A stretch of 64,000 bases of DNA from Nitrososphaerota archaeon (GTDB lineage Archaea > Thermoproteota > Nitrososphaeria > Nitrososphaerales > Nitrosopumilaceae), in assembly GCA_005877205.1 (NCBI GenBank), contig VBPL01000004.1, forward strand, positions 1 to 64,000, written 5' to 3'. Under the pieces are notes generated by a model, which worked only from the letters and a program-made list of their open reading frames with translations, did not search any database and had not been told where the DNA came from. Below, piece by piece: positions 1 to 64,000 of this stretch. The position numbers and the translations under genes were made by a program. Position 1 is the stretch's first letter; every line of letters starts with the position of its first letter.

Positions 1-1114
1 AAGAAGCAGTATTGTAACAGCAGAAGTAAGACTGCGAAAACTAGGCAAATTCTGTGAGAACAACAAGATAACTCCAATGGAACTGATCGAACTAGGGCAA
101 AAACACCCAAGAGCGATAGCAGATCTTCTTGAGGACACCATCACAACAATGGAAAAGCAGCGAAAAGCTCCTCAGTACATCAAGGCGATAATCACATCTG
201 TAAAATCATGGCTGCACCACTATGACATCGAAGTAAAGCGAAGAATCAGGATAGCAAACGTGGATGCAACACCGACTCTGGCTGACGAACGTGTCCCAGA
301 TGCGACAGAGCTCAAAGAATTGTTCAACCGAGCAAATCTGAGAACTGGAGCAATAATGGCACTAATTGGAAAGGCAGGACTGCGTCCTGAGGTGTTAGGA
401 AACCATGATGCAACAGACGGGTTGATGATAAGGGATCTGCCGGAACTTGAGATCGTGCTTGGAAACGTAAAGTTCGCAAGAATGCCTCCAAAGATCAATG
501 TTCGAAAAAGACTCTCAAAGGCTAGGCACATCTACTTTACTTTCGTAACAGAGACAGGGGCAGAAAAGATACTTGCGTATCTTAACGAAAGAATGGCAGC
601 TGGAGAGATGCTCACCCCTGAAAGTTCGGTGATATCACCATCCACAAAACTGGTAACATACAGAGGAAAAAATCAGGGAAAAAAATTCATGTCAACTTCA
701 AGAATTGAATACGAAGTCAGAAAAGCCATGAGGCCTCGCTTCAAGTGGAGACCATACGTGCTAAGAGCGTTCTTTGACACACAGCTCTTGATTGCAGAAT
801 CAAGAGGAAAGATGGCACATGATTTCAGAGTATTCTTCATGGGACATACTGGCTCGATTGAAGCAAAATACACTACAAACAAGAGCATACTGCCAAAGAT
901 ATTGATGGACGAGATGCGAGAGTCCTTCAGAAAGAGTCAGGAATTTCTTGATTTGGAGATAAATCCAGAGCGTGACGAGGAAAAAACCGAACACCAACGA
1001 GTTGTCACATCAGAAGAGTTTGAAGAAATAGTAGCAGAAGGCTGGCAGTATCTTGGAACTTTGCCAAATGGCAAGATTGTAGTCAAAAACAGGCAGGGCT
1101 CGGATCCACTGTGA
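1..1114 (+). CDS. Tyrosine recombinase/integrase, 5'-truncated by window edge
   Basis: Archaeal phage-type integrase that would cut and rejoin DNA at an attachment site. The frame is open from base 2 and reads into the left edge, so the N-terminus is missing; an ATG at 77 is probably internal because the upstream codons read like the N-terminal SAM-like domain. Counting from that ATG, the catalytic set is visible: Arg103 in 'KAGLRPEVLG', Arg230 in 'YVLRAFF' (Tyr in place of the usual box II His), His257 in 'MGHTGS' and the nucleophile candidate Tyr265 in 'EAKYTTN'. It ends 3 bases from the 3' end of a tRNA-Arg gene, the usual place for an integrated element. Family assignment is firm; element type is inference. 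Confidence 0.85.
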   Translation, partial: RSSIVTAEVRLRKLGKFCENNKITPMELIELGQKHPRAIADLLEDTITTMEKQRKAPQYIKAIITSVKSWLHHYDIEVKRRIRIANVDATPTLADERVPDATELKELFNRANLRTGAIMALIGKAGLRPEVLGNHDATDGLMIRDLPELEIVLGNVKFARMPPKINVRKRLSKARHIYFTFVTETGAEKILAYLNERMAAGEMLTPESSVISPSTKLVTYRGKNQGKKFMSTSRIEYEVRKAMRPRFKWRPYVLRAFFDTQLLIAESRGKMAHDFRVFFMGHTGSIEAKYTTNKSILPKILMDEMRESFRKSQEFLDLEINPERDEEKTEHQRVVTSEEFEEIVAEGWQYLGTLPNGKIVVKNRQGSDPL

Positions 1115-1117
1115 ATG

Positions 1118-1165
1118 CGGACCCGATGGGACTCGAACCCACGACCTGACGCTCCGCAAGCGTCC
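1118..1165. other. Candidate attachment site in the 3' half of tRNA-Arg
   Basis: Archaeal integrases often recombine with the 3' half of a tRNA gene, leaving the tRNA intact at one border and a partial copy at the other. Here the integrase stop codon (1112-1114) is 3 bases from the tRNA 3' end and the element would extend leftwards out of the window. The second att copy cannot be seen, so this is inference from position. Confidence 0.4.
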
Positions 1166-1192
1166 GCACTATCCAAGCTGTGCAACGGGTCC
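1118..1192 (-). tRNA. tRNA-Arg (anticodon GCG)
   Basis: Reading the minus strand, the acceptor stem GGACCCG/CGGGTCC (1186-1192 with 1119-1125), D arm, anticodon stem GACGC/GCGTC with loop TTGCGGA (anticodon GCG, codons CGC/CGU), and T arm GTGGG-TTCGAGT-CCCAT all fold. Discriminator is G at 1118; CCA is not encoded; no intron. A TATA-like stretch (1213-1223, minus strand) lies 21-31 bases upstream of the 5' end. The adjoining integrase gene suggests that this tRNA served as an integration target. Confidence 0.95.
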
Positions 1193-1207
1193 GATGAAAC
1201 TTTCAGT

Positions 1208-1223
1208 GGACCCGTTATAATAC
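1208..1223 (-). promoter_or_regulatory. TATA-box region of tRNA-Arg with an acceptor-stem repeat
   Basis: On the minus strand TATTATAACGG (1213-1223) lies about 25 bases before the tRNA 5' end and is a plausible archaeal TATA box. Directly overlapping it is CGGGTCC (1208-1214), the exact sequence of the tRNA 3' acceptor strand, so a 7-base inverted copy of the acceptor sequence sits just upstream of the gene. Confidence 0.45.
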
Positions 1224-1241
1224 ATTTCAAATCTCAAGAAT

Positions 1242-1949
1242 CTATGCTACTTGTTCTGCCTTTTTGGCAAAGATGTAATTCATTATTAATCCAGCTATTA
1301 CAGCACCTGTTATCGGAGCAGCCCAATACAGCCAATGGATGTCCCAGCAGCATCCTGATATCACTGCAGGACCGAGTGTTCTTGCTGGATTAACACTTGC
1401 CCCAGTAAGTGGCACGCCAATCAAGTGAATCAAAAATATCATGCCACCAATTGCAAGACCATACATTCCTGCTGGAGCCTTTTTGTGTACAGCAGTCATG
1501 AATATCACAGTAACTAGGAAGAATGTCAGAATAGCTTCGACTCCAAATGCTGCCGATACACTATGATTTAGGAGATCACTTGGTCCTGTCTGCGTACCAA
1601 AGTTTACCTTTGCACCAATATCAGGTAAGATTGCTTTGTAAGAGGCAGCTGCCGCTATTGCACCAATTATCTGAAAAATAATGTATGCAATACCGTCTTT
1701 AACATTGATTCTTCTTGTTACTAACATGGATATGGTAACTGCAGGATTGATATGAGCACCAGAAACGTGACCAAATGCATATACCATCAATCCGATCGCA
1801 CCTCCATGTGCAAGCGAGATCATGATAAGTCCTTCAATTGACAGACCTGTTCCATATTGTACAGTAGCAAGGCCTATTGATACTGGTCCAAAGAAGACCA
1901 AGCAGTAAGTCGCTATAGCTTCTGCCAACCATGCACGTGGATTAACCAT
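1242..1949 (-). CDS. aqpM: Aquaporin / MIP-family channel
   Basis: Membrane channel for water and possibly small neutral solutes, 235 residues, the usual size. Six hydrophobic helices and two half-helices carry the signature NPA boxes: 'HINPAVT' (Asn68-Ala70) and 'SVNPARTLG' (Asn187-Ala189), the second followed by the selectivity-filter Arg190. The ATG at 1947-1949 gives a normal N-terminus. It is monocistronic and diverges from the peroxiredoxin gene at 2037. Aquaporins occur in many ammonia-oxidising archaea; the substrate (water, glycerol or other) cannot be decided from sequence. Confidence 0.92.
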   Translation of the reverse strand: MVNPRAWLAEAIATYCLVFFGPVSIGLATVQYGTGLSIEGLIMISLAHGGAIGLMVYAFGHVSGAHINPAVTISMLVTRRINVKDGIAYIIFQIIGAIAAAASYKAILPDIGAKVNFGTQTGPSDLLNHSVSAAFGVEAILTFFLVTVIFMTAVHKKAPAGMYGLAIGGMIFLIHLIGVPLTGASVNPARTLGPAVISGCCWDIHWLYWAAPITGAVIAGLIMNYIFAKKAEQVA

Positions 1950-2036
1950 TACTGATTGTCACCTCAGGAAATACCATATAAAACATTCGAATTTGATCGG
2001 CAAAAAAATAAGTAGGGAGCAGGAATTTTTTCATTT

Positions 2037-2495
2037 ATGCTAGCAGTCGGAGATGAAGTTCCTGATTTTCTACTAAAAGACTCGGAAGGAAAAACTGTCA
2101 AAAAATCAGATTTTAAGGGCAAAAAATATGTCATCTACTTTTATCCAAAGGATTTCACTCCTGGTTGTACAACTGAGGCTGCTGAATTTGCAAGAGACTA
2201 CAAGAAATTCAGGAATGCCGGAATTGAGATACTTGGTATAAGTCCTGACGATGAGGAGTCCCACAAAAAGTTTGGTGAAAAAATGAAAGTTCCGTTCATT
2301 CTTCTTTCAGATACACAAACCGAGGTTGCCAAAAAGTTTGGCGTGTGGGGAAAGAAGCAATTCATGGGACGAGATTACATGGGAGTAAACAGGGCAACTT
2401 TTCTAGTAGATGAAAAAGGAAAGATTTTCAAAGTTTTTGAAAGGGTAAAGCCAGCAGGGCACGCACAAGAAGTGTTTGAAGCCTTTACTAATTAG
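2037..2495 (+). CDS. bcp: Peroxiredoxin, Bcp/PrxQ family, 1-Cys type
   Basis: Thiol peroxidase that reduces hydrogen peroxide and organic peroxides in the cytoplasm. The thioredoxin fold carries the active-site motif 'DFTPGCTTEAA' with peroxidatic Cys44, and no other cysteine exists in the 152 residues, so it lacks the resolving Cys found in many Bcp proteins and must be recycled by an external thiol. The ATG at 2037 gives the typical N-terminus 'AVGDEVPDFLL'. It ends tail-to-tail with the next gene, sharing four bases (2492-2495). A second family member lies at 43009. Confidence 0.92.
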   Translation: MLAVGDEVPDFLLKDSEGKTVKKSDFKGKKYVIYFYPKDFTPGCTTEAAEFARDYKKFRNAGIEILGISPDDEESHKKFGEKMKVPFILLSDTQTEVAKKFGVWGKKQFMGRDYMGVNRATFLVDEKGKIFKVFERVKPAGHAQEVFEAFTN

Positions 2496-3292
2496 GGTTT
2501 GAAGCCTGCAGGTAGTGTACCACGCGACTTTTTTGGCGGCTCTGGCGCGGGGATAGGTGGTGCTTCAGTTGTTGATGCACCAGTAAATTGTTTGTTTGGT
2601 GGATGATATGACATTCTCTTTCTTGTTGCATAATACTTGTTACCAGTATAACTTGTTGAACTAATTGTAGCATAAGCTGGTGCGACTTCGCCTGCTGCTT
2701 GCGGCATCTCTACTTTTTCTGCAACCTCCCGTCTTGGAGCTGGTTTTGACTCTGGTCTCGGAGCAGCTCTTGGTTTTGGCTCCTCTCGTGGTGGCGGAGG
2801 TGCTCTCCTTTCGTGTTCTGGAGTATAATCTTCATATGATGCGCCCTTTGCCTTCCACATTGATCTCCTCTCTTGTTTCCTTTCTTCTCGCATTGTATCG
2901 CGATATGATGTGCTAGGTTCAGGAGCATATTCCCGTTCTGGACCTGGTGAAGGTCGTGCGGTTGAAGTGCTTGTACCTCTAAATTGCTTGTCAGGTGGAT
3001 GGTATGCAAGTCTTGCTCTTGTTGCATAATACTTGTTACCAGTATAACTTGTTGAGCTGATCTTAGAATAAGCAGGTGATACCTCTCCAGGTGCCGGCTC
3101 AGCATATGATGGTGTCGGCTCTTCTGGAGCTGCTCTTTGCTGTAGTCTTGCCTCAGATGTCCCTGTTTGCGGTGACAGACTAGCAAGTCTTGCTTCAAGC
3201 TCAGCTATTTTTGCCTCAAGTTCGGCAGCACGGGCTGCCGCTGTAGTTTTTTTAGTAGAACGTGTTCTTTTAGGTTTATCTTCTTTTGACAT
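2492..3292 (-). CDS. Proline-rich protein with two 'SSTSYTGNKYYATR' repeats
   Basis: Function not recognised. The 266-residue protein starts with a Lys/Arg/Thr-rich leader and a short Ala/Glu/Leu coiled coil (about residues 20-42), followed by low-complexity Pro/Arg/Glu sequence. Two copies of a roughly 40-residue unit, with core 'ISSTSYTGNKYYATR' then 'YHPPxKQF', lie 132 codons apart; their DNA shares 39 identical bases (2621-2659 and 3017-3055). No signal peptide or membrane helix. The ATG at 3292 (MSKEDKP) is preferred; in-frame ATGs at 3301 and 3310 add six or fewer convincing residues. The composition suggests a scaffold or nucleic-acid-associated protein, but that is a guess. Confidence 0.75.
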   Translation of the reverse strand: MSKEDKPKRTRSTKKTTAAARAAELEAKIAELEARLASLSPQTGTSEARLQQRAAPEEPTPSYAEPAPGEVSPAYSKISSTSYTGNKYYATRARLAYHPPDKQFRGTSTSTARPSPGPEREYAPEPSTSYRDTMREERKQERRSMWKAKGASYEDYTPEHERRAPPPPREEPKPRAAPRPESKPAPRREVAEKVEMPQAAGEVAPAYATISSTSYTGNKYYATRKRMSYHPPNKQFTGASTTEAPPIPAPEPPKKSRGTLPAGFKP

Positions 3293-3392
3293 GTGGAACA
3301 TCTCTGGCAAAGCTGCTTTATTTACATTTTGATCATTGCTGGATCCCCAAATTTATAGAAGTTTTATATGAAACAGAGTACTCCTTTACACG

Positions 3393-3770
3393 TTGGATGA
3401 TTTTGAGAAGGAATATCCTGGGTTTGACTGGAAGAATACCCCAGCCTATAAACACCCCGGTGGAAGGAATTGCCCCTGTCCTAAACATGAGTATATCAGA
3501 GAACAAATCAACGTAGCCAAGACTGTAAGCAAGACATCTAGAGAATCAAGTAGCATCACACTCAAGTTTTGCCCAGATCATTATAGGGTCTATCTAAAGG
3601 AAGTAATTCCTGCAATGCCACTCAAGTATAGAGTCCTCACAAAGATAGCACTCAAAATTGGTGCAATCAAAATTGAACAGCTCAAATACATGCAATCAGA
3701 TCAATGCTTTTACTGCAGGTTTGGCTCCGGCGGACACGATAAAAAGACAGAATTGCCACCAATAACTTAG
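3393..3770 (+). CDS. Conserved-looking Cys/His-rich hypothetical protein
   Basis: Not recognised. 125 residues from a TTG start at 3393; a TATA-like 'TTTATAGAAG' lies about 40 bases upstream. It has three Cys/His clusters, 'NCPCPKH' near the N-terminus, 'FCPDHY' in the middle and 'CFYCRFG' near the C-terminus, which together could bind one or two zinc ions. No membrane segment or signal peptide. It converges on a second small zinc-motif gene, sharing four bases at 3767-3770. Coding character (even use of all three codon positions, plausible composition) supports a real gene. Confidence 0.65.
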   Translation: MDDFEKEYPGFDWKNTPAYKHPGGRNCPCPKHEYIREQINVAKTVSKTSRESSSITLKFCPDHYRVYLKEVIPAMPLKYRVLTKIALKIGAIKIEQLKYMQSDQCFYCRFGSGGHDKKTELPPIT

Positions 3771-3997
3771 ATCGGATCTATCAGGATCTTTGGTTTGTTA
3801 GGAGTATCGTGATGGCACTTTTTTCCACAAAGAGGACAAGTTATTCTGTCCAAGAAGATACATTGACAGATGTGGGTCTTCATGTAGGTTTCTGCTGTCT
3901 TTGAGTATTCACCGGTACCATTACAAAATGAACATTGAGTATCAAGAAGGACAATCTTCCCTTGGCCGCCACAGACGGCGCATTTTTGGCCGGTCAA
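3767..3997 (-). CDS. Small DnaJ-type zinc-finger protein
   Basis: 76 residues with CxxCxGxG-like repeats: 'CAVCGGQGKI' and 'CSFCNGTGEY', followed by 'CQC' and 'CPLCGKKCHH'. The first two resemble the central zinc-binding cysteine-rich region of DnaJ/Hsp40 chaperones, without a J domain, so it may be a small thiol/zinc chaperone-like protein. TTG start at 3995-3997 (TTG-ACC-GGC-CAA); no closer ATG is in frame. Overlaps its convergent neighbour by four bases. Family resemblance is seen; function is inferred. Confidence 0.65.
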   Translation of the reverse strand: MTGQKCAVCGGQGKIVLLDTQCSFCNGTGEYSKTAETYMKTHICQCIFLDRITCPLCGKKCHHDTPNKPKILIDPI

Positions 3998-4109
3998 CCT
4001 TATGCCATTCCCTTGCAGGATAATTAAAGTTCTTTTGTTAAATCTTTTTCCTGCTGTACAGGCGTAAAAATCCAGTTAAGCTTATACAACATGCAAATTC
4101 AGTAGACAT

Positions 4110-5552
4110 GTGCCTATTGAGGAGCTTGCTGAGTTTGTTAATGCACTCGATAAGTCAGGCGAGCTAAAAAGAGTAAAGACGCAGGTTGACACAAACCTGG
4201 AGATTTCTGAAATTCTAAGTCGTGTAATGTATTCTAATGGTCCTGCTGTACTTTTTGAGAATGTGAAAAACTATGACATGCCAGTTTTGGGAAATGCCTT
4301 TGGTTCAATGAAACGACTTGAAATTGGATTAGAGACGTCAGACTTTACAGAAATTGGTCAGAGAATTGTAGATATGACAAAGATGGACATACCAACTGGG
4401 ATATTTGAAAAGATTCGCAAACTTCCCGAACTCTCAAAGATGACTGACATCGCACCAAAGTTGCAAAAAAATGGCCCCGTCACAGAAGTTTTTGAAGATT
4501 CCCCTTCCTTTGAAAGGATTCCTATTCTAAAGACATGGCCAAAAGATGCTGGCAAGTTTATCACGTTTGGACTAGTTGCTACAAAGCATCCAGAGACAGG
4601 AGTAAGGAATCTTGGAGTTTACCGAATGCAGATCTTAGACAAAACCCATGCTTTGATGCACTGGCAAAAACACAAACGCGGGGCACATCATTATGACATC
4701 AAAAAGGATTCTGGAAGTAAAATTCAGGTGGCAGTAGTAATTGGTTCAGACCCAGCCACAGTATTTTCTGCAGTAGCTCCAGTTCCAGAGGGACTTGACA
4801 AGTATGTCTTTGCCGGAATAACAAAAAAGACTGGAATTAAAACAGTAAAATGCAAAACAATTGATCTTGAGGTGCCTGCTAATGCGGAGCTGGTACTTGA
4901 AGGGTATGTTGACCCGTCAGATATCAGAATGGAAGGCCCGTTTGGCGATCATACCGGATACTATACACCTCCAGAACCTTATCCTGTTTTTACGCTAACA
5001 GGAATTATGCGTAGACAAAAGCCAATCTATCTTACAACTGTAGTGGGCAAACCAATTCTAGAAGATGCATTCATTGGAAAAGTAATTGAGCGTTCATTTC
5101 TTCCGTTGATAAGAATGTTCCATCCTGAAGTCGTTGATTTTTCAATGCCAGCTGCCGGTTGGTTCCAAGGTATGGCCATAATTTCAATCAAAAAGCGATA
5201 TCCCGGTCAGGCAAAAAAAGTTATGATGGGCCTTTGGGGAATGGGCCAGCTATCGCTTACCAAGATTTTTGTGGTAGTTGATGATGATGTCAATGTTCAT
5301 GACCCAAATGATGTAATCTGGGGAATCACGACACGTGTTGATGCTGCACGTGATATCATGATAATAAACAATACTCCAACTGACACTCTTGATCCTGCTT
5401 CTACACTTGTTAATTTAGGATCAAAGCTTGGAATAGATGCCACACAAAAAACCAAAGAGGAAGGATACCTAAGAGAAATTCAAGAGCTTGTTAAATCAGA
5501 TGAAGATACAAAGAAGCTCGTAGATTCCAAGTGGTCTAATTACGGACTTTAG
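4110..5552 (+). CDS. ubiD: UbiD-family prenylated-FMN decarboxylase
   Basis: 480-residue (de)carboxylase of the UbiD family, which uses prenylated FMN made by a UbiX partner. Family blocks are clear: 'MEGPFGDHTGYYTPPEPYP' and 'VVGKPILEDAFIGK' in the middle, and a C-terminal 'DVNVHDPNDVIWGITTRVDA'. GTG start at 4110. The closest roles in archaea are a quinone-pathway decarboxylase or the trans-anhydromevalonate-phosphate decarboxylase of the archaeal mevalonate route; sequence reading alone cannot choose. Its convergent neighbour is the menaquinone enzyme MqnC, overlapping by four bases, which slightly favours a quinone role but is weak evidence. Confidence 0.88.
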   Translation: MPIEELAEFVNALDKSGELKRVKTQVDTNLEISEILSRVMYSNGPAVLFENVKNYDMPVLGNAFGSMKRLEIGLETSDFTEIGQRIVDMTKMDIPTGIFEKIRKLPELSKMTDIAPKLQKNGPVTEVFEDSPSFERIPILKTWPKDAGKFITFGLVATKHPETGVRNLGVYRMQILDKTHALMHWQKHKRGAHHYDIKKDSGSKIQVAVVIGSDPATVFSAVAPVPEGLDKYVFAGITKKTGIKTVKCKTIDLEVPANAELVLEGYVDPSDIRMEGPFGDHTGYYTPPEPYPVFTLTGIMRRQKPIYLTTVVGKPILEDAFIGKVIERSFLPLIRMFHPEVVDFSMPAAGWFQGMAIISIKKRYPGQAKKVMMGLWGMGQLSLTKIFVVVDDDVNVHDPNDVIWGITTRVDAARDIMIINNTPTDTLDPASTLVNLGSKLGIDATQKTKEEGYLREIQELVKSDEDTKKLVDSKWSNYGL

Positions 5553-6667
5553 TGCATTTTCACAGTATTGTAAAAGTTATCTCTCTCTTCTACTTCGTAT
5601 CCGATTTGCTTTACTGCCTGAATTATTTTGGCTGGAGTAAGTTCAGTTGAGCGAGCTCCAGTACAAGAGACTACTTCCTCGCCAAGAAGAGTTCCGCCAA
5701 AGTCATCTGCCCCATATTGCAAAGCTATTTGTGCCATGGCAATTCCATTTGTAAGCCAAGATGATTGGATATGAGAAATCAAACCATCGTACATTATTCT
5801 TGATACAGCAATCATCTTTAGAAGCTGAGTGCCACCTGCAGGATATTTGACGGTCTGCTCTTTTTGCATCCGAGTATAGTTAGGCTCAAAGCTCCATGGG
5901 ATGAATGCCATAAACCCTCCAGTCTTTTCTTGAAGCTTTGCAATTTTCACAAAGTGTTCACCAATATCTTTTTCAGTTTCAACATGACCATACATCATAG
6001 TTGCTGATGCAGGTAGTCCCATATTGTGTGCCTCTTCCATTATTCTAAGCCAAGTATCACTTGAGATCTTTTTTGGGCTGATAATTTGCTTTACTTCATC
6101 TACTAAAATTTCTGCTCCAGCACCTGGCACTGATTGTAAACCTGAATCCTTTAGTCTTGACAAAACTTCTTTTGTGCTTGTATGCTCAACCTTTGAGATC
6201 ATGTCAATCTCCGAGGCTGAAAGGCCATGAACACCTACTTTTGGAAACTTCTTTCGAATGATCCTAAATGCATCTTCAAAGTATTCGATCCGCAGAGTTG
6301 GATTGTGTCCTCCTTGAAACATTACCTGCGTTATTCCAAACATCTCCCACGCAGTCTTCATCCTAGATTCGATTTCTTCTATAGAAACTGTGTAAGATTC
6401 TTCATGATCTGGCGGTCTGTAAAATGCACAAAATTTGCAATCGGTGATACAAACGTTAGTGTAGTTTAGGATCATATTATTTACAAAAGATGTTTTCCTT
6501 CCAAACTTATTTTTTGTAAGATTGTCTGCGACTAGACCCATAAGATGGACATCCCTTGATCTCAAAAGTCTAACACAATCATTAAAATTTGGCCTTATTC
6601 CCCGAAGCGAATTCTCCAAAACGTCTCCAATTTCGGAACGGTGCAGTTGCTGTACGAGCTGACTCAA
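5549..6667 (-). CDS. mqnC: MqnC-like radical SAM enzyme (futalosine menaquinone pathway)
   Basis: Radical SAM protein of 372 residues. The 4Fe-4S motif CxxxCxxC is 'CITDCKFC' in 'TNVCITDCKFCAFYR'; further MqnC/CofH-family blocks are 'QGGHNPTLRIEYFED', 'SVPGAGAEIL' and 'ATMMYGHVET', then 'TGGFMAFIPWSFEPN'. In the futalosine pathway MqnC cyclises dehypoxanthine futalosine on the way to menaquinone, the quinone class reported for ammonia-oxidising archaea. The related F420 enzyme CofH is the main alternative, but 'GGFMAFIPW' fits MqnC better. ATG at 6665-6667. Confidence in the superfamily is very high, in the exact substrate moderate. Confidence 0.82.
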   Translation of the reverse strand: MSQLVQQLHRSEIGDVLENSLRGIRPNFNDCVRLLRSRDVHLMGLVADNLTKNKFGRKTSFVNNMILNYTNVCITDCKFCAFYRPPDHEESYTVSIEEIESRMKTAWEMFGITQVMFQGGHNPTLRIEYFEDAFRIIRKKFPKVGVHGLSASEIDMISKVEHTSTKEVLSRLKDSGLQSVPGAGAEILVDEVKQIISPKKISSDTWLRIMEEAHNMGLPASATMMYGHVETEKDIGEHFVKIAKLQEKTGGFMAFIPWSFEPNYTRMQKEQTVKYPAGGTQLLKMIAVSRIMYDGLISHIQSSWLTNGIAMAQIALQYGADDFGGTLLGEEVVSCTGARSTELTPAKIIQAVKQIGYEVEERDNFYNTVKMH

Positions 6668-6902
6668 ATTGATTTTGGTTTTTCTTCATTGTATTTAATC
6701 GTTTGATAAGAAAATGTCTCTGGCGTAATTATCTTGTTTTATTTTTTGTCAATTGGTCAATTCATCCCTAGAGATAGAACTCTACAGTGTCTCATATCGC
6801 TTGTAATAAAGAACAGTGGTTGGCCGAAACTCTCTCACGAATATTCTGTCATGTCAATAGACCACGCTATTTTTAAGTAGGGCACACCTAGGAGTTACTC
6901 CA
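6668..6902. promoter_or_regulatory. Divergent intergenic region; TATA box of the aromatic gene pair at 6868-6877
   Basis: 235 bases between mqnC (minus) and the ADTH synthase gene (plus). CTATTTTTAAG at about 6868-6877 lies 26-35 bases before the ATG at 6903, fitting a leaderless archaeal promoter. No small gene or strong hairpin was found in the rest. Confidence 0.55.
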
Positions 6903-7691
6903 ATGGTTACTGGTTACCAGATTCGAATGAATCGAATACTAAAAAATGGAAAGATGCTTTGTATACCAATGGACCACGGAATTTCAAGTGGTCCCCTAAA
7001 GGGAATTGAAGATCCTTATCCATTAATTTATAATTGCCAAAACTTTGGACTTACTTCTGTTATAATTAACAAGGGTATTTTGAAGAACTTGCCAAAACCA
7101 ACCAAGATAGGTTTACTTGTACACTATTCAGCAAGTACATCTCTTTCAATGTCATCAAACAGAAAGATGTTGACGGGCTCAGTGGAAGAAGCATTACGGT
7201 TAGGAGCAGATGGAGTTTCACTACACATCAACATAGGCGGAAAGGAAGAACCAGAGATGCTAGAACAGCTTGGAAGAATTGCAGATGATTGTCACAAATG
7301 GAGTATGCCGCTTCTTGCAATGATGTATCCAAGAGGAGAAAACATCAAGAATCCTCATGATCCCGAGATAGTAGCACATGTTTCAAGAATTGGAGCCGAG
7401 TGTGGTGCAGACATAGTAAAGACACTATACACTGGCGATGTCGACTCGTTTGCAAAGGTAGTCAAGAGCACTCCAGTACCTGTTGTAATTGCGGGCGGAC
7501 CAAAGGCAAATACGGATATGGATGTCTTGCAGATGACAGAAGAAGCAATGCAAGCTGGTGCCAAAGGAGTAACCTATGGCAGAAACATCTTTGAGCATAA
7601 AGACCCACCAAAGATGACCCATGCTCTTGCTGCGATAATATTTAGAAAAGAAACAGCGAAGGAAGCCGCGAAGTACCTTGAGCAAGAATAG
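6903..7691 (+). CDS. 2-amino-3,7-dideoxy-D-threo-hept-6-ulosonate (ADTH) synthase
   Basis: First enzyme of the archaeal alternative route to 3-dehydroquinate; joins L-aspartate semialdehyde to a C3 sugar-phosphate-derived fragment. A class I aldolase of the DeoC/FbaB type, 262 residues, with 'PMDHGISSGP' near the N-terminus, the Schiff-base lysine in 'ADIVKTLYTGD', and the phosphate-binding end 'VTYGRNIFEHKDPP'. It overlaps the DHQ synthase II gene by 14 bases, its partner in the pathway, which separates it from a plain fructose-bisphosphate aldolase. ATG at 6903 after a TATA box. Confidence 0.9.
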   Translation: MVTGYQIRMNRILKNGKMLCIPMDHGISSGPLKGIEDPYPLIYNCQNFGLTSVIINKGILKNLPKPTKIGLLVHYSASTSLSMSSNRKMLTGSVEEALRLGADGVSLHINIGGKEEPEMLEQLGRIADDCHKWSMPLLAMMYPRGENIKNPHDPEIVAHVSRIGAECGADIVKTLYTGDVDSFAKVVKSTPVPVVIAGGPKANTDMDVLQMTEEAMQAGAKGVTYGRNIFEHKDPPKMTHALAAIIFRKETAKEAAKYLEQE

Positions 7692-8733
7692 AGAATTAAT
7701 TATTGCCCCTAAAGTCTCAAGGGGTGAGCTTGGCAAATTTTTGGTTGAAATAGAAAAGGAAGGAATCAAGACTGTAAATGTAGACCCATCAAGCATGAAG
7801 GGAATTAAGACTAAGATGGTCACTGTTCACACCTCACAGAGTGCAAATTATGTGATAGTAGACAGGGCAACCAAGCTCAAGGGCAAGAAGGTTGGGATGA
7901 AGTTCAAAGTATTATCAAATGCTGATATAGAAAGAATATTACAATTTTCCAAGACTGGTCTTGACTTTGTAATAGTCGAGGTAAAAGACTGGAAGATAAT
8001 TCCACTGGAAAATATCATTGCAAAACTCCACAAGCTTCACACTAAGATATTTGCGGTGGCAAATACTCCAGAAGAGGTTCGAAAGATGTTCTCTATCTTG
8101 GAGATAGGAGTGGATGGAGTAATATTTTCAACAAGTTCCGTAAACGAAGTAAAAGAAGCACTTGTCTATCTTGGAACGAAAAACTTTGAGCTGAAGCCAG
8201 CAAAGATATTGGAGATAAAAGAGGTTGGAAACGGAGAAAGAGTTTGCGTCGATACTGCATCAATGCTTGGGAGAGGAGAGGGAATGCTAATTGGCAGCAG
8301 GTCCAATTTTCTGTTCTTGGTTCACAACGAATCAGTTGGTTCGTCATTTACTTCACCAAGACCATTTAGGGTCAATGCAGGAGCAGTTCACTGCTACACT
8401 TTATCATCTGACGGTACCACGAAATATCTTTCCGAGCTTGAAACTGGTTCCGAGGTACTAGTTGTGGATTCACATGGAAAAGCACGTAGAGCTACAGTAG
8501 GCCGCTCAAAGATAGAGAGTAGACCAATGCTTATGATAAAGGCTCAGGTAAGTGGCGAGTTAGGTGGAATAATTGCCCAAAATGCTGAAACAATTCGTTT
8601 TGTGCGTCCCAATGGCCATCTCGTTTCCGTCACTCACCTCAAAAAGGGCGATACCGTGCTTGTTCATGCCAAACCTGCAACAGGCAGACATTTTGGCATG
8701 GAAGTAGACGACGAGTACATCATGGAAAAGTAA
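7678..8733 (+). CDS. aroB': 3-dehydroquinate synthase II
   Basis: 351-residue archaeal enzyme that oxidatively deaminates and cyclises ADTH to 3-dehydroquinate, replacing bacterial AroB. N-terminal half starts '[20 protein letters not shown]'; C-terminal beta-rich half has '[21 protein letters not shown]', '[15 protein letters not shown]' and '[14 protein letters not shown]', all typical of the family. TTG start at 7678 lies inside the end of the ADTH synthase gene, so the two are probably co-transcribed and translationally coupled. Confidence 0.93.
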
Positions 8734-8792
8734 CGTGCTCAATTCATATCTCACTCAATAGCTTTTTTCTATCAAAGAAACAAGTTTAATGT

Positions 8793-9587
8793 GTGTCAAA
8801 GGTATTTGTTGGAACCTCAGGGTGGTCATACAACGAATGGGTTGGAACAATATATCCTACCAAAAGTACACCAAAACTAAAACAATATTCGACAGTTTTC
8901 AGCTCTGTCGAGATTGATTCTACTTTTTATGCGTATCCAAGAAAGGAGCTAGTTCAAGGTTGGATAAAAAATACACCAGTTGGTTTCAAGTTTACGGCAA
9001 AATTACCCAAGGTTATCACACATGAAAAGAAGCTTGAAAATTCACAAGAAGATCTAAAAAAATTTCTTGACCTGATGCAACCAATACAGGAAGTTGGAAA
9101 ACTCGATGCCCTTCTAATCCAGCTTCCACCTAGCTTCAGAAAAGACTCTGAAAAAACATTAGAAAGTTTTCTTCAAATCCTATCCTCCGATTTTAAATTT
9201 GCGTTGGAATTTCGAGACAAGTCTTGGGAGGCAGATGATACCAAAGATATTCTTTCTAGACATGGAGTTGCTAATGTGGTAACGGACTCTCCCCTTGAGC
9301 TAAAGACAGAACAGACAGCTGATTGGTCATTTATCAGATTTCATGGGAGAGGAAAACAAATATGGTTTGATTACAGGTATTCACAAGAAGAGATTTCCAA
9401 GCTTGCATCAAGATTTGAACAGATAAAAAGTCAATCAAGTGTAGTCTATGTTTATTTTAACAATCACTATGGTGCAAATGCGGTAGAAAATGCGCTACAG
9501 TTGTTAGAAATTACAACAAATCTCACTTCTGCACAACGTAGTATGTTAAATCAGTTCAAAATGAAAAGCTCAAGATTTGTGGAATAG
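8793..9587 (+). CDS. DUF72 (YecE-like) family protein
   Basis: 264-residue TIM-barrel protein of unknown biochemical function (PF01904 family). Typical blocks: 'GTSGWSYNEWVGTIYP' at the N-terminus, 'EIDSTFYAYP', 'FKFTAKLPKVITHEK', 'FALEFRDKSW' and C-terminal 'VYVYFNNHYGANAVENA'. GTG start at 8793; an ATG four bases upstream is in another frame. It sits between aromatic genes but no link is known. Confidence 0.88.
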   Translation: MSKVFVGTSGWSYNEWVGTIYPTKSTPKLKQYSTVFSSVEIDSTFYAYPRKELVQGWIKNTPVGFKFTAKLPKVITHEKKLENSQEDLKKFLDLMQPIQEVGKLDALLIQLPPSFRKDSEKTLESFLQILSSDFKFALEFRDKSWEADDTKDILSRHGVANVVTDSPLELKTEQTADWSFIRFHGRGKQIWFDYRYSQEEISKLASRFEQIKSQSSVVYVYFNNHYGANAVENALQLLEITTNLTSAQRSMLNQFKMKSSRFVE

Positions 9588-9589
9588 AG

Positions 9590-9727
9590 CTACGAAGGCA
9601 TGATAAGTCTATTTTCTTCACAGAATGCCAGGTCGATCCTCACGCGCCTTCTTAGGAAATAGACCATTCCTATGGTAAAAAGACCAAGCGAGACAGGTAC
9701 CGAATAGTAGCACCAACTGAGTTCCAT
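9590..9727 (-). CDS. Possible small single-pass membrane protein
   Basis: Not recognised and uncertain. From the ATG at 9725-9727 it gives 45 residues: one hydrophobic segment ('VPVSLGLFTIGMVYFL') followed by positive 'RRRVR' and a short polar tail, the pattern of a single-pass inner membrane peptide. The frame can be extended to an ATG at 9808 (72 residues). An AT-rich TATTAAATC lies about 27 bases before the shorter start. It ends two bases from the DUF72 stop codon. Confidence 0.35.
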   Translation of the reverse strand: MELSWCYYSVPVSLGLFTIGMVYFLRRRVRIDLAFCEENRLIMPS

Positions 9728-9843
9728 CAGTACATATAATATTGATTTAATAATATTTACGGATTTTGGCACGCTTAAGTATGCTGATGTGAAAACATCG
9801 TGTATCATTATCGTTATTACATAGTTTCAATCTCTGAACAACA

Positions 9844-10011
9844 TTGAATCTCCGCTGTAACATCTGTTCATTGGATGTGGATGAAGAAGAAATAGAGAAT
9901 CATGTGAACAGCAAACAACACAAGGAAAACAAGTCTATGGCTTCAGCTACAAACGGCAAGGGCTCTGGCAACAGTGTTGTGAAAATGTGGAGTCGATCCC
10001 TACTAGAATAG
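9844..10011 (+). CDS. Tiny C2H2 zinc-finger protein
   Basis: 55-residue protein with a single classical C2H2 finger: Cys5, Cys8, His20, His26 in 'RCNICSLDVDEEEIENHVN' followed by 'SKQH', spacing C-x2-C-x11-H-x5-H. The tail is Ser/Asn/Gly/Lys rich and ends 'VVKMWSRSLLE'. TTG start at 9844, directly preceded by an in-frame stop; a weak TATA-like stretch lies about 28 bases upstream. Such minimal fingers usually bind DNA, RNA or protein; the role here is unknown. A second one is at 47775-47897 on the other strand. Confidence 0.65.
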   Translation: MNLRCNICSLDVDEEEIENHVNSKQHKENKSMASATNGKGSGNSVVKMWSRSLLE

Positions 10012-10077
10012 ACTCCATTAAATTCCTAATTTGTGTAAGACAGCCATGGTACTAATTATTAAAGAAAAAGGAAAAAG

Positions 10078-10281
10078 TTATTTGAATTTCTTTTTTATTA
10101 GATTCAGGTCAACCATCTCTTCTCTGAGATGCCTTCTCAAAAGAGCCTCATGTTCTCTCTTATGCCTCCAATAAAGGTTCATTGCTGCTTGTCTTGACCT
10201 GGCTCTCTTTAATGCAGCGCTGTACTTTCTGTGACTTTTGTCTACGACTCGAAAGTAAGACTTGCTGCTGGGTGTAACCAT
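10078..10281 (-). CDS. Small basic hypothetical protein
   Basis: 67 residues from the ATG at 10279-10281, strongly basic (about a third Lys/Arg/His): 'SHRKYSAALKRARSRQAAM' and 'RHKREHEALLRRHLREE', predicted as long amphipathic helices. No cysteine and no membrane segment. Not recognised; could be a nucleic-acid-binding or ribosome-associated peptide. It lies alone between the zinc-finger gene and the methyltransferase. Confidence 0.5.
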   Translation of the reverse strand: MVTPSSKSYFRVVDKSHRKYSAALKRARSRQAAMNLYWRHKREHEALLRRHLREEMVDLNLIKKKFK

Positions 10282-10339
10282 AGCTTGATTGACGGTCCTT
10301 AATAGATAACCTTTACGATCAACTGCTAAATCTTGGCTT

Positions 10340-11185
10340 TCAGGTCTCTAGCAGTTCCGGAAATTTCCAATTTGGAATAAGCTGCATCTTACGGAGTGCA
10401 GGGGGCGCCATAGTCCTCTTCAGTGCAATCTTCACGTATTTTGCAGATTTGTCAATCCCAATGTATTTTCTCCTAAGGAATCTAGCCATTTTAGTGGTCT
10501 GACCACTGCCTGCGAAAGGATCCAAGACTAGGTCCCCAACATTACTGTAAAGCTGAATTAGTCTATACGGAATTTCTTCTGGAAAGGCTGCAGGATGAAA
10601 CCGCCTGTAGCTTGGTGGTACAGGAGCTATATGCCAAACAGAGTTTGCGATCTCTTTTTTCATCAAGTCATTGATCACCAGCTTACTTTTCATATTTTTT
10701 GCATTATGAAATGGTGGTTTTCTCAGTATGATTATCTGTTCGTGCATCATATTTGGATAGTAATAAGTTGGATACGGATGTTGGACTGTGACTCTGAACC
10801 GTTTCTTTCCACCGGTTACTTTGTTCCAGATTATTTCTTCAAAAAACTTCCAACCAACACCTTTTTTTGTAAGTTCCACAAGCAATAAAGCTGGAAGGGG
10901 AAGTTTATTTTTTCCTTCAATTATTTCATTTCCTATCACAATACAACAGAAACCCCCAGGTTTTGTCACATGATAAACTTGGGAGAACACCTGCATCATT
11001 TCTTCAAGCCAGCTGTCAACAGATACTCCCGCTGTTCCGCGGTACCAATTCTCACTTGTCTGATGTTCCTGATAATTAATGGCGTTATGGTATGGTGGAG
11101 AAGTTACAGTCAATGTGACTTTGTTTTCACCAACTTGAGAAAGATCTCGTGAATCAGCAACAATAATTGAATTTGGTTTCCACAT
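10340..11185 (-). CDS. DNA methyltransferase, amino (N4-cytosine-like) type
   Basis: 281-residue S-adenosylmethionine-dependent DNA methylase of the beta class: catalytic motif IV 'TSPPYHN' comes first and the SAM-binding motif I 'DPFAGSGQTTKMA' is near the C-terminus. SPPY points to N4-cytosine methylation; DPPY enzymes act on adenine. 'YIGIDKS' follows motif I as expected. No restriction endonuclease gene is next to it, so it is an orphan methylase or its partner is elsewhere. ATG at 11183-11185. It follows the Alba gene on the same strand. Confidence 0.9.
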   Translation of the reverse strand: MWKPNSIIVADSRDLSQVGENKVTLTVTSPPYHNAINYQEHQTSENWYRGTAGVSVDSWLEEMMQVFSQVYHVTKPGGFCCIVIGNEIIEGKNKLPLPALLLVELTKKGVGWKFFEEIIWNKVTGGKKRFRVTVQHPYPTYYYPNMMHEQIIILRKPPFHNAKNMKSKLVINDLMKKEIANSVWHIAPVPPSYRRFHPAAFPEEIPYRLIQLYSNVGDLVLDPFAGSGQTTKMARFLRRKYIGIDKSAKYVKIALKRTMAPPALRKMQLIPNWKFPELLET

Positions 11186-11278
11186 TGCTTTTCTAAATCG
11201 TTTTGATATTTAATATTTGTAAAAGTGGAACTCGCTATAGATTATTTCGATATATAGAGCAGAATCAAAGAAAATCGG

Positions 11279-11308
11279 CTAAAACATGTTGTTATGAACA
11301 TGTTTTAG
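11279..11308. terminator. Perfect 12-bp inverted repeat after alba
   Basis: CTAAAACATGTT (11279-11290), six-base loop, AACATGTTTTAG (11297-11308). It begins seven bases after the alba stop codon (minus strand) and precedes the methyltransferase gene. It can form a hairpin; it could end or stabilise the alba transcript, or be a protein-binding site. No U-run follows on the minus strand, so a standard intrinsic terminator is not certain. Confidence 0.5.
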
Positions 11309-11314
11309 ACAGTC

Positions 11315-11611
11315 TCATGTGTTCTTTTTCACTTCAATGTCTATAGTGGATACGTTCCTTGCCCTTCCATCTTGTGACTGGAGCTGCTCTGAACCTATTT
11401 TGATCTCACCTATAGAATATCCGGAGTTGTCAGTCCTTCGTACAATTATTTGCGCAACATCCACAGCTCTGCCGATGCTAAGCCCTCTTGCCTTTATCGA
11501 TACCTTTGGTCGGTTTGCTAGTTGTATGAGCGCAGATGTTACGTATGCCATTAGGGGCTTTTTTCCTATGAAAATAGTATCTCTTGCTTCCGGTTTGATA
11601 TCTGTGCTCAT
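11315..11611 (-). CDS. alba: Alba chromatin protein
   Basis: Small basic dimeric DNA/RNA-binding protein that coats archaeal chromosomes. 98 residues from the ATG at 11609-11611, the usual size. Family blocks: 'IFIGKKPLMAYV' with the DNA-contacting lysines, 'KVSIKARGLSIGRAVDVA' and 'SQDGRARNVSTIDI'. An upstream ATG at 11638 is in frame but lies within the probable TATA box (ACTTTTATG, about 11633-11641), which sits 24-30 bases before 11611 and supports the shorter protein. Confidence 0.93.
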   Translation of the reverse strand: MSTDIKPEARDTIFIGKKPLMAYVTSALIQLANRPKVSIKARGLSIGRAVDVAQIIVRRTDNSGYSIGEIKIGSEQLQSQDGRARNVSTIDIEVKKNT

Positions 11612-11632
11612 GGGTTCTTGTGGATATGATCG

Positions 11633-11641
11633 TTTCATAAA
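11633..11641 (-). promoter_or_regulatory. TATA box of alba
   Basis: ACTTTTATG on the minus strand, ending about 24 bases upstream of the ATG at 11611. The spacing fits a leaderless transcript and decides the alba start. Confidence 0.45.
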
Positions 11642-11767
11642 AGTTTCTTTAGTTCTCGGGGTTTAACGCTTCAACCTGATTGGCCTCCATAGAATTTCTG
11701 GATCAGATATTAGAGAGCATGATTTGATGCTAATCTAAATATACTAGTGAAATGTACTGCCTCGTAG

Positions 11768-12073
11768 ATGTCTAACCAAAAACTACACCTAGGATTGGTT
11801 GCGGCAGTGCTCGCATCCATATTGATCTTTGCTGCAGCATTGCCAGCCGCAAACGCACTGACTACAAGAGATTTCCGCTTCTTAGACAATCGTCATACGA
11901 CAGATCGATTTCCAGGAGGACAAAAAGTTTGTGGGGACCACTTGTGCACAGCCGGTGAATACTCAAAGATGAAGCAAAAGCTGCACTATGCAGAACGCAA
12001 TCCTGCCGAATGCCCAGAATTAAAAAATTGGAAGGAATGTGGTACCGCAAGTACTAAATCAAGTACAAAATAA
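11768..12073 (+). CDS. Secreted protein with 'CGDHLC' domain
   Basis: 101 residues with a clear signal peptide: basic 'NQKLHLG', hydrophobic core 'AAVLASILIFAAALPA', then 'ANALT' as a likely signal peptidase site. The mature part contains 'KVCGDHLCTAGEYSKMK' and two further Cys, four in all, which could form disulfides outside the cell. Similar 'CGDxLC' short domains recur, from memory, in thaumarchaeal secreted proteins, with no known function. A TATA-like TAAATATACT lies about 28 bases upstream. It is 15 bases ahead of aroD and may share its transcript. Confidence 0.7.
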   Translation: MSNQKLHLGLVAAVLASILIFAAALPAANALTTRDFRFLDNRHTTDRFPGGQKVCGDHLCTAGEYSKMKQKLHYAERNPAECPELKNWKECGTASTKSSTK

Positions 12074-12088
12074 ACACACTAACATTCA

Positions 12089-12763
12089 ATGGCAAACAAG
12101 ACTTGCGTTACAGTAGCTGTCTCTAGCCCCGCAAAGCTGACTAAAACCTTGAACAAAGTTCTTGCCAATTCTGATTATGCAGAACTCAGACTTGATTTTT
12201 TGAGTCCCAGTCAAATTCCTTATTGCCTAAATTTGGTCAAGAAGCATCTCAGAAGATGCATTTGCACGTTAAGGCCTAGATGGGAAGGGGGTAGATTTCG
12301 AGGTAGTGAAGAGGAAAGAACTGCAATATTGAAGTTAATTGCAGAATTCAACCCCTACCTTTTGGATATAGAGTACAAAGCCTTGAAGAATAACAAAAGG
12401 TTGTATCGATATCTCAGGAACACCAAAACTAATCTTCTGGTATCTTGGCATGATTTTTCAAGAACCCCTAATGACAAAAGTCTCAAATCTACGACAAAAA
12501 AAATGTCAAGATTCTCAAATAATATTAAGGTAGTAACTACAGCAAAAACAATCAATGACACGATAAGGGTTCTGGCTCTGTACAAGAAAGTTGGAAGGAG
12601 GGCTAACTTGATTGCTTTTGCAATGGGCGATTACGGTAGAATGTCTAGAATTCTTTGTACTAAACTTGGCAGCCCCTTCACTTACGTTTCTCTGGGCAAA
12701 CCGGTAGCACCAGGCCAATTCAGTCTAAACGAAATGAAGATCATTTTCAAGCTACAAAAGTGA
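12089..12763 (+). CDS. aroD: 3-dehydroquinate dehydratase, type I
   Basis: Dehydrates 3-dehydroquinate to 3-dehydroshikimate through a Schiff base. 224 residues, the usual archaeal size. Visible active-site elements: 'AELRLDFL' (substrate-binding Glu/Arg), 'CTLRPRWEGGRF', catalytic His in 'VSWHDFSRTP', Schiff-base Lys in 'KVVTTAKTINDT', and the substrate loop 'APGQFSLNE'. Begins the second block of aromatic genes (aroD, aroE, shikimate kinase, aroA). Confidence 0.92.
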   Translation: MANKTCVTVAVSSPAKLTKTLNKVLANSDYAELRLDFLSPSQIPYCLNLVKKHLRRCICTLRPRWEGGRFRGSEEERTAILKLIAEFNPYLLDIEYKALKNNKRLYRYLRNTKTNLLVSWHDFSRTPNDKSLKSTTKKMSRFSNNIKVVTTAKTINDTIRVLALYKKVGRRANLIAFAMGDYGRMSRILCTKLGSPFTYVSLGKPVAPGQFSLNEMKIIFKLQK

Positions 12764-12853
12764 AATGCTAAGAATCGCGATTAGAACCGATTCAATTGCC
12801 GATCTTACATTAATTAATCAGTCTCTGAGTCAGAAAAGTAAGATACCAGCGTT

Positions 12854-12863
12854 ATTATAAAAG
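12854..12863 (+). promoter_or_regulatory. TATA box before the small membrane zinc-ribbon gene
   Basis: TTATTATAAAAG at about 12853-12864 lies 18-29 bases before the ATG at 12882. The preceding 90 bases hold a short palindrome (AATCGCGATT, near 12773-12782) and no gene. Confidence 0.4.
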
Positions 12864-12881
12864 ATTCACCAAAATAATCTG

Positions 12882-13163
12882 ATGAAGATGAAACAGCCTC
12901 AAAACAACGTCCCACGAAATATCATCATAACAGCTCTAGGCGTAACAGTGTTGCTAGGAGTTTTTCGATTGATATTGTTCCTCGTGTTAGTTTGGGTTGT
13001 GGCATTGGCGTTTATCATAATTTATCAGTACAAATTGTCAAAAAGCACTGGAGCCAATTTTGTTTGTTTAGAATGCGCTACAATTCATCAACAAACAAAC
13101 TGTCCAAAGTGTGGCTCGAAGTTAAAGAAACTCTACACGAGAAATAGCGGATACGGAATTTGA
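12882..13163 (+). CDS. Membrane protein with C-terminal zinc ribbon
   Basis: 93 residues: a basic N-terminus, about 40 hydrophobic residues forming one long or two close membrane helices ('NIIITALGVTVLLGVFRL', 'ILFLVLVWVVALAFIII'), then a cytoplasmic tail with a zinc ribbon 'CLECATIHQQTNCPKCGSK' (two CxxC pairs). Not assigned to a named family. It separates aroD from aroE and may be transcribed from its own TATA box. Confidence 0.65.
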   Translation: MKMKQPQNNVPRNIIITALGVTVLLGVFRLILFLVLVWVVALAFIIIYQYKLSKSTGANFVCLECATIHQQTNCPKCGSKLKKLYTRNSGYGI

Positions 13164-13224
13164 TTTTTTAAATGTCACATCTCCCCTAATTGCTTAAATC
13201 ATCATGAAATGGAAGTAGAAACCA

Positions 13225-14046
13225 ATGACAAAGACTTATGCTGTGATAGGTGATCCCATTGATCATTCATTATCACCTGCACTTCATAATGCCGCATATC
13301 TGTTTCTTGGCATGGATTGTACCTATATAGCTTATAGGATCCCAAAGGGAGAACTGGAGTCTGACATAGAATCCCTAAAAAAAATAGGGGTGGCGGGTTT
13401 CAATGTTACTATTCCTCACAAAGTTGACATGATGCAACTTCTCAATTACACAGACGAAGAATGTAGACTGGTTGGAGCAACAAACACCGTTGTCAATGAT
13501 GTCGGATATTTGAATGGATACAACACGGATGTTGATGGATTCTTAGACCCTCTAAGGGGTAGAAAGATAGATTGCAAGGGTTTGGATGTACTGCTATTAG
13601 GCGCTGGCGGAACCGCAAGAGCTATTGTTGCTGCTTTCAGCAAGGAAAAGATTCACAAGATTACGGTCGCAAATAGAACAGAAGAGAGGGCACAAAGCCT
13701 CATTAGATTTGCACATCAATTAGGATTAGAATCTGACTATTCAGATCTGAAAAATGCCGGAGATATAGCTGGAAGTTACAAGTTCATTGTAAACGCGACA
13801 TCAGTAGGTCTCAAAGGTATTGGTTGTCCCATATCAACAAAAAGAATAGGGAAAGATTCCATAGTTTATGACATCGTGTATATGCCTGTAGAAACTCCAT
13901 TAATAGAACAGTCAAAAAATCAAGGCGCGACTATCATATATGGATGGGAAATGCTTCTTGCTCAAGCGATGAAATCATTTGAGATTTGGCATAAGATACC
14001 TGCTCCATACGAAGCAATGAAATTGACTCTACTTGGGAGATTTTAG
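13225..14046 (+). CDS. aroE: Shikimate dehydrogenase
   Basis: NADP-dependent reduction of 3-dehydroshikimate to shikimate. 273 residues. Substrate-binding 'GDPIDHSLSPALHNAAY', catalytic Lys/Asp region 'FNVTIPHKVDMM', 'GATNTVVND', nucleotide-binding 'LLLGAGGTARAIV', cofactor phosphate site 'VANRTEERAQ', and C-terminal 'GWEMLLAQA' are all present. ATG at 13225. Two bases separate its stop from the start of the shikimate kinase gene, indicating an operon. Confidence 0.95.
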   Translation: MTKTYAVIGDPIDHSLSPALHNAAYLFLGMDCTYIAYRIPKGELESDIESLKKIGVAGFNVTIPHKVDMMQLLNYTDEECRLVGATNTVVNDVGYLNGYNTDVDGFLDPLRGRKIDCKGLDVLLLGAGGTARAIVAAFSKEKIHKITVANRTEERAQSLIRFAHQLGLESDYSDLKNAGDIAGSYKFIVNATSVGLKGIGCPISTKRIGKDSIVYDIVYMPVETPLIEQSKNQGATIIYGWEMLLAQAMKSFEIWHKIPAPYEAMKLTLLGRF

Positions 14047-14048
14047 AG

Positions 14049-14903
14049 ATGGTCCAAGTTAGAGCAAGTATGCATGGAGCAGTTTCGATAGTAAACGCCA
14101 TTGCCACAGGCAGGGGTGCAACACTTGGAATATCGCTTGGAATAGAGACAACCGTTGTTGCAGAACCCGGCAAGGGAATTTTCTTTGAAAACAGGGAATC
14201 TAGTCTCAGTGCTCGATTAATAAGATCCGTAGTTGAAACATCAGTACCAAAACCAGATCTAGAACGAAACAGGCTTAGAATATCCGTTAAAACAGAAATA
14301 CCTTCAGGTTATGGGCTAAAAAGCTCTAGTGCAATCTCGTCTGCAATATCACTTGCATGTGCAAAGATATTCAAACCGGGAGCTGCCGATCTTGAAATTC
14401 TAAGAGATGGAGTTCACGCTTCGATTCAATCTAAGGTGAGTATAACTGGTGCATTCGATGATGCATGCGCGTGTTATTTTGGCGGATTTGCCGTAACTGA
14501 TAACACCAACATCAAGATCATAAGATCTGAAAAGGCGCCAGCTGACTTGTCTTCTGTCATTTTCATACCCAAGTCAAGGAGGAGAGGAAATGTGAAGAAA
14601 TTAAGAGTATTAGAGAACATCTTTGCCCAAGCATGGGATCTAGCTAGCAAATCAGAATATTGGAATGCTATGATTCTAAATGGCCTAGCTACTTCTACGC
14701 TTTTGGGTTCGGATCCAAGGATTCTAACTGAACTAATTGAGAGTGGAGCATTGGGTGCTTCAGTCTCTGGAAACGGTCCAGCTATAGCAGCTGTCGCAAG
14801 AAATGATAAAATATCAAACGTAAAGAAAGTATTTTCGTCTCTTGAAGGAGAGACTCTAGTTTCTCCTATCAATAACAAAAAGGCTGAAGTCTATGAAGTG
14901 TAA
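14049..14903 (+). CDS. aroK: Shikimate kinase, archaeal GHMP type
   Basis: Phosphorylates shikimate at the 3-position; archaea use this GHMP-superfamily kinase instead of the bacterial AroK fold. 284 residues, with the ATP-binding GHMP motif 'IPSGYGLKSSSAISSAIS', a second motif 'DDACACYFGGFAVTDN', and C-terminal 'GASVSGNGPAIAAVA'. The position between aroE and aroA fixes the substrate. Overlaps aroA by 11 bases. Confidence 0.93.
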   Translation: MVQVRASMHGAVSIVNAIATGRGATLGISLGIETTVVAEPGKGIFFENRESSLSARLIRSVVETSVPKPDLERNRLRISVKTEIPSGYGLKSSSAISSAISLACAKIFKPGAADLEILRDGVHASIQSKVSITGAFDDACACYFGGFAVTDNTNIKIIRSEKAPADLSSVIFIPKSRRRGNVKKLRVLENIFAQAWDLASKSEYWNAMILNGLATSTLLGSDPRILTELIESGALGASVSGNGPAIAAVARNDKISNVKKVFSSLEGETLVSPINNKKAEVYEV

Positions 14904-16161
14904 GGTCGAAAAGGCAAATCTATCTGGTCTTATATCTTGTCCCTCAAACAAGAGCTACACACACCGCGCCATTTTTTTGGCTTCGCTTGCCAAAGGAAAA
15001 AGTACCATAAGAAATGTCTTGCTATCTCGAGATACTATCGCTACTATCAGTGCATGTAAAGCCTTTGGAGCAGAAATTAATGTTGACGGTTCAACAGTTA
15101 CGGTAGAAGGCAAGGGAGAGGTAATTCCGCAAAAGCCAGAGATAGACGCATCAAATTCTGGAACTACGATTAGGATATCTGCAGCTCTTGCATCACTTTC
15201 TGATACGGAGATTACCCTTACCGGCGATTCCAGTCTAAGGAAAAGGCCGATGCAGCCGCTCCTTGATGCTCTCCAAAAACTTGGAGCAGTGTGCGCATCA
15301 ACTTATGGAAAGCCGCCAATTACCATAAAAGGGAAGATTCTAGGCGGAAGCACTAACATTTCAGGCTCTGTTTCAAGTCAGTTCATCTCCGCACTTTTGA
15401 TTGCAGCTCCGAAAACTGAAAAGGGAATAATATTTGAAATAGATGGAGAACTTGTCTCAAAACCATACCTCGATGCAACAATTGCAATAATGAAAAAATT
15501 TGGAGTAACAGTAAATACTATATCATCCTACAAAAAATACAACATTCCAAAACAAGACTACAAACCTGTAGACTTTACTATCCCATCCGATTTTTCAAGT
15601 ATGGCCCTTTTGCTATCTGCTGCAGTCTTGATAGGCAATGACATGTCAATTGCAGTTTCTGTTGGTGACTTACCCCAAGGAGACAGGGAGATATTATCTC
15701 ATTTGGAAAAATTAGGCGTCAAAGTAAACGTCGGCAACGTTATTACAGTCAATTCACCTCAAATTCTCAATGGCGGTAGATTTGATCTTTCAAACACTCC
15801 AGACTTGTTACCACCAATGTCAATTTTAGCACTAAAGACATCAAAACCTATTGAAATCTACAATGTGAAACATGCACGATTCAAAGAGACAGACAGAATT
15901 ACCATTCTAGCACAAGAGCTCTCGAAACTTGGTGTAAACGTAACAGAGAAGGAAGACGGCCTAATTCTTAGTGCGCCAAAGACAATCAAGAGTGCTAATC
16001 TTGATTCATCAAAAGACCACAGATTGTTCATGGCATTTTGTATCGCAGGAATGTTTGTGGGAGACTGTACAGTCACAGACCCAGACTCTGTAGATGTCTC
16101 CTATCCTACATTTATTGAAGACATGAATAAGATTGGAGCAAAGATTCTAATGCAAAGCTAG
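14893..16161 (+). CDS. aroA: EPSP synthase (3-phosphoshikimate 1-carboxyvinyltransferase)
   Basis: Transfers the enolpyruvyl group of PEP to shikimate 3-phosphate. 422 residues in two similar domains. Active-site blocks: 'CPSNKSYTHRAIFLASL' (Lys/Ser/Arg binding), 'NSGTTIRISAALAS' (the glyphosate-site region), 'LRKRPMQPLLDALQKLGA', 'SSQFISALLIAAP', and 'KETDRITILAQELSKLG'. The ATG at 14893 lies within the kinase gene. Its stop shares four bases with the convergent EVE-domain gene. Confidence 0.95.
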   Translation: MKCKVEKANLSGLISCPSNKSYTHRAIFLASLAKGKSTIRNVLLSRDTIATISACKAFGAEINVDGSTVTVEGKGEVIPQKPEIDASNSGTTIRISAALASLSDTEITLTGDSSLRKRPMQPLLDALQKLGAVCASTYGKPPITIKGKILGGSTNISGSVSSQFISALLIAAPKTEKGIIFEIDGELVSKPYLDATIAIMKKFGVTVNTISSYKKYNIPKQDYKPVDFTIPSDFSSMALLLSAAVLIGNDMSIAVSVGDLPQGDREILSHLEKLGVKVNVGNVITVNSPQILNGGRFDLSNTPDLLPPMSILALKTSKPIEIYNVKHARFKETDRITILAQELSKLGVNVTEKEDGLILSAPKTIKSANLDSSKDHRLFMAFCIAGMFVGDCTVTDPDSVDVSYPTFIEDMNKIGAKILMQS

Positions 16162-16565
16162 TTTTTTGATTTTTTCATTATTTCATCCCAGAGGTTTTTT
16201 GGAACTGGCATGACAGAAAGTCGTGAAATCTTCAAGAGCTCCCAGTCTTTGAACTTGAGATCCTTTTTCATTTCTTCAAGGGTAACTGGCCTTTTTAGTC
16301 TAGAAACTGGCTTTACATCAATCACTACAAACCTCTTGTCATATTCTTTTGGGTTTGGGTACGGGTCACTTATTATTTCTATTATACCAACTGCTTGCTT
16401 TTCTTCTCCGGTATGGTAAAACAAGGCCTTGTCTCCTTTTTTCATTCCACGAATGTGCTTTAATGCTAAATTATTATGAACCCCATCCCAAACGGTCTTT
16501 TTTTCCCTCTCAAGGTTATCATAACTGTATGTAGATGGTTCTTGTTTTACAAGCCAATAATTCAC
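16158..16565 (-). CDS. EVE-domain protein
   Basis: 135 residues, the full length of a stand-alone EVE domain (PUA-like fold that binds modified bases in DNA or RNA). Typical start 'MNYWLVKQEPSTYSYDNL', followed by 'WDGVHNNLALKHIRGMKKGDKALFYHTG' split over the pocket, and 'VVIDVKPVSRLKRPVTLEEMK'. ATG at 16563-16565 overlaps the upstream acetyltransferase stop by four bases, so the two are co-transcribed. It and its partner sit on the opposite strand inside the aromatic cluster. Confidence 0.9.
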   Translation of the reverse strand: MNYWLVKQEPSTYSYDNLEREKKTVWDGVHNNLALKHIRGMKKGDKALFYHTGEEKQAVGIIEIISDPYPNPKEYDKRFVVIDVKPVSRLKRPVTLEEMKKDLKFKDWELLKISRLSVMPVPKNLWDEIMKKSKN

Positions 16566-17383
16566 GAATTTGCTTTCGTATCAGATGTTATAGATTTTTC
16601 TTGGTCCTTTCTCATCAAGTAGAATAATGCCCTCTTATCTAGAATACTTGTCTCAAGTGAAATCTTTTCCTGAGCAAAGACTTGGATTCTTTCACATTTA
16701 AGATCAAAGGCTTTGTTTTGCATAAATCTCAGGATACCCAAAATTCCATCAGAGGAACCATTTACGTAACCAAGCTGCAACACCTGTGGAAAATCACAAG
16801 ACCTATTCCAAATTCCTATGGCAGATACCTTTTGGTTCCTATCAGAAACTATCATTCTCTTTTCTTGTATCAATTGAAGAAGTTTTTCCTGTTCTAGCGG
16901 CAGCCATTTCCATGAATCAGCGTATGTAATAGAATCAACCAGTGCCATTATTTCTGACAAATCTGGCGCATTCCTAACAGTCGATTTTGTGTTTGTTGGA
17001 ACCATTGAATAAAGACGCCACTTGTCTTCCAAGCGATATCCCATAGATTCTACAAGCTTGATTGATGGATGGTTTTCACTTTCAATTATCAATCTCATAG
17101 TCTTGAAAGGAGCCATCGATTCGGCGTGAACAAGCAAATTCTTCCCAAGTCCTCTTCTACGATATTGCGGATGGACTCTCATACCTTCTACCCATGCTTG
17201 TTTTTCAGAAATAGCAAGGTGGTAAATGCCGACAACTCTTCCTCCTTCTTCTAAGACATAGAGTCTTCCTTTTGATTTCCAGCTTTGCCATACGTCTGCA
17301 ATGTAATCACCCCAAGAGAATGTATTCTTGCAAAACTCTAACATGTATGATTTGTCTGCTTCAAGGGCATTTCGTATTTTCAT
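16562..17383 (-). CDS. GNAT-family N-acetyltransferase, two-domain
   Basis: 273 residues. The N-terminal 150 form a standard GNAT domain: 'VVGIYHLAISEKQAWVEGMRVHPQYRRRGLGKNLLVHA' covers beta4, and the acetyl-CoA loop is 'RRRGLGKNL', followed by 'ENHPSIKLVESMGYR'. The C-terminal 120 residues resemble a second, degenerate GNAT half without an acetyl-CoA loop. Substrate unknown. Coupled to the EVE-domain gene by an ATGA overlap. Confidence 0.82.
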   Translation of the reverse strand: MKIRNALEADKSYMLEFCKNTFSWGDYIADVWQSWKSKGRLYVLEEGGRVVGIYHLAISEKQAWVEGMRVHPQYRRRGLGKNLLVHAESMAPFKTMRLIIESENHPSIKLVESMGYRLEDKWRLYSMVPTNTKSTVRNAPDLSEIMALVDSITYADSWKWLPLEQEKLLQLIQEKRMIVSDRNQKVSAIGIWNRSCDFPQVLQLGYVNGSSDGILGILRFMQNKAFDLKCERIQVFAQEKISLETSILDKRALFYLMRKDQEKSITSDTKANS

Positions 17384-17467
17384 GACACTAAATAATGACT
17401 AGGCGATATCTAATTTTGTATCGATCTTGCCCAAATTTCATGATATGATACTTTATCTCCTACAAGG

Positions 17468-17476
17468 ATTATAAAC
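17468..17476 (+). promoter_or_regulatory. TATA box of aroC
   Basis: ATTATAAAC, 20-29 bases before the ATG at 17497. Supports a separate promoter for the aroC-aroQ-tyrA block. Confidence 0.5.
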
Positions 17477-17496
17477 ATGCAAAAGAAAATTTTATC

Positions 17497-18591
17497 ATGT
17501 CTTCAAGTTCTATAGGACAGCGTTACGTCTTCACCAGTTTTGGTGAAAGCCATGGTAAGTGCATAGGTGCTGTTGTAGATGGATGCCCCGCTGGTCTCAA
17601 GCTAGAGGAAAAGGATATCCAGAAAATGCTTGACTTACGTAAGCCTGGCCAATCAATTGTAACAACTCAAAGAAAAGAGGAGGACAAGGTAGAGATTCTC
17701 TCAGGAGTATTTCGTGGCTATACTACAGGGGCCCCGATAGCAACGATAATTTGGAATACTGACCAACGTTCACGCGATTACGAAAATCTTACTTTGAGAC
17801 CAAGGCCTGGTCACTCTGATTATCCAGCTTATATCAAATACAAAGGATTCAATGATTACAGAGGCGGAGGAAGGTTTTCAGGAAGATTAACTGCCACATT
17901 TGTAATGGCAGGTGCCATAGCAAGAAAGCTGCTCTCTCAGACACTGGGAATTGAGACTTATTCTTACACCTGTCAGGTAGGAAAAGTAACGATGAAAGGA
18001 CAAGCCTCATCTAAAATGAAAAATGCAATTTACAGTAATGAAGTACGATGTCCTGATAAAAAAATAGCAGAGAAAATGAGGGATGCAATTCTTTCCGCAA
18101 GAAGAAAGGGAGATTCTGTTGGAGGAATAGTTGAATCGATAACAACAAATCTTCCCGTTGGTATTGGTGAGCCAATCTTTGGGTCATTAGAATCAGATCT
18201 TAGCAAAGCATTGTTTTCTATTCCAGCAGTAAAGGGAGTCGAGTTTGGCTCTGGTTTCCTTGGATCAACACTTCATGGTTCAGAAAATAATGACCAGTAC
18301 ATTTTAAAAAATGGAAAAGTAGTTACAAAAACCAACAATGCCGGAGGCATCCTTGGTGGTCTTTCAACTGGCATGCCACTAGTTCTCAGAGTGGCTTTCA
18401 AACCTGCGTCATCAATTGGAAAGAAACAGCAGACAATTGATCTAAAGACCAAAAAGTCAGCCTCATTGATAGTTCAGGGAAGACACGATCCGTGTGTAGT
18501 TCCGCGTGCACCACCTGTTGTTGACTCTCTAGTATCTGTTGTTCTTGCTGATCATGCGCTCAGGGCAGGCCTCATCCAACCCGTTATTTGA
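17497..18591 (+). CDS. aroC: Chorismate synthase
   Basis: Last step to chorismate; needs reduced FMN. 364 residues. Three family signatures are intact: 'GESHGKCIGAVVDGCPAGL', 'RPGHSDYPAYIKY' with the nearby 'DYRGGGRFSGRLTATFV', and C-terminal 'RHDPCVVPRAPPVVDSLVS'. ATG at 17497, 20-29 bases after a TATA box. Followed six bases later by the chorismate mutase fusion gene. Confidence 0.96.
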   Translation: MSSSSIGQRYVFTSFGESHGKCIGAVVDGCPAGLKLEEKDIQKMLDLRKPGQSIVTTQRKEEDKVEILSGVFRGYTTGAPIATIIWNTDQRSRDYENLTLRPRPGHSDYPAYIKYKGFNDYRGGGRFSGRLTATFVMAGAIARKLLSQTLGIETYSYTCQVGKVTMKGQASSKMKNAIYSNEVRCPDKKIAEKMRDAILSARRKGDSVGGIVESITTNLPVGIGEPIFGSLESDLSKALFSIPAVKGVEFGSGFLGSTLHGSENNDQYILKNGKVVTKTNNAGGILGGLSTGMPLVLRVAFKPASSIGKKQQTIDLKTKKSASLIVQGRHDPCVVPRAPPVVDSLVSVVLADHALRAGLIQPVI

Positions 18592-18597
18592 TAAGAA

Positions 18598-19968
18598 ATG
18601 TCAGACATTGATAATCTACGTGATAAGATAGACAAGTTAACATTTGACATTATAAAACTGCTCAAAGAAAGAAACGAGGTTGCAAAGGAAATTGGTAGTC
18701 TAAAAAATAATCTCAGACTAGGGATCACAAACGAAGAAAGAGAAAGTCAGCTGCGTTCTAAGGTTTTATCGCTATGCAAAGAAATAGGGCTTGATGAAAA
18801 ATCAGGCATAACCATGCTGAATTTTCTTCTAAATGAATCAGTCAAGATCCAATCCTCAAGCCAACAAACACATCTTTCCGTCTTCCTAAAAGCCAAGACA
18901 TTAGAAAAACAAGGAAAGAAGATAATTCACATGGAAGTTGGAGAACCCGATTTCTATCCGCCTAAGATTGTCAAGGCAGCACTTTCAGAAGTATATGAAA
19001 GAGGATACACGAAGTACGGAGATTCAAAAGGAATGGCAGAATTCAGAGAGACTCTTGCGAAATATGTTACAAGTAAATTCGATACCAAAACAAATCCGCA
19101 AAACATCTTGGTATCGCCAGGAGCAAGATTTTCTGTCTTTCTGGCAATTTCCACTTTGTTAAATCCTGGAAATGAGATAATAGTAATCGAACCTGCATGG
19201 CCTGCATATAGAGATAATGCACTAAATGCAGGCATCAAGATTCGTACAATTCATGCCACGTTAGAGAACAAATGGGAACCAAAGATTGATGATATTGAGA
19301 ATGTGATAAATCAGAACACAAAGATGATAGTACTCAACTATCCAAATAATCCCACGGGTAAGATTCTTCCCCAGAAACTACAAGACCAGATAATGGAACT
19401 TTCAATGAAAAATAATCTCTATGTACTAAGTGATGAGATTTATTCTGCATACGCGTTTAGACCATGGAAAAGTATTCTTTCATATGAACACGATAAATCA
19501 GTAATAACGCAGTCATTTTCAAAATCGCATGCTATGACAGGATTTAGAATTGGTTATGCCGTATCCAACCCAGACATAATAGAAAGGATGTCAAAACTTC
19601 AAGCGCTAGCATTAACAAACGTATCAGAGCCCATACAATATGTCGCAATGAAGGCTCTTGATGCCAATACAACGGATAATTCTAAAACGATAAAGAATAG
19701 ATTAGAGATCTTGACTAAAAGAGCTAGAACCATACAGCTAGATTTTGTAGAACCTGATGGAGCAATGTACCTCTTCGCCAAAATAAGAAAAGAGAATTTT
19801 GATTCTGTTGAGTTTACAAACAAACTTTTAGACCAAGGTGTAGCGATAGCGCCTGGGGAAGGATTTGGCAACTATCAGGGCTTTGTCAGGATATCAGCGT
19901 GTCAAACAGAGGATATACTTAATCAGGGTATGCAAGTAATAGACCATATGTTGAGGAGTCATAAATGA
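18598..19968 (+). CDS. aroQ: Chorismate mutase (AroQ)-aminotransferase fusion
   Basis: 456 residues. Residues 1-90 are an all-helical AroQ chorismate mutase ('LRDKIDKLTFDIIKLLKER', then 'EVAKEIGSLK', 'ERESQLRSKV'), making prephenate. The rest is a fold-type I PLP aminotransferase: 'GEPDFYPP', 'YGDSKGMAEFRETLAKYV', 'LNYPNNPTGKI', 'LSDEIYSAYAF', PLP lysine in 'SFSKSHAMTGFRIGY'. The aminotransferase probably acts on an aromatic keto acid or prephenate, judged by the fusion and by tyrA directly downstream (4-base overlap). Confidence 0.92.
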   Translation: MSDIDNLRDKIDKLTFDIIKLLKERNEVAKEIGSLKNNLRLGITNEERESQLRSKVLSLCKEIGLDEKSGITMLNFLLNESVKIQSSSQQTHLSVFLKAKTLEKQGKKIIHMEVGEPDFYPPKIVKAALSEVYERGYTKYGDSKGMAEFRETLAKYVTSKFDTKTNPQNILVSPGARFSVFLAISTLLNPGNEIIVIEPAWPAYRDNALNAGIKIRTIHATLENKWEPKIDDIENVINQNTKMIVLNYPNNPTGKILPQKLQDQIMELSMKNNLYVLSDEIYSAYAFRPWKSILSYEHDKSVITQSFSKSHAMTGFRIGYAVSNPDIIERMSKLQALALTNVSEPIQYVAMKALDANTTDNSKTIKNRLEILTKRARTIQLDFVEPDGAMYLFAKIRKENFDSVEFTNKLLDQGVAIAPGEGFGNYQGFVRISACQTEDILNQGMQVIDHMLRSHK

Positions 19969-20819
19969 AAAAGAAGATTGCAATAATAGGTGCGGAAGGC
20001 CAAATGGGCAAATGGTTCTCAAAGTATTTTCTTGAAAAAGGCTTTGAGATAATTGGGTATGACTCAGAAAAACAGATTCTAAACAAGTCCATTACAAAAG
20101 CTCAATCCTTAGTTGGTGCCATTTTGTCTGCAGATTATGTTATCTTATGCATACCTGTAAAGCGCACCCCTGAAACCATCAGACTAATTGCAAAGGAGAT
20201 GAAAAGAGAGTCGTATCTTATAGACATATCCTCACTTAAATTAAAGACTGCCGCTGCTTTATCCAAGATACCAGACAAGGTAAACCCTGTTTGTATTCAT
20301 CCCATGTTCGGTCCTGGCACGAAGAAGCTTAAGGGTCAAAACATAATCTCGATTCCAATTCGTGACGCAAAAAAGGAACTTGCAGTTGCCAAATCTTTGT
20401 TTAGTGAGGCAAACTTCGTTCAAATAGATGCAACGGAACATGACAAAAAAATTGCCATTATCTTAGGCATGACACATCTAGTTAACTTGGCTCTTGCCAA
20501 CATATTAGCAAAGGAAGAAAACTTTGGACTAGTTGAAAAGATGGCTGGAACTACTTTCAAAGCGCAAAAACTTTTGACTGCTGGCATTATGACTGAATCA
20601 CCAGAGCTGATCGAAACCATAATTGCAAATCCCGAAATAAGAAAATATGCAGAAGAGTTATGGAAAGACATAGGTAGGATGCTCATCTTGATTCAAGAAA
20701 ACAGGACAGAAGAGATGTTAAAATACATCACCAGTGCAAAAGAACGACTTGTAAAAAATATTGATCTTAATGACGCATACAAGAAATTAATCATGATGGT
20801 AAATTCTGTCGATAAATAA
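19965..20819 (+). CDS. tyrA: Prephenate/arogenate dehydrogenase
   Basis: NAD(P)-dependent oxidative decarboxylase toward tyrosine, 284 residues. Rossmann motif 'IIGAEGQMGKWFSKYF', cofactor specificity 'GYDSEK', 'VILCIPVKRTPETI', 'DISSLKLKTAAAL', and the substrate motif 'CIHPMFGPGTKKLKGQNII'. Overlaps the mutase-aminotransferase stop by four bases, so these steps are co-expressed. Whether prephenate or arogenate is the substrate is undecided. Confidence 0.92.
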   Translation: MKKKIAIIGAEGQMGKWFSKYFLEKGFEIIGYDSEKQILNKSITKAQSLVGAILSADYVILCIPVKRTPETIRLIAKEMKRESYLIDISSLKLKTAAALSKIPDKVNPVCIHPMFGPGTKKLKGQNIISIPIRDAKKELAVAKSLFSEANFVQIDATEHDKKIAIILGMTHLVNLALANILAKEENFGLVEKMAGTTFKAQKLLTAGIMTESPELIETIIANPEIRKYAEELWKDIGRMLILIQENRTEEMLKYITSAKERLVKNIDLNDAYKKLIMMVNSVDK

Positions 20820-21224
20820 TTGAACTCCACCAAAATAGTAACTTGCTTTCTAACTAAAGACAACAAGTATCTTATCTTACGAAGAAGTGATAAAGTAAAG
20901 ACAATGAAGAGCCTTTGGGCAGCAATTAGCGGAATTATAGAAGGAAATGAGGAGCCACTTCACAGAGCAAAAACTGAGATATTTGAAGAGACGCGTATTC
21001 CAGAAGTCAAGATTGGATTACTGAGAGCTGCGTCACAAATGCGAGTAGATTCACCTCAATATGTCAATCATGAGTGGTTAGTGTATCCTTTTTTATTCTC
21101 TGTAAAAGATCCTGTAATCGAATTGAACTGGGAAAATTCTGAATATCGATGGATAAGTCCATCGGAGATTACACAGTATAGAACTGTTCCCAGTTTGGAT
21201 AAAGTTCTAGCTAGCCTGTTGTAG
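20820..21224 (+). CDS. Nudix hydrolase
   Basis: 134-residue hydrolase of nucleoside diphosphate-linked compounds. The Nudix box is 'GIIEGNEEPLHRAKTEIFEE': the three metal-binding acidic residues of the EIFEE core are kept, but the usual Arg before the core is Thr and the last Gly is Arg. TTG start at 20820, directly after the tyrA stop. The 3' end overlaps thiC by 18 bases in convergent orientation. Substrate unknown. Confidence 0.82.
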   Translation: MNSTKIVTCFLTKDNKYLILRRSDKVKTMKSLWAAISGIIEGNEEPLHRAKTEIFEETRIPEVKIGLLRAASQMRVDSPQYVNHEWLVYPFLFSVKDPVIELNWENSEYRWISPSEITQYRTVPSLDKVLASLL

Positions 21225-22538
21225 CTTTTCTTCCTCTTCTGGTGTGTTGTATCGTTGTTGTGGTAACATTATGTAAACACAAGCACCACCACACATCGTG
21301 CATGGTACGGTATTGCCTTTTAGCTGACCTGTTCTCGCATGTATTCGGGCAGCTTCTTCTGGATCTATGGATAGAGCGATTTGCTTTTCCCAGTTTAGAG
21401 TTCTTCTTGCTTCTGTCATCTCCATATCCCATTTGATTGCCTTATCTCTTAGTTTTACAAGGTCTGCTGCGTGTGCTGCAATTCGATACGCAATCAAGCC
21501 AGCCTTTACCTCCTCAGCTGTTGGTAATGCCAAGTGCTCTGCAGGCGTAAGGTAACACAACAAATCTACCCCTTCACTTGCTGAGATTGCTGCACCAATA
21601 GCACTAGCTATATGATCGTGGCCAGATGCAATGTCAGTAACTAGTGGACCTAAGACATAGTACGGAACGTCTCCGATCAGGGATTTGGCCAGTCTCACAT
21701 TTGCTGGTACCTCGTTGATTGGAACGTGTCCTGGTCCTTCAACCATTACTTGCACATCTTTTTCATGTGCTCGTTTTGTGAGTCGCGATACATTGATCAT
21801 TTCCTGCAACTGAAGTTCGTCATGAGAATCAAGTATCGAACCTGGTCTTAATGCATCACCTAAGCTAAAAGTGACATCATATTGTCTTGCAAGCTCAAGT
21901 AGATAATCAAAATGTTCGTAATAGGGATTTTCTTTGTCGTATTTTAGCATCCATGCAGCAGTAATAGTTCCACCTTTGCTTACTATTCCCGCATGTCTTT
22001 TTACCGCAAGAATCCTTTTAGCTATTTCTTTTGTTATACCAGAATGTATAGTTGTGTAATCTACGCCATCTTTTATGTTGTGTTCAAATGCATTAAGAAA
22101 ATCATCCTCTGTAATATCAAGTGGGTTTTTGTGTTTTTCAACTCCGTAGTTGTAGGCTTCGTAAACAGGCACAGTACCAAAGCTTATTGGAGCGGCTTCA
22201 AGAAGACTTCTCCTAAATAGTCCAACATCTCCTCCATCACTCAAATCCATTATAGTGTCTGCGTGATACTTTACGGCAATTTTTGCTTTCTCAACCTCTT
22301 CTTCCAAATTCTTGTTCAGTGTAGAATTTCCGATATTAACATTGACTTTGGTCTTCATTCCATTTCCTATTCCCACGTCGTGAATCTTCTGTGGGCGAGC
22401 ATTATTGTGTGGTATGATGATTGAACCGATTGCGATCTTTGGCATTAGCCACTCAAGAGTCACAGCCTCATCTCTTGTAACTACTTTCATTTCTTCTGTT
22501 GCAACACCCCTACGGGCCGCACTCATTTGTGTACCCAA
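21207..22538 (-). CDS. thiC: Phosphomethylpyrimidine synthase
   Basis: Converts aminoimidazole ribotide to HMP-phosphate in thiamine synthesis with a 4Fe-4S cluster and SAM. 443 residues. Family blocks: 'VNVNIGNST', 'DTIMDLSDGGDVGLFR', 'SLGDALRPGSILDSHD', 'VMVEGPGHVPINEVPANV', 'YVLGPLVTDIASGHDHIASAIG'. The C-terminal cluster motif reads 'CTMCGGAC' (C-x2-C-x3-C), one residue shorter than the C-x2-C-x4-C of bacterial ThiC. Divergent from thiDN with 55 bases between; no TPP riboswitch consensus is visible there. Confidence 0.94.
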   Translation of the reverse strand: MGTQMSAARRGVATEEMKVVTRDEAVTLEWLMPKIAIGSIIIPHNNARPQKIHDVGIGNGMKTKVNVNIGNSTLNKNLEEEVEKAKIAVKYHADTIMDLSDGGDVGLFRRSLLEAAPISFGTVPVYEAYNYGVEKHKNPLDITEDDFLNAFEHNIKDGVDYTTIHSGITKEIAKRILAVKRHAGIVSKGGTITAAWMLKYDKENPYYEHFDYLLELARQYDVTFSLGDALRPGSILDSHDELQLQEMINVSRLTKRAHEKDVQVMVEGPGHVPINEVPANVRLAKSLIGDVPYYVLGPLVTDIASGHDHIASAIGAAISASEGVDLLCYLTPAEHLALPTAEEVKAGLIAYRIAAHAADLVKLRDKAIKWDMEMTEARRTLNWEKQIALSIDPEEAARIHARTGQLKGNTVPCTMCGGACVYIMLPQQRYNTPEEEEKLQQAS

Positions 22539-22593
22539 TTTACCTTTTTTACAAATCGATTGGATTTAAACGTGAGTTTCCTAACTTAAGGTT

Positions 22594-23898
22594 GTGCAAG
22601 TATTATCAATCGCCGGTTCTGACCCCTCTTCAGGTGCAGGCATCCAGGGTGATATAAAGACCTTTACTGCTCTTGGTGCATATGGACTCAGTATCGTTAC
22701 GGCAGTAACAAGTCAAAACACATTAAAATTTTTTGATGTCGAGGCAGTTTCACCATCAATTATAAGAGGTCAAATCAAGTCAATACTTTCGGACTTTCAC
22801 GTCGATGCAATCAAGATAGGAATGGTGTACAGCAAGAAAGCTATAATGGCAATCCATTCGGAGCTCAAGCGTGTAAAGATCCCAATCATTCTTGATCCAA
22901 TATTTGAATCTACCACGGGTGGAATTTTACTACAAAAGGATGCGATTTTGTATTTCAAAAAATTACTTGTGCCAATTGCACATATCATCACGCCTAATGT
23001 ATTAGAAGCCGAAAAACTTGCTAATATCAAGATTAGATCATTAGGAGATATTAGAAAAGCAGCTATTAAGATTCAGAAGTTGGGCGCAAGAGGTGTTGTG
23101 ATAAAGGGAGGACACCTACAAAGTAACAAGGTTACCGATATCCTTCTAGAAGACCACAAATTCCATACTTTTTCTCATAACAAAATACTGTTTAGTGGTC
23201 ATGGCGGTGGATGCACCTTTTCCGCTGCTTTATGCGTAAATATTGCAAAGGGAAAAGGATTGAAAGATGCCGTCAAATCCGCGCAAGATTTCACGCTACA
23301 ATCTATGAAGAATACAGTTAAGGTGGGAAGAGGACTCTCAATAGTTACCCAGAAAGGATTGGACGTAATAGAAAATGATCTTTCCTGTGCTGTAACACAA
23401 TTTGTTGAAATTGAAGGTATTTACCGGTATATTCCAGAATGCCAAACAAATTTTGTATATTCAAGAACAAGTCCTACATCAATAGCAGACATACTTGGAT
23501 TAGAAGGAAGAATTGTCAAGACCGGTAAATCGGTTACTGTAGCTGGTAGTCTGAAATACGGAGGCTCAAAACATGTAGCTTTATCAGTCTTAGAAATAAC
23601 AAAAAAACATCCTACTGTAAGGTCTGCACTGAACATAAAATATGACAAGAGGATAATTGAAAAAGCCATTAAAAAGAAATTGGGTGTTTTTTTTTACGAT
23701 AGAAACATAGAGCCAGATTTAGTAAGAGGTAAAGAGGGCAAAACTATTTCCTGGGGTACCAGAAATGCAATCAAAGGAGTAATAATTCCACCAGATATCA
23801 TATATCACAAAGGTAGCATTGGAAAAGAACCAATGATCCTGATTTTCGGAGAAAGCCCCAAAGAGGTCTTAACAAAACTTCTCAAGATAATAAGATAG
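22594..23898 (+). CDS. thiDN: HMP(-P) kinase fused to ThiN thiamine-phosphate synthase
   Basis: 434 residues. The first 260 are a ribokinase-like ThiD: 'IAGSDPSSGAGIQGDIKTF', 'DPIFESTTGGILL', 'VVIKGGHLQSNKVTDIL', and the catalytic loop 'SGHGGGCTFSAAL' (where GTGCTF is usual). The last 170 are ThiN, the archaeal replacement for ThiE: 'YSRTSPTSIADILGLEGR', 'KYGGSKHVALSVLE', 'SWGTRNAI'. Together they make thiamine phosphate from HMP-P and thiazole phosphate. GTG start at 22594. Confidence 0.93.
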   Translation: MQVLSIAGSDPSSGAGIQGDIKTFTALGAYGLSIVTAVTSQNTLKFFDVEAVSPSIIRGQIKSILSDFHVDAIKIGMVYSKKAIMAIHSELKRVKIPIILDPIFESTTGGILLQKDAILYFKKLLVPIAHIITPNVLEAEKLANIKIRSLGDIRKAAIKIQKLGARGVVIKGGHLQSNKVTDILLEDHKFHTFSHNKILFSGHGGGCTFSAALCVNIAKGKGLKDAVKSAQDFTLQSMKNTVKVGRGLSIVTQKGLDVIENDLSCAVTQFVEIEGIYRYIPECQTNFVYSRTSPTSIADILGLEGRIVKTGKSVTVAGSLKYGGSKHVALSVLEITKKHPTVRSALNIKYDKRIIEKAIKKKLGVFFYDRNIEPDLVRGKEGKTISWGTRNAIKGVIIPPDIIYHKGSIGKEPMILIFGESPKEVLTKLLKIIR

Positions 23899-23918
23899 AA
23901 TACTTTCATCCTTCAACA

Positions 23919-23926
23919 TAAATACT
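23919..23926 (+). promoter_or_regulatory. TATA box of the sugar nucleotidyltransferase gene
   Basis: CATAAATACT region, about 20-27 bases before the GTG at 23946; supports that GTG as a leaderless start. Confidence 0.4.
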
Positions 23927-23945
23927 GGGCCTTTAGAGTATTTTC

Positions 23946-24647
23946 GTGAAGGCAGTAATCTTGGCTGGTGGTCTTGGTACAAGACTACAGCCATACACGA
24001 CATTTCTTCCAAAAGCAATGCTGCCACTTGGAGAGAAGCCTTTACTTGAGCACCTTATTGAGTGGATGAAGAAAGGCGGCGTTGATTCATTTGTACTGTG
24101 CGTAAGCTATCTTAGAAAGACTATCGAGGATTATTTTGAGGATGGTAGCAGATTTGGGGTAAAAATTGAATATGCCACAGCAAATCGTCCTCTTGCAACT
24201 GCAGGACAACTGAAAACTGCGGAAGAGTTCATTGATGATACTTTTGTTTGTATTTACGGAGATTCTGTTTTTGAATTCAGTCTGAAAAATATGGTGGACA
24301 GCCATTTTAGGAAAAAATCATTTGTCACGATGGGACTTTTTGAATACAAAACAAAGCTGCAATATGGATTCATAGATATGGATAAAAATAACAGAGTAAA
24401 AGCATGGCGCGAAAAACCTGAGGTTAAAGGAAATATCAACATAGGATGCTACGTAATGGAACCTGAAGTTTTCAAGCTAATTCCTCCCAATAAGCCGCAT
24501 GGTATGGATAACGTTATTCGTAGCGCAATTGCAAAAAAGTACAAGGTAGGCGGATTTGTAATAAAAAAGGGCTTTATCGATATAGGTGACAAGGTATCAT
24601 ACAGACGTGCATATCAGCATTATTTGGAGAGACTGGGCCAGATTTAG
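23946..24647 (+). CDS. Sugar-1-phosphate nucleotidyltransferase
   Basis: 233-residue enzyme that makes NDP-sugars. Rossmann-like start 'VILAGGLGTRLQPYTTFLPK' (nucleotide-binding GGxGTRL and Lys), 'PLLEHLIEWMKKGGVD', 'CIYGDSVFEF' (metal Asp), 'AWREKPEVKGNINIGCYV', 'FIDIGDKVSYRRAYQ'. It lacks the C-terminal left-handed helix acyltransferase domain. It is followed 10 bases later by a GNA1-like acetyltransferase, suggesting UDP-GlcNAc or related precursor synthesis. GTG start. Confidence 0.88.
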   Translation: MKAVILAGGLGTRLQPYTTFLPKAMLPLGEKPLLEHLIEWMKKGGVDSFVLCVSYLRKTIEDYFEDGSRFGVKIEYATANRPLATAGQLKTAEEFIDDTFVCIYGDSVFEFSLKNMVDSHFRKKSFVTMGLFEYKTKLQYGFIDMDKNNRVKAWREKPEVKGNINIGCYVMEPEVFKLIPPNKPHGMDNVIRSAIAKKYKVGGFVIKKGFIDIGDKVSYRRAYQHYLERLGQI

Positions 24648-24657
24648 ACCAGAAGCT

Positions 24658-25104
24658 ATGATAGACGTTCAGATACGTAAACTCCAAAAAAAGGATCTCT
24701 ACAATGGTTTCTTAGCATCCCTTGATTCACTAAGAAAGGCAAGTAACTTGAAACCAAAGAAAGCAGGAGTAATTTTTGGCAGCATATCAAAAAACCCTTA
24801 TCAGATCACATACGTAGCGGTAAAGGATTGCGAAGTCATAGGTTCTGCGAGCATTCTGATTGAGCAGAAATTCATTCACGATGGTGGTACAGTTGGTCAT
24901 ATTGAGGATGTAGCCGTAAGAAAAGATTTTCAAGGAAAGGGAGTGGGTAAGAAGCTCGTTAAAGCTCTTTTAGAGTACTCCAAAAAACGAGGATGTTATA
25001 AAACTATACTAGATTGCACAGATGATTTGATTCCGTTCTATGAAGATCTAGGCTTCAAAAGATATTCAAACTCGATGAGATTTGATCATCTATCAAAAAA
25101 GTAA
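24658..25104 (+). CDS. Glucosamine-phosphate N-acetyltransferase-like (GNA1) protein
   Basis: 148-residue GNAT enzyme. 'GTVGHIEDVAVRKDFQGKGVGKKLVKAL' spans the acetyl-CoA site, then 'CYKTILDCTDDLIPFYEDLGF', both closely resembling eukaryotic-type glucosamine-6-phosphate acetyltransferase GNA1. The ATG at 24658 (MIDVQIRKL) is preferred to an upstream in-frame ATG at 24586, which would lie within the preceding gene and adds unrelated sequence. With the nucleotidyltransferase upstream it could supply UDP-GlcNAc. The 3' end overlaps the next gene by 19 bases. Confidence 0.85.
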   Translation: MIDVQIRKLQKKDLYNGFLASLDSLRKASNLKPKKAGVIFGSISKNPYQITYVAVKDCEVIGSASILIEQKFIHDGGTVGHIEDVAVRKDFQGKGVGKKLVKALLEYSKKRGCYKTILDCTDDLIPFYEDLGFKRYSNSMRFDHLSKK

Positions 25105-25514
25105 TCTCTTTTTGGCCTAGGTTTTAGTCGGAATAAGAGACCGCCAACTATCATGACCGGTATTGAAACTGCCATGAATAATGTAGGAATAGTTGTAAGC
25201 TCTGGAACAACGTATGCGTTAGGTATCCTTGGTATGAGAGTGTTGACGTAATACATTCCAGCAAGTGTAACTATGCCACCTGCAATAATCATAGAACCGT
25301 TGAGTCTTGAACCATATCTGCGTGATAATAAAAATGTCGAACCGGTCAGTATCAGTGCTGGAGCAGCACTTATTGAAATAAATTCTCTAATCAGGGATGA
25401 AGGATCAATATCATATGACGGATGATTAAGAAAGTCTGCGATCGATATTATCTGAGCTACAAACATAATAAATAATCCCAAACTTGCTGCAGCTATCCAT
25501 CTTTCTATTGCCAC
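25086..25514 (-). CDS. Four-helix membrane protein, unknown function
   Basis: 142 residues with four hydrophobic segments: 'IAAASLGLFIMFVAQIISI', 'FISISAAPALILTGSTFLL', 'SMIIAGGIVTLAGMYYV' and 'LFMAVSIPVMIVGGLLF'. Ends in a positive tail 'RLKPRPKR'. No recognised family. Divergent partners absent; its 3' end overlaps the acetyltransferase gene by 19 bases on the opposite strand. Confidence 0.65.
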   Translation of the reverse strand: MAIERWIAAASLGLFIMFVAQIISIADFLNHPSYDIDPSSLIREFISISAAPALILTGSTFLLSRRYGSRLNGSMIIAGGIVTLAGMYYVNTLIPRIPNAYVVPELTTIPTLFMAVSIPVMIVGGLLFRLKPRPKRDYFFDR

Positions 25515-25556
25515 AGTAATCTTCTTTTTTACTCAATAAATAAACCAAATGATTAT

Positions 25557-26573
25557 CTAGATTATTCCGACTAAACCAGCCAGTTCTTTTCTGCATGACG
25601 AACCAAGCTCTTCCGCAGCTTTCTCTGGTGTCACCTTGTTTAGAAATACTCCGTATCCTCTTTCAAGTCCAGACCAACGGTCAGCTTGTGGATACACTTC
25701 AATGTGCCAATGGATCTGTCTATTGTTTTTCTTCTCTGGTGAGAGGTGAAATACCATGTTGTATGATGGACTCTTCATCGTATTTGCAAGTCCACCTAGC
25801 GTGGCGCGAAGAATAAGCGAAAGATCATTAATTTCCTTTTGAGTGATTTTGGAAAAGCTTGTTGTATGTTTCTTTGGATATATCCAAAATTCGTATGGGT
25901 GAGATGGCGCCCATGGACAGAAGGCAAGGAATCCTTCTGTTTGTAATATTTGCCGCGGACCACCTGTCTCAGTACTTACTGTTTGGCACATAGGGCATAT
26001 GCCTTTTTCGTTTAAGATTTTGTGCGCAGCTTCCGCTTCTTGTTCAATTACTGGCGGTATTGTCGAAAATGTCACAATGTTTAGATGAGGATGTGTTGTT
26101 GCTCCACCTGCCTCTTTACCATGATTTACGTAAATTGAGACATAGGTAACTCCACGCTGAGTATAAAGCCATCTTAGCCTATCCTGAATTACTACTAGAA
26201 CATTTGACCATTGTTCTATAGATATGCTTGCCAACGAATCTTTGTGCTTTTCTGAGGCAACGACAACATAGTGATATCCATACGCAGGTTCACTATAAAG
26301 TGGCCTATCACTGTAAGAATTTTCTGATGTCGTAGCAACAACTGGATTTTTACTCTCAAAGACTCGAACGGACCAATTTTCAATATAATAATCTTCGGTA
26401 TCTTGAAGTCTTTGAAGCATACCATCTTTTGCAACAAGAGATAATGATGAGGGATTTGTCATGGACTCATTTCCAGGACAATAAGGACACTTTTTGGAAT
26501 CTGCATCGTCGTGATTTTCTTGTGAAACTATAACGAATCTATCAATGACATAATCCTTACGAAGATCACCCAT
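25557..26573 (-). CDS. galT: GalT-family sugar-phosphate nucleotidyltransferase
   Basis: 338 residues of the galactose-1-phosphate uridylyltransferase family (HIT superfamily). Zinc-type 'CPYCPGNE' near the N-terminus, 'YGYHYVVVASEKHKDSLAS', the active-site histidines 'TTHPHLNIVTF', a second 'CPMC' pair, 'FWIYPKKHTTSF', and C-terminal 'RQIHWHIEVYP'. The residue after HPHx is Asn where classical GalT has Gln, so the substrate may be another sugar-1-phosphate or an ADP-sugar. No other galactose genes nearby. Confidence 0.85.
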   Translation of the reverse strand: MGDLRKDYVIDRFVIVSQENHDDADSKKCPYCPGNESMTNPSSLSLVAKDGMLQRLQDTEDYYIENWSVRVFESKNPVVATTSENSYSDRPLYSEPAYGYHYVVVASEKHKDSLASISIEQWSNVLVVIQDRLRWLYTQRGVTYVSIYVNHGKEAGGATTHPHLNIVTFSTIPPVIEQEAEAAHKILNEKGICPMCQTVSTETGGPRQILQTEGFLAFCPWAPSHPYEFWIYPKKHTTSFSKITQKEINDLSLILRATLGGLANTMKSPSYNMVFHLSPEKKNNRQIHWHIEVYPQADRWSGLERGYGVFLNKVTPEKAAEELGSSCRKELAGLVGII

Positions 26574-26803
26574 ATTGGTAAATTCCGGATCTAGTAATTT
26601 AAAACCTTTTCAATGATCGGATTCTGCGACAAAATAACAGATAAAACCTCGTAAAACATGGAAAGAAGCGTTTTGCTGTTTTAGAATATGATAAACACCC
26701 ACCAGTGCCGCAAGAGAAACTTAGCTTCCACTTGCATGCATTTTTGAATTATTTCAGGATCAAAATTACGACCGTTTGATCGATTCCAGATGGACGTCTG
26801 TTC
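26574..26803. other. Intergenic stretch without a supported gene
   Basis: Start of an 846-base gap between galT and the FKBP gene, unusually long for this window. Only frames of under 20 codons were found here. No repeat or RNA gene was recognised. Confidence 0.5.
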
Positions 26804-26944
26804 ATGGACCTGGATAGCACACAAAGTACAGGAGGTTCAGCAAGTCTGTCTGGATTTAATGACTTAGAACCTGTTACAAAGCTCTTAAGGATAATCAGCC
26901 AATCATGCTCAAACCTCTATATAACTAGAATTGGACCTTTGTAA
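26804..26944 (+). CDS. Doubtful 46-residue reading frame
   Basis: ATG at 26804 to TAA at 26942. The first half is Ser/Thr/Gly-rich, the second half a plausible helix and strand ('EPVTKLLRIISQSCSNLYI'). No homolog is recognised and no clear promoter seen; may be a remnant of a decayed longer gene since the frame stays open eight codons upstream of the ATG without another good start. Confidence 0.22.
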   Translation: MDLDSTQSTGGSASLSGFNDLEPVTKLLRIISQSCSNLYITRIGPL

Positions 26945-26962
26945 GGGGATGATTTGAAAGCC

Positions 26963-27121
26963 TTAGGTAGATTCTTTGCCTTTCTTTATCAACAAATACA
27001 GATCTCTTATCTGTTGATAGCTAGGATTACTTAATTTGAAAATTTCTCGTTTAATCCCGAAAGTCTCAATCTCTTTCCACATTTCATCAATGGATTCCAA
27101 CGTAACGGATTCCTTGCTCAT
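26963..27121 (-). CDS. Small hypothetical protein, 52 residues
   Basis: ATG at 27119-27121, TAA at 26963. The composition is that of a soluble helical protein with alternating charged and hydrophobic residues: 'ESIDEMWKEIETFGIKREIF' followed by 'YQQIRDLYLLIKKGKE'. No Cys, no membrane segment. Too short for most automatic gene callers but with good coding character. Not recognised. Confidence 0.5.
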   Translation of the reverse strand: MSKESVTLESIDEMWKEIETFGIKREIFKLSNPSYQQIRDLYLLIKKGKEST

Positions 27122-27419
27122 GTACATTGTACTTTAGATACGACCAAATAGATACTTGTGTGTAACAATCTTGCACATATTTGTAAAGTAGATCTTCTGC
27201 ATTTCACACATGATTTCCAAAATCGTTATGCCTAGTCTATCCACATGTCTGTGTGCACGAACGAATTCGTGACACCATCGAAACTACTGGAAAAGCCGTA
27301 CCAACTATTTCTAACATGATGTTCATACTGGAAATATAACAGAGTGAAGATCTTGGCATTACCAGAATTATCCATTAACTAACTAACCAAAGGATTTTTC
27401 TACCTCATTATTCTTAGAA
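27122..27419. other. Intergenic stretch upstream of FKBP, possibly decayed coding
   Basis: No convincing gene. A frame at about 27210-27350 reads 'HERIRDTIETTGKAVPTIS' but lacks a good start and ends after about 40 codons, so it may be a gene remnant. The promoter of the FKBP gene should be in the last 60 bases, though no clear TATA box stands out. Confidence 0.35.
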
Positions 27420-27920
27420 GTGCATGAAAATAATCCAAAAGCTCTACGAAGAAATTCTGTATACGCAAAAAAGGATGTTTCAACCTTGAATGTCAAAACA
27501 GGAGACAAAGTAAAGATCGAGTACACTGGAACTCTTGACGATGGCACTATTTTTGACAGTTCCGAAGATCATGGTAAACCATTAGAATTTCAAGTAGGTA
27601 GTGGACATGTGATAAAGGGATTTGATGATGCAATCTTGGATATGAAAAAGGGTGATGAAAAAGAATTCAGTGTCTCGCCAAGTCAAGGATATGGAGAACA
27701 TGATCCGACGTTAGTGCAGAAAGTACCAAAAGAGATATTCCCAAAGGATACTGAACTTGTGCCAGGACTCGCGTTCGAGGCAGGATTGCCAACAGGTGAG
27801 AGAATTCCTGCGATGATAACCGCTATAGAAGGTGGTCTAGTATCTGTGGACCTAAATCACCCACTGGCAGGAAAAACGTTGAACTTTAAGATAAAACTCA
27901 CAGAAATAGCATCTCCATAG
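27420..27920 (+). CDS. FKBP-type peptidyl-prolyl isomerase (SlyD-like)
   Basis: Prolyl isomerase/chaperone, cytoplasmic. 'GDKVKIEYTGTLDDGTIFDSS' and 'GSGHVIKGFDDAILDMKKGD' are FKBP signature blocks, with an insert-in-flap region 'SPSQGYGEHDPTLVQKVP' as in SlyD. 166 residues from GTG at 27420; a TTG at 27486 (MNVKTGDKVK) would give 144 residues, closer to the family start, so the N-terminus is uncertain. No membrane segment. Confidence 0.9.
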   Translation: MHENNPKALRRNSVYAKKDVSTLNVKTGDKVKIEYTGTLDDGTIFDSSEDHGKPLEFQVGSGHVIKGFDDAILDMKKGDEKEFSVSPSQGYGEHDPTLVQKVPKEIFPKDTELVPGLAFEAGLPTGERIPAMITAIEGGLVSVDLNHPLAGKTLNFKIKLTEIASP

Positions 27921-27948
27921 TTCTTCTTTTATAACGTCTACAGTGCAA

Positions 27949-27975
27949 GCATGTTTCAGCTAAAATGCTTGTCAA
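27949..27975. terminator. Hairpin after the FKBP gene
   Basis: CAAGCAT ... ATGCTTG, a 7-bp stem with a 12-base loop about 30 bases after the FKBP stop codon. Could end or protect that transcript; weak evidence. Confidence 0.3.
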
Positions 27976-28091
27976 TCATATAACTAGCCACAAGGGTATT
28001 TCAAGATCGGTTCTGAAATCAAAGTTTATGTGTGATATGAAAAATTCGGAAGGTGGGTTGATCGAAAATTACAGATAATTCGGATGTTCAT

Positions 28092-29357
28092 ATGATCTAT
28101 GTCTTGCTTGATGGAATAGGTGATCTGCCACATCCAGATCTGAAGGGCGCTACACCATTAAGCTACGCCAAAACTCCCAATCTTGACAGGCTTGCCAGGA
28201 ATGGGTCTATCGGCGAGGTCATTTCAGTGGGCAAGGGGATTGCTCCTCAGTCCGACATCGCGGTCTTCAATATGCTTGGATATAGGTTCTCGACCGGTGC
28301 TTATGTAGGAAGAGGAGTAATTGAAGCAATAGGCATAGGCATAGATTTCAAGAGTGGTGATCTTGCACTTCGCGGTAACTTTGCAACAGTAAATGATGAA
28401 AATATAATAGTAGATAGAAGAGCTGGCAGAAAGATAGAAAGAGAAGACACTCTTGCCATCGCCCGTGAACTAGAGGAGAAAGTTAGATTCTCAGACCAAA
28501 AGGCGTCAGTTGTGGTTGCACCCACAATAGGACATAGAGTTATAGTCAGAATAAGATACGATGGCAAGTTTCTGTCTCCAGACATCAGTAATACTGACCC
28601 TGCCTATGCAAGAATAGGTGGGATGGGAGTTGCAAAAGCTGTAGGTGACTATCTTAAGATAGAAAAATCGCTTCCGTTAAACGAGTCTTCTAGTGCTAAG
28701 CTCTCGGCATCGCTTGTAAATGAATTCACAGAACAATCACTTGCAATTATGAAAAAAAGTCAAATAAACAAGATCCGCGTTGGAAAAGGGAAAAAACCTC
28801 TAACCGGTATTTTGTTGAGAGATGCAGGAAACGAATTCCCTTATGTCGTGCCAATAAATCAATTACATGGGATGAAATTTTCGTGTATTGTTGATATGCC
28901 TGTTGAAATTGGCATAGCTAATGTCTTAAAGATGCAGCCATTTAGTGGTGGTGGGCTTACCGATTACGAGCAAAAGGCGCAGATTGCGGCAAAGGCCATG
29001 GAGACACAAAATGCAATTTACGTGCATATTAAAGGCCCTGACGAGTTTGGTCACGATGGTGATGCAGTAGGTAAAATGAAAAATATCGAAGAAATAGACA
29101 AACGATTTTTTGGCATGTTGCTTGATAACATAGACACTTCAAAAGTTGCCCTTGTGGTATCAGGTGACCATTCCACACCATGCATAAACAAAAGTCATAG
29201 TGATGATCCCGTTCCAGTACTAGTATCGGGAGATTCTGTCAAAAAAGACGGGACTACAAGATTCACCGAAGATCAGGCCAAGAGGGGCAAAATAGGATTG
29301 TTAGCAGGGGCTGACGTGATAAAGACAGCCATTAAGCTAATCAAATCGCAAAGGTAG
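28092..29357 (+). CDS. apgM: 2,3-bisphosphoglycerate-independent phosphoglycerate mutase, archaeal type
   Basis: Interconverts 3- and 2-phosphoglycerate in gluconeogenesis/glycolysis. 421 residues of the alkaline-phosphatase superfamily: metal Asp in 'VLLDGIGDLPHP', catalytic Ser in 'GIAPQSDIAVFNMLGY', later metal ligands in 'GPDEFGHDGD' and 'VSGDHSTPC'. ATG at 28092. The 3' end overlaps the DUF309 gene by 17 bases. Phosphoglycerate kinase is at 59496. Confidence 0.93.
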   Translation: MIYVLLDGIGDLPHPDLKGATPLSYAKTPNLDRLARNGSIGEVISVGKGIAPQSDIAVFNMLGYRFSTGAYVGRGVIEAIGIGIDFKSGDLALRGNFATVNDENIIVDRRAGRKIEREDTLAIARELEEKVRFSDQKASVVVAPTIGHRVIVRIRYDGKFLSPDISNTDPAYARIGGMGVAKAVGDYLKIEKSLPLNESSSAKLSASLVNEFTEQSLAIMKKSQINKIRVGKGKKPLTGILLRDAGNEFPYVVPINQLHGMKFSCIVDMPVEIGIANVLKMQPFSGGGLTDYEQKAQIAAKAMETQNAIYVHIKGPDEFGHDGDAVGKMKNIEEIDKRFFGMLLDNIDTSKVALVVSGDHSTPCINKSHSDDPVPVLVSGDSVKKDGTTRFTEDQAKRGKIGLLAGADVIKTAIKLIKSQR

Positions 29358-29901
29358 CTATTTTCTTTGATGTAATCATATCTGAGACCTTCTTCCGAAA
29401 TAAGTCAACGTCAATGTCATAATATTTACCATTTGCGCCTGAGAGCTTTTCCATTGCGCGCTTCAAAATTGACAGACAGATATCGCTTTCATTTTTTTGA
29501 TAGTGAACAAGCGCAGCTGCAACAAGAATTATCCCCTGTACTAGGTCTTTTTCACCTTCATACGTCTTCTTCCAAACTCCTTCTAGCACTTCATGACATT
29601 CCCAGAATCGTTCGTTGTTGAAATAGTCTTTAGCTATACGCATAGCCTCTTCTTTTTCTATTTTTTCTTCGATAATGTGTCTTGCATGGTCAAGCGAACC
29701 AAGTGACTCAAGTTTTTCAACAAGTGTATCAAGCTGCGCCTTGTCAATTGAAACATCTAATTCCAAATATTTACTGGAGACTCTCGCGTCACGGATAATT
29801 GCGTGCGTTCCAGAAGTTAGCTTGTCAGCTTTTGACAATAACATTGGAGCATCAGCTGGAAGGTAGCCTTGATTTTTCAGATGAACCATAAAACGATCCA
29901 T
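29341..29901 (-). CDS. DUF309-domain protein
   Basis: 186 residues. The C-terminal half contains the DUF309 helical signature 'YFNNERFWECHEVLEGVWKK' followed by 'VQGIILVAAALVHYQKNE'; the N-terminal 90 residues are not recognised. The conserved His/Glu pair may bind a metal. Biochemical function unknown. ATG at 29899-29901. Confidence 0.8.
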   Translation of the reverse strand: MDRFMVHLKNQGYLPADAPMLLSKADKLTSGTHAIIRDARVSSKYLELDVSIDKAQLDTLVEKLESLGSLDHARHIIEEKIEKEEAMRIAKDYFNNERFWECHEVLEGVWKKTYEGEKDLVQGIILVAAALVHYQKNESDICLSILKRAMEKLSGANGKYYDIDVDLFRKKVSDMITSKKIATFAI

Positions 29902-29949
29902 GTTCTAACAGTGCTCCATTGTAAATCTGTTAGTAAAACACAGTTAAGA

Positions 29950-29957
29950 TTTATATG
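29950..29957 (+). promoter_or_regulatory. TATA box of the S24e-S27ae operon
   Basis: TTTATATG lies 27-34 bases before the ATG at 29984, supporting that codon as the leaderless start of S24e over an in-frame TTG at 29978. Confidence 0.55.
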
Positions 29958-29983
29958 AACTATTAGAAGGACTTGCATTGCAC

Positions 29984-30349
29984 ATGTCAATGATTGAAGT
30001 CACACGGGATGAAAAGAATTCCTTACTATCTAGAAGGGAGATCACGTGTACATTCAAAGGACTAGCTGGTAAACTCAAGAAATTGGAAGCTGCTGACATG
30101 ATAACGAAACAGTTCAATTTAGAAGGCAAGATAGTAGTACCGGTACTTTTGAGAAATGAAACTGGAAGGCCATTGGTTTCTGGCACTTTCTATGTATACG
30201 AGGACGAGAATCTGGCAAAAAAGCATCTAAAGGCTGCCATTTTCAAAAGGTTAGAGAAAGCAAAAGCAGGTCCTGCCAAAGCTGAAGGAGAGGTCCAAGA
30301 AGGACCAGCCGGAAAGAAAGAGGGCAAACCAAAGGACGAGAGTAAGTAA
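29984..30349 (+). CDS. rps24e: Ribosomal protein S24e
   Basis: Small-subunit ribosomal protein. 121 residues: '[20 protein letters not shown]' (N-terminal core), '[19 protein letters not shown]', and '[19 protein letters not shown]', then an acidic/basic Ala-Gly-Lys tail. ATG at 29984 or 29990. Its stop codon shares one base with the start of S27ae, so they are one operon as in other archaea. Confidence 0.94.
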
Positions 30350-30522
30350 TGGCTGGAAAAAAAGGATCAAGTCCTAATGTGTACAAGTATTACAAGATCA
30401 AGGGCGAGAAAGCAGAAAGGATTAGGAAGGAATGTTCAAGATGCGGCAAGGGAGTTTTCATGTCTGAACACAAGAGCAGACGAACCTGCGGCAAGTGTGG
30501 ATTAACTGAATTTATCCAGTAA
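30349..30522 (+). CDS. rps27ae: Ribosomal protein S27ae
   Basis: Small-subunit zinc ribosomal protein, 57 residues. The start '[19 protein letters not shown]' is followed by a C4 zinc ribbon '[12 protein letters not shown]' and '[11 protein letters not shown]'. The ATG overlaps the S24e stop (TAATG). Too short for a length-filtered gene list but unmistakable by motif and context. Convergent with the next gene, whose stop begins at the very next base. Confidence 0.95.
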
Positions 30523-31230
30523 TTAGTATAGTTTCTTCTTTCTAAGACGGGAGACCTTTTCTTTTAGTCTTTCTAGTTTTTGGAGTAAAATAGGATCTAT
30601 CTTGGTATTTGCAAGAATCTCTGCTGGAATTTTGATTACATTTGTATCAAGTGCCATGTTTATTGTAGGCAATTTCATTTCTATCCAAAGTTTTAACACC
30701 TTGTCTTCAAGCTTGTAATCCCTAAAACCTTCTGGGAATTTCTTTGTTATATGCAACAGCAATGTCTTGTCGTTAAATACGGCTCGTGGATCAAAGAGCC
30801 TGGTGGAATCGGCATATACACTTTCAAACAAATTACTTGAGATCTCGTCTGAGACTATATCCATCTCGGAGATTCTTCTTACAAGCTCCAAGTAGTGAAG
30901 AAATTCATGTGCTAGTATGGCATGAATTGTTCCTTTAAGACCGTACGCAACAAGTGGAGCCGTAATCTGGATAATTATCTCTAGTTTGTCATTAGAAATT
31001 ACCGGTATGGTTCTTGCAAACAAGATTCCATAGTCAAATGAACCTGTGTTTGGGTGTGAAGTTACAATTGAAGGTTCAATGTAAGCTAGAGGAAAATTAA
31101 TCCCAGACGCCTTCTCAATCCTGTCTATTCCTGCAAGCGTGACTACAAATCTATCGACTATTAACGAATGAATTTTGTCAGGCAGGAGGCCAGTTTTGTG
31201 CGCTTCGTGTACTTTACGTAACGGATCCAA
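30523..31230 (-). CDS. Putative HExxH metalloprotease-like protein
   Basis: 235 residues, no signal peptide. Residues around 110-125 read 'ILAHEFLHYLELVRR', a HExxH zinc-metallopeptidase motif in a predicted helix, preceded by a hydrophobic strand. The third zinc ligand cannot be assigned with confidence (Glu or His downstream). The C-terminus is Lys/Arg rich. No named family is recognised; protease activity is inference from one motif. Lies downstream of Pus10 on the same strand. Confidence 0.65.
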   Translation of the reverse strand: MDPLRKVHEAHKTGLLPDKIHSLIVDRFVVTLAGIDRIEKASGINFPLAYIEPSIVTSHPNTGSFDYGILFARTIPVISNDKLEIIIQITAPLVAYGLKGTIHAILAHEFLHYLELVRRISEMDIVSDEISSNLFESVYADSTRLFDPRAVFNDKTLLLHITKKFPEGFRDYKLEDKVLKLWIEMKLPTINMALDTNVIKIPAEILANTKIDPILLQKLERLKEKVSRLRKKKLY

Positions 31231-31289
31231 TCGAACAAGTTTGAATCTGACTATAATATAACCTTGACATGTTAAGAAGATCAGCTGTT

Positions 31290-32453
31290 TCAGTTTGTGA
31301 GTGCTATTTTATGAAAATCGAAAAATTTGCATTTGCACTGATTTTCTAATATACTGCTGAGACTTGGTTCGACGTCTTGTCCGTTGACAAGTCTTTTTAT
31401 CGGTATGCCACCGTCTAATTCTACCAATATAGTGAAGGATTTGTCGGATTTTCGTTTCAGTTTTATTCCATAGATTCTCTTTTTATTTTTCCAGCTATGG
31501 TTTTCACGTAGTGATATAGACTGTTCTTTTAGATAGTGCAATGCCTTCAAAACATAAGGTTCGAGTTCGTTTTCTGTTTCTACTTCAAGCACAACTTGTG
31601 CTCTAAACTTAAGATGGTCTGATGGAATCTTTGAAATAACTCTAAGATTTAGAATGGAAATTCCATCAAGTGATATCTTGCGCGATAAAGTCAGGTTTCT
31701 TTTGTGTGGGTTTATTAGTTTTACAAAAAATGGCCTTCCTTTTCCCAGAACCAGACTTGACTCGTCCTCACTTCCTACCCATGTAATTTTTGCTTGCCGG
31801 CCTCCAAATTTATCAAACAAGAACTTGACAATCTTTCCTTCTACACTGTTAAAATCTGAAATGCCATGAAAATCACAGTGAAAACAACCTTTGCCTTCAC
31901 ATTGCCCACATGATTTTTGTTTTTGAGGAATGCCTCGAGCGTTTTTGGTATATCTTCCCTGCAATAGTACAGCCTTGGGTTTTATTTCGTATAGTTCCTT
32001 TTTGAAATCAATAGTAAGTACGACATCTGGATTGTTATAATCCACTTTTGTTCTTGTCTTTCTTCCAAAACGCTTTCCTATCTCTCTAGTTACTTCGCTC
32101 TTGATTCCAGCAATACCACGAAGTTTGAACTTTGATCGAATTATATCATCTCTATCAAGAATTGATGGCTTCAATATAGCCCCTACTAGAAACGTAGAGA
32201 ACTCGTATTCTTTTGAGATTTCAAGCATTTTTCTCAAGTGAATGTCTATATCAGACATGAGATTCTTGCAAATGTAGCATGATTTTGGATTTTTTTGCTT
32301 AAGGATGTATCGAATTTTTATTCCTAGTTTGTTGTAAGAGAGAACACCCAATCTTTTTGCAAACATCCTTCCGATACAATGATCACAAAGATGATGCTCT
32401 TGTAATATCTTTCTAGTATCCTCAATTACTTGTACCAGTTTTTCTTTCGTCAT
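31290..32453 (-). CDS. pus10: tRNA pseudouridine synthase Pus10
   Basis: Makes pseudouridine 54/55 in the T loop of archaeal tRNA. 387 residues. N-terminal THUMP-like region with zinc cysteines ('LCDHCIGRMF', 'CYICKNL'), a central 'CGQCEGKGCFHC', and the catalytic region 'GSEDESSLVLGKGRPFFVKL', where Asp of 'SED' matches the RED/RTD catalytic Asp but the preceding Arg is Ser. ATG at 32451-32453 preferred over an in-frame TTG 24 bases upstream. Confidence 0.9.
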   Translation of the reverse strand: MTKEKLVQVIEDTRKILQEHHLCDHCIGRMFAKRLGVLSYNKLGIKIRYILKQKNPKSCYICKNLMSDIDIHLRKMLEISKEYEFSTFLVGAILKPSILDRDDIIRSKFKLRGIAGIKSEVTREIGKRFGRKTRTKVDYNNPDVVLTIDFKKELYEIKPKAVLLQGRYTKNARGIPQKQKSCGQCEGKGCFHCDFHGISDFNSVEGKIVKFLFDKFGGRQAKITWVGSEDESSLVLGKGRPFFVKLINPHKRNLTLSRKISLDGISILNLRVISKIPSDHLKFRAQVVLEVETENELEPYVLKALHYLKEQSISLRENHSWKNKKRIYGIKLKRKSDKSFTILVELDGGIPIKRLVNGQDVEPSLSSILENQCKCKFFDFHKIALTN

Positions 32454-32503
32454 GATAACATATCGTAAATTAGCCAAGTATTATTTGTAATCACTGGAAT
32501 ATT

Positions 32504-33187
32504 CTACCAGGGAAATAGTCGTCTTTGTGATTCTTTGTCAGTTACGCTAATTGCTTTTGTAGGACACGTCTGAGCTGCATCAAGTATTTTCTCAGATCTA
32601 GCGCCCTGTTCATTTATTACTCTTGATTTAGGATTTACTCTAACATTTCTTTCTACTCTAAATACGGTCGGTACAATTGTCTCACAACTACAGCAAGCTA
32701 TACACTTGCTTTGATCAACCTTGACTGATACCGGAACATCTCTTTCTGTTTCTATAATTGGTTCCGTGTCTACTCTGGCTTCAGCTCTTACTCGTTCATA
32801 ATATTCCCAGAAAGTTTTTTCGTAATATTTCCAAAAATCCTGATATGCATTTTCTGTTTGTTTAGTATATCTACTCCAATCCTCCTCTGTGGTTTCATCA
32901 GATGGTCTTGCGCCCCAAGAATATTTCTTGGAACCAAAATCATGTTTTTTCGTAGAGTTCTTGTCATTGTAACTTCCGTGTGATGAGCTAGTTTGGATGC
33001 TTTTCTTATACTCAGCCCTAAGAGCTTGATAAGCTTCCGTTATTACCTTGAATTTTTTACCATCTTGGTGTGAGTTGTTCTTGTCAGGATGGTATTGTAA
33101 AGCAAGTTTTCTGTATGCAGCCTTTACTTCTTTAATAGAAGCACTATCCACAAGGCCAAGTGCCTGATAACATTGATAGCTATTCAA
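32504..33187 (-). CDS. J-domain protein fused to a ferredoxin
   Basis: 227 residues. Residues 1-65 are a J domain with the HPD motif in 'ALQYHPDKNNSHQDG', which would stimulate an Hsp70 ATPase. A polar Tyr/Lys-rich linker follows. The C-terminal 75 residues are a single-cluster ferredoxin: 'CIACCSCETIVP' and 'CPTKAI' give C-x2-C-x2-C ... CP. The mix suggests a redox-linked chaperone, or delivery of Hsp70 to an Fe-S process; from memory, J-ferredoxin proteins exist in plants and in ammonia-oxidising archaea. ATG at 33185-33187. Confidence 0.88.
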   Translation of the reverse strand: MNSYQCYQALGLVDSASIKEVKAAYRKLALQYHPDKNNSHQDGKKFKVITEAYQALRAEYKKSIQTSSSHGSYNDKNSTKKHDFGSKKYSWGARPSDETTEEDWSRYTKQTENAYQDFWKYYEKTFWEYYERVRAEARVDTEPIIETERDVPVSVKVDQSKCIACCSCETIVPTVFRVERNVRVNPKSRVINEQGARSEKILDAAQTCPTKAISVTDKESQRRLFPW

Positions 33188-33344
33188 TAGAACAGTATAG
33201 TTAAGCTATTTTAAAAAATCTCTTTTTGTCCATTTATACTGTGAAAATGCTAAAATAATTGGACAAATACGAATTTTGTCTTTCACCCTTTCTTCAATCC
33301 CTATTCAAGATGAAAAAACCTAATTTAACTAGGTTCTTACGATA

Positions 33345-34670
33345 CTATCCTAGGCCCATCTTTCTTAGCATTCCCTGCAACTGCCGTCCTTTTGATGCCT
33401 TCATCATGGATTTGGAGTTCTTGTAGGCCTTGAGAAGTTCCTTTACCTCATGTTCAGGCCAGCCAGAACCTCTTGCCAGTCTCTTTACACGTGATGCATT
33501 AATAACATCAGGGTCTGATTTTTCTTCTTTTGTCATGGATTGTATAATATAACGCCATTTTTCCATTCGTTCTTCCTGCTGTTCTAGCTGGTCTTCTTTT
33601 ACCATTCCTGATACACCAGGCATGTTTTCCAAAATATTTCGCAGTCCACCAGCTTTTGTTGCCTCTTCTATTTGAAAGTAAAAGTCTTCCATGTTCATTT
33701 TTCCGTGAGTTATTCTCTTTAGTCTCTCTTCGTTTCCTTCAGTTTCAAGCCTCTTTGCCATATCAAGCAGAGCTTGAATATCTCCCATTCCTAGCAGTCT
33801 TCCAACAAATCTAGTTGGAGAAAACTTTTCTAGATCATCAATTCTTTCACCTGTTCCAATGTACATGATTCTTGCACCTGTTGCGGCAGCCGCAGCTAAA
33901 GCTCCACCACCTTTGGCGCTGCTGTCAAGTTTTGTTATTATAATACCGCCCACTGGAACAGTCTTGTGAAAGGCTTCGGCTTGGTTGTAACATTGCTGAC
34001 CAATGGTTCCGTCTATTACAAGTAAGGCAAGGTCTGGATTTGCCACTTTGCTTATCCTTACCATCTCGTCGAGAAGTTCTTTTTCTTCCTTGTGTCTGCC
34101 AGCAGTATCTATTAAGATAACATCAAAATGTTGCACCTCTAAATGTTTCAGACCGTTTTTTACAATATCGGACGGGTCTTTGTTTTTTTCTTCGCCATAA
34201 ACTTCTACGTTGGCTTTCTCACACATTGTTTTAAGTTGTGTAAGTGCCCCCGGCCTGTATGTATCAGCTCCGATTACTGCAACTCTGTAACCTTGTTTTG
34301 TTAAAAACTTGGCAAGTTTAGCTGTTATAGTTGTCTTGCCGCTTCCTTGAATTCCAAGCATTAAGACTTTATTTATTTTGCCAGGCTGGAACGAAAATTG
34401 GTCTTCTGTTCCAAGCAATTTGGCAAGCTCATCGTAGAGAATCTTTACTATGTGGTCTTTTCTTGAAAGCCCAGGTGGGGGAGTCTCCTTAAGAGAGCGC
34501 TCTTCTAGATTCTTTGTAATCTGGAACACATGCTTTACGTTTACATCTGATTGGAGTAGTGATCTTTGAATATCCTTTGAGAGTTCCTTGATTAGTACCT
34601 CATCTACTGCAGAAGAATTTACTATCTTTTTTAATGCGGCTCTAAGACTGCTTTTTAGTCCATCTAACAT
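33345..34670 (-). CDS. srp54: Signal recognition particle protein SRP54
   Basis: GTPase that, with SRP RNA and SRP19, directs nascent membrane and secreted proteins. 441 residues: N domain, G domain with P-loop 'GIQGSGKTTITAKLA', 'DTAGRHKEEKEL', 'TKLDSSAKGGGAL', and a C-terminal M domain containing 'DPDVINASRVKRLARGSG'. Its ATG shares one base with the Dph6 stop upstream (TAATG). SRP19 is at 40124. Confidence 0.97.
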   Translation of the reverse strand: MLDGLKSSLRAALKKIVNSSAVDEVLIKELSKDIQRSLLQSDVNVKHVFQITKNLEERSLKETPPPGLSRKDHIVKILYDELAKLLGTEDQFSFQPGKINKVLMLGIQGSGKTTITAKLAKFLTKQGYRVAVIGADTYRPGALTQLKTMCEKANVEVYGEEKNKDPSDIVKNGLKHLEVQHFDVILIDTAGRHKEEKELLDEMVRISKVANPDLALLVIDGTIGQQCYNQAEAFHKTVPVGGIIITKLDSSAKGGGALAAAAATGARIMYIGTGERIDDLEKFSPTRFVGRLLGMGDIQALLDMAKRLETEGNEERLKRITHGKMNMEDFYFQIEEATKAGGLRNILENMPGVSGMVKEDQLEQQEERMEKWRYIIQSMTKEEKSDPDVINASRVKRLARGSGWPEHEVKELLKAYKNSKSMMKASKGRQLQGMLRKMGLG

Positions 34671-35353
34671 TATGGGTCTAAGATGGCTTCGGTTATTTCA
34701 AATCTTCCTCTGTAACCGTCCCAGATCTTATTTGCCTTAAGTATCTTAATTGGTGAAGAAAACAAAGGACAATCGATGACAAATGTTTCTGCCTCTCCTC
34801 CTTCAAATGATAAATTAAAACCATATTGTGATCCTAGACCAGTTAATCTCTTTACATCTTCTGGTGTAATCTCTTTTCCTAACCATGAATCATCAAGCCC
34901 ACCTGTTGTAACACTTGTTATAATAAATCGAAATTTGGATTTCAGTAATTCATCCAAGTATTCTCTCTGATCCTTTTGCCAAAGTGGTGTTATCACTTTG
35001 AGATCTAGAACTTTTCCTATATCATCAAAATGATTTTTTTGGTAATTGCTTAGGATGCCACCGTGAACAATTCCTTGTATCCCAAATTCTTTTTTTGCCT
35101 TTTGTAATATCTGACTAAGCTTATGAATCTCTGTTTGGGTATCATTAGAATCGATTGCAGTCACAAGCTGCGGTATTTTCATAGATTCAGCTTGAAGCAA
35201 GGTGGTTTGCATATTCGGGTAATGCAACAGGTGACTTTCTTCTGATTTTGGGAACATTGATACCAGACATACTATTTCGTGACTCTCTGATCTTGCCTTG
35301 TAAAGCGCATATGTACTGTCTTTACCGCCTGAGAAAAGAGACGCTAGCTTCAA
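34670..35353 (-). CDS. dph6: Diphthine-ammonia ligase Dph6
   Basis: ATP-dependent amidation of diphthine on translation factor aEF2, the last step of diphthamide synthesis. 227-residue PP-loop ATPase: 'SLFSGGKDSTYALYKA' at the N-terminus, 'GIVHGGILSNYQKNH', 'PLWQKDQREYL', and 'FNLSFEGGEAETFVIDCPLF'. In one transcription unit with srp54. Confidence 0.93.
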   Translation of the reverse strand: MKLASLFSGGKDSTYALYKARSESHEIVCLVSMFPKSEESHLLHYPNMQTTLLQAESMKIPQLVTAIDSNDTQTEIHKLSQILQKAKKEFGIQGIVHGGILSNYQKNHFDDIGKVLDLKVITPLWQKDQREYLDELLKSKFRFIITSVTTGGLDDSWLGKEITPEDVKRLTGLGSQYGFNLSFEGGEAETFVIDCPLFSSPIKILKANKIWDGYRGRFEITEAILDP

Positions 35354-35380
35354 TTTGATTTGAAGATGATATCATTTCAA

Positions 35381-35509
35381 TTAATTTTTTTCCAGCTCAT
35401 TTACGCGTTTTAGGCAGCGTTCACATAGTGAAAGATGGTCTTGCATAGTAACTTCCACGTTTGATTCCAAGCAAACATGGCATAATCCTTTCACGTATTT
35501 TCTATACAA
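35381..35509 (-). CDS. Tiny CxxC zinc-binding protein
   Basis: 42 residues from a TTG at 35507-35509 to TAA at 35381. Contains 'GLCHVCLES' and 'LCERCLKRV' (Cys10, 13, 29, 32), a compact four-cysteine zinc site, then a helix 'RVNELEKN'. TATACT just upstream could be its TATA box. Not recognised; lies ahead of dph6 on the same strand. Small zinc proteins of this kind are missed by length filters. Confidence 0.55.
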   Translation of the reverse strand: MYRKYVKGLCHVCLESNVEVTMQDHLSLCERCLKRVNELEKN

Positions 35510-35617
35510 GTTGTATAGTATAACTTGTTCTTATATTAGAAAAGCCTGGATGCTTCATTACTCATAATCCTCATCATAAATTCAGTTGGCTTTTCTTCTC
35601 ATCATCAGCATCCGAAA

Positions 35618-36025
35618 TTAACTTTTGATTCGGACTATAATAGTTCTGTCCATTACCTTCCAGTATTCGACGTCCTGGCCTTGGGCGACCTTGTCCTTTA
35701 CTTCGTCTTCAATTTGGCTTACGTCAAATACCTCAAAGGTTTCAGAGTCCATAACCTGTACTATCGCATCAGTCTTTGAGATCACAGATCCTATCCTTTT
35801 ATCAATGAGAGGAATCTGTATCTGTGCACTGACAGGTGATACATGAGGATATTTTTTCTTGTCAAATATTCCAACTGCCACGATCCTTGCCTTTGCTGCA
35901 CCATGCTTACCTGGCTTGCTTGTATCAAACTCAACTATTTTGCACGGTTCAGCGTTTGGACTGTCTACAGGAAGTAAAATGTAAGAACCAATTTTTAATG
36001 AACCAAGCTCAGCCGGCTTACTCAT
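35618..36025 (-). CDS. eif5a: Translation factor aIF5A
   Basis: Hypusine-containing elongation/initiation factor that helps ribosomes at difficult sequences. 135 residues. The modification loop is 'TSKPGKHGAAKARIVAVGIF', with the lysine of 'GKHG' the deoxyhypusine/hypusine site; C-terminal OB fold ends 'DRTIIVRIKS'. ATG at 36023-36025; a GTG one codon upstream is also possible. Confidence 0.96.
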   Translation of the reverse strand: MSKPAELGSLKIGSYILLPVDSPNAEPCKIVEFDTSKPGKHGAAKARIVAVGIFDKKKYPHVSPVSAQIQIPLIDKRIGSVISKTDAIVQVMDSETFEVFDVSQIEDEVKDKVAQGQDVEYWKVMDRTIIVRIKS

Positions 36026-36121
36026 CACAAAAAAAGAATTTGGAATAGTATATAACCTTTCTACTGTGATGGTATGATCTCAATTCTATGAAATCCACAG
36101 ATAAAATATGAATTAATGATT

Positions 36122-36733
36122 TTATTTTATTTTTTCAATCACTGACAAGTTCAAGAGGTTTGTCAGTCTGATACCTTTTCTGGCCACCTCTCTTCTTGTC
36201 CTTTCGCAATATTTGTTGTCAGACTGATGGCTGTTGTCGCTTGAAACTTCAAGGACAACCAAATTATCCCCGTATGGAAAAGTGAACTTGGGAGTCTCAG
36301 TCGAGGACAAGGCTAGACGCCCCCGTTCAGCTCTTCTAACCCTTTGGCGTTTAGCAACAGTCATAGCAAGATCTGAGAGATCTGATTCAGAGTGACCATA
36401 TTCAAGATAATAAACTGAGACTAGGTTGAGTTTTTCATGGTTTAATCTTTCAAAAAACTCATTATCCTTTGTGAACACGAAAGTGGGCTTGTCTTGTTTG
36501 TATCTTTCAACTTCTGTCATTGTTTGCTTTTGATCTTTATATCTTGCAAGAAGGTAGGTGTTTGTACGTGAGGGAAAGTAGGCGCTTCCATCTTCTGAAA
36601 AGGTTGCAGTAACGAAATACATGTCATCAATGTAGTCAGATTTTTCAAGGATCTCTTTGAGTTTAGAAGAGTATTCGTTGTGCAAATATGGTGCACATAC
36701 ATAACCCCCTTCTGAGATTGAACTCCCAGACAC
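36122..36733 (-). CDS. Hypothetical protein, 203 residues
   Basis: Not recognised. Soluble, mixed alpha/beta composition, no signal peptide, two isolated cysteines. Features that stand out are the internal basic stretch 'AKRQRVRRAERGRLAL' and C-terminal 'CERTRREVARKGIRLTNLL'. ATG at 36731-36733. It lies between aIF5A and tRNA-Tyr with no overlap. Confidence 0.6.
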   Translation of the reverse strand: MSGSSISEGGYVCAPYLHNEYSSKLKEILEKSDYIDDMYFVTATFSEDGSAYFPSRTNTYLLARYKDQKQTMTEVERYKQDKPTFVFTKDNEFFERLNHEKLNLVSVYYLEYGHSESDLSDLAMTVAKRQRVRRAERGRLALSSTETPKFTFPYGDNLVVLEVSSDNSHQSDNKYCERTRREVARKGIRLTNLLNLSVIEKIK

Positions 36734-36875
36734 GTGATCCGGTTTGATATACTTTCATATATGTGGTTTGGTCAGTCAACAACTTTGACGTTAGATCGTG
36801 TCGATTTTTATTAAATAAATTGGTCTTTTTTCCATCGATAGTTATTTAATACGAAAATGCCGGCTGAGAAACAGT

Positions 36876-36995
36876 CCCACGCTAGCTCAGCCTGGTAGAG
36901 CTTCCGGCTGTAGTGGTTGGCCATCGGCTAACTGATATCAGCCTATCAGGCTTACAGAAACCGGAGTGTCGCAGGTTCAACTCCTGCGCGTGGGA
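36876..36995 (+). tRNA. tRNA-Tyr (anticodon GTA) with 46-base intron
   Basis: Acceptor CCCACGC/GCGTGGG gives the C1-G72 pair that marks archaeal tRNA-Tyr; anticodon stem TCCGG/CCGGA; loop CTGTAGA after splicing. The intron is 36914-36959, between positions 37 and 38; a BHB splice site forms from the helix CTGT/ACAG with three-base bulges AGT and AAA. Discriminator A at 36995 is followed by encoded CCA (36996-36998), unlike the other two tRNAs here. T arm GCAGG-TTCAACT-CCTGC. Confidence 0.95.
36914..36959 (+). other. Archaeal BHB intron of tRNA-Tyr
   Basis: 46 bases removed by the splicing endonuclease: cut between G36913 and T36914 and between A36959 and A36960. An inner stem GGCC/GGCT-like region closes the intron. 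Confidence 0.85.
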
Positions 36996-37033
36996 CCATC
37001 ATAATATTCAAAAACAGACTAGTAGAATAGAAT

Positions 37034-37543
37034 GTGTTGTCAGATGACTCAAGCTGGTCTACACTAGATGAAGTAGATCGGAAGATTATTGATATTCTTA
37101 ACAAGAATGCAAGGACTTCATCAAAGGAAATTGCCGCTGAATTAAGAAATTCTGGTGTAGACGTATCAGATAGAACCATAAGAAAAAGAATTGAAAGACT
37201 TGAAAGAAATGGCATCATAAAAGGCTACAAGGCAGTTCTTAGCAGTGTATCATCAACTGATGAATTCGAAGCACTGTTTGTCAAGTTAAAGATTACAAGA
37301 TCCGTTGACAGTATACTAGAATCTATAAAAAATTTCGTTAAAACGCTTCCAAACTATCTCTTTGTTGCAACCATCGAAGGTGACTGGAATATGATCATAG
37401 TTATGAGAATAGAAGGCTCTGAAAAAAATCCCACGTCAAGAATAATTGAGAAATTTTCGGATCAAATACTTGATTACAAAGTAAACAGCATTCAAATAAG
37501 AGATATAAATCTCTTGAATATGTCGTTGTTATTACTTACCTGA
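37034..37543 (+). CDS. Lrp/AsnC-family transcription regulator
   Basis: 169 residues. N-terminal winged helix-turn-helix 'LDEVDRKIIDILNKNARTSSKEIA' and 'DRTIRKRIERLERNGIIKGY'; C-terminal RAM-like domain for ligand binding or assembly. Ends with an unusual hydrophobic 'LLNMSLLLLT'. Start is GTG at 37034 or TTG at 37037. The target is unknown. Its last eight bases overlap the convergent response-regulator gene. Confidence 0.85.
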   Translation: MLSDDSSWSTLDEVDRKIIDILNKNARTSSKEIAAELRNSGVDVSDRTIRKRIERLERNGIIKGYKAVLSSVSSTDEFEALFVKLKITRSVDSILESIKNFVKTLPNYLFVATIEGDWNMIIVMRIEGSEKNPTSRIIEKFSDQILDYKVNSIQIRDINLLNMSLLLLT

Positions 37544-38282
37544 CTTCACTTAGCTTTGTAGTATCAAGTGCGTTTTTCAGTTCGTTTATGCTAAATGGTT
37601 TTTGAACAAATGCCGTAGAACCTAATCCAATTGTCTTTCTTACTCTAGGTGCAGTCTTTTCATCGGCCGTAATCAAAATAATTGAAAGATCTGGTTTTGA
37701 CTCTAGCAATGCACTTGCGACAACATCTCCCGTCAAGTCTGGCAAATCCATATCAAGTAACACGATTGGATTTTTCCCTGATTTTATTAATGATGTAATT
37801 TCCTTGAGAGCTTCCTTTCCATTAGAGGCTGTCTGAATATCATCATAACCCAATTGCATAAGAAAACTCTTGATTCTAATTATTATGGCTGGGCTGTCAT
37901 CAACCACAACAATCGTTCTCTTTTCTTCTGAAGGTGTATGCACGTACTTTTTGGCCTCTTCAAATATTTTCATTGCTTCCTCGTATTGGCCCACTCTTAG
38001 AAGGCATTTGGCGGCACATCGATATGCGTAATTAGTAGCCAGAGGATCTTTTTTTGCCAGCTTGAGATAGAATTTTGCCGCCTCCAAAATCTCGTCTTTT
38101 GGGTCTTTTCCTTGTTTTGCCTTACATTCAGATGCCAAGATTAGGTAAAGTCCTGCCTTGAAATTCTGATTCTTCATTTCTTTTTGTGCCAAAGACATGA
38201 ACAGATTATGAGCTGCAATATTTTGATCGTTTCTCAGATAAGTGCACGCCAAGTGAAATTTTTCGAGTTCGCTGTTCAACAT
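37536..38282 (-). CDS. Response regulator with N-terminal TPR-like helices
   Basis: 248 residues. The first 120 are helical repeats resembling tetratricopeptides ('YAYRCAAKCLLRVGQYEEAM', 'KIFEEAKKY'). The rest is a receiver domain: acidic pocket 'VVVDDSPAII', phosphoacceptor Asp in 'VLLDMDLPDLTG', Thr in 'ILITADE', Lys in 'FVQKPFS'. No DNA-binding output domain, so signalling is likely through the TPR part. No histidine kinase gene is nearby. ATG at 38280-38282. Confidence 0.88.
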   Translation of the reverse strand: MLNSELEKFHLACTYLRNDQNIAAHNLFMSLAQKEMKNQNFKAGLYLILASECKAKQGKDPKDEILEAAKFYLKLAKKDPLATNYAYRCAAKCLLRVGQYEEAMKIFEEAKKYVHTPSEEKRTIVVVDDSPAIIIRIKSFLMQLGYDDIQTASNGKEALKEITSLIKSGKNPIVLLDMDLPDLTGDVVASALLESKPDLSIILITADEKTAPRVRKTIGLGSTAFVQKPFSINELKNALDTTKLSEVR

Positions 38283-38387
38283 CCAGCTTATGTTACAATA
38301 TCTTAATATTGTTTAGTACAATTTCCAAGGTAAAATTCTTGACTTGGACTGGCAAAAGAATAGATCAATCAGATATTATAAAGAAAA

Positions 38388-38394
38388 AGGAGGT
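38388..38394 (+). promoter_or_regulatory. Strong Shine-Dalgarno sequence of scpA
   Basis: GGAGGT at 38389-38394, eight bases before the GTG at 38403. It supports that GTG and stands out in a genome where most starts look leaderless. A TATTATAAAG stretch lies a few bases further upstream. Confidence 0.6.
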
Positions 38395-38402
38395 AATAGG
38401 CA

Positions 38403-39062
38403 GTGAGTCAGGAAAATAGCGGTATCGGAATTTCTCAACCACCTGTAAACATTCTCTTTAGCCCACTTGATGTGTCCAAGAAGGATGTTTGGAGCATAGA
38501 CATAGTACGTATCTTAGATATTTTGATTAAAGTCCTCAATCAAACTGATAAAAAGGACCTCAGAGTAGCTGGAATCGCAGCTCTATCTTCTGCAATGATT
38601 CACAGAATGAAAGTAGAAAGCATATTTGCCTTGCAAAAGGCGGCCATGGAAAAAAGACCGCTTAGTCAGAGAGAGGACGTAGATATTGCGATAATAAACA
38701 TGCCATATAGACACGAATCCACTTATCCGGTTACGTTAGATGAATTATTGACGGTACTTGAAAACCTGATTGGAACTATAGCAAACCCACGCTCAAGTAG
38801 ACGTCAACTCGAATTTGATCCCGTGCAGGTTCCCAACTTTGATGATTATTTCATTTCTCTTGAAAAAATAATAGGGCAATATGAGGAACTGATAATCAAT
38901 AAGGTAAGACCTACCGGTTATGGTTCCTTTAGAAAAATAGTTTCTGGCCTCGAATTAATAGATGTAGTACGGTGCTTCTTTGCCATTCTCTTCTTGGCAA
39001 GAGACACAAAGGTTGAGCTTGAACAGACAGAAGATGACATAATAGTCTCGCTAACAAAATAG
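38403..39062 (+). CDS. scpA: Segregation and condensation protein ScpA
   Basis: Kleisin subunit that bridges SMC heads in condensin. 219 residues, with a helical N-terminus 'WSIDIVRILDILIKVLNQTD' and a C-terminal winged-helix-like region that would bind the SMC head. GTG start fixed by an upstream Shine-Dalgarno. Followed 46 bases later by scpB, its partner, which confirms the assignment. No smc gene in the window. Confidence 0.85.
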   Translation: MSQENSGIGISQPPVNILFSPLDVSKKDVWSIDIVRILDILIKVLNQTDKKDLRVAGIAALSSAMIHRMKVESIFALQKAAMEKRPLSQREDVDIAIINMPYRHESTYPVTLDELLTVLENLIGTIANPRSSRRQLEFDPVQVPNFDDYFISLEKIIGQYEELIINKVRPTGYGSFRKIVSGLELIDVVRCFFAILFLARDTKVELEQTEDDIIVSLTK

Positions 39063-39108
39063 AAATTTACAACTGTATCAAAGTACGTTCTATTCCACCT
39101 TGTCTCAG

Positions 39109-39567
39109 ATGGGAAAGATAGAGGATGATGAAGCAAGCGCTAGGTTAGAGGCTGCTATTTACTCAGCTGGAAGGCCTTTAACCGTCGAAGAGCTAATCAA
39201 GGCTTCAGGCACGGAATCTAGAACCAAAACTCTCACTCTCATGACAAATCTTGCAAAAAAGACCAAGTCGGTCTTTAAGGCAATAGAGATAGCCAGTCTA
39301 CCAGATGGCTCTTATGTATTTCAGCTAAAGCCTGAATTTAATACAGTAATTCGAAAGTATGCATCAAAGCCTCTGCTACCAACTGCTACGCTGAAGACCT
39401 TATCTTATATCGCATACATGCAACCCATCTCATCTAAGAGATTAGTGGAGGTACGTGGTTCTGGGGTATATCTACATCTTAGGTTATTACACCAATTAGA
39501 TTACATAGAACACCAAAATGTTGGAAGACTAAAGATCTACAATACAACAGAGAAATTCCAAAAATAG
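39109..39567 (+). CDS. scpB: Segregation and condensation protein ScpB
   Basis: Two winged-helix domains that bind the kleisin ScpA; 152 residues. N-terminal 'LEAAIYSAGRPLTVEELIKA' and C-terminal 'SSKRLVEVRGSGVYLHLRLL' followed by 'VGRLKIYNTTEKFQK' are typical. ATG at 39109 (in-frame TTG at 39100 is an alternative). The frame stops at an A5 run; with one more A the protein would continue for 36 further residues (see findings), so the C-terminus may be frameshifted. Confidence 0.88.
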   Translation: MGKIEDDEASARLEAAIYSAGRPLTVEELIKASGTESRTKTLTLMTNLAKKTKSVFKAIEIASLPDGSYVFQLKPEFNTVIRKYASKPLLPTATLKTLSYIAYMQPISSKRLVEVRGSGVYLHLRLLHQLDYIEHQNVGRLKIYNTTEKFQK

Positions 39568-39674
39568 ATCTACTAAAACAGAAGCTCTTTACAAAGGTAA
39601 GAAGTTCAAGTCAATCCACTAATCAACAACAGAACGAACCACCCGCGGAGCTCATAACGCAAACAAGCCAGTAA
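39564..39674 (+). other. Possible frameshifted C-terminal extension of scpB
   Basis: In the -1 frame the scpB sequence continues without a stop from ATA at 39564 to TAA at 39672-39674, encoding 'IDLLKQKLFTKV' and then a Ser/Gln/Asn/Pro-rich tail of 24 residues. No start codon of its own. The join is at AAAAA (39560-39564). It may be a real tail lost by mutation, a sequencing error, or chance. Confidence 0.4.
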
Positions 39675-39697
39675 GAAAGTTCGAAAAAACAACTTTC
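39675..39697. terminator. Hairpin between scpB and S8e
   Basis: GAAAGTT (39675-39681), nine-base A-rich loop, AACTTTC (39691-39697). Directly follows the extended scpB frame and precedes the S8e gene by about 40 bases. A possible transcript end. Confidence 0.35.
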
Positions 39698-39738
39698 GTG
39701 ATAGATGGTATAAATTAGAGTTACTTTATCGACTGATT

Positions 39739-40119
39739 ATGAAGAAGTCTGTGGAGAATCTTGCAACAAGCAAGATTACTGGTGGTAGAAGATATCCTCT
39801 AAGGACTAGAAGAAAATATGAAATCGACAGATATTCCGTAGAGACTATACCTGGCCAGCAAGCCACAGTAGTACGTAAAGTGCGAGGAAAAAACAAAAAG
39901 ACTTCATTAAAAACTACAGATTTTGTGAATTTAGCAATTCCCGGAGCGAAAGTAAAGAAAGTAAAAATCCTTAAAGTATTGAACAATCCGTCAAACAATG
40001 ATTACGAAAGGCGCGGTGTTATTTCAAAGGGCGCAATATTGGAAACAGAAGCTGGGAAGTGTAGAGTAGTTTCAAGGCCCGGTCAAGATGGCGCGGTCAA
40101 TGCAATTTTGATAAAGTGA
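39739..40119 (+). CDS. rps8e: Ribosomal protein S8e
   Basis: Small-subunit ribosomal protein, 126 residues: 'NLATSKITGGRRYPLRTRRK', 'TVVRKVRGKNKKTSLKTTDF' and 'NDYERRGVISKGAILETEAG' are family blocks. ATG at 39739. First gene of a run with srp19, gar1 and tfb. Confidence 0.95.
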   Translation: MKKSVENLATSKITGGRRYPLRTRRKYEIDRYSVETIPGQQATVVRKVRGKNKKTSLKTTDFVNLAIPGAKVKKVKILKVLNNPSNNDYERRGVISKGAILETEAGKCRVVSRPGQDGAVNAILIK

Positions 40120-40123
40120 TCAC

Positions 40124-40423
40124 ATGAAAGATTACGAACATGTCGTAATCTGGTTGGATTATTTCAACAAAACACTTCCACAAAAAATGGGCCGAAGAGT
40201 TTCTCGTGACAAAAGCATATTTGATCCTTCACTAAAAGAATTGATCGATGCTGCAAAAGCAGCCGGGTTTGAACCAACTGAAACAAATGATCTAGTAAGA
40301 TTTCCAAGAAGACCATATGTTAGGTCTGGTTATATTGTCCTTCCAAAAACCCAGTCGAAATCCAAAATAATTTCTACAATATCTGAAAAATTAGTGGCTC
40401 GACGAGCGAAGCAGTCAAAGTAA
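40124..40423 (+). CDS. srp19: Signal recognition particle protein SRP19
   Basis: Binds SRP RNA helices 6 and 8 and promotes SRP54 binding. 99 residues: 'HVVIWLDYFNKTLPQKMGRR' and 'KELIDAAKAAGFEPTETND', then 'RPYVRSGYIVL', a basic tail. Four bases after the S8e stop, same operon. Confidence 0.92.
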   Translation: MKDYEHVVIWLDYFNKTLPQKMGRRVSRDKSIFDPSLKELIDAAKAAGFEPTETNDLVRFPRRPYVRSGYIVLPKTQSKSKIISTISEKLVARRAKQSK

Positions 40424-40468
40424 ATAGCAATTCTAGCTTAGAGCTAAAGTAATTTTGACAGAACTCTA

Positions 40469-40768
40469 TTGATAACAGTATTTCCTCTGAAGATCCAATT
40501 GCAGGAGGTAGGCGAAATATTGCATCTAGCAAGTAGCGGTAGAGTCATAATCAGACTTGCTAAACCACTAAGTGATGGTCAGCTACTTGTCGATAATTCG
40601 GGAACCAAAGTAGCTAAAGTTTCTGAAATGATAGGTCCCGTTGATGCTCCATATGCATCGGCAGTTCCGCTTACCAATAATATCAAAAAACATCTTGGAA
40701 AGTCGGTTTACATTGTAGAGCAAACCTCTGCAACAAAACCAAAAAGATTCAGAGGAAGAAAAAGATGA
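40469..40768 (+). CDS. gar1: H/ACA RNP protein Gar1
   Basis: Subunit of the archaeal H/ACA pseudouridylation complex. Beta-barrel core 'VGEILHLASSGRVIIRLAKP', 'DNSGTKVAKVSEMIGPVDAPYAS', then a basic RGRKR end. 99 residues from TTG at 40469; TTG at 40499 (MQEVGEIL) would also keep the domain. A GGAGG at 40504-40508 is internal to the conserved N-terminal sequence and so probably does not mark the start. Its last four bases overlap the tfb start. Confidence 0.85.
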   Translation: MITVFPLKIQLQEVGEILHLASSGRVIIRLAKPLSDGQLLVDNSGTKVAKVSEMIGPVDAPYASAVPLTNNIKKHLGKSVYIVEQTSATKPKRFRGRKR

Positions 40769-41724
40769 CCATAACAGAACTCCAAACACACTGCCCAGAA
40801 TGCCGATCTACTTTAATTGATGACATTCATAGTGGCGAAAAGATTTGTTCTGGCTGCGGATTGGTCGCAATGGAACAGATGCCAGATTACGGACCCGAAT
40901 CAAGAGTGACAAATCCTGAAGAGAAAATGAAGACTACAAGGGCATCAGGACAAACCACTTACTCGCAACACGACTTGGGAATAAGAACGGAAATTGCAAT
41001 AGGAACAAAAGATTTCAATGGAAAGACAATATCAAGTGATATCGCAAATCAGATGTACAATCTTAGAAAATGGCAGACAAGAATAAGAGTAGCATCTCCC
41101 AGGGAAAGAAGACTTGCAAATATACTATCAAAAATTGGCGAAACCTGCCAAGCACTATCACTACCAAGGAACGTCATAGAATCTGCGTCTATGATATACA
41201 GGAATTTCCAAGGCCAAGCAGAAGCAAAAGGCAAGTCTGTCGCATGTATGTCGGCTGCAACCATTTACATGGCATGCAAGCAATGTGACGTTGTAAGATC
41301 CCTTGATGAAATCTGTGCATCTAGTGGTAGTACAAAAGATGAAAAAATGAATGTCAAATTGACTGCAAAATACTACCGAATGCTCGTCATGGAACTTGGT
41401 TCAAAAACAGCTCCAGTGGTGACGCTTGAAAAATACATCTCAAAGATTGCAAATCTGGCAAAGCTTGAGGTAAGAGTTGAAAGACTAGCTGCTGAGATAG
41501 CTGACAAGACCGAAGACCACAATCTTGCTGACGGGAAAGCTCCTAATGGTCTAGCTGCTGCCTATCTTTACATAGCATCAACACTTCTTGGGCAGAGCGT
41601 GCTGCAAAGAGACGTCTCAAGCGTAGCAGGAATCACGGAAGTTACCATAAGGAACAGATGCAAAGAGATTCTGAACGCATACAAGATGAAAGTCACTTTA
41701 CGACCATTGTTAGCTAAAAACTAA
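40765..41724 (+). CDS. tfb: Transcription initiation factor TFB
   Basis: Archaeal TFIIB homologue that bridges TBP and RNA polymerase. 319 residues: N-terminal zinc ribbon 'CPECRSTLIDDIHSGEKICS' plus 'GCGLV', B-finger region, and two cyclin folds ('SVACMSAATIYMACKQC', 'APNGLAAAYLYIASTLLGQ'), with C-terminal 'EVTIRNRCKEIL'. ATG inside the gar1 end (ATGA). Ammonia-oxidising archaea often carry several TFBs; only this one is in view. Confidence 0.96.
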   Translation: MTITELQTHCPECRSTLIDDIHSGEKICSGCGLVAMEQMPDYGPESRVTNPEEKMKTTRASGQTTYSQHDLGIRTEIAIGTKDFNGKTISSDIANQMYNLRKWQTRIRVASPRERRLANILSKIGETCQALSLPRNVIESASMIYRNFQGQAEAKGKSVACMSAATIYMACKQCDVVRSLDEICASSGSTKDEKMNVKLTAKYYRMLVMELGSKTAPVVTLEKYISKIANLAKLEVRVERLAAEIADKTEDHNLADGKAPNGLAAAYLYIASTLLGQSVLQRDVSSVAGITEVTIRNRCKEILNAYKMKVTLRPLLAKN

Positions 41725-41770
41725 CCCCTTTTCTTTTTGTTTAATTGCCTCGTACTAATTTTCAATTAGT

Positions 41771-42028
41771 CTATCTTTCAAGGAATTTGGCAAATTCGAT
41801 GCTAGGGAATTCCTTGCTTTCCCGTCTAGGTTTCACGTTTAATTCCTTGGATAGCGTTTGTAGAAGATTAGGCTCTCTTTGTGTTGTTTTTTGTTCTACG
41901 TTGATCATTCTCAATATTGCGTCTTTAATGAGATAAGACGGTGAACAGCCTACAACATTACAAATATCAATTAATCTACTGTGTTCCTCTTCGGTCAGTT
42001 TGGTCGAGACAACCCTGAAGTAGACCAT
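41771..42028 (-). CDS. Ribbon-helix-helix-like small DNA-binding protein
   Basis: 85 residues from the ATG at 42026-42028. The N-terminal 'VYFRVVSTKLTEEEHSRLID' strand-helix and 'GCSPSYLIKDAILRMI' helix match the CopG/Arc ribbon-helix-helix pattern; the tail is polar. Upstream in-frame ATGs (42037 and 42097) add a hydrophobic, unlikely leader. Possible local transcription regulator; no target seen. Lies between tfb and sufC. Confidence 0.6.
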   Translation of the reverse strand: MVYFRVVSTKLTEEEHSRLIDICNVVGCSPSYLIKDAILRMINVEQKTTQREPNLLQTLSKELNVKPRRESKEFPSIEFAKFLER

Positions 42029-42152
42029 GGTATACATATGTAGACCGCCACAGATTAGGAGTGTTAGAGTCCTTATTGTGACAGACAACGTTTTCATGGC
42101 TAAAAGGAATGTAAGATATTTGGTGAATTAGAACAAGCTAATTTTTTGTTGA

Positions 42153-42161
42153 CTTATATAT
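42153..42161 (+). promoter_or_regulatory. TATA box of sufC
   Basis: CTTATATAT, 22-30 bases before the ATG at 42183 but only 10 before the in-frame ATG at 42171, so it favours 42183 as the start. Confidence 0.55.
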
Positions 42162-42182
42162 CCAAAAGGCATGATTAGGCAC

Positions 42183-42968
42183 ATGGCAATCCTAGAGATC
42201 AAAGACCTCTATGCCCAAAGAGATGGAAAGGAAATTCTCAAAGGTGTAAATCTCAAGACAGGCTCAGGCGAAGTTCATGCCATAATGGGTCCAAACGGGT
42301 CTGGAAAGAGTACACTTGCATATACTATCCTAGGACATCCAAAGTACCAAGTTACAAAGGGAGAGATCCTACTTGATGGTCACAGCATTCTTGATCTTTC
42401 TGCTGATGAAAGATCAAAGAAAGGATTGTTTCTAGCATTCCAGTATCCTACAGAGGTTTCTGGTGTTGGATATTCACATTTTCTCAGGACTGCATACAAT
42501 GCATTGAGTAAATCACTTGGCGATCAAAATCGCGAGGTCTTTTTGACAGTAAGAGAGTTTCAAAATTATCTTAAGAAAAATCTTGATCAAGTAGGGCTCA
42601 AACAGGATTTCCTGTCAAGATATCTTAACGAAGGATTTTCCGGGGGCGAAAAGAAGAGATCGGAAGTTTTGCAAATGGCTGTTCTTCAGCCCAAGATTTC
42701 AATTCTGGATGAGCCTGACTCTGGTTTGGATATTGATTCTGTTCAGGCAGTGGCAAAGGCAATTAGCCAAGTTTCAAGGAAAGATGCAACCGTGATAGTA
42801 ATCACGCACTATGCAAGAATTCTCAAGTTTCTTGACAAGCTCGACTTTGTACATGTTATGTCAGAAGGCAAGATGATTAAAGAAGGACCTAAAGAGCTTG
42901 CAGATGAATTAGAACTGAAAGGATATACATGGTTGGGAATTCAAGATCCTGCAGAACAGCCTAAATAA
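42183..42968 (+). CDS. sufC: Fe-S cluster assembly ATPase SufC
   Basis: ABC-type ATPase of the SufBCD scaffold complex. 261 residues: Walker A 'GPNGSGKSTLAYTILG', Q-loop 'LFLAFQYPTEVSGVGY', the SufC-type signature 'NEGFSGGEKKRSEVLQMAVL', Walker B 'ISILDEPDSGLDID', and 'VITHYARIL'. Start chosen by the TATA box spacing (in-frame ATG at 42171 is the alternative). It stands alone; sufD, sufS and iscU are at the right end of the window. Confidence 0.95.
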   Translation: MAILEIKDLYAQRDGKEILKGVNLKTGSGEVHAIMGPNGSGKSTLAYTILGHPKYQVTKGEILLDGHSILDLSADERSKKGLFLAFQYPTEVSGVGYSHFLRTAYNALSKSLGDQNREVFLTVREFQNYLKKNLDQVGLKQDFLSRYLNEGFSGGEKKRSEVLQMAVLQPKISILDEPDSGLDIDSVQAVAKAISQVSRKDATVIVITHYARILKFLDKLDFVHVMSEGKMIKEGPKELADELELKGYTWLGIQDPAEQPK

Positions 42969-43008
42969 TATTTTAAAAAATTAAATCAGATAAGAGTTTA
43001 GTTATGAT

Positions 43009-43446
43009 ATGAAAGGTGGTGAGTCTGCGCCAGATTTTGAGCTAAAATCTCATACAGGTGAGACTGTAAGACTCTCGTCGTATTTTGGAAAGAAGAAAGT
43101 AGTTCTATTCTTTTATGTCAAGGATAATACTCCAGGTTGTGCAGCTGAGGTCAATGGATTCAAGAATTATTATCACAAGGTTTCTGACAAGTACGAGATA
43201 CTTGGAATAAACCAGGACTCTGAAGACTCACACATGAAATTCTGTTCTGAGTACAAGCTTCCATTCAAGCTTCTCTCCGATCCAGGAAAGAAGATCGCAT
43301 CGTTATATGATGCAAGAGGAACACTTGGAATGTACACAAAAAGAATCACCTATCTGATAGGCCTAGATGGCAAGATCGAAAGAATAATTTCCGGAATAGG
43401 GGCCTCAAAGCATATAGAGTTCATAGAAAGCCTTGCCAGCCCGTGA
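43009..43446 (+). CDS. Peroxiredoxin, PrxQ type, probable 2-Cys
   Basis: 145 residues. Peroxidatic Cys44 in 'VKDNTPGCAAEVNGF' and a second Cys79 in 'MKFCSEYKLPF', 35 residues later, the spacing of PrxQ proteins whose resolving Cys is in helix alpha-3. It therefore differs mechanistically from the 1-Cys paralogue at 2037. ATG at 43009, 40 bases after sufC, and may help protect Fe-S assembly from peroxide. Confidence 0.9.
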   Translation: MKGGESAPDFELKSHTGETVRLSSYFGKKKVVLFFYVKDNTPGCAAEVNGFKNYYHKVSDKYEILGINQDSEDSHMKFCSEYKLPFKLLSDPGKKIASLYDARGTLGMYTKRITYLIGLDGKIERIISGIGASKHIEFIESLASP

Positions 43447-43533
43447 AGGTCTCAAGGTAATTAAAAAGACGCAATAACAAAGTCTAAAATTTCTTACCTA
43501 CCAAAAGAAACCTTTCTTTAGAAAGTTCCACTT

Positions 43534-43686
43534 ATGCAAGAATCAAATGAAGCAAGATCAAGCGAGTTTTACACAAATTGCATGAGATACTTTGAAGCAT
43601 TAAGAAAACATGGAAAGCAAGATTTTGCGTTTGAGGATGAATTTTTCTATACGATGCCTGCCATATCAGAGAAACTTCTCACATAA
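43534..43686 (+). CDS. Small hypothetical protein, 50 residues
   Basis: ATG at 43534, TAA at 43684. Soluble, acidic and aromatic-rich: 'SSEFYTNCMRYFEALRKHGK' followed by 'FAFEDEFFYTMPAISEKLL'. No known motif. Composition and length suggest a real small gene between the peroxiredoxin and tRNA-Leu. Not recognised. Confidence 0.5.
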   Translation: MQESNEARSSEFYTNCMRYFEALRKHGKQDFAFEDEFFYTMPAISEKLLT

Positions 43687-43759
43687 TATTAGATACACAT
43701 GTCATTGAAAATTTTAGACCACGGTTTCAGTTATATAGTCAATGTTTGAACTTCTCCTT

Positions 43760-43859
43760 GCAGAGGTATCGAAGCCCGGCCAACCGAGAAGGACTCAAGA
43801 TTTTGGCATGGGAAATCCTTTCCCTTAGGGGTTCGGGGGTTCAAATCCCTCCCTCTGCA
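43760..43859 (+). tRNA. tRNA-Leu (anticodon CAA) with 15-base intron
   Basis: Class II tRNA: acceptor GCAGAGG/CCTCTGC, anticodon stem AAGGA/TCCTT, loop CTCAAGA after splicing (anticodon CAA at 43796-43798), long variable arm, T arm with TTCAAAT. The intron 43800-43814 lies between positions 37 and 38; helix CTCA/TGGG with bulges AGA and AAA forms the BHB site. CCA is not encoded. TTATATAG about 25 bases upstream is a likely TATA box. Confidence 0.93.
43800..43814 (+). other. Very short BHB intron of tRNA-Leu
   Basis: 15 bases, cut between G43799/A43800 and A43814/A43815. Near the lower size limit of archaeal tRNA introns. Confidence 0.8.
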
Positions 43860-43944
43860 TTCTCTTGGTCTTCTTTTCTCTTCTCTGTCTTTGCTTGCGA
43901 GTTGGCTCATCAAATCCACGATGTTTCTTGCCCATGGTATCCAT
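43825..43944 (-). CDS. Small basic protein gene overlapping tRNA-Leu antisense
   Basis: From ATG at 43942-43944 (or 43933-43935) the frame gives 39 residues, very basic: 'MGKKHRGFDEPTRKQRQRRE' then 'KKTKRMQ'. The last 11 codons run through the tRNA-Leu 3' half on the other strand ('REGFEPPNP' is a tRNA shadow). The N-terminal part looks like a genuine small basic protein, perhaps ribosome- or RNA-associated; the overlap with a tRNA makes the call uncertain. Confidence 0.4.
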   Translation of the reverse strand: MDTMGKKHRGFDEPTRKQRQRREKKTKRMQREGFEPPNP

Positions 43945-44016
43945 AGGAGTATTTATTAGAAGGGTATAGAAATGTTGACAGTATTCTACTGATAAATCGT
44001 TCTTAGAATTGGTTTT

Positions 44017-44039
44017 ATCTTTCAACAATATTGAAAGAT
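44017..44039. terminator. Perfect 9-bp hairpin downstream of the secreted-protein gene
   Basis: ATCTTTCAA (44017-44025), loop CAATA, TTGAAAGAT (44031-44039). It lies about 24 bases after the stop of the minus-strand gene at 44063. A T-rich run follows on the plus strand (GTTTTCATTTTTTC), so it could also serve plus-strand transcripts. Confidence 0.45.
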
Positions 44040-44062
44040 GTAGAGTTTTCATTTTTTCATTC

Positions 44063-45115
44063 TTAATGAAGCGGTTCGGGAGGTGGAACATAAATCGCTT
44101 GTGTCTCATTATTACAGGTAATGATTACCTTGGCTGCTTCTTGTCTAATATCGTTATGTGTGTTAAAAACAATATTGTATCTATAAGAACCGTCTTCGTG
44201 TAAATCAGAAATTGTTACATTTTCAGAATCAGTCTTGTATAATGTATTACCTGGATAGAAAGTTTGAAACGAGAAGATATAGTATGGGTTTCTGAAATTA
44301 TGTATAATCACGTAAATACTACGTGGAATGATTCCTGTTCCATTTGGGTAGTAGATGCCAGAAAAGTCTGGGTTCAGAAATGCATAAAAATCTAGGATGT
44401 GATTTTTTGCCCAGCCACGTCCTAACAATTTCTTGGCATTTTCTGGTTTTATACATACTGGAGAACCATTACTTGCTTTTAAGAGAAGAAAAAATCCAGT
44501 AGGACAGGCAATTTCATTTGCTGAGACTCCAGATCTTAGTTGTTGCAGTGGTGCCATACTTTTAGTTACAGGAACGTCAAGATAGTAATCAAATTCTGGA
44601 TGATCATCAAACACTGTAAAATCGTGACCAACCGATATGCCTTCCAGAAATATGCTGATTTGGTACTGACCACTCTTACCAAGTATAGGAGCAATCAGAT
44701 CTATAGGACCTTGGAACAGAGACATTTCAGGATTGGTCCGGTTTTGGTAATTAACAAAATTCCAACTGCCTGAACCGTACGGTGTTAACTTTAGATTTAT
44801 TGTACTGTTGATTACACGCAAGTGTTCTTCTATTGAAGTTCCATCTGGCTTTAGTATCATAAGGTCAAAATATTTTGGATAATTGGACGTTTTATCTGCC
44901 TCATTAAGCCATGAAAGTGAGAGCAATCTTCCTTGAGTGTAATCGGTGGTAGCTATTTTTGGATCAATTTCTATATGTTGCGTAATAGATTTGAACCCAT
45001 ATTGTGATGCAAGTCCGTGGAATGTGGAAAAACCATCCCCGTGAGCTGAACTAGCATAAGATGTCATTCCAACTATTGTAATAATTACTGCATATGCTAT
45101 TTGTAGTGCTTTCAA
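44063..45115 (-). CDS. Secreted protein with thaumarchaeal C-rich motif
   Basis: 350 residues with an N-terminal signal peptide ('ALQIAYAVIITIVGM' then 'SYASSAHG'). The mature part has beta-rich sequence and a block 'APLQQLRSGVSANEIACPTG' ... 'SPVCIKPENAKKLLGRGW', with two cysteines. From memory, this block recurs in many predicted exported proteins of ammonia-oxidising archaea. Function unknown; probably at the cell surface. ATG at 45113-45115. Confidence 0.75.
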   Translation of the reverse strand: MKALQIAYAVIITIVGMTSYASSAHGDGFSTFHGLASQYGFKSITQHIEIDPKIATTDYTQGRLLSLSWLNEADKTSNYPKYFDLMILKPDGTSIEEHLRVINSTINLKLTPYGSGSWNFVNYQNRTNPEMSLFQGPIDLIAPILGKSGQYQISIFLEGISVGHDFTVFDDHPEFDYYLDVPVTKSMAPLQQLRSGVSANEIACPTGFFLLLKASNGSPVCIKPENAKKLLGRGWAKNHILDFYAFLNPDFSGIYYPNGTGIIPRSIYVIIHNFRNPYYIFSFQTFYPGNTLYKTDSENVTISDLHEDGSYRYNIVFNTHNDIRQEAAKVIITCNNETQAIYVPPPEPLH

Positions 45116-45235
45116 GTTTGAAATATACGACGCTCCAATTGATTAAAAAATTGGCGTAGAATGGTGCTATAACAATCTTCTCAATTAATATATTCAAAAA
45201 AGGGGCCAGGTAAGCTAATATTAGAAAATCTTTTC

Positions 45236-46474
45236 ATGGGGGCAACTAGGAATGCATCTATGAAGAACCAAAGATTACCTGGACCAAATGCAAGACGGGT
45301 TATAGATGCAATGAAGAAGCATGCCTATGATTCAACTTTCATGTATCCTCTGGTCATAGCAAATGGCTATGATTCCATTATCGAAGATATAGATGGTAAC
45401 AGATTTCTTGACTTTACTTCCAACATCGGTGCTTGTCCTTTAGGCTATTCTCATCCTGATATCATCGAAGTTTTATCCGAATATTCCACAAATGGAACAC
45501 ACAAAATTGCCGGTCAAGATTTTTATTGTAGGGAGCATGCAGGCATTGCAGAAAAAATTTCTTCCATCATACCAAGTGGTTTTAAGACATTTTTCATAAA
45601 TAGCGGTGCAGAGGCGGTCGAAAATGCGATAAAAATAGCCTACAGGAAGATGGGTCCTCTACCTGGCGTTTCTTGTGCAGGATCATTCCACGGCAGAACC
45701 TTGGGAGCTCTCAGCTTTACCTCGAGCAGACCTGTTCACAAATATAACTTTCCAGAGTTCCCCGTCAAGAGGATAAAGTTTTGTGTAAAAGACGATGATA
45801 CAGAGATTGATTCTGTCAAAGATCTTCTGAAAGAAAACAAGGTTGCATTCATTCTAACCGAAGTTATTCAAGGAGAAGGAGGATACAACGTTGCCAGCAA
45901 GAAATTCATTAAAAATTTAAGAAAATACGCAACACAGTATGGAGTTCCGCTAATTTTGGATGAAGTTCAATCAGGTGTTGGTCACACAGGAAAGTGGTGG
46001 GCCTTTGAGCATTATGATGTCAAACCAGACATAATGAGTGCAGCAAAGGCTTTACAAGTCGGAGCGGCCGCGTTTCACAAAAAATTTGATCCTGGTGAAA
46101 AATCAGTATTATCTAGTACGTGGGGTGGAGGAAGTAGAATTGACATGGCAGTTGGGGCAAGAATTCTTGAAGTAATAAAAAGAGACAAACTTCTTCAAAA
46201 TGCAACAAAGATGGGCAATATTCTCAAGAAAGGATTGGAAGAACTTGTAGGGAAAAAAGGTGTCATAGATGTAAGAGGACTAGGCCTCATGATTGGATTA
46301 GAGTTTGACACCAAGGTGCGCCGAGACAAGAAGATTTTGGAAATATTCAAGAACGGTTTGCTAACGCTCGGGGCTGGCCAGAAATCCCTTAGAATTATCC
46401 CGCCATTGATCATTACAAGAGAGCAGATAGAACAAGGACTTTATACAATGAATAAAGTATTGCTCAGAAACTAA
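45236..46474 (+). CDS. Class III aminotransferase
   Basis: 412 residues, PLP-dependent omega-aminotransferase. 'NIGACPLGYSHPDIIEVL', 'FINSGAEAVENAIKIAY', 'SFHGRTLGALSFT', 'LILDEVQSGVGHTGKWWAFE', PLP lysine in 'MSAAKALQVGAAAF', 'STWGGGSRIDMAVGARIL'. It belongs with GABA/ornithine/lysine-type aminotransferases rather than with HemL. Neighbour on the opposite strand is an acyl-CoA dehydrogenase, stops overlapping by four bases. A TATA-like TAATATTAG is about 25 bases upstream of the ATG. Confidence 0.9.
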   Translation: MGATRNASMKNQRLPGPNARRVIDAMKKHAYDSTFMYPLVIANGYDSIIEDIDGNRFLDFTSNIGACPLGYSHPDIIEVLSEYSTNGTHKIAGQDFYCREHAGIAEKISSIIPSGFKTFFINSGAEAVENAIKIAYRKMGPLPGVSCAGSFHGRTLGALSFTSSRPVHKYNFPEFPVKRIKFCVKDDDTEIDSVKDLLKENKVAFILTEVIQGEGGYNVASKKFIKNLRKYATQYGVPLILDEVQSGVGHTGKWWAFEHYDVKPDIMSAAKALQVGAAAFHKKFDPGEKSVLSSTWGGGSRIDMAVGARILEVIKRDKLLQNATKMGNILKKGLEELVGKKGVIDVRGLGLMIGLEFDTKVRRDKKILEIFKNGLLTLGAGQKSLRIIPPLIITREQIEQGLYTMNKVLLRN

Positions 46475-47736
46475 TACGCTTGGTACTTTTCCCCGAGCTC
46501 AAGAGAAGCTATCTTCAGTTTTAAGACTTCGTTCGCGCCTTCGTATATGGTAATTGCTCTAGAATCCAAAAAGTGTCTTGCAACCCTGTTTGTCTTCTGA
46601 TATGCAAAAGATCCAAAGATCTGTACTGCCCTATTTGAGCAGTCAAAGGCGGCGTTGGATGCATGAAGTTTGGCTATAGCTGCAAGCCTGTCAGCCCTCT
46701 TTCGCAATAATGAATATTCCTGCTCTTCTCTATTGAGTTTTGACTGCCAATTTTCATCTTTTTCCTTTAGGTTCTCAATGTAATCATGAAGTTTCTGTCT
46801 TGCTGCGGCAGCACAATAAACTAGCCACCTGGAACTTTCAATATTTAGTATGATGGATGTAAGGTGTTCTTGAATAAGCTGCTTCTTTGCAAGTAAAGCA
46901 CCATGTTGCTCCCTTTTTTGTGAATGTTTTATGGATTCTTCAAGACAGTCATTCATTACTCCCACCGCTCCAGCGGCTACGCTCAACCTTCCATCTATGA
47001 GCGCACTGTACGCTATGCTTAGTCCTTTCCCTTTTGTTCCAAGAAGATTCTTTTTTGGGACAACACAGTTTTCAAAATTAATTTCCGCATTCTTTACTGT
47101 AAGTAATCCTACCTTGTCTTTCATCTCTTCTGCATGAAAACCTTTCGAATCAGTATCAATAATAAAGGCAGATATTCTTCTATCAGGTCCTCTTGCGTAT
47201 GTTGTTATGACTTTCGCAATGGTGCCATTGCCAACCCAGTGTTTCTTTCCATTCAAAATGAAATTATCTCCGTTTTCTTCAAACTTTGTTGTCATCGAAG
47301 CTGGATCGCTCCCAGCTGTTGGCTCAGTTAGTGCAAATGCCATCATGCTTTTCCCGGAAGTGGTGTTAGGAAGATATTTTCTTTTTTGGTCTTCATCAGC
47401 CCAATTTTGGAGAACCATTTGACCGATTGAAATATGCGCTGAAAAGAAAGTACGTAGTGAATTTCCTTCTTTTCCTATTCTTTCAAGTGCCAACATGTAA
47501 GTTAAAACATCATAACCTAGGCCACCATACTTTTTTGAGATAGGACAACCAAGCATTCCAATTTTTCCAAATTCTGGAACTATCCTATCATTTGCCCTTT
47601 CTTCAAGGTAACATTTTGATTCATGATCTCTAATAGATGTGCAGGCAGAATCTACTTGTTCTAGAAAATTTTTTTGTTCTTCTGAGACTTCAAAATTCAT
47701 CTTGGACAGATTTGAGTATGACATGTAGTTACTCAA
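46471..47736 (-). CDS. Acyl-CoA dehydrogenase
   Basis: FAD enzyme of 421 residues that oxidises acyl-CoA thioesters. 'ALTEPTAGSDPASMTTK' and 'DNFILNGKKHWVGNGTIA' form the FAD/substrate middle domain; 'YEGANEVLKLKIA' carries the catalytic Glu. Between residues about 310 and 345 it has an extra charged helical segment ('ENLKEKDENWQSKLNREEQE') not usual in the family. Could serve fatty or amino acid breakdown; no other beta-oxidation gene is nearby. ATG at 47734-47736. Confidence 0.9.
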   Translation of the reverse strand: MSNYMSYSNLSKMNFEVSEEQKNFLEQVDSACTSIRDHESKCYLEERANDRIVPEFGKIGMLGCPISKKYGGLGYDVLTYMLALERIGKEGNSLRTFFSAHISIGQMVLQNWADEDQKRKYLPNTTSGKSMMAFALTEPTAGSDPASMTTKFEENGDNFILNGKKHWVGNGTIAKVITTYARGPDRRISAFIIDTDSKGFHAEEMKDKVGLLTVKNAEINFENCVVPKKNLLGTKGKGLSIAYSALIDGRLSVAAGAVGVMNDCLEESIKHSQKREQHGALLAKKQLIQEHLTSIILNIESSRWLVYCAAAARQKLHDYIENLKEKDENWQSKLNREEQEYSLLRKRADRLAAIAKLHASNAAFDCSNRAVQIFGSFAYQKTNRVARHFLDSRAITIYEGANEVLKLKIASLELGEKYQAY

Positions 47737-47774
47737 TAGTCTCCTGCAATAAGATTATCGTGTTTTAGGAGCTT

Positions 47775-47897
47775 TTACACCTTTACCATTTCGATCTCTC
47801 TAACATTGTGTTTTGAGAGATCTTCATGCAAACTAGCGTGGTACTCGTCAGTAAAAGTAAGATTACATCTATAGCATTTCCACGCTTTGGTGCTCAC
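47775..47897 (-). CDS. Tiny C2H2 zinc-finger protein, 40 residues
   Basis: GTG at 47895-47897 to TAA at 47775. One C2H2 finger: Cys8, Cys11, His24, His30 in 'KCYRCNLTFTDEYHASLHED' then 'LSKH', spacing C-x2-C-x12-H-x5-H. A clear TATA box (TTTATAAATT, 47918-47927) lies 21-30 bases upstream, so the message is probably leaderless. Similar in size and spacing to the finger at 9844. Role unknown; nucleic-acid binding is likely from the motif. Confidence 0.7.
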   Translation of the reverse strand: MSTKAWKCYRCNLTFTDEYHASLHEDLSKHNVREIEMVKV

Positions 47898-47917
47898 ATT
47901 AGCATTACGCTATTTTA

Positions 47918-47927
47918 ATTTATAAAT
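47918..47927 (-). promoter_or_regulatory. TATA box of the 40-residue zinc-finger gene
   Basis: TTTATAAATT on the minus strand, 21-30 bases before the GTG at 47897. Supports the reality of this very short gene. Confidence 0.6.
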
Positions 47928-48110
47928 ATTTGTACTTTCTTTTCATTTTGCGAAATAACAGAGATATCTGGTCTGCGTAGGTTCGAAATTTCTCTGATTT
48001 CGAATGTTTCTTTTGAATTTTATAAGTTCTTTATCCGTTCTTAACCGTCCTTCCCTTGCCGATCAAACCATCATGGAATTTATAACAAAGGATTAGTTTG
48101 AAAAACCAAA
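47928..48110. other. Intergenic region before the HD-domain gene; TATA at 48077-48086
   Basis: No gene seen. Contains a short hairpin CGAAAT/ATTTCG near 47990 and, at 48077-48086, AATTTATAAC, which is 25-34 bases before the TTG at 48111 and a good TATA candidate. Confidence 0.45.
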
Positions 48111-48734
48111 TTGCGATTAGTTGAACAATTAAGAAAAGAGGTGATAAAGAGAACTGCAAAAAATGATTCTGCCCACGATTTTGGACATATAGTAAGAGTA
48201 TACAAGAATGCCCAAACAATAGCTAGGAAGGAAAAGGCCAACATGAAACTTGTTCTTGCAGCAGCTCTGCTTCATGATATAGTTTGGTATCCAAAATCAG
48301 ATCCCCGCTCTAAGACTTCCTCAGTAAGTGGTGCAAAAGAGGCAAAAAGAATCCTCAAAAGATACAGATATTCTGTTGACGAAATTAAAATAATAACGGA
48401 AGCAATTAGAGATCACAGTTTCTCAAGAGGTGTTATCCCGCAAACCCTAGAAGGTAAAATATTACAGGATGCTGATAGGTTGGACGCAATAGGAGCAATA
48501 GGTATAGCAAGGGTTTTCTCAGTGGGTGGCACTGAAAAAAGATCATTTTACAATAGTGAGGATCCGTTTTGTAAATTTCGCGTTCCAGATGAAACAAAAT
48601 GGACGTTGGATCATTTTTACAAAAAACTTTTGCTCCTAGAGAAGAAGATGAATACGAAAACAGCTAAAAATGAAGAAAGACGAAGAATTAGAATAATGAA
48701 TCAGTTTCTAAGAGAATTTAAAAGAGAAATCTAG
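48111..48734 (+). CDS. HD-domain phosphohydrolase
   Basis: 207 residues. HD motif in 'AAALLHDIVWYPKSD', preceded by 'AHDFGHIVRVYKNAQTIA' and followed by 'ITEAIRDHSFSRG' and 'LQDADRLDAIGAIGIARVF', the full metal-binding H...HD...H...D pattern of YedJ/RdgC-like HD hydrolases. Substrate probably a nucleotide; unknown. TTG start at 48111 after a TATA box. Stop shared with the convergent neighbour (four bases). Confidence 0.88.
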   Translation: MRLVEQLRKEVIKRTAKNDSAHDFGHIVRVYKNAQTIARKEKANMKLVLAAALLHDIVWYPKSDPRSKTSSVSGAKEAKRILKRYRYSVDEIKIITEAIRDHSFSRGVIPQTLEGKILQDADRLDAIGAIGIARVFSVGGTEKRSFYNSEDPFCKFRVPDETKWTLDHFYKKLLLLEKKMNTKTAKNEERRRIRIMNQFLREFKREI

Positions 48735-49042
48735 CCGTATTCTATATATCTTTTGAATCGCTTTTCAATTTCTTGATTTTTTCCACCAAGTATTCGATCC
48801 ATCTCTTCTTGGTGTCTATTCTTTATGTGAATTATCATTTCTTTGAAATTTTCATTTTGTGGATATAGAGTAATTAATGGATCAAGTATTTTGAAATATT
48901 CTGCAACTTTTCTTCTAAACTCTTCCTGACTAGGCCTTCTTATTCTATTCATCCGGAACCAAATGGTAGCCCAACTAGCACCCACAACATGAGGTAAGAG
49001 ATCATAGGCACGGTCTATTTCGAATCCTTCGTCATCTCTCAT
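48731..49042 (-). CDS. Hypothetical protein downstream of hemB
   Basis: 103 residues, all-helical prediction, charged, with 'RRPSQEEFRRKVAEYFKILD' and C-terminal 'KNQEIEKRFKRYIEYG'. No cysteine motif. Its ATG overlaps the hemB stop (ATGA), so it is made with the tetrapyrrole genes; a role in that pathway is possible but unproven. Not recognised. Confidence 0.65.
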   Translation of the reverse strand: MRDDEGFEIDRAYDLLPHVVGASWATIWFRMNRIRRPSQEEFRRKVAEYFKILDPLITLYPQNENFKEMIIHIKNRHQEEMDRILGGKNQEIEKRFKRYIEYG

Positions 49043-50019
49043 TTCTCGTTAAGGACTTTTGAGGCACTCTTTGAGAAATATGTTACTATCATGTCGGCTC
49101 CTGCTCGCTTAATTGCGGTAAGAATTTCTAATGTCACTTCCTTTTCATCAACCCAGCCTTGCATGGCAGCTGCCTTTACCAGAGCATACTCGCCAGAGAC
49201 GCTGTACGCCGATATCGGTATGTTGAACTTTTCCCTAGTCATCGCAATTAGATCCAAGTAGGCTAGGGCTGGCTTTATCATAACAATATCAACCCCCTCG
49301 GCTATATCTGTCTCGACTTCGCGCATGGCTTCTTTTGGATTAGTATATGGTAATTGGTAGGTTTTCCTGTCTCCAAATTTTGGAGCAGAATGTGCCATGT
49401 CTTTGAATGGAGAGTATAACGACGATCGATGTTTTGCAGAATGCGACATTATTGCTACATCGGAAAACCCAGCATCATCTAGCGCCGTTCTTATCATTTT
49501 TACTTGGCCGTCCATCATTGCAGATGGCGATACTACATCTGTTCCAGATTGAGCTTGACTAACGGCAACTTTTGCCAAGGTTTCAAGACTGGAATCATTA
49601 TCTATCTTGTGACCTTTCACAAGACCGCAATGTCCTGCAGTCGTATATTGACAAAGACAGACATCTGCCATAATTGCGATTTCATTACCAAGATTCTTTC
49701 TTATTTCTGAAATTGCTTTCTGAACAATCCCGTCTTGAGCAAATGCAGAAGAACCTCTATCATCCTTACGCGATGGCATTCCAAAAACCATAATAGCTGG
49801 AATCTTCAATTCTACAATAGAATTTACTTCATCAACTACATCTTTTAGTGGAAGCCTTTCCATACCAGGCATTGATTCACCTTGAACTTTTGACTTCAAA
49901 TCCTCCTCAACAAAGATAGGACAAATAAGGTCTTTTGGGGAAAGTCTGACTTCTTCTAAGAGCTCACGAATTTTGCCAGTTTTTCGTAAACGACGAAGCC
50001 TCAGATTAGGAAAAGACAT
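49039..50019 (-). CDS. hemB: Porphobilinogen synthase
   Basis: Condenses two 5-aminolevulinate molecules. 326 residues. Zinc-type active site 'DVCLCQYTTAGHCGLV' with three cysteines, lysines in 'MSHSAKHRSSLYSPFKDMA' and in 'IVMIKPALAYLDLIA', and 'YSVSGEYALVKAAA'. ATG at 50017-50019, 34 bases after hemA. Confidence 0.95.
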   Translation of the reverse strand: MSFPNLRLRRLRKTGKIRELLEEVRLSPKDLICPIFVEEDLKSKVQGESMPGMERLPLKDVVDEVNSIVELKIPAIMVFGMPSRKDDRGSSAFAQDGIVQKAISEIRKNLGNEIAIMADVCLCQYTTAGHCGLVKGHKIDNDSSLETLAKVAVSQAQSGTDVVSPSAMMDGQVKMIRTALDDAGFSDVAIMSHSAKHRSSLYSPFKDMAHSAPKFGDRKTYQLPYTNPKEAMREVETDIAEGVDIVMIKPALAYLDLIAMTREKFNIPISAYSVSGEYALVKAAAMQGWVDEKEVTLEILTAIKRAGADMIVTYFSKSASKVLNEK

Positions 50020-50053
50020 TATACAAATTACGATTTACTAGCAATATAATTTG

Positions 50054-51310
50054 TTACTCTCTTGTTTTATAATTGAAGAGTTTGGTAACAGTTCTTAATA
50101 TTTCAGAATCCCCTTGTTCTGAAGCCTTTCTCAGGTTGTTCATTGGGGTTGACATAATATCTTCGACTATTGCCTGTGTGAGTTGGTCAATAATTCTTAT
50201 TTTCTGTTCGTCAGTCTCACCTAGCATCTGAAGAGCCTTTTTGAGTTCCTTTATTCTGGCCTGATCAATTTCCTTGAAAACGTTATTTACTATAGGTTCG
50301 ACTTGCACTCTTTTCATTACTGCTTCTACCACCGGCAGCTCTTCATTAATTATTTTCTCTGCAGATGACACTACACCTATTCTTGTTCTCATATTCTTGT
50401 CTACCATCTCTGCAATCTGATCCAAGTTCATCATTTTTATCTTCTTTATGGTTGTTACCCTTTCGTCAACTGTTCTTGGGTTAGAGAGATCCATTATTAG
50501 CATGCCTTTTTTGCGTGATTCCATTGCATTCTTTACTCTTTCATATGTAACTAAAAAGTATGGAGCAATTGTAGCGACAAATAGTACATCTACTAATTTG
50601 AAATTAGCCATGGCTTCTTCGAATTTGATTGGTCTGCCACCAACAGTTTCGGCAAATGCCTTGGAACGCTCAAAAGTTCTGCTTGTCACAGAGAAATCAA
50701 TTCCTCTTTTCTTAAGCGATTTTGCCACCAAACTTGCTGCTTCCCCTGTTCCTATCAAGAGTACGTGCTTTGACTTTAGGTCGTCAATGTTTTCTTCTGC
50801 TAGCTTTACTGCCATCGAACCTATGGAGATGCTTCCACGACTAATGCCAGTTGAACGCCTTACTCGTGTTCCAACGCGAATTGCCTTTTCAAATAGTGTA
50901 TTAAGGTTGTTTCCAGAGGCCCTAAATTCTTGTGCGGAATTAATGGACTCCTTGACTTGTCCTAGAATTTGCTCTTCGCCAACAACAAGAGAGTCTAGCC
51001 CTGATGTGAGCTTCAAAAGATGTTCAAATGCCTCAATTCCTTGACTTATCTCAAGGTTCTCCTTGAATGCATTTTCCTCAAGACCGGCTACGGATGCCCA
51101 TGTCTTCTTGATTCGTTCTATATCGGAGGTGGAACCGCATCCAAAAATCTCTACTCTGTTACAAGTCTGCAATATGACGCATTCTTGTAATCCAGAATGT
51201 TTCAGAAAAGATTGATAAGCAGAATCCAAGTCTCTTAAGGCGAACCTTTCAAGCATGTGGATTGGAGATCTCCTGAAGGTAACCCTAGCATTGATTATTT
51301 TTTTGGTCAG
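50054..51310 (-). CDS. hemA: Glutamyl-tRNA reductase, apparent CTG start
   Basis: Makes glutamate-1-semialdehyde from Glu-tRNA. Catalytic Cys in 'VILQTCNRVEIFG', 'SGLDSLVVGEEQILGQVK', NADPH loop 'VLLIGTGEAASLVAKSL'. The first ATG (51254-51256) drops the conserved N-terminus; 18 codons upstream encode 'KKIINARVTFRRSPIH', clearly the family start, and the frame holds no ATG, GTG or TTG there. A CTG at 51308-51310 overlaps the upstream stop as CTGA, giving 418 residues. C-terminal dimerisation helix present. Confidence 0.9.
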   Translation of the reverse strand: MTKKIINARVTFRRSPIHMLERFALRDLDSAYQSFLKHSGLQECVILQTCNRVEIFGCGSTSDIERIKKTWASVAGLEENAFKENLEISQGIEAFEHLLKLTSGLDSLVVGEEQILGQVKESINSAQEFRASGNNLNTLFEKAIRVGTRVRRSTGISRGSISIGSMAVKLAEENIDDLKSKHVLLIGTGEAASLVAKSLKKRGIDFSVTSRTFERSKAFAETVGGRPIKFEEAMANFKLVDVLFVATIAPYFLVTYERVKNAMESRKKGMLIMDLSNPRTVDERVTTIKKIKMMNLDQIAEMVDKNMRTRIGVVSSAEKIINEELPVVEAVMKRVQVEPIVNNVFKEIDQARIKELKKALQMLGETDEQKIRIIDQLTQAIVEDIMSTPMNNLRKASEQGDSEILRTVTKLFNYKTRE

Positions 51311-51999
51311 CTCATACCACCTAACATTTCAATCACTCTTTTCTGTGCTTTTTTTAAATTTCCGTCTTCTATTAATTGTTTAATATGATTGTCATTCATA
51401 ACACTATATAGGAACTTTTTGCGTGCGGGAAAGGTGGCAATTCTTGCCTTTGCCGCCCTTCGGGCAAAATCCTGCAGTTTTATTTGATAAATGTCCTCCT
51501 TTCTGACTAGCTTTTTGAAGACTTTTTCTGCTTGGATTCTTAGCTTGCGCGCCATTGCGGGACTTCGTCCACCAGTAGATACGGCTATCTGAACAGTATC
51601 TTGTATATTTATGACCGAGCCAAATGCAAAGTCACTGACCTCTGGATCATCAGCAGCATAAGCATAACATCTCATCTTTTTTGCTTGTTCGACTATCTTC
51701 CTGTTCAATTCCCGATCGTCTGTTGTAGCAAGGACCATGAAAGGTTTATATTTTTTCAAAAAATCGGCATTTTTTAGCTTCATTTTTTTGAAAGTGACTT
51801 TCCTCTCTTTGACATAATTTTCAATCTGTTTGTTTGTTGAATCGCTGACAAGTAGAATTTTACAATCCTGGGTAAGTAATGCATTGACTTTCTTTAGACC
51901 TTCATTTCCTCCCCCTACTACAACTACCAAATTTCCCTTTAGGTTCAGGTCAACTATCAACGAATTTCGCTGCCTTTGCATGATATTTATAGATTCCAT
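51307..51999 (-). CDS. Precorrin-2 dehydrogenase (Met8/CysG-N type)
   Basis: NAD-dependent oxidation of precorrin-2 to sirohydrochlorin, possibly with ferrochelatase activity. 230 residues: 'VVVVGGGNEGLKKVNALL' Rossmann loop, 'MVLATTDDRELNRKIVEQA', 'SDFAFGSVINIQDTVQIAVS' and 'TGGRSPAMARKLR'. ATG at 51997-51999, with an internal ATG at 51981 as alternative. Divergent from ahbAB and upstream of hemA, in a siroheme/heme unit. Confidence 0.9.
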   Translation of the reverse strand: MESINIMQRQRNSLIVDLNLKGNLVVVVGGGNEGLKKVNALLTQDCKILLVSDSTNKQIENYVKERKVTFKKMKLKNADFLKKYKPFMVLATTDDRELNRKIVEQAKKMRCYAYAADDPEVSDFAFGSVINIQDTVQIAVSTGGRSPAMARKLRIQAEKVFKKLVRKEDIYQIKLQDFARRAAKARIATFPARKKFLYSVMNDNHIKQLIEDGNLKKAQKRVIEMLGGMS

Positions 52000-52015
52000 G
52001 AAAATCTAGGTAACA

Positions 52016-52024
52016 TTTTTAATT
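52016..52024 (+). promoter_or_regulatory. TATA box of ahbAB (and near that of the divergent precorrin-2 gene)
   Basis: TTTTTAATT, 27-35 bases before the ATG at 52051. On the minus strand the same AT-rich stretch lies about 20 bases before the ATG at 51999, so one short region may serve both directions. Confidence 0.45.
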
Positions 52025-52050
52025 GCAAGATGGATTGGTTTTTTGTATCT

Positions 52051-53073
52051 ATGGACAAGCTGGATAAGGAAATTCTAAACGAGATCCAATGGACATTTCC
52101 TCTTGTTCTTAGACCATACTCTGAAATTGCAAAAAAATTTCATATCTCAGATGAAGAGATAATGCAAAGACTTCGAATGCTCAAAGAAAAGGGAATAATC
52201 AGGCAGCTAAGTGCCATTTTTGATACTAGGAAATTGGGATACAAAAGCGCATTAGTTGCAATGGCAATAGAGCCTGAGAAACTAGAACGTGTTGCTAATC
52301 AGATAAACAGACATCCCGGTGTTAGTCACAATTATGAAAGAAACCACGAGTATAATCTATGGTTCACTCTTGCCGTTCCGCCTGGTTCAGATCTGAAATC
52401 AGAAATAGACAAGTTCTCAAAGTTATCAGGAATTAAAAAAACAAGATTGCTTCCAACCATTAAGTTATTCAAGATTGGAGTAAAGCTTGAGATGGTGGAC
52501 GAAAAAAAATCTGAGGTCAAACCCACTGAAGAAAAGAAAAGTATTCAGGAAGTAAAGTTTGTTGCCACAGAAGAAGACAAGAACTACATTCGTGAATTAC
52601 AAAAGGACTTGGAGATTATAGAAATGCCGTTCTTGAAATCAGCTCAGAATCTTGGAATAACAGAAGAACAGCTTCTTGAAAAGGCAAAATACTATGAAGG
52701 AATCGGCGTCATGCGAAGGTTCGCTGCCATTTTAAGACATAGAGAGGCAGGATTTATAGCAAATGGTATGATTGTGTGGAAGGTACCAACGGAAAGAATT
52801 GACTATATTGGCGCCAAGCTTGGTGCGTTCCCACAGATTAGTCATTGTTATCAAAGGCCAGTTTATCCTGATTGGCCATACAACGTATTTTCCATGGTTC
52901 ACTGCAAAAGCATCGAAGATGCAGAAGACATGGCAAAACAGATTCAAGAGCAAATAGGTATAGAGGATTACAAGATTCTCTTTAGCTCACGAGAATTCAA
53001 GAAAACAAGAGTTGAATACTTTGTAGAACATGAATTTGATATAGAAGAACCGATCAAAGCGTACCTAAACTAA
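52051..53073 (+). CDS. ahbAB: Fused siroheme decarboxylase AhbA-AhbB
   Basis: Removes two acetate carboxyls from siroheme to give didecarboxysiroheme in the alternative heme pathway. 340 residues with two Lrp-like halves. The first half has 'PLVLRPYSEIAKKF', 'RQLSAIFDTRKLGYKS' and 'HNYERNHEYNLWFTL' (AhbA type); the second has 'RRFAAILRHREAGFIANGM' and 'CYQRPVYPDWPYNVFSMVH' (AhbB type). A charged linker joins them. The ATG at 52051 fits the TATA box; in-frame ATGs upstream would add an unrelated leader. Confidence 0.9.
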   Translation: MDKLDKEILNEIQWTFPLVLRPYSEIAKKFHISDEEIMQRLRMLKEKGIIRQLSAIFDTRKLGYKSALVAMAIEPEKLERVANQINRHPGVSHNYERNHEYNLWFTLAVPPGSDLKSEIDKFSKLSGIKKTRLLPTIKLFKIGVKLEMVDEKKSEVKPTEEKKSIQEVKFVATEEDKNYIRELQKDLEIIEMPFLKSAQNLGITEEQLLEKAKYYEGIGVMRRFAAILRHREAGFIANGMIVWKVPTERIDYIGAKLGAFPQISHCYQRPVYPDWPYNVFSMVHCKSIEDAEDMAKQIQEQIGIEDYKILFSSREFKKTRVEYFVEHEFDIEEPIKAYLN

Positions 53074-53121
53074 CATTTTTTCTTGGATATTATTTGGACC
53101 TAGCAATAGGAAATCTTGCTT

Positions 53122-54120
53122 TTACGCTGTCTGAACCGATGCTTTAAGCTCGTATGGAGGCCATTGATTGAATAAGCTAATGGCTTCATTCTTGTCTGTA
53201 TCATTAAGGTATTTTCCATCAGACATCTGGCAAAACATGGTAATTTCTTCTTCGCTGACAACCGTTGGTAACACTGATGATACTGCCCCATGTGATAAGA
53301 TGAATTTGATGGCAAGTTCAGTCATGTTAAGACCATTTCGCTTCGCAATTGGCGTTAATTGATCTACTTTCTGCAGTGATTGCTTTACCCATTCGCCTGT
53401 TCTAACAGAACGATGATCCTTTTCACTGATCTTTGTGTCTGCGTTTACCTTACCGGTCAATATTCCAGAGGCATCCGGAACTCGTACCAATATACCAACA
53501 TTGTGCTTTTCAGCAGCTCCTATCAATGTGTTGCCAGGATTTTGCTCCAGAATGTTGTAGACGGTTTGTACCGCTGTGGCATTGGTCCTTTCCATGGATT
53601 CTAGCCCTTCATCTATCCAACCTATGGCTGGACCTAATGCAATCTGATAACTTTTGATTATTCCTTCCTTCATCTTTTTGTCCAGAGTTTCAAAAATTTT
53701 CTTGTCTCTGATTGTATGTATTTTGGGATTGTGTAAACCATAAACATCAACGTAGTCAGTTTGTAGTCGCTCTAAGCTCTTTTGCAGGGCAAATTCGGTA
53801 AATTCAGGAGTAAATTTCTGAGGAAGCTCCTTGTGTCCTATCTGCTCGTCCCCGTAGATATCGTAACCATATTTGGTGGAGATTACTAGCTCGTTTCTCA
53901 TTCCAGAAAATACTTCTCCTATCAGCTTCTCGCTTTTACCTCTACCGTAAATGTCGCCTGTCTCAAAATAATTAATTCCTAGATCATATGCTAGATTCAA
54001 CATTCTTTTTGCTTCATCATCTTCAATTTTCTTGCCCCACCAGTCAAGACCCAAAGTCCATGCTCCAAAACCTATTTCTGATACCTTTATTCCGCTTCTA
54101 CCTAGTGTTCTATACTTCAA
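53122..54120 (-). CDS. Aldo/keto reductase
   Basis: 332-residue NADPH-dependent oxidoreductase. Catalytic Asp/Tyr in 'YFETGDIYGRGKSEKLIG', Lys in 'VISTKYGYD', His in 'DVYGLHNPKI', and cofactor region 'ILVRVPDASGILTGK'. TTG start at 54118-54120 inside the end of the DUF1802 gene (TTGA overlap). Its substrate is unknown; co-transcription with the HemQ-like gene hints at tetrapyrrole or redox metabolism. Confidence 0.9.
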   Translation of the reverse strand: MKYRTLGRSGIKVSEIGFGAWTLGLDWWGKKIEDDEAKRMLNLAYDLGINYFETGDIYGRGKSEKLIGEVFSGMRNELVISTKYGYDIYGDEQIGHKELPQKFTPEFTEFALQKSLERLQTDYVDVYGLHNPKIHTIRDKKIFETLDKKMKEGIIKSYQIALGPAIGWIDEGLESMERTNATAVQTVYNILEQNPGNTLIGAAEKHNVGILVRVPDASGILTGKVNADTKISEKDHRSVRTGEWVKQSLQKVDQLTPIAKRNGLNMTELAIKFILSHGAVSSVLPTVVSEEEITMFCQMSDGKYLNDTDKNEAISLFNQWPPYELKASVQTA

Positions 54121-54662
54121 TTTACAATTCTCCTAAATTCTAGTAGTTTTTGTTGAAGCTCAGCCTCACTCAAAACTGTTTTTCCAGCTTCTGCATTTAC
54201 ATTTAATTCTATCCAAGATTTGCAACCGTGATATTCAGGGAGAATTGGAATCTCAGTAGCTGGAATCTTGTGCACCTTTAGAAATATCGCTGTCATTGGT
54301 TTTTCCGGCATCCAGTTCATCCTTTCCACCATGTAGGAATCACTCCAGATATGGAACGGCGACAGTTTCTCTATTTTCTCCATGGAAACAATGTCGCGTT
54401 CCTCTAAGACTTCGGCAAAAGACGTTATTTTGTTTACGCCATCTTTTGGTTTGTTTTCTCTTGCATCCGCAAGATATTGATAATATTGGGATTTGAGCGA
54501 GGCGTTGTCTTGGTGCTCATAGGTGGGAAATAATGCGAATTTTTCTGATTCTACTTTAAAGCCCGAGGCCGTTTCAAGAATTCCACCTTTTCGTAACAAG
54601 ACAGTCTGATTACCATTTTCAAGTGCTTGTACAACAGTGGCCCATTCCTTTAATGCCTTCAT
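54117..54662 (-). CDS. DUF1802-family protein
   Basis: 181 residues from the ATG at 54660-54662, which shares one base with the HemQ-like stop. 'ALKEWATVVQALENGNQTVL' and 'LRKGGILE' begin the family domain; 'HQDNASLKSQYY' and 'MPEKPMTAIFLKVHKIP' follow. Function unknown; close linkage to the HemQ-like and aldo/keto reductase genes is the only clue. A longer in-frame start at 54707 would lie inside the upstream gene. Confidence 0.72.
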   Translation of the reverse strand: MKALKEWATVVQALENGNQTVLLRKGGILETASGFKVESEKFALFPTYEHQDNASLKSQYYQYLADARENKPKDGVNKITSFAEVLEERDIVSMEKIEKLSPFHIWSDSYMVERMNWMPEKPMTAIFLKVHKIPATEIPILPEYHGCKSWIELNVNAEAGKTVLSEAELQQKLLEFRRIVN

Positions 54663-55333
54663 CAACCGAGACTCCTTATCAGAGGGACAAGGTCTTTTTT
54701 GATGCAAACTATCATAGGAGTGTCAACTTTGACGTATCCGCTGACACGGGTTTCTCTCAACTCCATTATCAAATCTTGGAACTTGTGAAGATCGTCTGTT
54801 TCAAAGGCAAGCATAAAGTCTTCGTCGTGAATTCCAAACGAGTAGGTGGTGTTTAGCTTAACTTCTGGATATTTTCTTCCAACTTCAATGTGTTCTGTCA
54901 TCATTTCTTTCCTCTTTTCAAGGGGTAAGAGATACCATTCTCGTGTTTTAATGAATGGGTATACTATGACATACTTTTTTTGTTCCTCACCAGCAAGCCA
55001 CCCGTGCCCGGCTGGATTCTTTGCATAGATTGAAGGTCTGGTAGTCGACATATACACGTGTGTTGGATTGATATATTTTCCAAAAACTGTCAGGTACAAC
55101 TTTGATATGACATCCTGAATCTTTTCAACTGATTCTGAAGCAAACCATAAGAGAAACTCTGCATCATCTCTTAATCCCAAAGTAGAATATGATCTGTACA
55201 TTATCTGTGAGTTTCTAACAATATTCTCTACTTCTTTTGCTGATTCCTCCTTTGCTAGGTCAGCCATCCAGCGCCACTTTGGGTCCACTTTGAAGAAGGA
55301 GAAATTAAAAAAGTATCTAGTTTGCTCGCTCAT
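54662..55333 (-). CDS. HemQ/chlorite-dismutase family heme protein
   Basis: 223 residues of the Cld/HemQ (coproheme decarboxylase) family. 'YVIVYPFIKTREWYLLPLEK' with Tyr of 'YPF', the axial His in 'MMTEHIEVGRKY', then 'LNTTYSFGIHDEDFMLAFET' and 'MELRETRVSGYVKVDTP'. The arginine expected before the glycine in true chlorite dismutases is not seen, which favours HemQ-like coproheme decarboxylation over chlorite breakdown. Head of a three-gene overlapping unit, near siroheme-pathway genes. Confidence 0.85.
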   Translation of the reverse strand: MSEQTRYFFNFSFFKVDPKWRWMADLAKEESAKEVENIVRNSQIMYRSYSTLGLRDDAEFLLWFASESVEKIQDVISKLYLTVFGKYINPTHVYMSTTRPSIYAKNPAGHGWLAGEEQKKYVIVYPFIKTREWYLLPLEKRKEMMTEHIEVGRKYPEVKLNTTYSFGIHDEDFMLAFETDDLHKFQDLIMELRETRVSGYVKVDTPMIVCIKKDLVPLIRSLG

Positions 55334-55466
55334 GCCGTCTTAATCTATTGAGACCTTATTTAAAATCTGATCACCTTATTTACGATTGACAAATCGATTA
55401 GAATGGTTTTCGCTAACTATAGAATCAATGATATGTTAATTAGACAAACAATTAACCGTACAGCCT

Positions 55467-55565
55467 ATGAAAAGGAAGAATATTCTCATAATCTCAATGG
55501 GCTCCATTTTTGGTGCCTTCACAATAGTAATGATCCTTCTGGTCCTAGGCGCCTTTTCTTCCTAA
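55467..55565 (+). CDS. Possible 32-residue membrane peptide
   Basis: ATG at 55467, TAA at 55563. 'MKRKNILIISMGSIFGAF' followed by 'TIVMILLVLGAFSS': a basic start and a single hydrophobic helix. It is in a 350-base gap between the HemQ-like gene and the OB-fold gene. Small membrane peptides of this type exist in archaea, but nothing else supports it. The rest of the gap (55334-55466, 55566-55687) shows no gene. Confidence 0.35.
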   Translation: MKRKNILIISMGSIFGAFTIVMILLVLGAFSS

Positions 55566-55687
55566 AATTAACACCTAGCGACCATAGTTCAACAATGTGA
55601 AATATTTTGTCTTATTTACTCCATACTTTGGAAAGATTAATTGTTACATCAAAACACTTATTATTTGAACACGAAAAATTTTGTTAA

Positions 55688-55987
55688 ATGCCAACTATAG
55701 ATCAACTCACCAGACCGCAGAATAGACTCGAACCTATAGAAGGAGTCATAGATAGCATTGGTGAGCCTCGAACTGTTAATCTTAGAACTGGTGGACAAGC
55801 GCAAGTTGCAGATGCCATACTGAAAGATGACACTGGCCAGATCAAGCTTACCTTATGGGATGCTCAGATTAAAATGGTAAAGCCAGGCTCAAAAGTCAAG
55901 ATAGAAAACGGATACATTTCTGCATTCAAGGGAGAAAATGCACTAAATGTGGGCAAGTATGGTAAGCTAAGCGTGCTAGAGTTCTAG
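55688..55987 (+). CDS. OB-fold single-stranded nucleic-acid-binding protein
   Basis: 99 residues with one OB fold of the RPA/SOSS-B1 type: 'PIEGVIDSIGEPRTVNLRTG', 'VADAILKDDTGQIKLTLWD' and 'GSKVKIENGYISAFKGENAL'. The domain ends the protein, with no zinc finger. Likely single-stranded DNA binding in replication or repair. ATG at 55688; TTATTATTTG about 27 bases upstream. Shares four bases with the convergent gene. Confidence 0.87.
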   Translation: MPTIDQLTRPQNRLEPIEGVIDSIGEPRTVNLRTGGQAQVADAILKDDTGQIKLTLWDAQIKMVKPGSKVKIENGYISAFKGENALNVGKYGKLSVLEF

Positions 55988-56589
55988 ATATATCTAGACT
56001 GATTCTTACTTTTTCTCCAATCCATTACACCAAGTATTATTCCAGAAATTATTACTACTAGACCTATAATCAAAAGAAAGCCTGCCATTGCAAGCGGTAC
56101 AATGTTTTTGACAAACGGTGAGTTTGGATCTGTTAGCGCCTTTGATTTTTCAGGGTTCTCTGAGAACATCATTGTAATTGTTACTGGCTCTTTTCCTTTG
56201 TTCTCCACGTAGAAATTGTACGTGTCAACTTTGGGCACAATAAAAGATTTGATGAATATTGGATCCCTTTCATCAAATGATCCAAATTTATCGCCAAATA
56301 TGTTAGATATTGAGATTGAAACATGATCATCAGGTTTGTAGTTTGTGATGTGGATCCCCCACATTAAAGGCACCTGAGAGGCGCTAGTTGTGTGAGAAAA
56401 TGTATATGCTGTACCGGCGTCAATTCTTACTTTCTCTGAGACATTATCGAACATGCTTTCGGGTGATGGTAAAAAGTCATTTCCAATGATACTTGAATCT
56501 GTACTTGGCACAACAGTATAGGCTACAGCTAATGCTGAGATTATTAGTATTGCTCCTAGTATCATTACAATTGGACCACGTTTTTTCAT
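55984..56589 (-). CDS. Membrane-anchored protein with extracytoplasmic domain
   Basis: 201 residues: an N-terminal hydrophobic helix ('IVMILGAILIISALAVAY'), about 130 residues of beta-rich extracytoplasmic sequence ('TAYTFSHTTSASQVP', 'DTYNFYVENKGKEPVTITM'), and a second helix ('AMAGFLLIIGLVVIISGI') followed by a basic tail. No known family. Just downstream of the PAC2 gene on the same strand (one-base gap). Confidence 0.7.
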   Translation of the reverse strand: MKKRGPIVMILGAILIISALAVAYTVVPSTDSSIIGNDFLPSPESMFDNVSEKVRIDAGTAYTFSHTTSASQVPLMWGIHITNYKPDDHVSISISNIFGDKFGSFDERDPIFIKSFIVPKVDTYNFYVENKGKEPVTITMMFSENPEKSKALTDPNSPFVKNIVPLAMAGFLLIIGLVVIISGIILGVMDWRKSKNQSRYI

Positions 56590-56590
56590 T

Positions 56591-57367
56591 TTAGCTGATG
56601 TATCCTAGTTTCTTGTCTTGATGTGTCATCGGTAGAGATTCTGCACCGGTTCTCTGACCCATTTGTTCCTCAATTGTTTTTACAAGTTGTTCCGTATCCT
56701 GTGCTTTCTTTGCAATACCTGTAAGATCTAGTTTAAGATCTAACATTTTAGCTAAAGTTTCAAGAACGGCTTTTGATGCTTTTGCATCAACGACGTAACC
56801 AGAAGTCTCCCCCAATAAACAAACTCCTGTTATTCCTTTTCTTTTACCGACGCCAATAATTAGCCCATTCATGCCCGTAATACTGCCATTGCTCATAGTG
56901 TGAATTCCATATTTTGGAAATTCTTTTATGATTCGCTGTGATGTACTTGTTCCATAAACCTTCTGAGTTTTTGAAAATGTTCCGGTGATGTATGCTGCAA
57001 GTGTATAGATTGTTTTTACACCCATCTTTTCACAAATTTTTGTAATCTCTTCTGCCATATCATATTCACTTTCTGGAGTAACGGGCTGAGCATCACCACT
57101 AAGAAGAATCAAGTCATGCGACTTACCTTTGCAATAATATAGAACGTTTTTCATCAGATCAGCTGTTCCATCTGATTGAATTAAGACCTGCGGTGGAAAT
57201 GACGACGAAAATATGCTTGCAAATGGAATTCCCTTCAATTCCTCGATAAGATGATCAACGGCAAGTTTCCCTACATATCCGCTTCCAGGCAGACCACAAA
57301 TTAACGATGGGTCTTTAAGTTTTGGTGTTTCAAGGATCTCAACAGTCATCCTGTTAGGTACGGACAT
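56591..57367 (-). CDS. PAC2-family protein (proteasome assembly chaperone-like)
   Basis: 258 residues. 'ICGLPGSGYVGKLAVDHLIE' and 'LLSGDAQPVTPESEYDMAEE' are PAC2 family blocks, then 'YTLAAYITGTFSKTQKVYG' and 'GITGVCLLGETSGYVVDAKA'. Archaeal PAC2 proteins are thought to help assemble the proteasome. C-terminal 30 residues form a helical tail. ATG at 57365-57367; in-frame starts at 57391 and 57349 are alternatives. Confidence 0.87.
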   Translation of the reverse strand: MSVPNRMTVEILETPKLKDPSLICGLPGSGYVGKLAVDHLIEELKGIPFASIFSSSFPPQVLIQSDGTADLMKNVLYYCKGKSHDLILLSGDAQPVTPESEYDMAEEITKICEKMGVKTIYTLAAYITGTFSKTQKVYGTSTSQRIIKEFPKYGIHTMSNGSITGMNGLIIGVGKRKGITGVCLLGETSGYVVDAKASKAVLETLAKMLDLKLDLTGIAKKAQDTEQLVKTIEEQMGQRTGAESLPMTHQDKKLGYIS

Positions 57368-57409
57368 ATCGTACCAAAAAAAGTTATTCAATATTAATTA
57401 AGCGTATAA

Positions 57410-58237
57410 TTACTTCCTTCGTCTAGATTTTGATGCTTTTCGTTTTACTGTTCTTCTCCGCCTGCGCGAGCGCATCTTGGCTTTTCTCTTCGATATCTTT
57501 TTCCTTTTTGGAGATTTCTTTGTTCGAGTCTTTGATTTTCGCTTTACAATTTTTCGTTTTGCCTTTCTCTTGGCTTTTCTTCTCTTAGCTGCAAGTTGTG
57601 CTCGCTTCCTTTGTGCTACGGCAAGTTTCTTTCGCGCTAGAGCAAGTGCCTTTTCTGCCTGAGCCTCTCGTTTTATCATGGATTTAACTTGCGGTCTGAG
57701 CCTTGCTTCTGTTTTTGTGCTGGCTTTTAGTTGCTCAATTAAGCCAGGTTTGGCATGAATTTCCTTTTGTAACTTCAGAAGAAGTGTTGACTTCTCCCTC
57801 TCATAGTTTGCTATCGTGTTAACAAGTCTTGCTTCTGCTGCTTCTCTTTCCTTTATCTCGGCACGCAATTCACGAATTTTTTCATCAATAAATTTCAGTC
57901 TCTCAGCGGCCGCAGCTTTTTCATCTGGTCCCCCATACTCACTTTGCTGTTTTACTTGATCCCTTGCGTCTTGTTCTTGTCTTATTCTCTCTTCAGCCAT
58001 AGTCTTGAGTCTTTCTAAGCTCTCTTTTTGAGCCAAGGCCTGATTAAGTAACTGCATAATATGATCTCTCTGACGAATTGTGGCCTCCTTCTTCCTTTCA
58101 AGTGATGCAAGTCCAGAAGATGATCTTCTTTTTTGTGAAAGAACTACTTTTAGCTTGTTTTCACCCTTCCTTCGTAATTTCGTAGCCTCAGCCTTTTTGA
58201 TTCCATATGATTTAGCTTGTGCTGGAAGAGACGTCAT
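57410..58237 (-). CDS. Coiled-coil protein with histone-H1-like basic tail
   Basis: 275 residues. The first 190 form a long charged coiled coil ('LERLKTMAEERIRQEQDARD', 'KFIDEKIRELRAEIKEREAA'). The last 75 are almost only Lys, Arg, Ser, Ala and Thr, with 'RKAKRKAKRKIVKRKSK' and 'KMRSRRRRRTVKRKASKSRR', as in histone H1 tails and bacterial HU/AlgP-like C-termini. Likely binds DNA non-specifically. A perfect palindrome (GTCTTTAAAGAC, 58240-58251) lies just before the ATG. Confidence 0.75.
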   Translation of the reverse strand: MTSLPAQAKSYGIKKAEATKLRRKGENKLKVVLSQKRRSSSGLASLERKKEATIRQRDHIMQLLNQALAQKESLERLKTMAEERIRQEQDARDQVKQQSEYGGPDEKAAAAERLKFIDEKIRELRAEIKEREAAEARLVNTIANYEREKSTLLLKLQKEIHAKPGLIEQLKASTKTEARLRPQVKSMIKREAQAEKALALARKKLAVAQRKRAQLAAKRRKAKRKAKRKIVKRKSKTRTKKSPKRKKISKRKAKMRSRRRRRTVKRKASKSRRRK

Positions 58238-58239
58238 GC

Positions 58240-58251
58240 GTCTTTAAAGAC
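58240..58251 (-). promoter_or_regulatory. 12-base palindrome at the start of the H1-like gene
   Basis: GTCTTTAAAGAC, three bases from the ATG. It could bind a dimeric regulator near the transcription start or be a weak core promoter element (TTTAAA). Single occurrence seen. Confidence 0.3.
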
Positions 58252-58397
58252 TTGAGAATCGATTAAGTTTTTGTTATGATCAGGATTTGACATAAGAGTT
58301 AATATTTTTAACATATTTACCGAATTTTTTCTTAAAATTTTGAACGATTTTAGAATGACAGCAGGTAGATTTTATTTGACATCTTTGGATAGGATCC

Positions 58398-58709
58398 ATG
58401 GATTTTCATCCGTCACAGTTACCGATCTTACAGACTTTTCAATTAGAGGATGAACATAAAGCACCAGATATTGCTCAACAAATGGTAAAGTTAGGTTTTG
58501 CCACGCAAAAGGGAGCTTTTCGGATAATTATGACAAAAGAAAAGGATACGGCCAAGAAGATCGGTTTTACGGTCCTCAATGAGATAAATATTGGATTAAG
58601 AAAGACAAAACAAGAACGAGACATAAGATATTGGATTTATAGTCACGATTTGGATCATTATGCTATTGTTTTGATCAGTGCAAAGGTCTTGCACGAACTA
58701 GGTTTTTGA
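58398..58709 (+). CDS. Hypothetical protein, 103 residues
   Basis: Soluble alpha/beta protein without Cys: 'AQQMVKLGFATQKGAFRIIM', then 'YWIYSHDLDHYAIVLISAKV' near the end. Start ATG at 58398. Not recognised. A short 'HDLDHY' looks metal-binding but has no family support. The 3' end overlaps the PAP2 gene by 12 bases. Confidence 0.6.
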   Translation: MDFHPSQLPILQTFQLEDEHKAPDIAQQMVKLGFATQKGAFRIIMTKEKDTAKKIGFTVLNEINIGLRKTKQERDIRYWIYSHDLDHYAIVLISAKVLHELGF

Positions 58710-59387
58710 TTTATCAAAGATAACTTCGATCTTCAATTTCTTTGAAACAGTATTGGCAACTAGCACCCCAAAAATCACTCCTGCTATTATAGTCAATGGA
58801 TATTCCTGTAACAGATACAACCTGCTTATTGAGACCAGGATTGGATATAACCAAACCAGGTAGCAGCCGTGTGGGAATTTTCTTGATAAAGCGTATCCGG
58901 CTATAAATGCAAAGATAGTCGTCCTAACTGTATGTCCTGCTGGAAATGTACCGTCGATCTTGCAGGGGATTCCTATATCTGCTCCAGATGTAATTGACAA
59001 ATGCCCTCCTAAAAATTGTAGATCAGGTCTTTCATAGCCGGTATAACATCTCATATATGCTGAAGCCATACTTCCAACCAAGAGCGAGAGCAGCAAAATC
59101 AGACCTAGGCGCCGAGTTTTTCTTTTTATGAATAATATGATGCCAATGAATATGGGATAGAGCACCCATCCAAGCTCGGAGAAGATCTGCATGCTAAGAT
59201 CGATTGGAGCATTTCCCGATATGGTCTGCATGTAATTTTCAAAGTTGTGATCTGGTGTGATGACGATTTTTGTGACCGCAATATAGACTGTAATCAAAAA
59301 GGATAACAGAAGCAGAAAAAATGTTCTACTTCTTATATCGAAAAGCCAATCCCGCACAAACAGGTCCTCCTTTTTCTTGGCATGCAT
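58698..59387 (-). CDS. PAP2-superfamily membrane protein, degenerate active site
   Basis: 229 residues with about six membrane helices. Two of the three phosphatase motifs remain: 'RCYTGYERPD' (motif 1, first Lys is Arg) and 'FPAGHT' (motif 2, His kept). Motif 3 reads 'SRLYLLQEYPLTIIAG' where active enzymes have SRxxxxxHxxxD: the catalytic His is Glu and the Asp is Thr. It is therefore probably not a normal phosphatase; may bind lipids or be inactive. ATG at 59385-59387. Confidence 0.8.
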   Translation of the reverse strand: MHAKKKEDLFVRDWLFDIRSRTFFLLLLSFLITVYIAVTKIVITPDHNFENYMQTISGNAPIDLSMQIFSELGWVLYPIFIGIILFIKRKTRRLGLILLLSLLVGSMASAYMRCYTGYERPDLQFLGGHLSITSGADIGIPCKIDGTFPAGHTVRTTIFAFIAGYALSRKFPHGCYLVWLYPILVSISRLYLLQEYPLTIIAGVIFGVLVANTVSKKLKIEVIFDKSKT

Positions 59388-59495
59388 ACATTAATCGTGG
59401 CCCAATCATGTTAAAAAGGACATTACTCTTCTTGTATAGTTAAGTGATGGTTACACGACTAAAGGATTTTAACCACACCCAAAGATAGGATCGCC

Positions 59496-60704
59496 GTGAG
59501 AATTCTTACGCTGGACGATTTTGATACTAAAGGTAAGACTATTTTTCTTCGTGTTGATATGAATTGCCCCATAGACCCTGTAACTATGAAGATAATCGAA
59601 ACTAGCAGAATTAGAGAATCAACGGAATCTCTCAAAGACCTAGAAGACGGAAAAGTGATCATTGCGTCACACCAAGGCAGAGTAGGAAATAAGGATTACA
59701 CTGGAATGGAAGATCATGCAAGAGTTCTTGAGCAAATTCTAGGACGTAAAATAAAATACGTTGAAGATGTCATCGGCACAGAAGCGCAAAGAGAAATAAA
59801 AAACATGAAAGATGGCGATATAATTTTACTAGATAATCTGAGATTATGCGCTGAGGAAAATTACGAGTTTTCTCCTTCTGATGCTTCAAAGACAATCATG
59901 GTGAATCGACTATCGAAATTATTTGATCTGTGTGTACTGGATTCATTTCCAAGTTCACATCGTTCTCATCCCTCGATAATAGGATTTGCGCACGTACTTC
60001 CCTCTTGTGCCGGTAGACTAGTAGAACGAGAAGTCAAAAAGCTAGATGAAATCCTGACAGTTACCAAGGGACCACATGTTGTGGTGTTGGGAGGCTCAAA
60101 GGTTGATGATAGACTAGAAGCTATAAAGGAATTAATTCAAAATGGAAGGGCGGATCAGGTTCTCCTTACTGGTGTTATAGCCAATGTCTTTTTAAGGGCT
60201 CAGGGAAGAATCAAGTTCCCGCTAGGAATCAAGAGGGAGGAAGAAGTTGTTACCAAGGCTCATTCATTGATTGGAGAATATCCGGACGTATTTTCGATGC
60301 CAGTTGATATTGCGGTAGACAGAAACGGAAAAAGGGTGGAGATTGATGTACGTGAACTTGACAAAGGCGAACAAATACTAGACCTTGGACCCAAATCTGT
60401 GGAGTATTATTTGAAATCAATTCAAAGTGCAGGCACTGTTTTTATGAGCGGACCACCTGGATTCTTCGAAAATGAGAATTTCAAGTATGGAACAGAAGCA
60501 CTCCTTAATGGAGTTGCTAATTCATTTGCAACAACTATTGTAAGTGGTGGCCATCTTACTGCTGCCCTTAAGAGGTATGGATTGGCAGACAAAATAAATC
60601 ACATAAGCACTGCAGGTGGAGCCTTGGTATTGTATTTGACAGGCGCCAAGCTACCAATGATTCAAGTTTTGGAAGAAGCCGCAGTAAGATACAGGTCTAA
60701 ATAA
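59496..60704 (+). CDS. pgk: Phosphoglycerate kinase
   Basis: ATP-linked interconversion of 1,3-bisphosphoglycerate and 3-phosphoglycerate; gluconeogenic in autotrophic archaea. 402 residues: 'TIFLRVDMNCPIDP', 'VIIASHQGRVGNKD', 'VLDSFPSSHRSHPSIIGF', 'VVVLGGSKVDDRLEAI', 'FMSGPPGFFENENF' and 'VSGGHLTAALKRYG'. GTG start at 59496, about 25 bases after ATTTTAACC. The 3' end overlaps the next gene by eight bases. Confidence 0.95.
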   Translation: MRILTLDDFDTKGKTIFLRVDMNCPIDPVTMKIIETSRIRESTESLKDLEDGKVIIASHQGRVGNKDYTGMEDHARVLEQILGRKIKYVEDVIGTEAQREIKNMKDGDIILLDNLRLCAEENYEFSPSDASKTIMVNRLSKLFDLCVLDSFPSSHRSHPSIIGFAHVLPSCAGRLVEREVKKLDEILTVTKGPHVVVLGGSKVDDRLEAIKELIQNGRADQVLLTGVIANVFLRAQGRIKFPLGIKREEEVVTKAHSLIGEYPDVFSMPVDIAVDRNGKRVEIDVRELDKGEQILDLGPKSVEYYLKSIQSAGTVFMSGPPGFFENENFKYGTEALLNGVANSFATTIVSGGHLTAALKRYGLADKINHISTAGGALVLYLTGAKLPMIQVLEEAAVRYRSK

Positions 60705-61029
60705 CTGCTTTACACTGAAGGCAGACTCGAGATTCAAGCTTCCCCAAGTAAATCTCCTGACCGCATGTTTTACACTTGAATTTCTCTACTTCTTCGAATA
60801 ATTTGTACCACTGAGTTGTAAAGTTTTGGGCAATTGGCCTGATAAGTCCTTCATCATGTAGTTGCTTAAAATGTGGTTCCATGTCGTCAATCGTAACAGA
60901 GTTGCCGATCCCATTATTCTTCAAGATCTCAAATATCTCGTCATTTGTGAATCTTTGATTAGTATCATTGAATTTTTCAAAAATGATCCTCCTGATCTGA
61001 ATAGGAATTGATGTTTGTTGGGCTGCCAA
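60697..61029 (-). CDS. Winged-helix plus zinc-ribbon hypothetical protein
   Basis: 110 residues. The N-terminal 70 resemble a winged helix ('IRRIIFEKFNDTNQRFTNDE', 'DDMEPHFKQLHDEGLIRPI'), and the C-terminus is a zinc ribbon, 'FKCKTCGQEIYLG' and 'VCLQCKAVI'. Could regulate the Fe-S genes: it is directly downstream of iscU, one base away, on the same strand. No named family recognised. Confidence 0.7.
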   Translation of the reverse strand: MAAQQTSIPIQIRRIIFEKFNDTNQRFTNDEIFEILKNNGIGNSVTIDDMEPHFKQLHDEGLIRPIAQNFTTQWYKLFEEVEKFKCKTCGQEIYLGKLESRVCLQCKAVI

Positions 61030-61030
61030 G

Positions 61031-61471
61031 CTAGTACAGACCTGATGCTTCTTCTTTTATCCTATCTGCTGATGCCGTATCCTTCAACTTTTCTGATAGG
61101 TACGAATAAAGCCCATATTTTAGTACTTTCAGTGATAAAAGTGCGCACTTTATTCTAGCAGGTCCAAGCTCGTGAAGACCTAGATTATCTAATATGTCTT
61201 CTTTTGTGAGTTTCTTTACATATTCAAAGTCTTTGCCTATGATAAGCTCGGTAAGCATTGACGCGCTAGCCTGACTTATTGCACAGCCCTTTCCAGTGAA
61301 CTTTACGTCGGCAACCTTGTTGTCTTTTATGTTAAGATGCATTTCTAGTTCATCTCCACAAAGGGGGTTGCTGTCCTTCTGTGCAATATCTGGATTCTGT
61401 ATCTTGCCATAGTTTCTTGGATTTCTATAATAATCTAGTATTATCTCTCGATAAATATCCGCACTACTCAA
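61031..61471 (-). CDS. iscU: Fe-S scaffold protein IscU/SufU
   Basis: Receives sulfur from SufS or transfers it to SufBCD. 146 residues with the three active-site cysteines: 'NPLCGDELEM', 'FTGKGCAISQASASML' and 'ARIKCALLSLKVL'. Between the second and third Cys is a SufU-like insertion ('GKDFEYVKKLTKEDILDN'), so SufU is the better name. Overlaps sufS by four bases. Confidence 0.93.
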   Translation of the reverse strand: MSSADIYREIILDYYRNPRNYGKIQNPDIAQKDSNPLCGDELEMHLNIKDNKVADVKFTGKGCAISQASASMLTELIIGKDFEYVKKLTKEDILDNLGLHELGPARIKCALLSLKVLKYGLYSYLSEKLKDTASADRIKEEASGLY

Positions 61472-62712
61472 ATTCTAAACAGCTCCTTTGCTCTGTAAAG
61501 TGACCTGATAAAAACATCCACTTCCTCCTTTGTATTATAGATATAAAAGCTTGCACGGGATGTTGCAGCTACATCTAGCCTTTCCATCAATACTTGAGCG
61601 CAGTGATGCCCTGAACGAATAGCAATTCCATCTTCATCAATTATTGTAGCTAGATCGTGCGGATGTATATCACCAAGGTTGAAAGAGATCACGCCGCCAC
61701 GTTTTGCGATTTCATTTGTACCGTATAACTTCATTCCTTTAATTTGAGAGAGCTTGTCAAGAGCGTATTTTGTTAATTCCATTTCATGTTCTCGCACCTT
61801 ATCCATACCAATCCTCTCAAGATAATCTATCGCTGTAGAAAATCCTATTACATCTGCAATGTTTGGGGTACCTGCCTCAAACTTGTATGGAAGGTCATTC
61901 CATGTGGTTTCGTATTTGTGAACTTCACGTATCATATCTCCTCCTCCATTAAATGGAGACATGCTTTCAAGCAGCTCTTTTTTGGCCCACAAAACCCCGA
62001 CACCAGTTGGACCCAACATTTTATGTGCAGAGAATGCAAAAAAGTCACAGTCAAGTTTCTGAAGGTCCACCTCCATATGAGGAACAGATTGAGCTGCGTC
62101 GACTAGTACTCTAACGTCTTTCTTACGGCATTTTCTTATGATCTCATCTGACTTTGTTATGGTTCCCAAAACATTTGACATGTGGCTAAATGTTACAATC
62201 TTTACTCTTCCTGAATCAAGATAGCCATCAAGTTGATCTAGGATAAGTTCCCCGTTATCGTCTACACCGATGTATTCTAGCTTGGCTCCTGTTTCCTTTG
62301 CCAATAGTTGCCATGGGACAATGTTGCTGTGGTGTTCGTATTCAGTTGTCACTATAATGTCATCTCTGTGAACGTTTTGTCGACCCCAGGAATATGTAAC
62401 TAGATTAATGGCTTCCGTAGTACCTCGTACAAAAACTATTTCTTCACGATTTTTTACGTTGATGAATTTGGCTACTTTATCTCTTGTGTTTTCATATGCT
62501 GCAGTTGCCTCCTCGGCAAGTTCGTGAACTGCCCTATGAATATTTGAATTGTAATTTAGATAATAGTTACTTATAGCCTCAATTACCTGAATTGGTTTTT
62601 GAGTAGTGGCAGCGTTATCAAAATAAATTAATGGTTTATCCTTGTGTACTTTACGTTTTAGAATTGGAAAATCTTTCCTGATACTTTCAATATTTATCAC
62701 GCTGGTTTGCAA
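61468..62712 (-). CDS. sufS: Cysteine desulfurase SufS
   Basis: PLP enzyme that takes sulfur from cysteine. 414 residues: 'PLIYFDNAATTQKPIQVIEA', 'FVRGTTEAINLVTYSWG', 'TTEYEHHSNIVPWQLL', 'VDAAQSVPHMEVD', PLP lysine in 'FAFSAHKMLGPTGVGVLW', persulfide Cys in 'AIRSGHHCAQVLMERL'. Class II (SufS) by these motifs. One base after the Rieske gene, in the suf unit. Confidence 0.95.
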   Translation of the reverse strand: MQTSVINIESIRKDFPILKRKVHKDKPLIYFDNAATTQKPIQVIEAISNYYLNYNSNIHRAVHELAEEATAAYENTRDKVAKFINVKNREEIVFVRGTTEAINLVTYSWGRQNVHRDDIIVTTEYEHHSNIVPWQLLAKETGAKLEYIGVDDNGELILDQLDGYLDSGRVKIVTFSHMSNVLGTITKSDEIIRKCRKKDVRVLVDAAQSVPHMEVDLQKLDCDFFAFSAHKMLGPTGVGVLWAKKELLESMSPFNGGGDMIREVHKYETTWNDLPYKFEAGTPNIADVIGFSTAIDYLERIGMDKVREHEMELTKYALDKLSQIKGMKLYGTNEIAKRGGVISFNLGDIHPHDLATIIDEDGIAIRSGHHCAQVLMERLDVAATSRASFYIYNTKEEVDVFIRSLYRAKELFRI

Positions 62713-62713
62713 A

Positions 62714-63034
62714 CTAGTCTACCTCAACATAGATTTCATTTTGTTCTATTTTAACATTGTAGGTTTTTAGCGGTAATTCAGCTGGAAGATTTTGTGGCAT
62801 ACCTGTTTGAAGGTTAAAAGTTGAGAGATGCAAAGGACAGGTTACTCCTTCTTCACTTAAGATTCCAGTTGAGAGATCAGCTTCTGCATGAGTACAAATT
62901 CTATCAGTAGAGTAAATCTTTCCATTGAGATTCGCCAACAGAATCTTCTTATCTTTGTAATCAAAATCCAGCATTTCGCCTTTTTTTAGCTGGCTCACAC
63001 TGCAAACCTTTGCCCACTCTGACACTGCTCTCAC
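62714..63034 (-). CDS. Rieske-type [2Fe-2S] ferredoxin
   Basis: 106 residues. The Rieske motifs C-x-H and C-x2-H are 'ICTHAEADLSTG' and 'CPLHLSTFNLQTG'. Soluble, no membrane anchor. It lies between sufD and sufS, overlapping sufD by four bases, so it may supply electrons to cluster assembly. From memory, Suf-linked Rieske proteins occur in many archaea and bacteria. Confidence 0.92.
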   Translation of the reverse strand: MRAVSEWAKVCSVSQLKKGEMLDFDYKDKKILLANLNGKIYSTDRICTHAEADLSTGILSEEGVTCPLHLSTFNLQTGMPQNLPAELPLKTYNVKIEQNEIYVEVD

Positions 63035-64000
63035 CTGTATTTGTAGTGGCTTTCGAAGATATCGGTCTCACGATATCTTGTTTCTTCCACCTCAAGTATG
63101 GCTTTGAGTTGTTCATCTGTTTTAATCTTAAGGTCTCTGTCAAGCCACTTGGATTCAATGAGGTAGTTTATCCAAGCACGAATCTGATATGACATTTTTC
63201 TTGAAAGAGGTTCAAGAAAGCCTTCCACAATAATTTTTTGAGCTTCTGATTTGCTCAAACATCTTGATGCTAAATAGAATAGTTGTTCCTCATCCATCTG
63301 GGCAACCGATGCAGAGTGGGTTGCTTTGACATCGTTTGTGAATATTTCAAGACCAGGTATCGAGTCAGATTTTGCTCCTTTGTCTAGCAAGATAGAGTGA
63401 CCAGCAAGATATGATTCTGCATGATGGGCTTCCTTTTCTATTCGTATCATACCCTTGAAGAGTGATTTTGAAGTATCTTTGAGAACAGATTTTTCCAGTA
63501 CTCTGCCGATAGTTGATGGCGCATTATGGATTAAATTTGATGCAAGATCAAATGATTGGTTCTTGTTTCCAAAAACTACCTCGGTGTCGTGTGCATTAGC
63601 TCCAACACCGTTAAGGAAATTATCTACCTTATACCTTGAAAGATACGAACCAAACAATCCAAGGTACCAATTCATTCTACCATCGCGATCAATTCTTGCG
63701 GCTCTGGAGGAAAAGTTCACAGCCGTCTGGTCCATGGCCTGGAGTGTTACAAGGTCAAGTTGGCTGTTTTGACTAACCGTAGCATCTAAAACTTCAAGAT
63801 ACGCCTGTTGTTTGGAGGCGTTTGGTGCATAGATTTCTTGAACAATTGATGCCTTGCTGTTCTCGTCTTCTATCACAATATTACGAGATATGGTCGAGGT
63901 CTGGTCAAGTGCCAGTGAGAATATAATGTGAATGAGTTTTTCCAAAACCAGGTTTTTTGGAATGTAAACGAAGATTCCGGAATTAAAGAAGGCGTTATTT
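63031..64000 (-). CDS. sufD: SufD (Fe-S scaffold subunit), truncated by window edge
   Basis: C-terminal 320 or so residues. Conserved blocks: 'GKGAKSD'-like 'LLDKGAKSDSIPGLEIFTND', 'VKATHSASVAQMDEEQLFYL', 'CLSKSEAQKIIVEGFLEP'. Toward the window edge the frame stays open and reads 'AFFNSGIFVYIPKNLVLEKL', as expected for SufB/SufD, so the start is beyond base 64000. SufB is presumably next. The His in 'KATHSAS' is the cluster-binding candidate. Confidence 0.92.
   Translation of the reverse strand, partial: NNAFFNSGIFVYIPKNLVLEKLIHIIFSLALDQTSTISRNIVIEDENSKASIVQEIYAPNASKQQAYLEVLDATVSQNSQLDLVTLQAMDQTAVNFSSRAARIDRDGRMNWYLGLFGSYLSRYKVDNFLNGVGANAHDTEVVFGNKNQSFDLASNLIHNAPSTIGRVLEKSVLKDTSKSLFKGMIRIEKEAHHAESYLAGHSILLDKGAKSDSIPGLEIFTNDVKATHSASVAQMDEEQLFYLASRCLSKSEAQKIIVEGFLEPLSRKMSYQIRAWINYLIESKWLDRDLKIKTDEQLKAILEVEETRYRETDIFESHYKYR

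Follow-up and report, generated by a model that had tools for sequence, protein, structure and literature searches.

The infC gene of bacteria starts with AUU. To our knowledge, prokaryotic start-codon counts contain next to no AUA, and the common gene finders known to us do not offer CUG or AUA as starts. CUG is a weak and rare start codon: in a bacterial measurement cited in PMC11497404 its output was 0.86% of that of AUG, the same part of that source puts CUG at 0.024% of bacterial starts, and switches from AUG to CUG numbered 2 of 61,358 in the corresponding section of PMC5622118. Because of this weak output and rarity, any proposed CUG start has low prior odds. Gene pairs translated by termination and reinitiation form the second group of described systems, and in them overlaps of four nucleotides (-4) far outnumber every other arrangement (PMC10666635). 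The passages of that paper concerned with overlap types list ATGA or GTGA, and there a non-canonical ATT is named only as a possible source of the rare -5 overlaps. Reinitiation at non-canonical codons is treated, for a eukaryotic system, in the relevant part of PMC4648390.

The hemA gene of the archaeal genus Nitrosotalea shares features with both groups. As with infC and the switches tabulated in PMC5622118, a codon one base away from AUG appears to open a conserved gene; it differs from them in that the codon is CUG or AUA, is found in most genomes of a genus, belongs to an archaeal heme gene and has, by parsimony, been switched eight times at one column. The four-nucleotide overlap of stop and start, the common strand and the Shine-Dalgarno (SD) site within the upstream gene resemble the termination-reinitiation pairs as outlined in PMC10666635, from which hemA is set apart by a start that is CTG, ATA or TTG in part of the genus. 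Unlike the product of an autoregulated weak start of the infC type, HemA is not an initiation factor. Near-cognate starts are known; an archaeal biosynthesis gene that opens with CUG or AUA in most members of a genus is a rare addition to them. The literature searched, with most subscription papers lying outside it, contained no paper joining Nitrosotalea with the start codon, and nowhere in it were starts at CUG, AUA or AUU reported for the lineage.

The hemA gene and its open frame

The DNA analyzed, here called the window, is a stretch of 64,000 nucleotides (contig VBPL01000004.1) from a Nitrososphaerota archaeon of a genus identified by record titles as Nitrosotalea. Its hemA gene occupies positions 50054-51310 of the minus strand (418 codons counted from the CTG) and was assigned with TIGR01035 and Pfam profiles. 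The product matched TIGR01035 over its full length with 335 bits (curated cut-off, 209.55), its GlutR_N, Shikimate_DH and GlutR_dimer domains (PF05201, PF01488, PF00745) are all three present, and the translation carries QTCNRVE, including the cysteine of the TCNR motif, which is presumably catalytic. By profile, the HemA of the window is an ordinary glutamyl-tRNA reductase; only its start codon is unusual. The gene before it on the minus strand (51307-51999; TIGR01470, 112 bits) encodes a siroheme synthase N-terminal, precorrin-2 dehydrogenase-like protein. The open frame after it (49039-50019, minus strand) was recognized by eye and is taken to be hemB (5-aminolevulinate dehydratase-like).

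Read along the minus strand, the hemA frame runs TGA (51331-51329) AAT GTT AGG TGG TAT GAG CTG (51310-51308) ACC AAA AAA ATA ATC AAT and on to ATG (51256-51254). The original prediction was that no ATG, GTG or TTG precedes the first ATG of the open frame, and none lies between the TGA that closes the frame upstream (51329-51331, minus strand) and the ATG at 51254-51256 (minus strand), which is residue 19 counted from the CTG and is GCG or ACA in the two nearest relatives. The claim that conserved hemA sequence extends 18 codons 5' of this ATG also held, the CTG being placed exactly there. The CTG (51308-51310, minus strand) is part of a CTGA (51307-51310) that overlaps the TGA of the preceding gene by four nucleotides, just as had been proposed from the ATGA pairs elsewhere in the window (for example, 49039-50019 with 48731-49042). 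In relatives the same column is ATG, CTG, TTG or ATA. The bare CTGA shape is weak evidence, because the TG of the CTG is dictated by the overlapping stop codon; what gives the case for a CTG start its weight is the evidence of the relatives and the conservation of coding sequence 5' of ATG19, not the CTGA spelling. Restricted codon spelling was also considered as a sign of constraint and dropped, since the overlapping stop imposes TG or TA.

The start column in relatives

The hemA gene was found in 248 of the 250 genomes of the family, and its start was read in 111 loci, 110 of them taken from the genome set and one (L150) from a named record, which a tree of the preceding gene plus hemA assigned to the sister group TA-20. 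In Nitrosotalea the start is visible in 36 of 37 genomes, and the column holds CTG in 20, ATG in 12, TTG in two and ATA in two. Going by record titles, the genomes with CTG include Ca. N. devanaterra (LN890280.1) and Ca. N. bavarica. All four TA-20 loci have ATA, with no other standard start near. The 71 loci of other genera have ATG (67), GTG (one), TTG (one) or ATA (two).

An ATG at another place in relatives had been named as the observation that would count against a CTG start. Within the genus the start column stood up to it: in all 12 ATG genomes the codon sits at this very column, and none of the 40 Nitrosotalea and TA-20 loci has a standard start upstream. Outside the genus it held less well; 58 of the 71 loci have a second possible start upstream of the column, usually two codons before it, and the true hemA start is therefore less certain there. 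Of the 28 loci with CTG or ATA, 25 lack any other standard start nearby. The exceptions are L004, which has a GTG at residue 5 and is the only one among the 20 CTG loci, and L042 and L073, in which ATA stands at the column, AGGTGA keeps its usual distance from it and an ATG immediately follows the SD site, two codons before the column.

Neighboring genes behave differently. For 12 of them, a standard start near the aligned start was absent in 2 of 342 gene-by-locus cases, both in an Lrp-like gene with GTG at the aligned column and both probably test artefacts; by the same test it was absent from hemA in 23 of 36 named loci (33 of the genus and three of TA-20). Separately, the window gene at 54117-54662 has ATA at its start column in one of 30 named loci and ATG in the other 29. 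One further irregularity was seen among the hemA loci: the frame of L123 (Nitrosotalea sp. FS) has 467 codons, and the two matches in G036 overlap by 48 query residues (83-130), as if by tandem duplication or misassembly.

The earlier claim that hemA starts at the CTG within the overlap is supported. The analysis shows that other standard starts are missing, that codons 6-18 are conserved as translated sequence, that the column is fixed and that the overlap and the SD site are present; initiation at CUG, its coupling to the upstream gene and the N-terminal residue are what we infer.

A Shine-Dalgarno site before the column and the proposed mode of initiation

A Shine-Dalgarno-like AGGTG lies at 51318-51322 on the minus strand, 7 nt before the CTG. 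The 3' end of the 16S rRNA reads GGATCACCTCC (locus L176, genome G013), and AGGTGATC or part of it is found in one register 5' of the column in most Nitrosotalea loci and in all TA-20 loci; the window's own site is short (AGGTG), and in most relatives within the genus it extends up to AGGTGATC. An exact SD complement of at least 5 nt precedes the column in all 28 loci with CTG or ATA as against 24 of 83 with ATG, GTG or TTG, and at a threshold of at least 6 nt the counts are 25 of 28 and 13 of 83, in a set of related loci that are not phylogenetically independent. Eleven of the 24 standard loci with an SD site belong to the genus, and 10 belong to genus g34, where the site is 10 nt from the column. 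Within Nitrosotalea the SD site is broken only in three genomes (L024, L025, L028), all with ATG, and L073, an ATA locus of g34, has AGGTGA together with it. A genome-wide SD census gave 26 SD/ORF pairs, four of them with a standard start in range, which is too few for a start-codon statistic. In the part of PMC5622118 that deals with SD strength, the site is more conserved or stronger at GUG and UUG starts overall, and in Archaea significantly so only for UUG compared with AUG.

The best reading of this arrangement is that hemA is very probably translated from the CTG at 51308-51310 by SD-anchored, termination-coupled initiation at CUG with the initiator Met-tRNA. The SD site within the last codons of the preceding gene and the overlap with its stop would together position the ribosome at the CUG. 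The CUG and the last codon of the upstream protein have one base in common, the third of that codon, and a terminating ribosome would need to shift by two bases. The initiator tRNA would pair with CUG despite the mismatch at the first base, and HemA would begin with methionine, which would probably be removed because residue 2 is threonine. With the position of the start fixed by the SD site and the overlap, the first base of the start codon would be free to drift, giving ATG, CTG, TTG and ATA at one column. The comparison suggests that the positioning of the ribosome, more than the start codon itself, marks the beginning of HemA, and coupling predicts that translation of hemA depends on translation of the upstream gene.

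Evolution of the column and of the stop overlap

The overlap with the preceding gene is -4 nt in 107 of the 111 loci and -1 nt (TAATG) in four (L005, L184, L185, L193). The stop of the preceding gene is TGA in 30 of 33 loci (three steps), and its end position has moved by one codon in one. Free stops of neighboring genes show up to 11 steps, and some are equally constant, such as hemA's own TAA in 31 of 32 loci. Most relatives within the genus have an in-frame stop 1-3 codons before the start column.

CTGA does not serve as a general start in Nitrosotalea: in a sample of 400 kb from N. devanaterra, the 25 TGA-type four-nucleotide overlaps comprised 17 ATGA, six TTGA, two GTGA and no CTGA. Other TGA-ending genes in that sample end in CTGA in 12 of 40 cases. 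The gene finder behind the overlap count was crude; it called 268 genes in the 400 kb and missed the hemA pair of the window. Its one CTGA pair in the window is near plus-strand base 31292, where coding begins about 26 codons later.

Parsimony placed eight changes at the hemA column within the genus, with CTG at the base; with seven outgroup loci added there were 10 changes, with ATA at the root of that small tree. ATG has returned at least once within a CTG clade (L020). Slow evolution of the first base was sought at this column and not found (seven steps, against means of 6.1 and 6.5 for synonymous sites). Where the first base is free, C outnumbers T by 20 to 2, a skew shown by only 6 of 242 comparable third-position columns when this column is counted among them.

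These observations bear on whether selection retains the weak start as a throttle on HemA, comparable to the AUU of infC, or whether it drifts neutrally. Selection of this kind is a minority view that we would nevertheless keep in play: the preference for C over T and the reconstruction of CTG as the ancestral state of the genus speak for it, but the returns to ATG and the synonymous-like rate fit drift under a good SD site equally well. That the weak codon holds HemA synthesis low is a guess. A search of positions 49900-52600 against Rfam for an RNA element at the junction gave no match up to E = 1.

Other readings of the hemA start

Initiation might instead occur at another near-cognate codon nearby, such as the isoleucine codon of INARV (residue 6) or the ATA at residue 5 of the window. 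The codons at residues 5 and 6 (ATC, ATT or ATA) are near-cognate as well, and another gene of the lineage seems to use ATT. Residue 6, however, varies as an ordinary codon does (ATC in 24 loci, ATT in six, ATA in four and GTA in one), and the CTG column is indicated both by its distance from the SD site and by where relatives of the genus have their ATG, which makes a start at these codons improbable.

A start at the internal ATG would make the conservation upstream of it a relic. This ATG is the first standard start, and residue 19 is ATG in 33 of 35 loci. Substitutions were counted on the tree of the preceding gene plus hemA in 35 loci of the genus: codons 6-18 (INARVTFRxSPIH) have undergone 78 changes at third positions against 4+2 at positions 1 and 2, with four amino-acid changes. 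As the changes concentrate at third positions, codons 6-18 are translated in the hemA frame, and the preceding gene, which has already ended there, is not the cause of their conservation. The pattern of substitution thus marks the stretch before ATG19 clearly as translated protein, and this strong constraint across 35 loci argues against a relic. The ATG is also absent from the two nearest relatives (L002, L003), in which residue 19 is Ala or Thr. Their next ATG, GTG or TTG is at residue 36 in L002 and residue 61 in L003, and a start at 61 would lose QTCNRVE. A start at ATG19 would in addition cut residues that align with a solved glutamyl-tRNA reductase (residue 5, counted from the CTG, aligns with residue 4 of the 1gpj chain), and the relatives of the genus with ATG start at the CTG column. 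Taken together, these points leave the internal start with very little probability.

HemA could also be made as a fusion to the preceding protein, by a -1 slip before the TGA. The frames overlap by 4 nt and both proteins act in tetrapyrrole synthesis, but the last codon before the TGA varies among the CTG relatives (AAC, ATC, ACC, GGC, AGC), so that there is no constant slippery sequence, and other members of the genus have ATG at this place; a frameshift seems slightly less probable still than an internal start.

An error of sequencing or assembly masking a standard start can practically be dismissed: the window's genome is in 98 contigs and an A7 run (51298-51304), which the original prediction had singled out for resequencing, adjoins the start, but CTG is found in 20 of 36 genomes of the genus from different studies, one of them the single-contig Ca. 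Nitrosotalea devanaterra LN890280.1 (L119, the same place as L026), and the nearest two relatives (protein identity 90% and 89%) have the same number of codons around the A7 run without the homopolymer (ACC AAT GAA ATA ATC), which speaks against an indel artefact.

Other candidate genes of the lineage without a standard start

A 400 kb sample of N. devanaterra (362 called genes) was scanned for coding before the first standard start, and five of the best 25 candidates were examined. An FKBP and a flavin reductase were dropped, as each has a TTG before the domain; the other candidates were an ABC1/UbiB-type kinase, an M50 peptidase and an Lhr-type helicase.

The ABC1/UbiB-like kinase (L175:15008-16579, minus strand; relatives L230-L259 and L289-L313) has matches in 36 of the 37 Nitrosotalea genomes. 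Its start column was read in 30 loci and holds ATT in 28, ATC in one and ATA in one; in 29 of the 30 there is no ATG, GTG or TTG at or before the column back to the stop. An SD complement of at least 5 nt (AGGAGG-like) ends 7-9 nt before the column in 24 of 30, and the codons after the column are conserved as protein. ATT is also the codon in two of two TA-20 loci. Twenty-six of 30 searched genomes elsewhere in the family were matched, one of which lacks the start, and 23 further family loci have ATG (12, spread over many other genera), GTG (two), TTG (two), ATA (two), TTT (two, both from genomes of genus g39), TTA (one), CTG (one) or TCA (one); a standard codon lies 1-5 codons upstream in L293, L303, L312 and L313. 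Unlike in hemA, no NTGA overlap dictates the spelling of this column, and ATT has been kept nonetheless. From its sequence, the kinase would seem to be a clean second case of a conserved non-standard (ATT) start.

The M50 peptidase (L173:11935-13038, plus strand; relatives L260-L287) is present in 29 of 37 genomes. Among the 28 loci read, part of the genus has TTG, GTG, ATG or CTG at one column, and many N. devanaterra-clade loci carry an in-frame stop beside the column, with their first standard start as far as about 50 codons downstream; a candidate near-cognate start is the ATA that lies two codons past the column. The Lhr-type helicase (L157:8927-11671, plus strand; relatives L200-L229) is present in all 37 genomes. 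Of 28 loci read at the start, 14 have a TTG before the protein; in 14 on the N. devanaterra side that place is taken by a stop, and their first standard start lies at residue 49-121. The helicase frame also overlaps the apparent end of the upstream gene. When the 362 genes were compared with samples from G006 and the window, 130 pairs were usable and 52 were flagged, many of them due to alignments running into non-coding DNA; the 22 flagged pairs with the longest stretches contained no further clear case.

A bolder reading, offered tentatively and with somewhat less than even confidence, is that the lineage of Nitrosotalea and TA-20 has a relaxed choice of start codon, with the SD site (and in hemA also the stop overlap) fixing the start of SD-led internal genes. 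The starts in question would be CUG, AUA and UUG in hemA, AUU and AUC in the ABC1/UbiB kinase and perhaps AUA or CUG in the M50 peptidase. Two good genes and two doubtful ones stand behind it.

The part of PMC6237735 concerned with aIF1 reports that this factor destabilizes complexes on non-AUG mRNA. Its loss was ruled out: PF01253 matched in 30 of 30 genomes, and the sequence is well conserved (29 of 30 read). Among the aIF1 sequences (L355-L384), Nitrosotalea, TA-20 and g39 share a change of GLDPK to G(I/V)NPK and of GGTA to, mostly, GGTV, which is absent in most of the other genera read.

Implications

HemA is the first enzyme of heme and vitamin B12 synthesis in these ammonia-oxidizing archaea, and in Nitrosotalea its annotated length may well fall short by 18 or more residues. 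A column that has wandered among AUG, CUG, UUG and AUA while the overlap, the SD site and the protein remained nearly fixed amounts to a natural experiment on how archaeal starts are marked. Together, the CTG of hemA and the ATT of the ABC1 kinase suggest a property of the lineage that is directly testable. If relaxed choice of the start codon proves true, databases would systematically give wrong starts for genes of this kind, and the lineage would offer a natural setting for asking how start-codon choice is controlled by aIF1 and the initiator tRNA in archaea.
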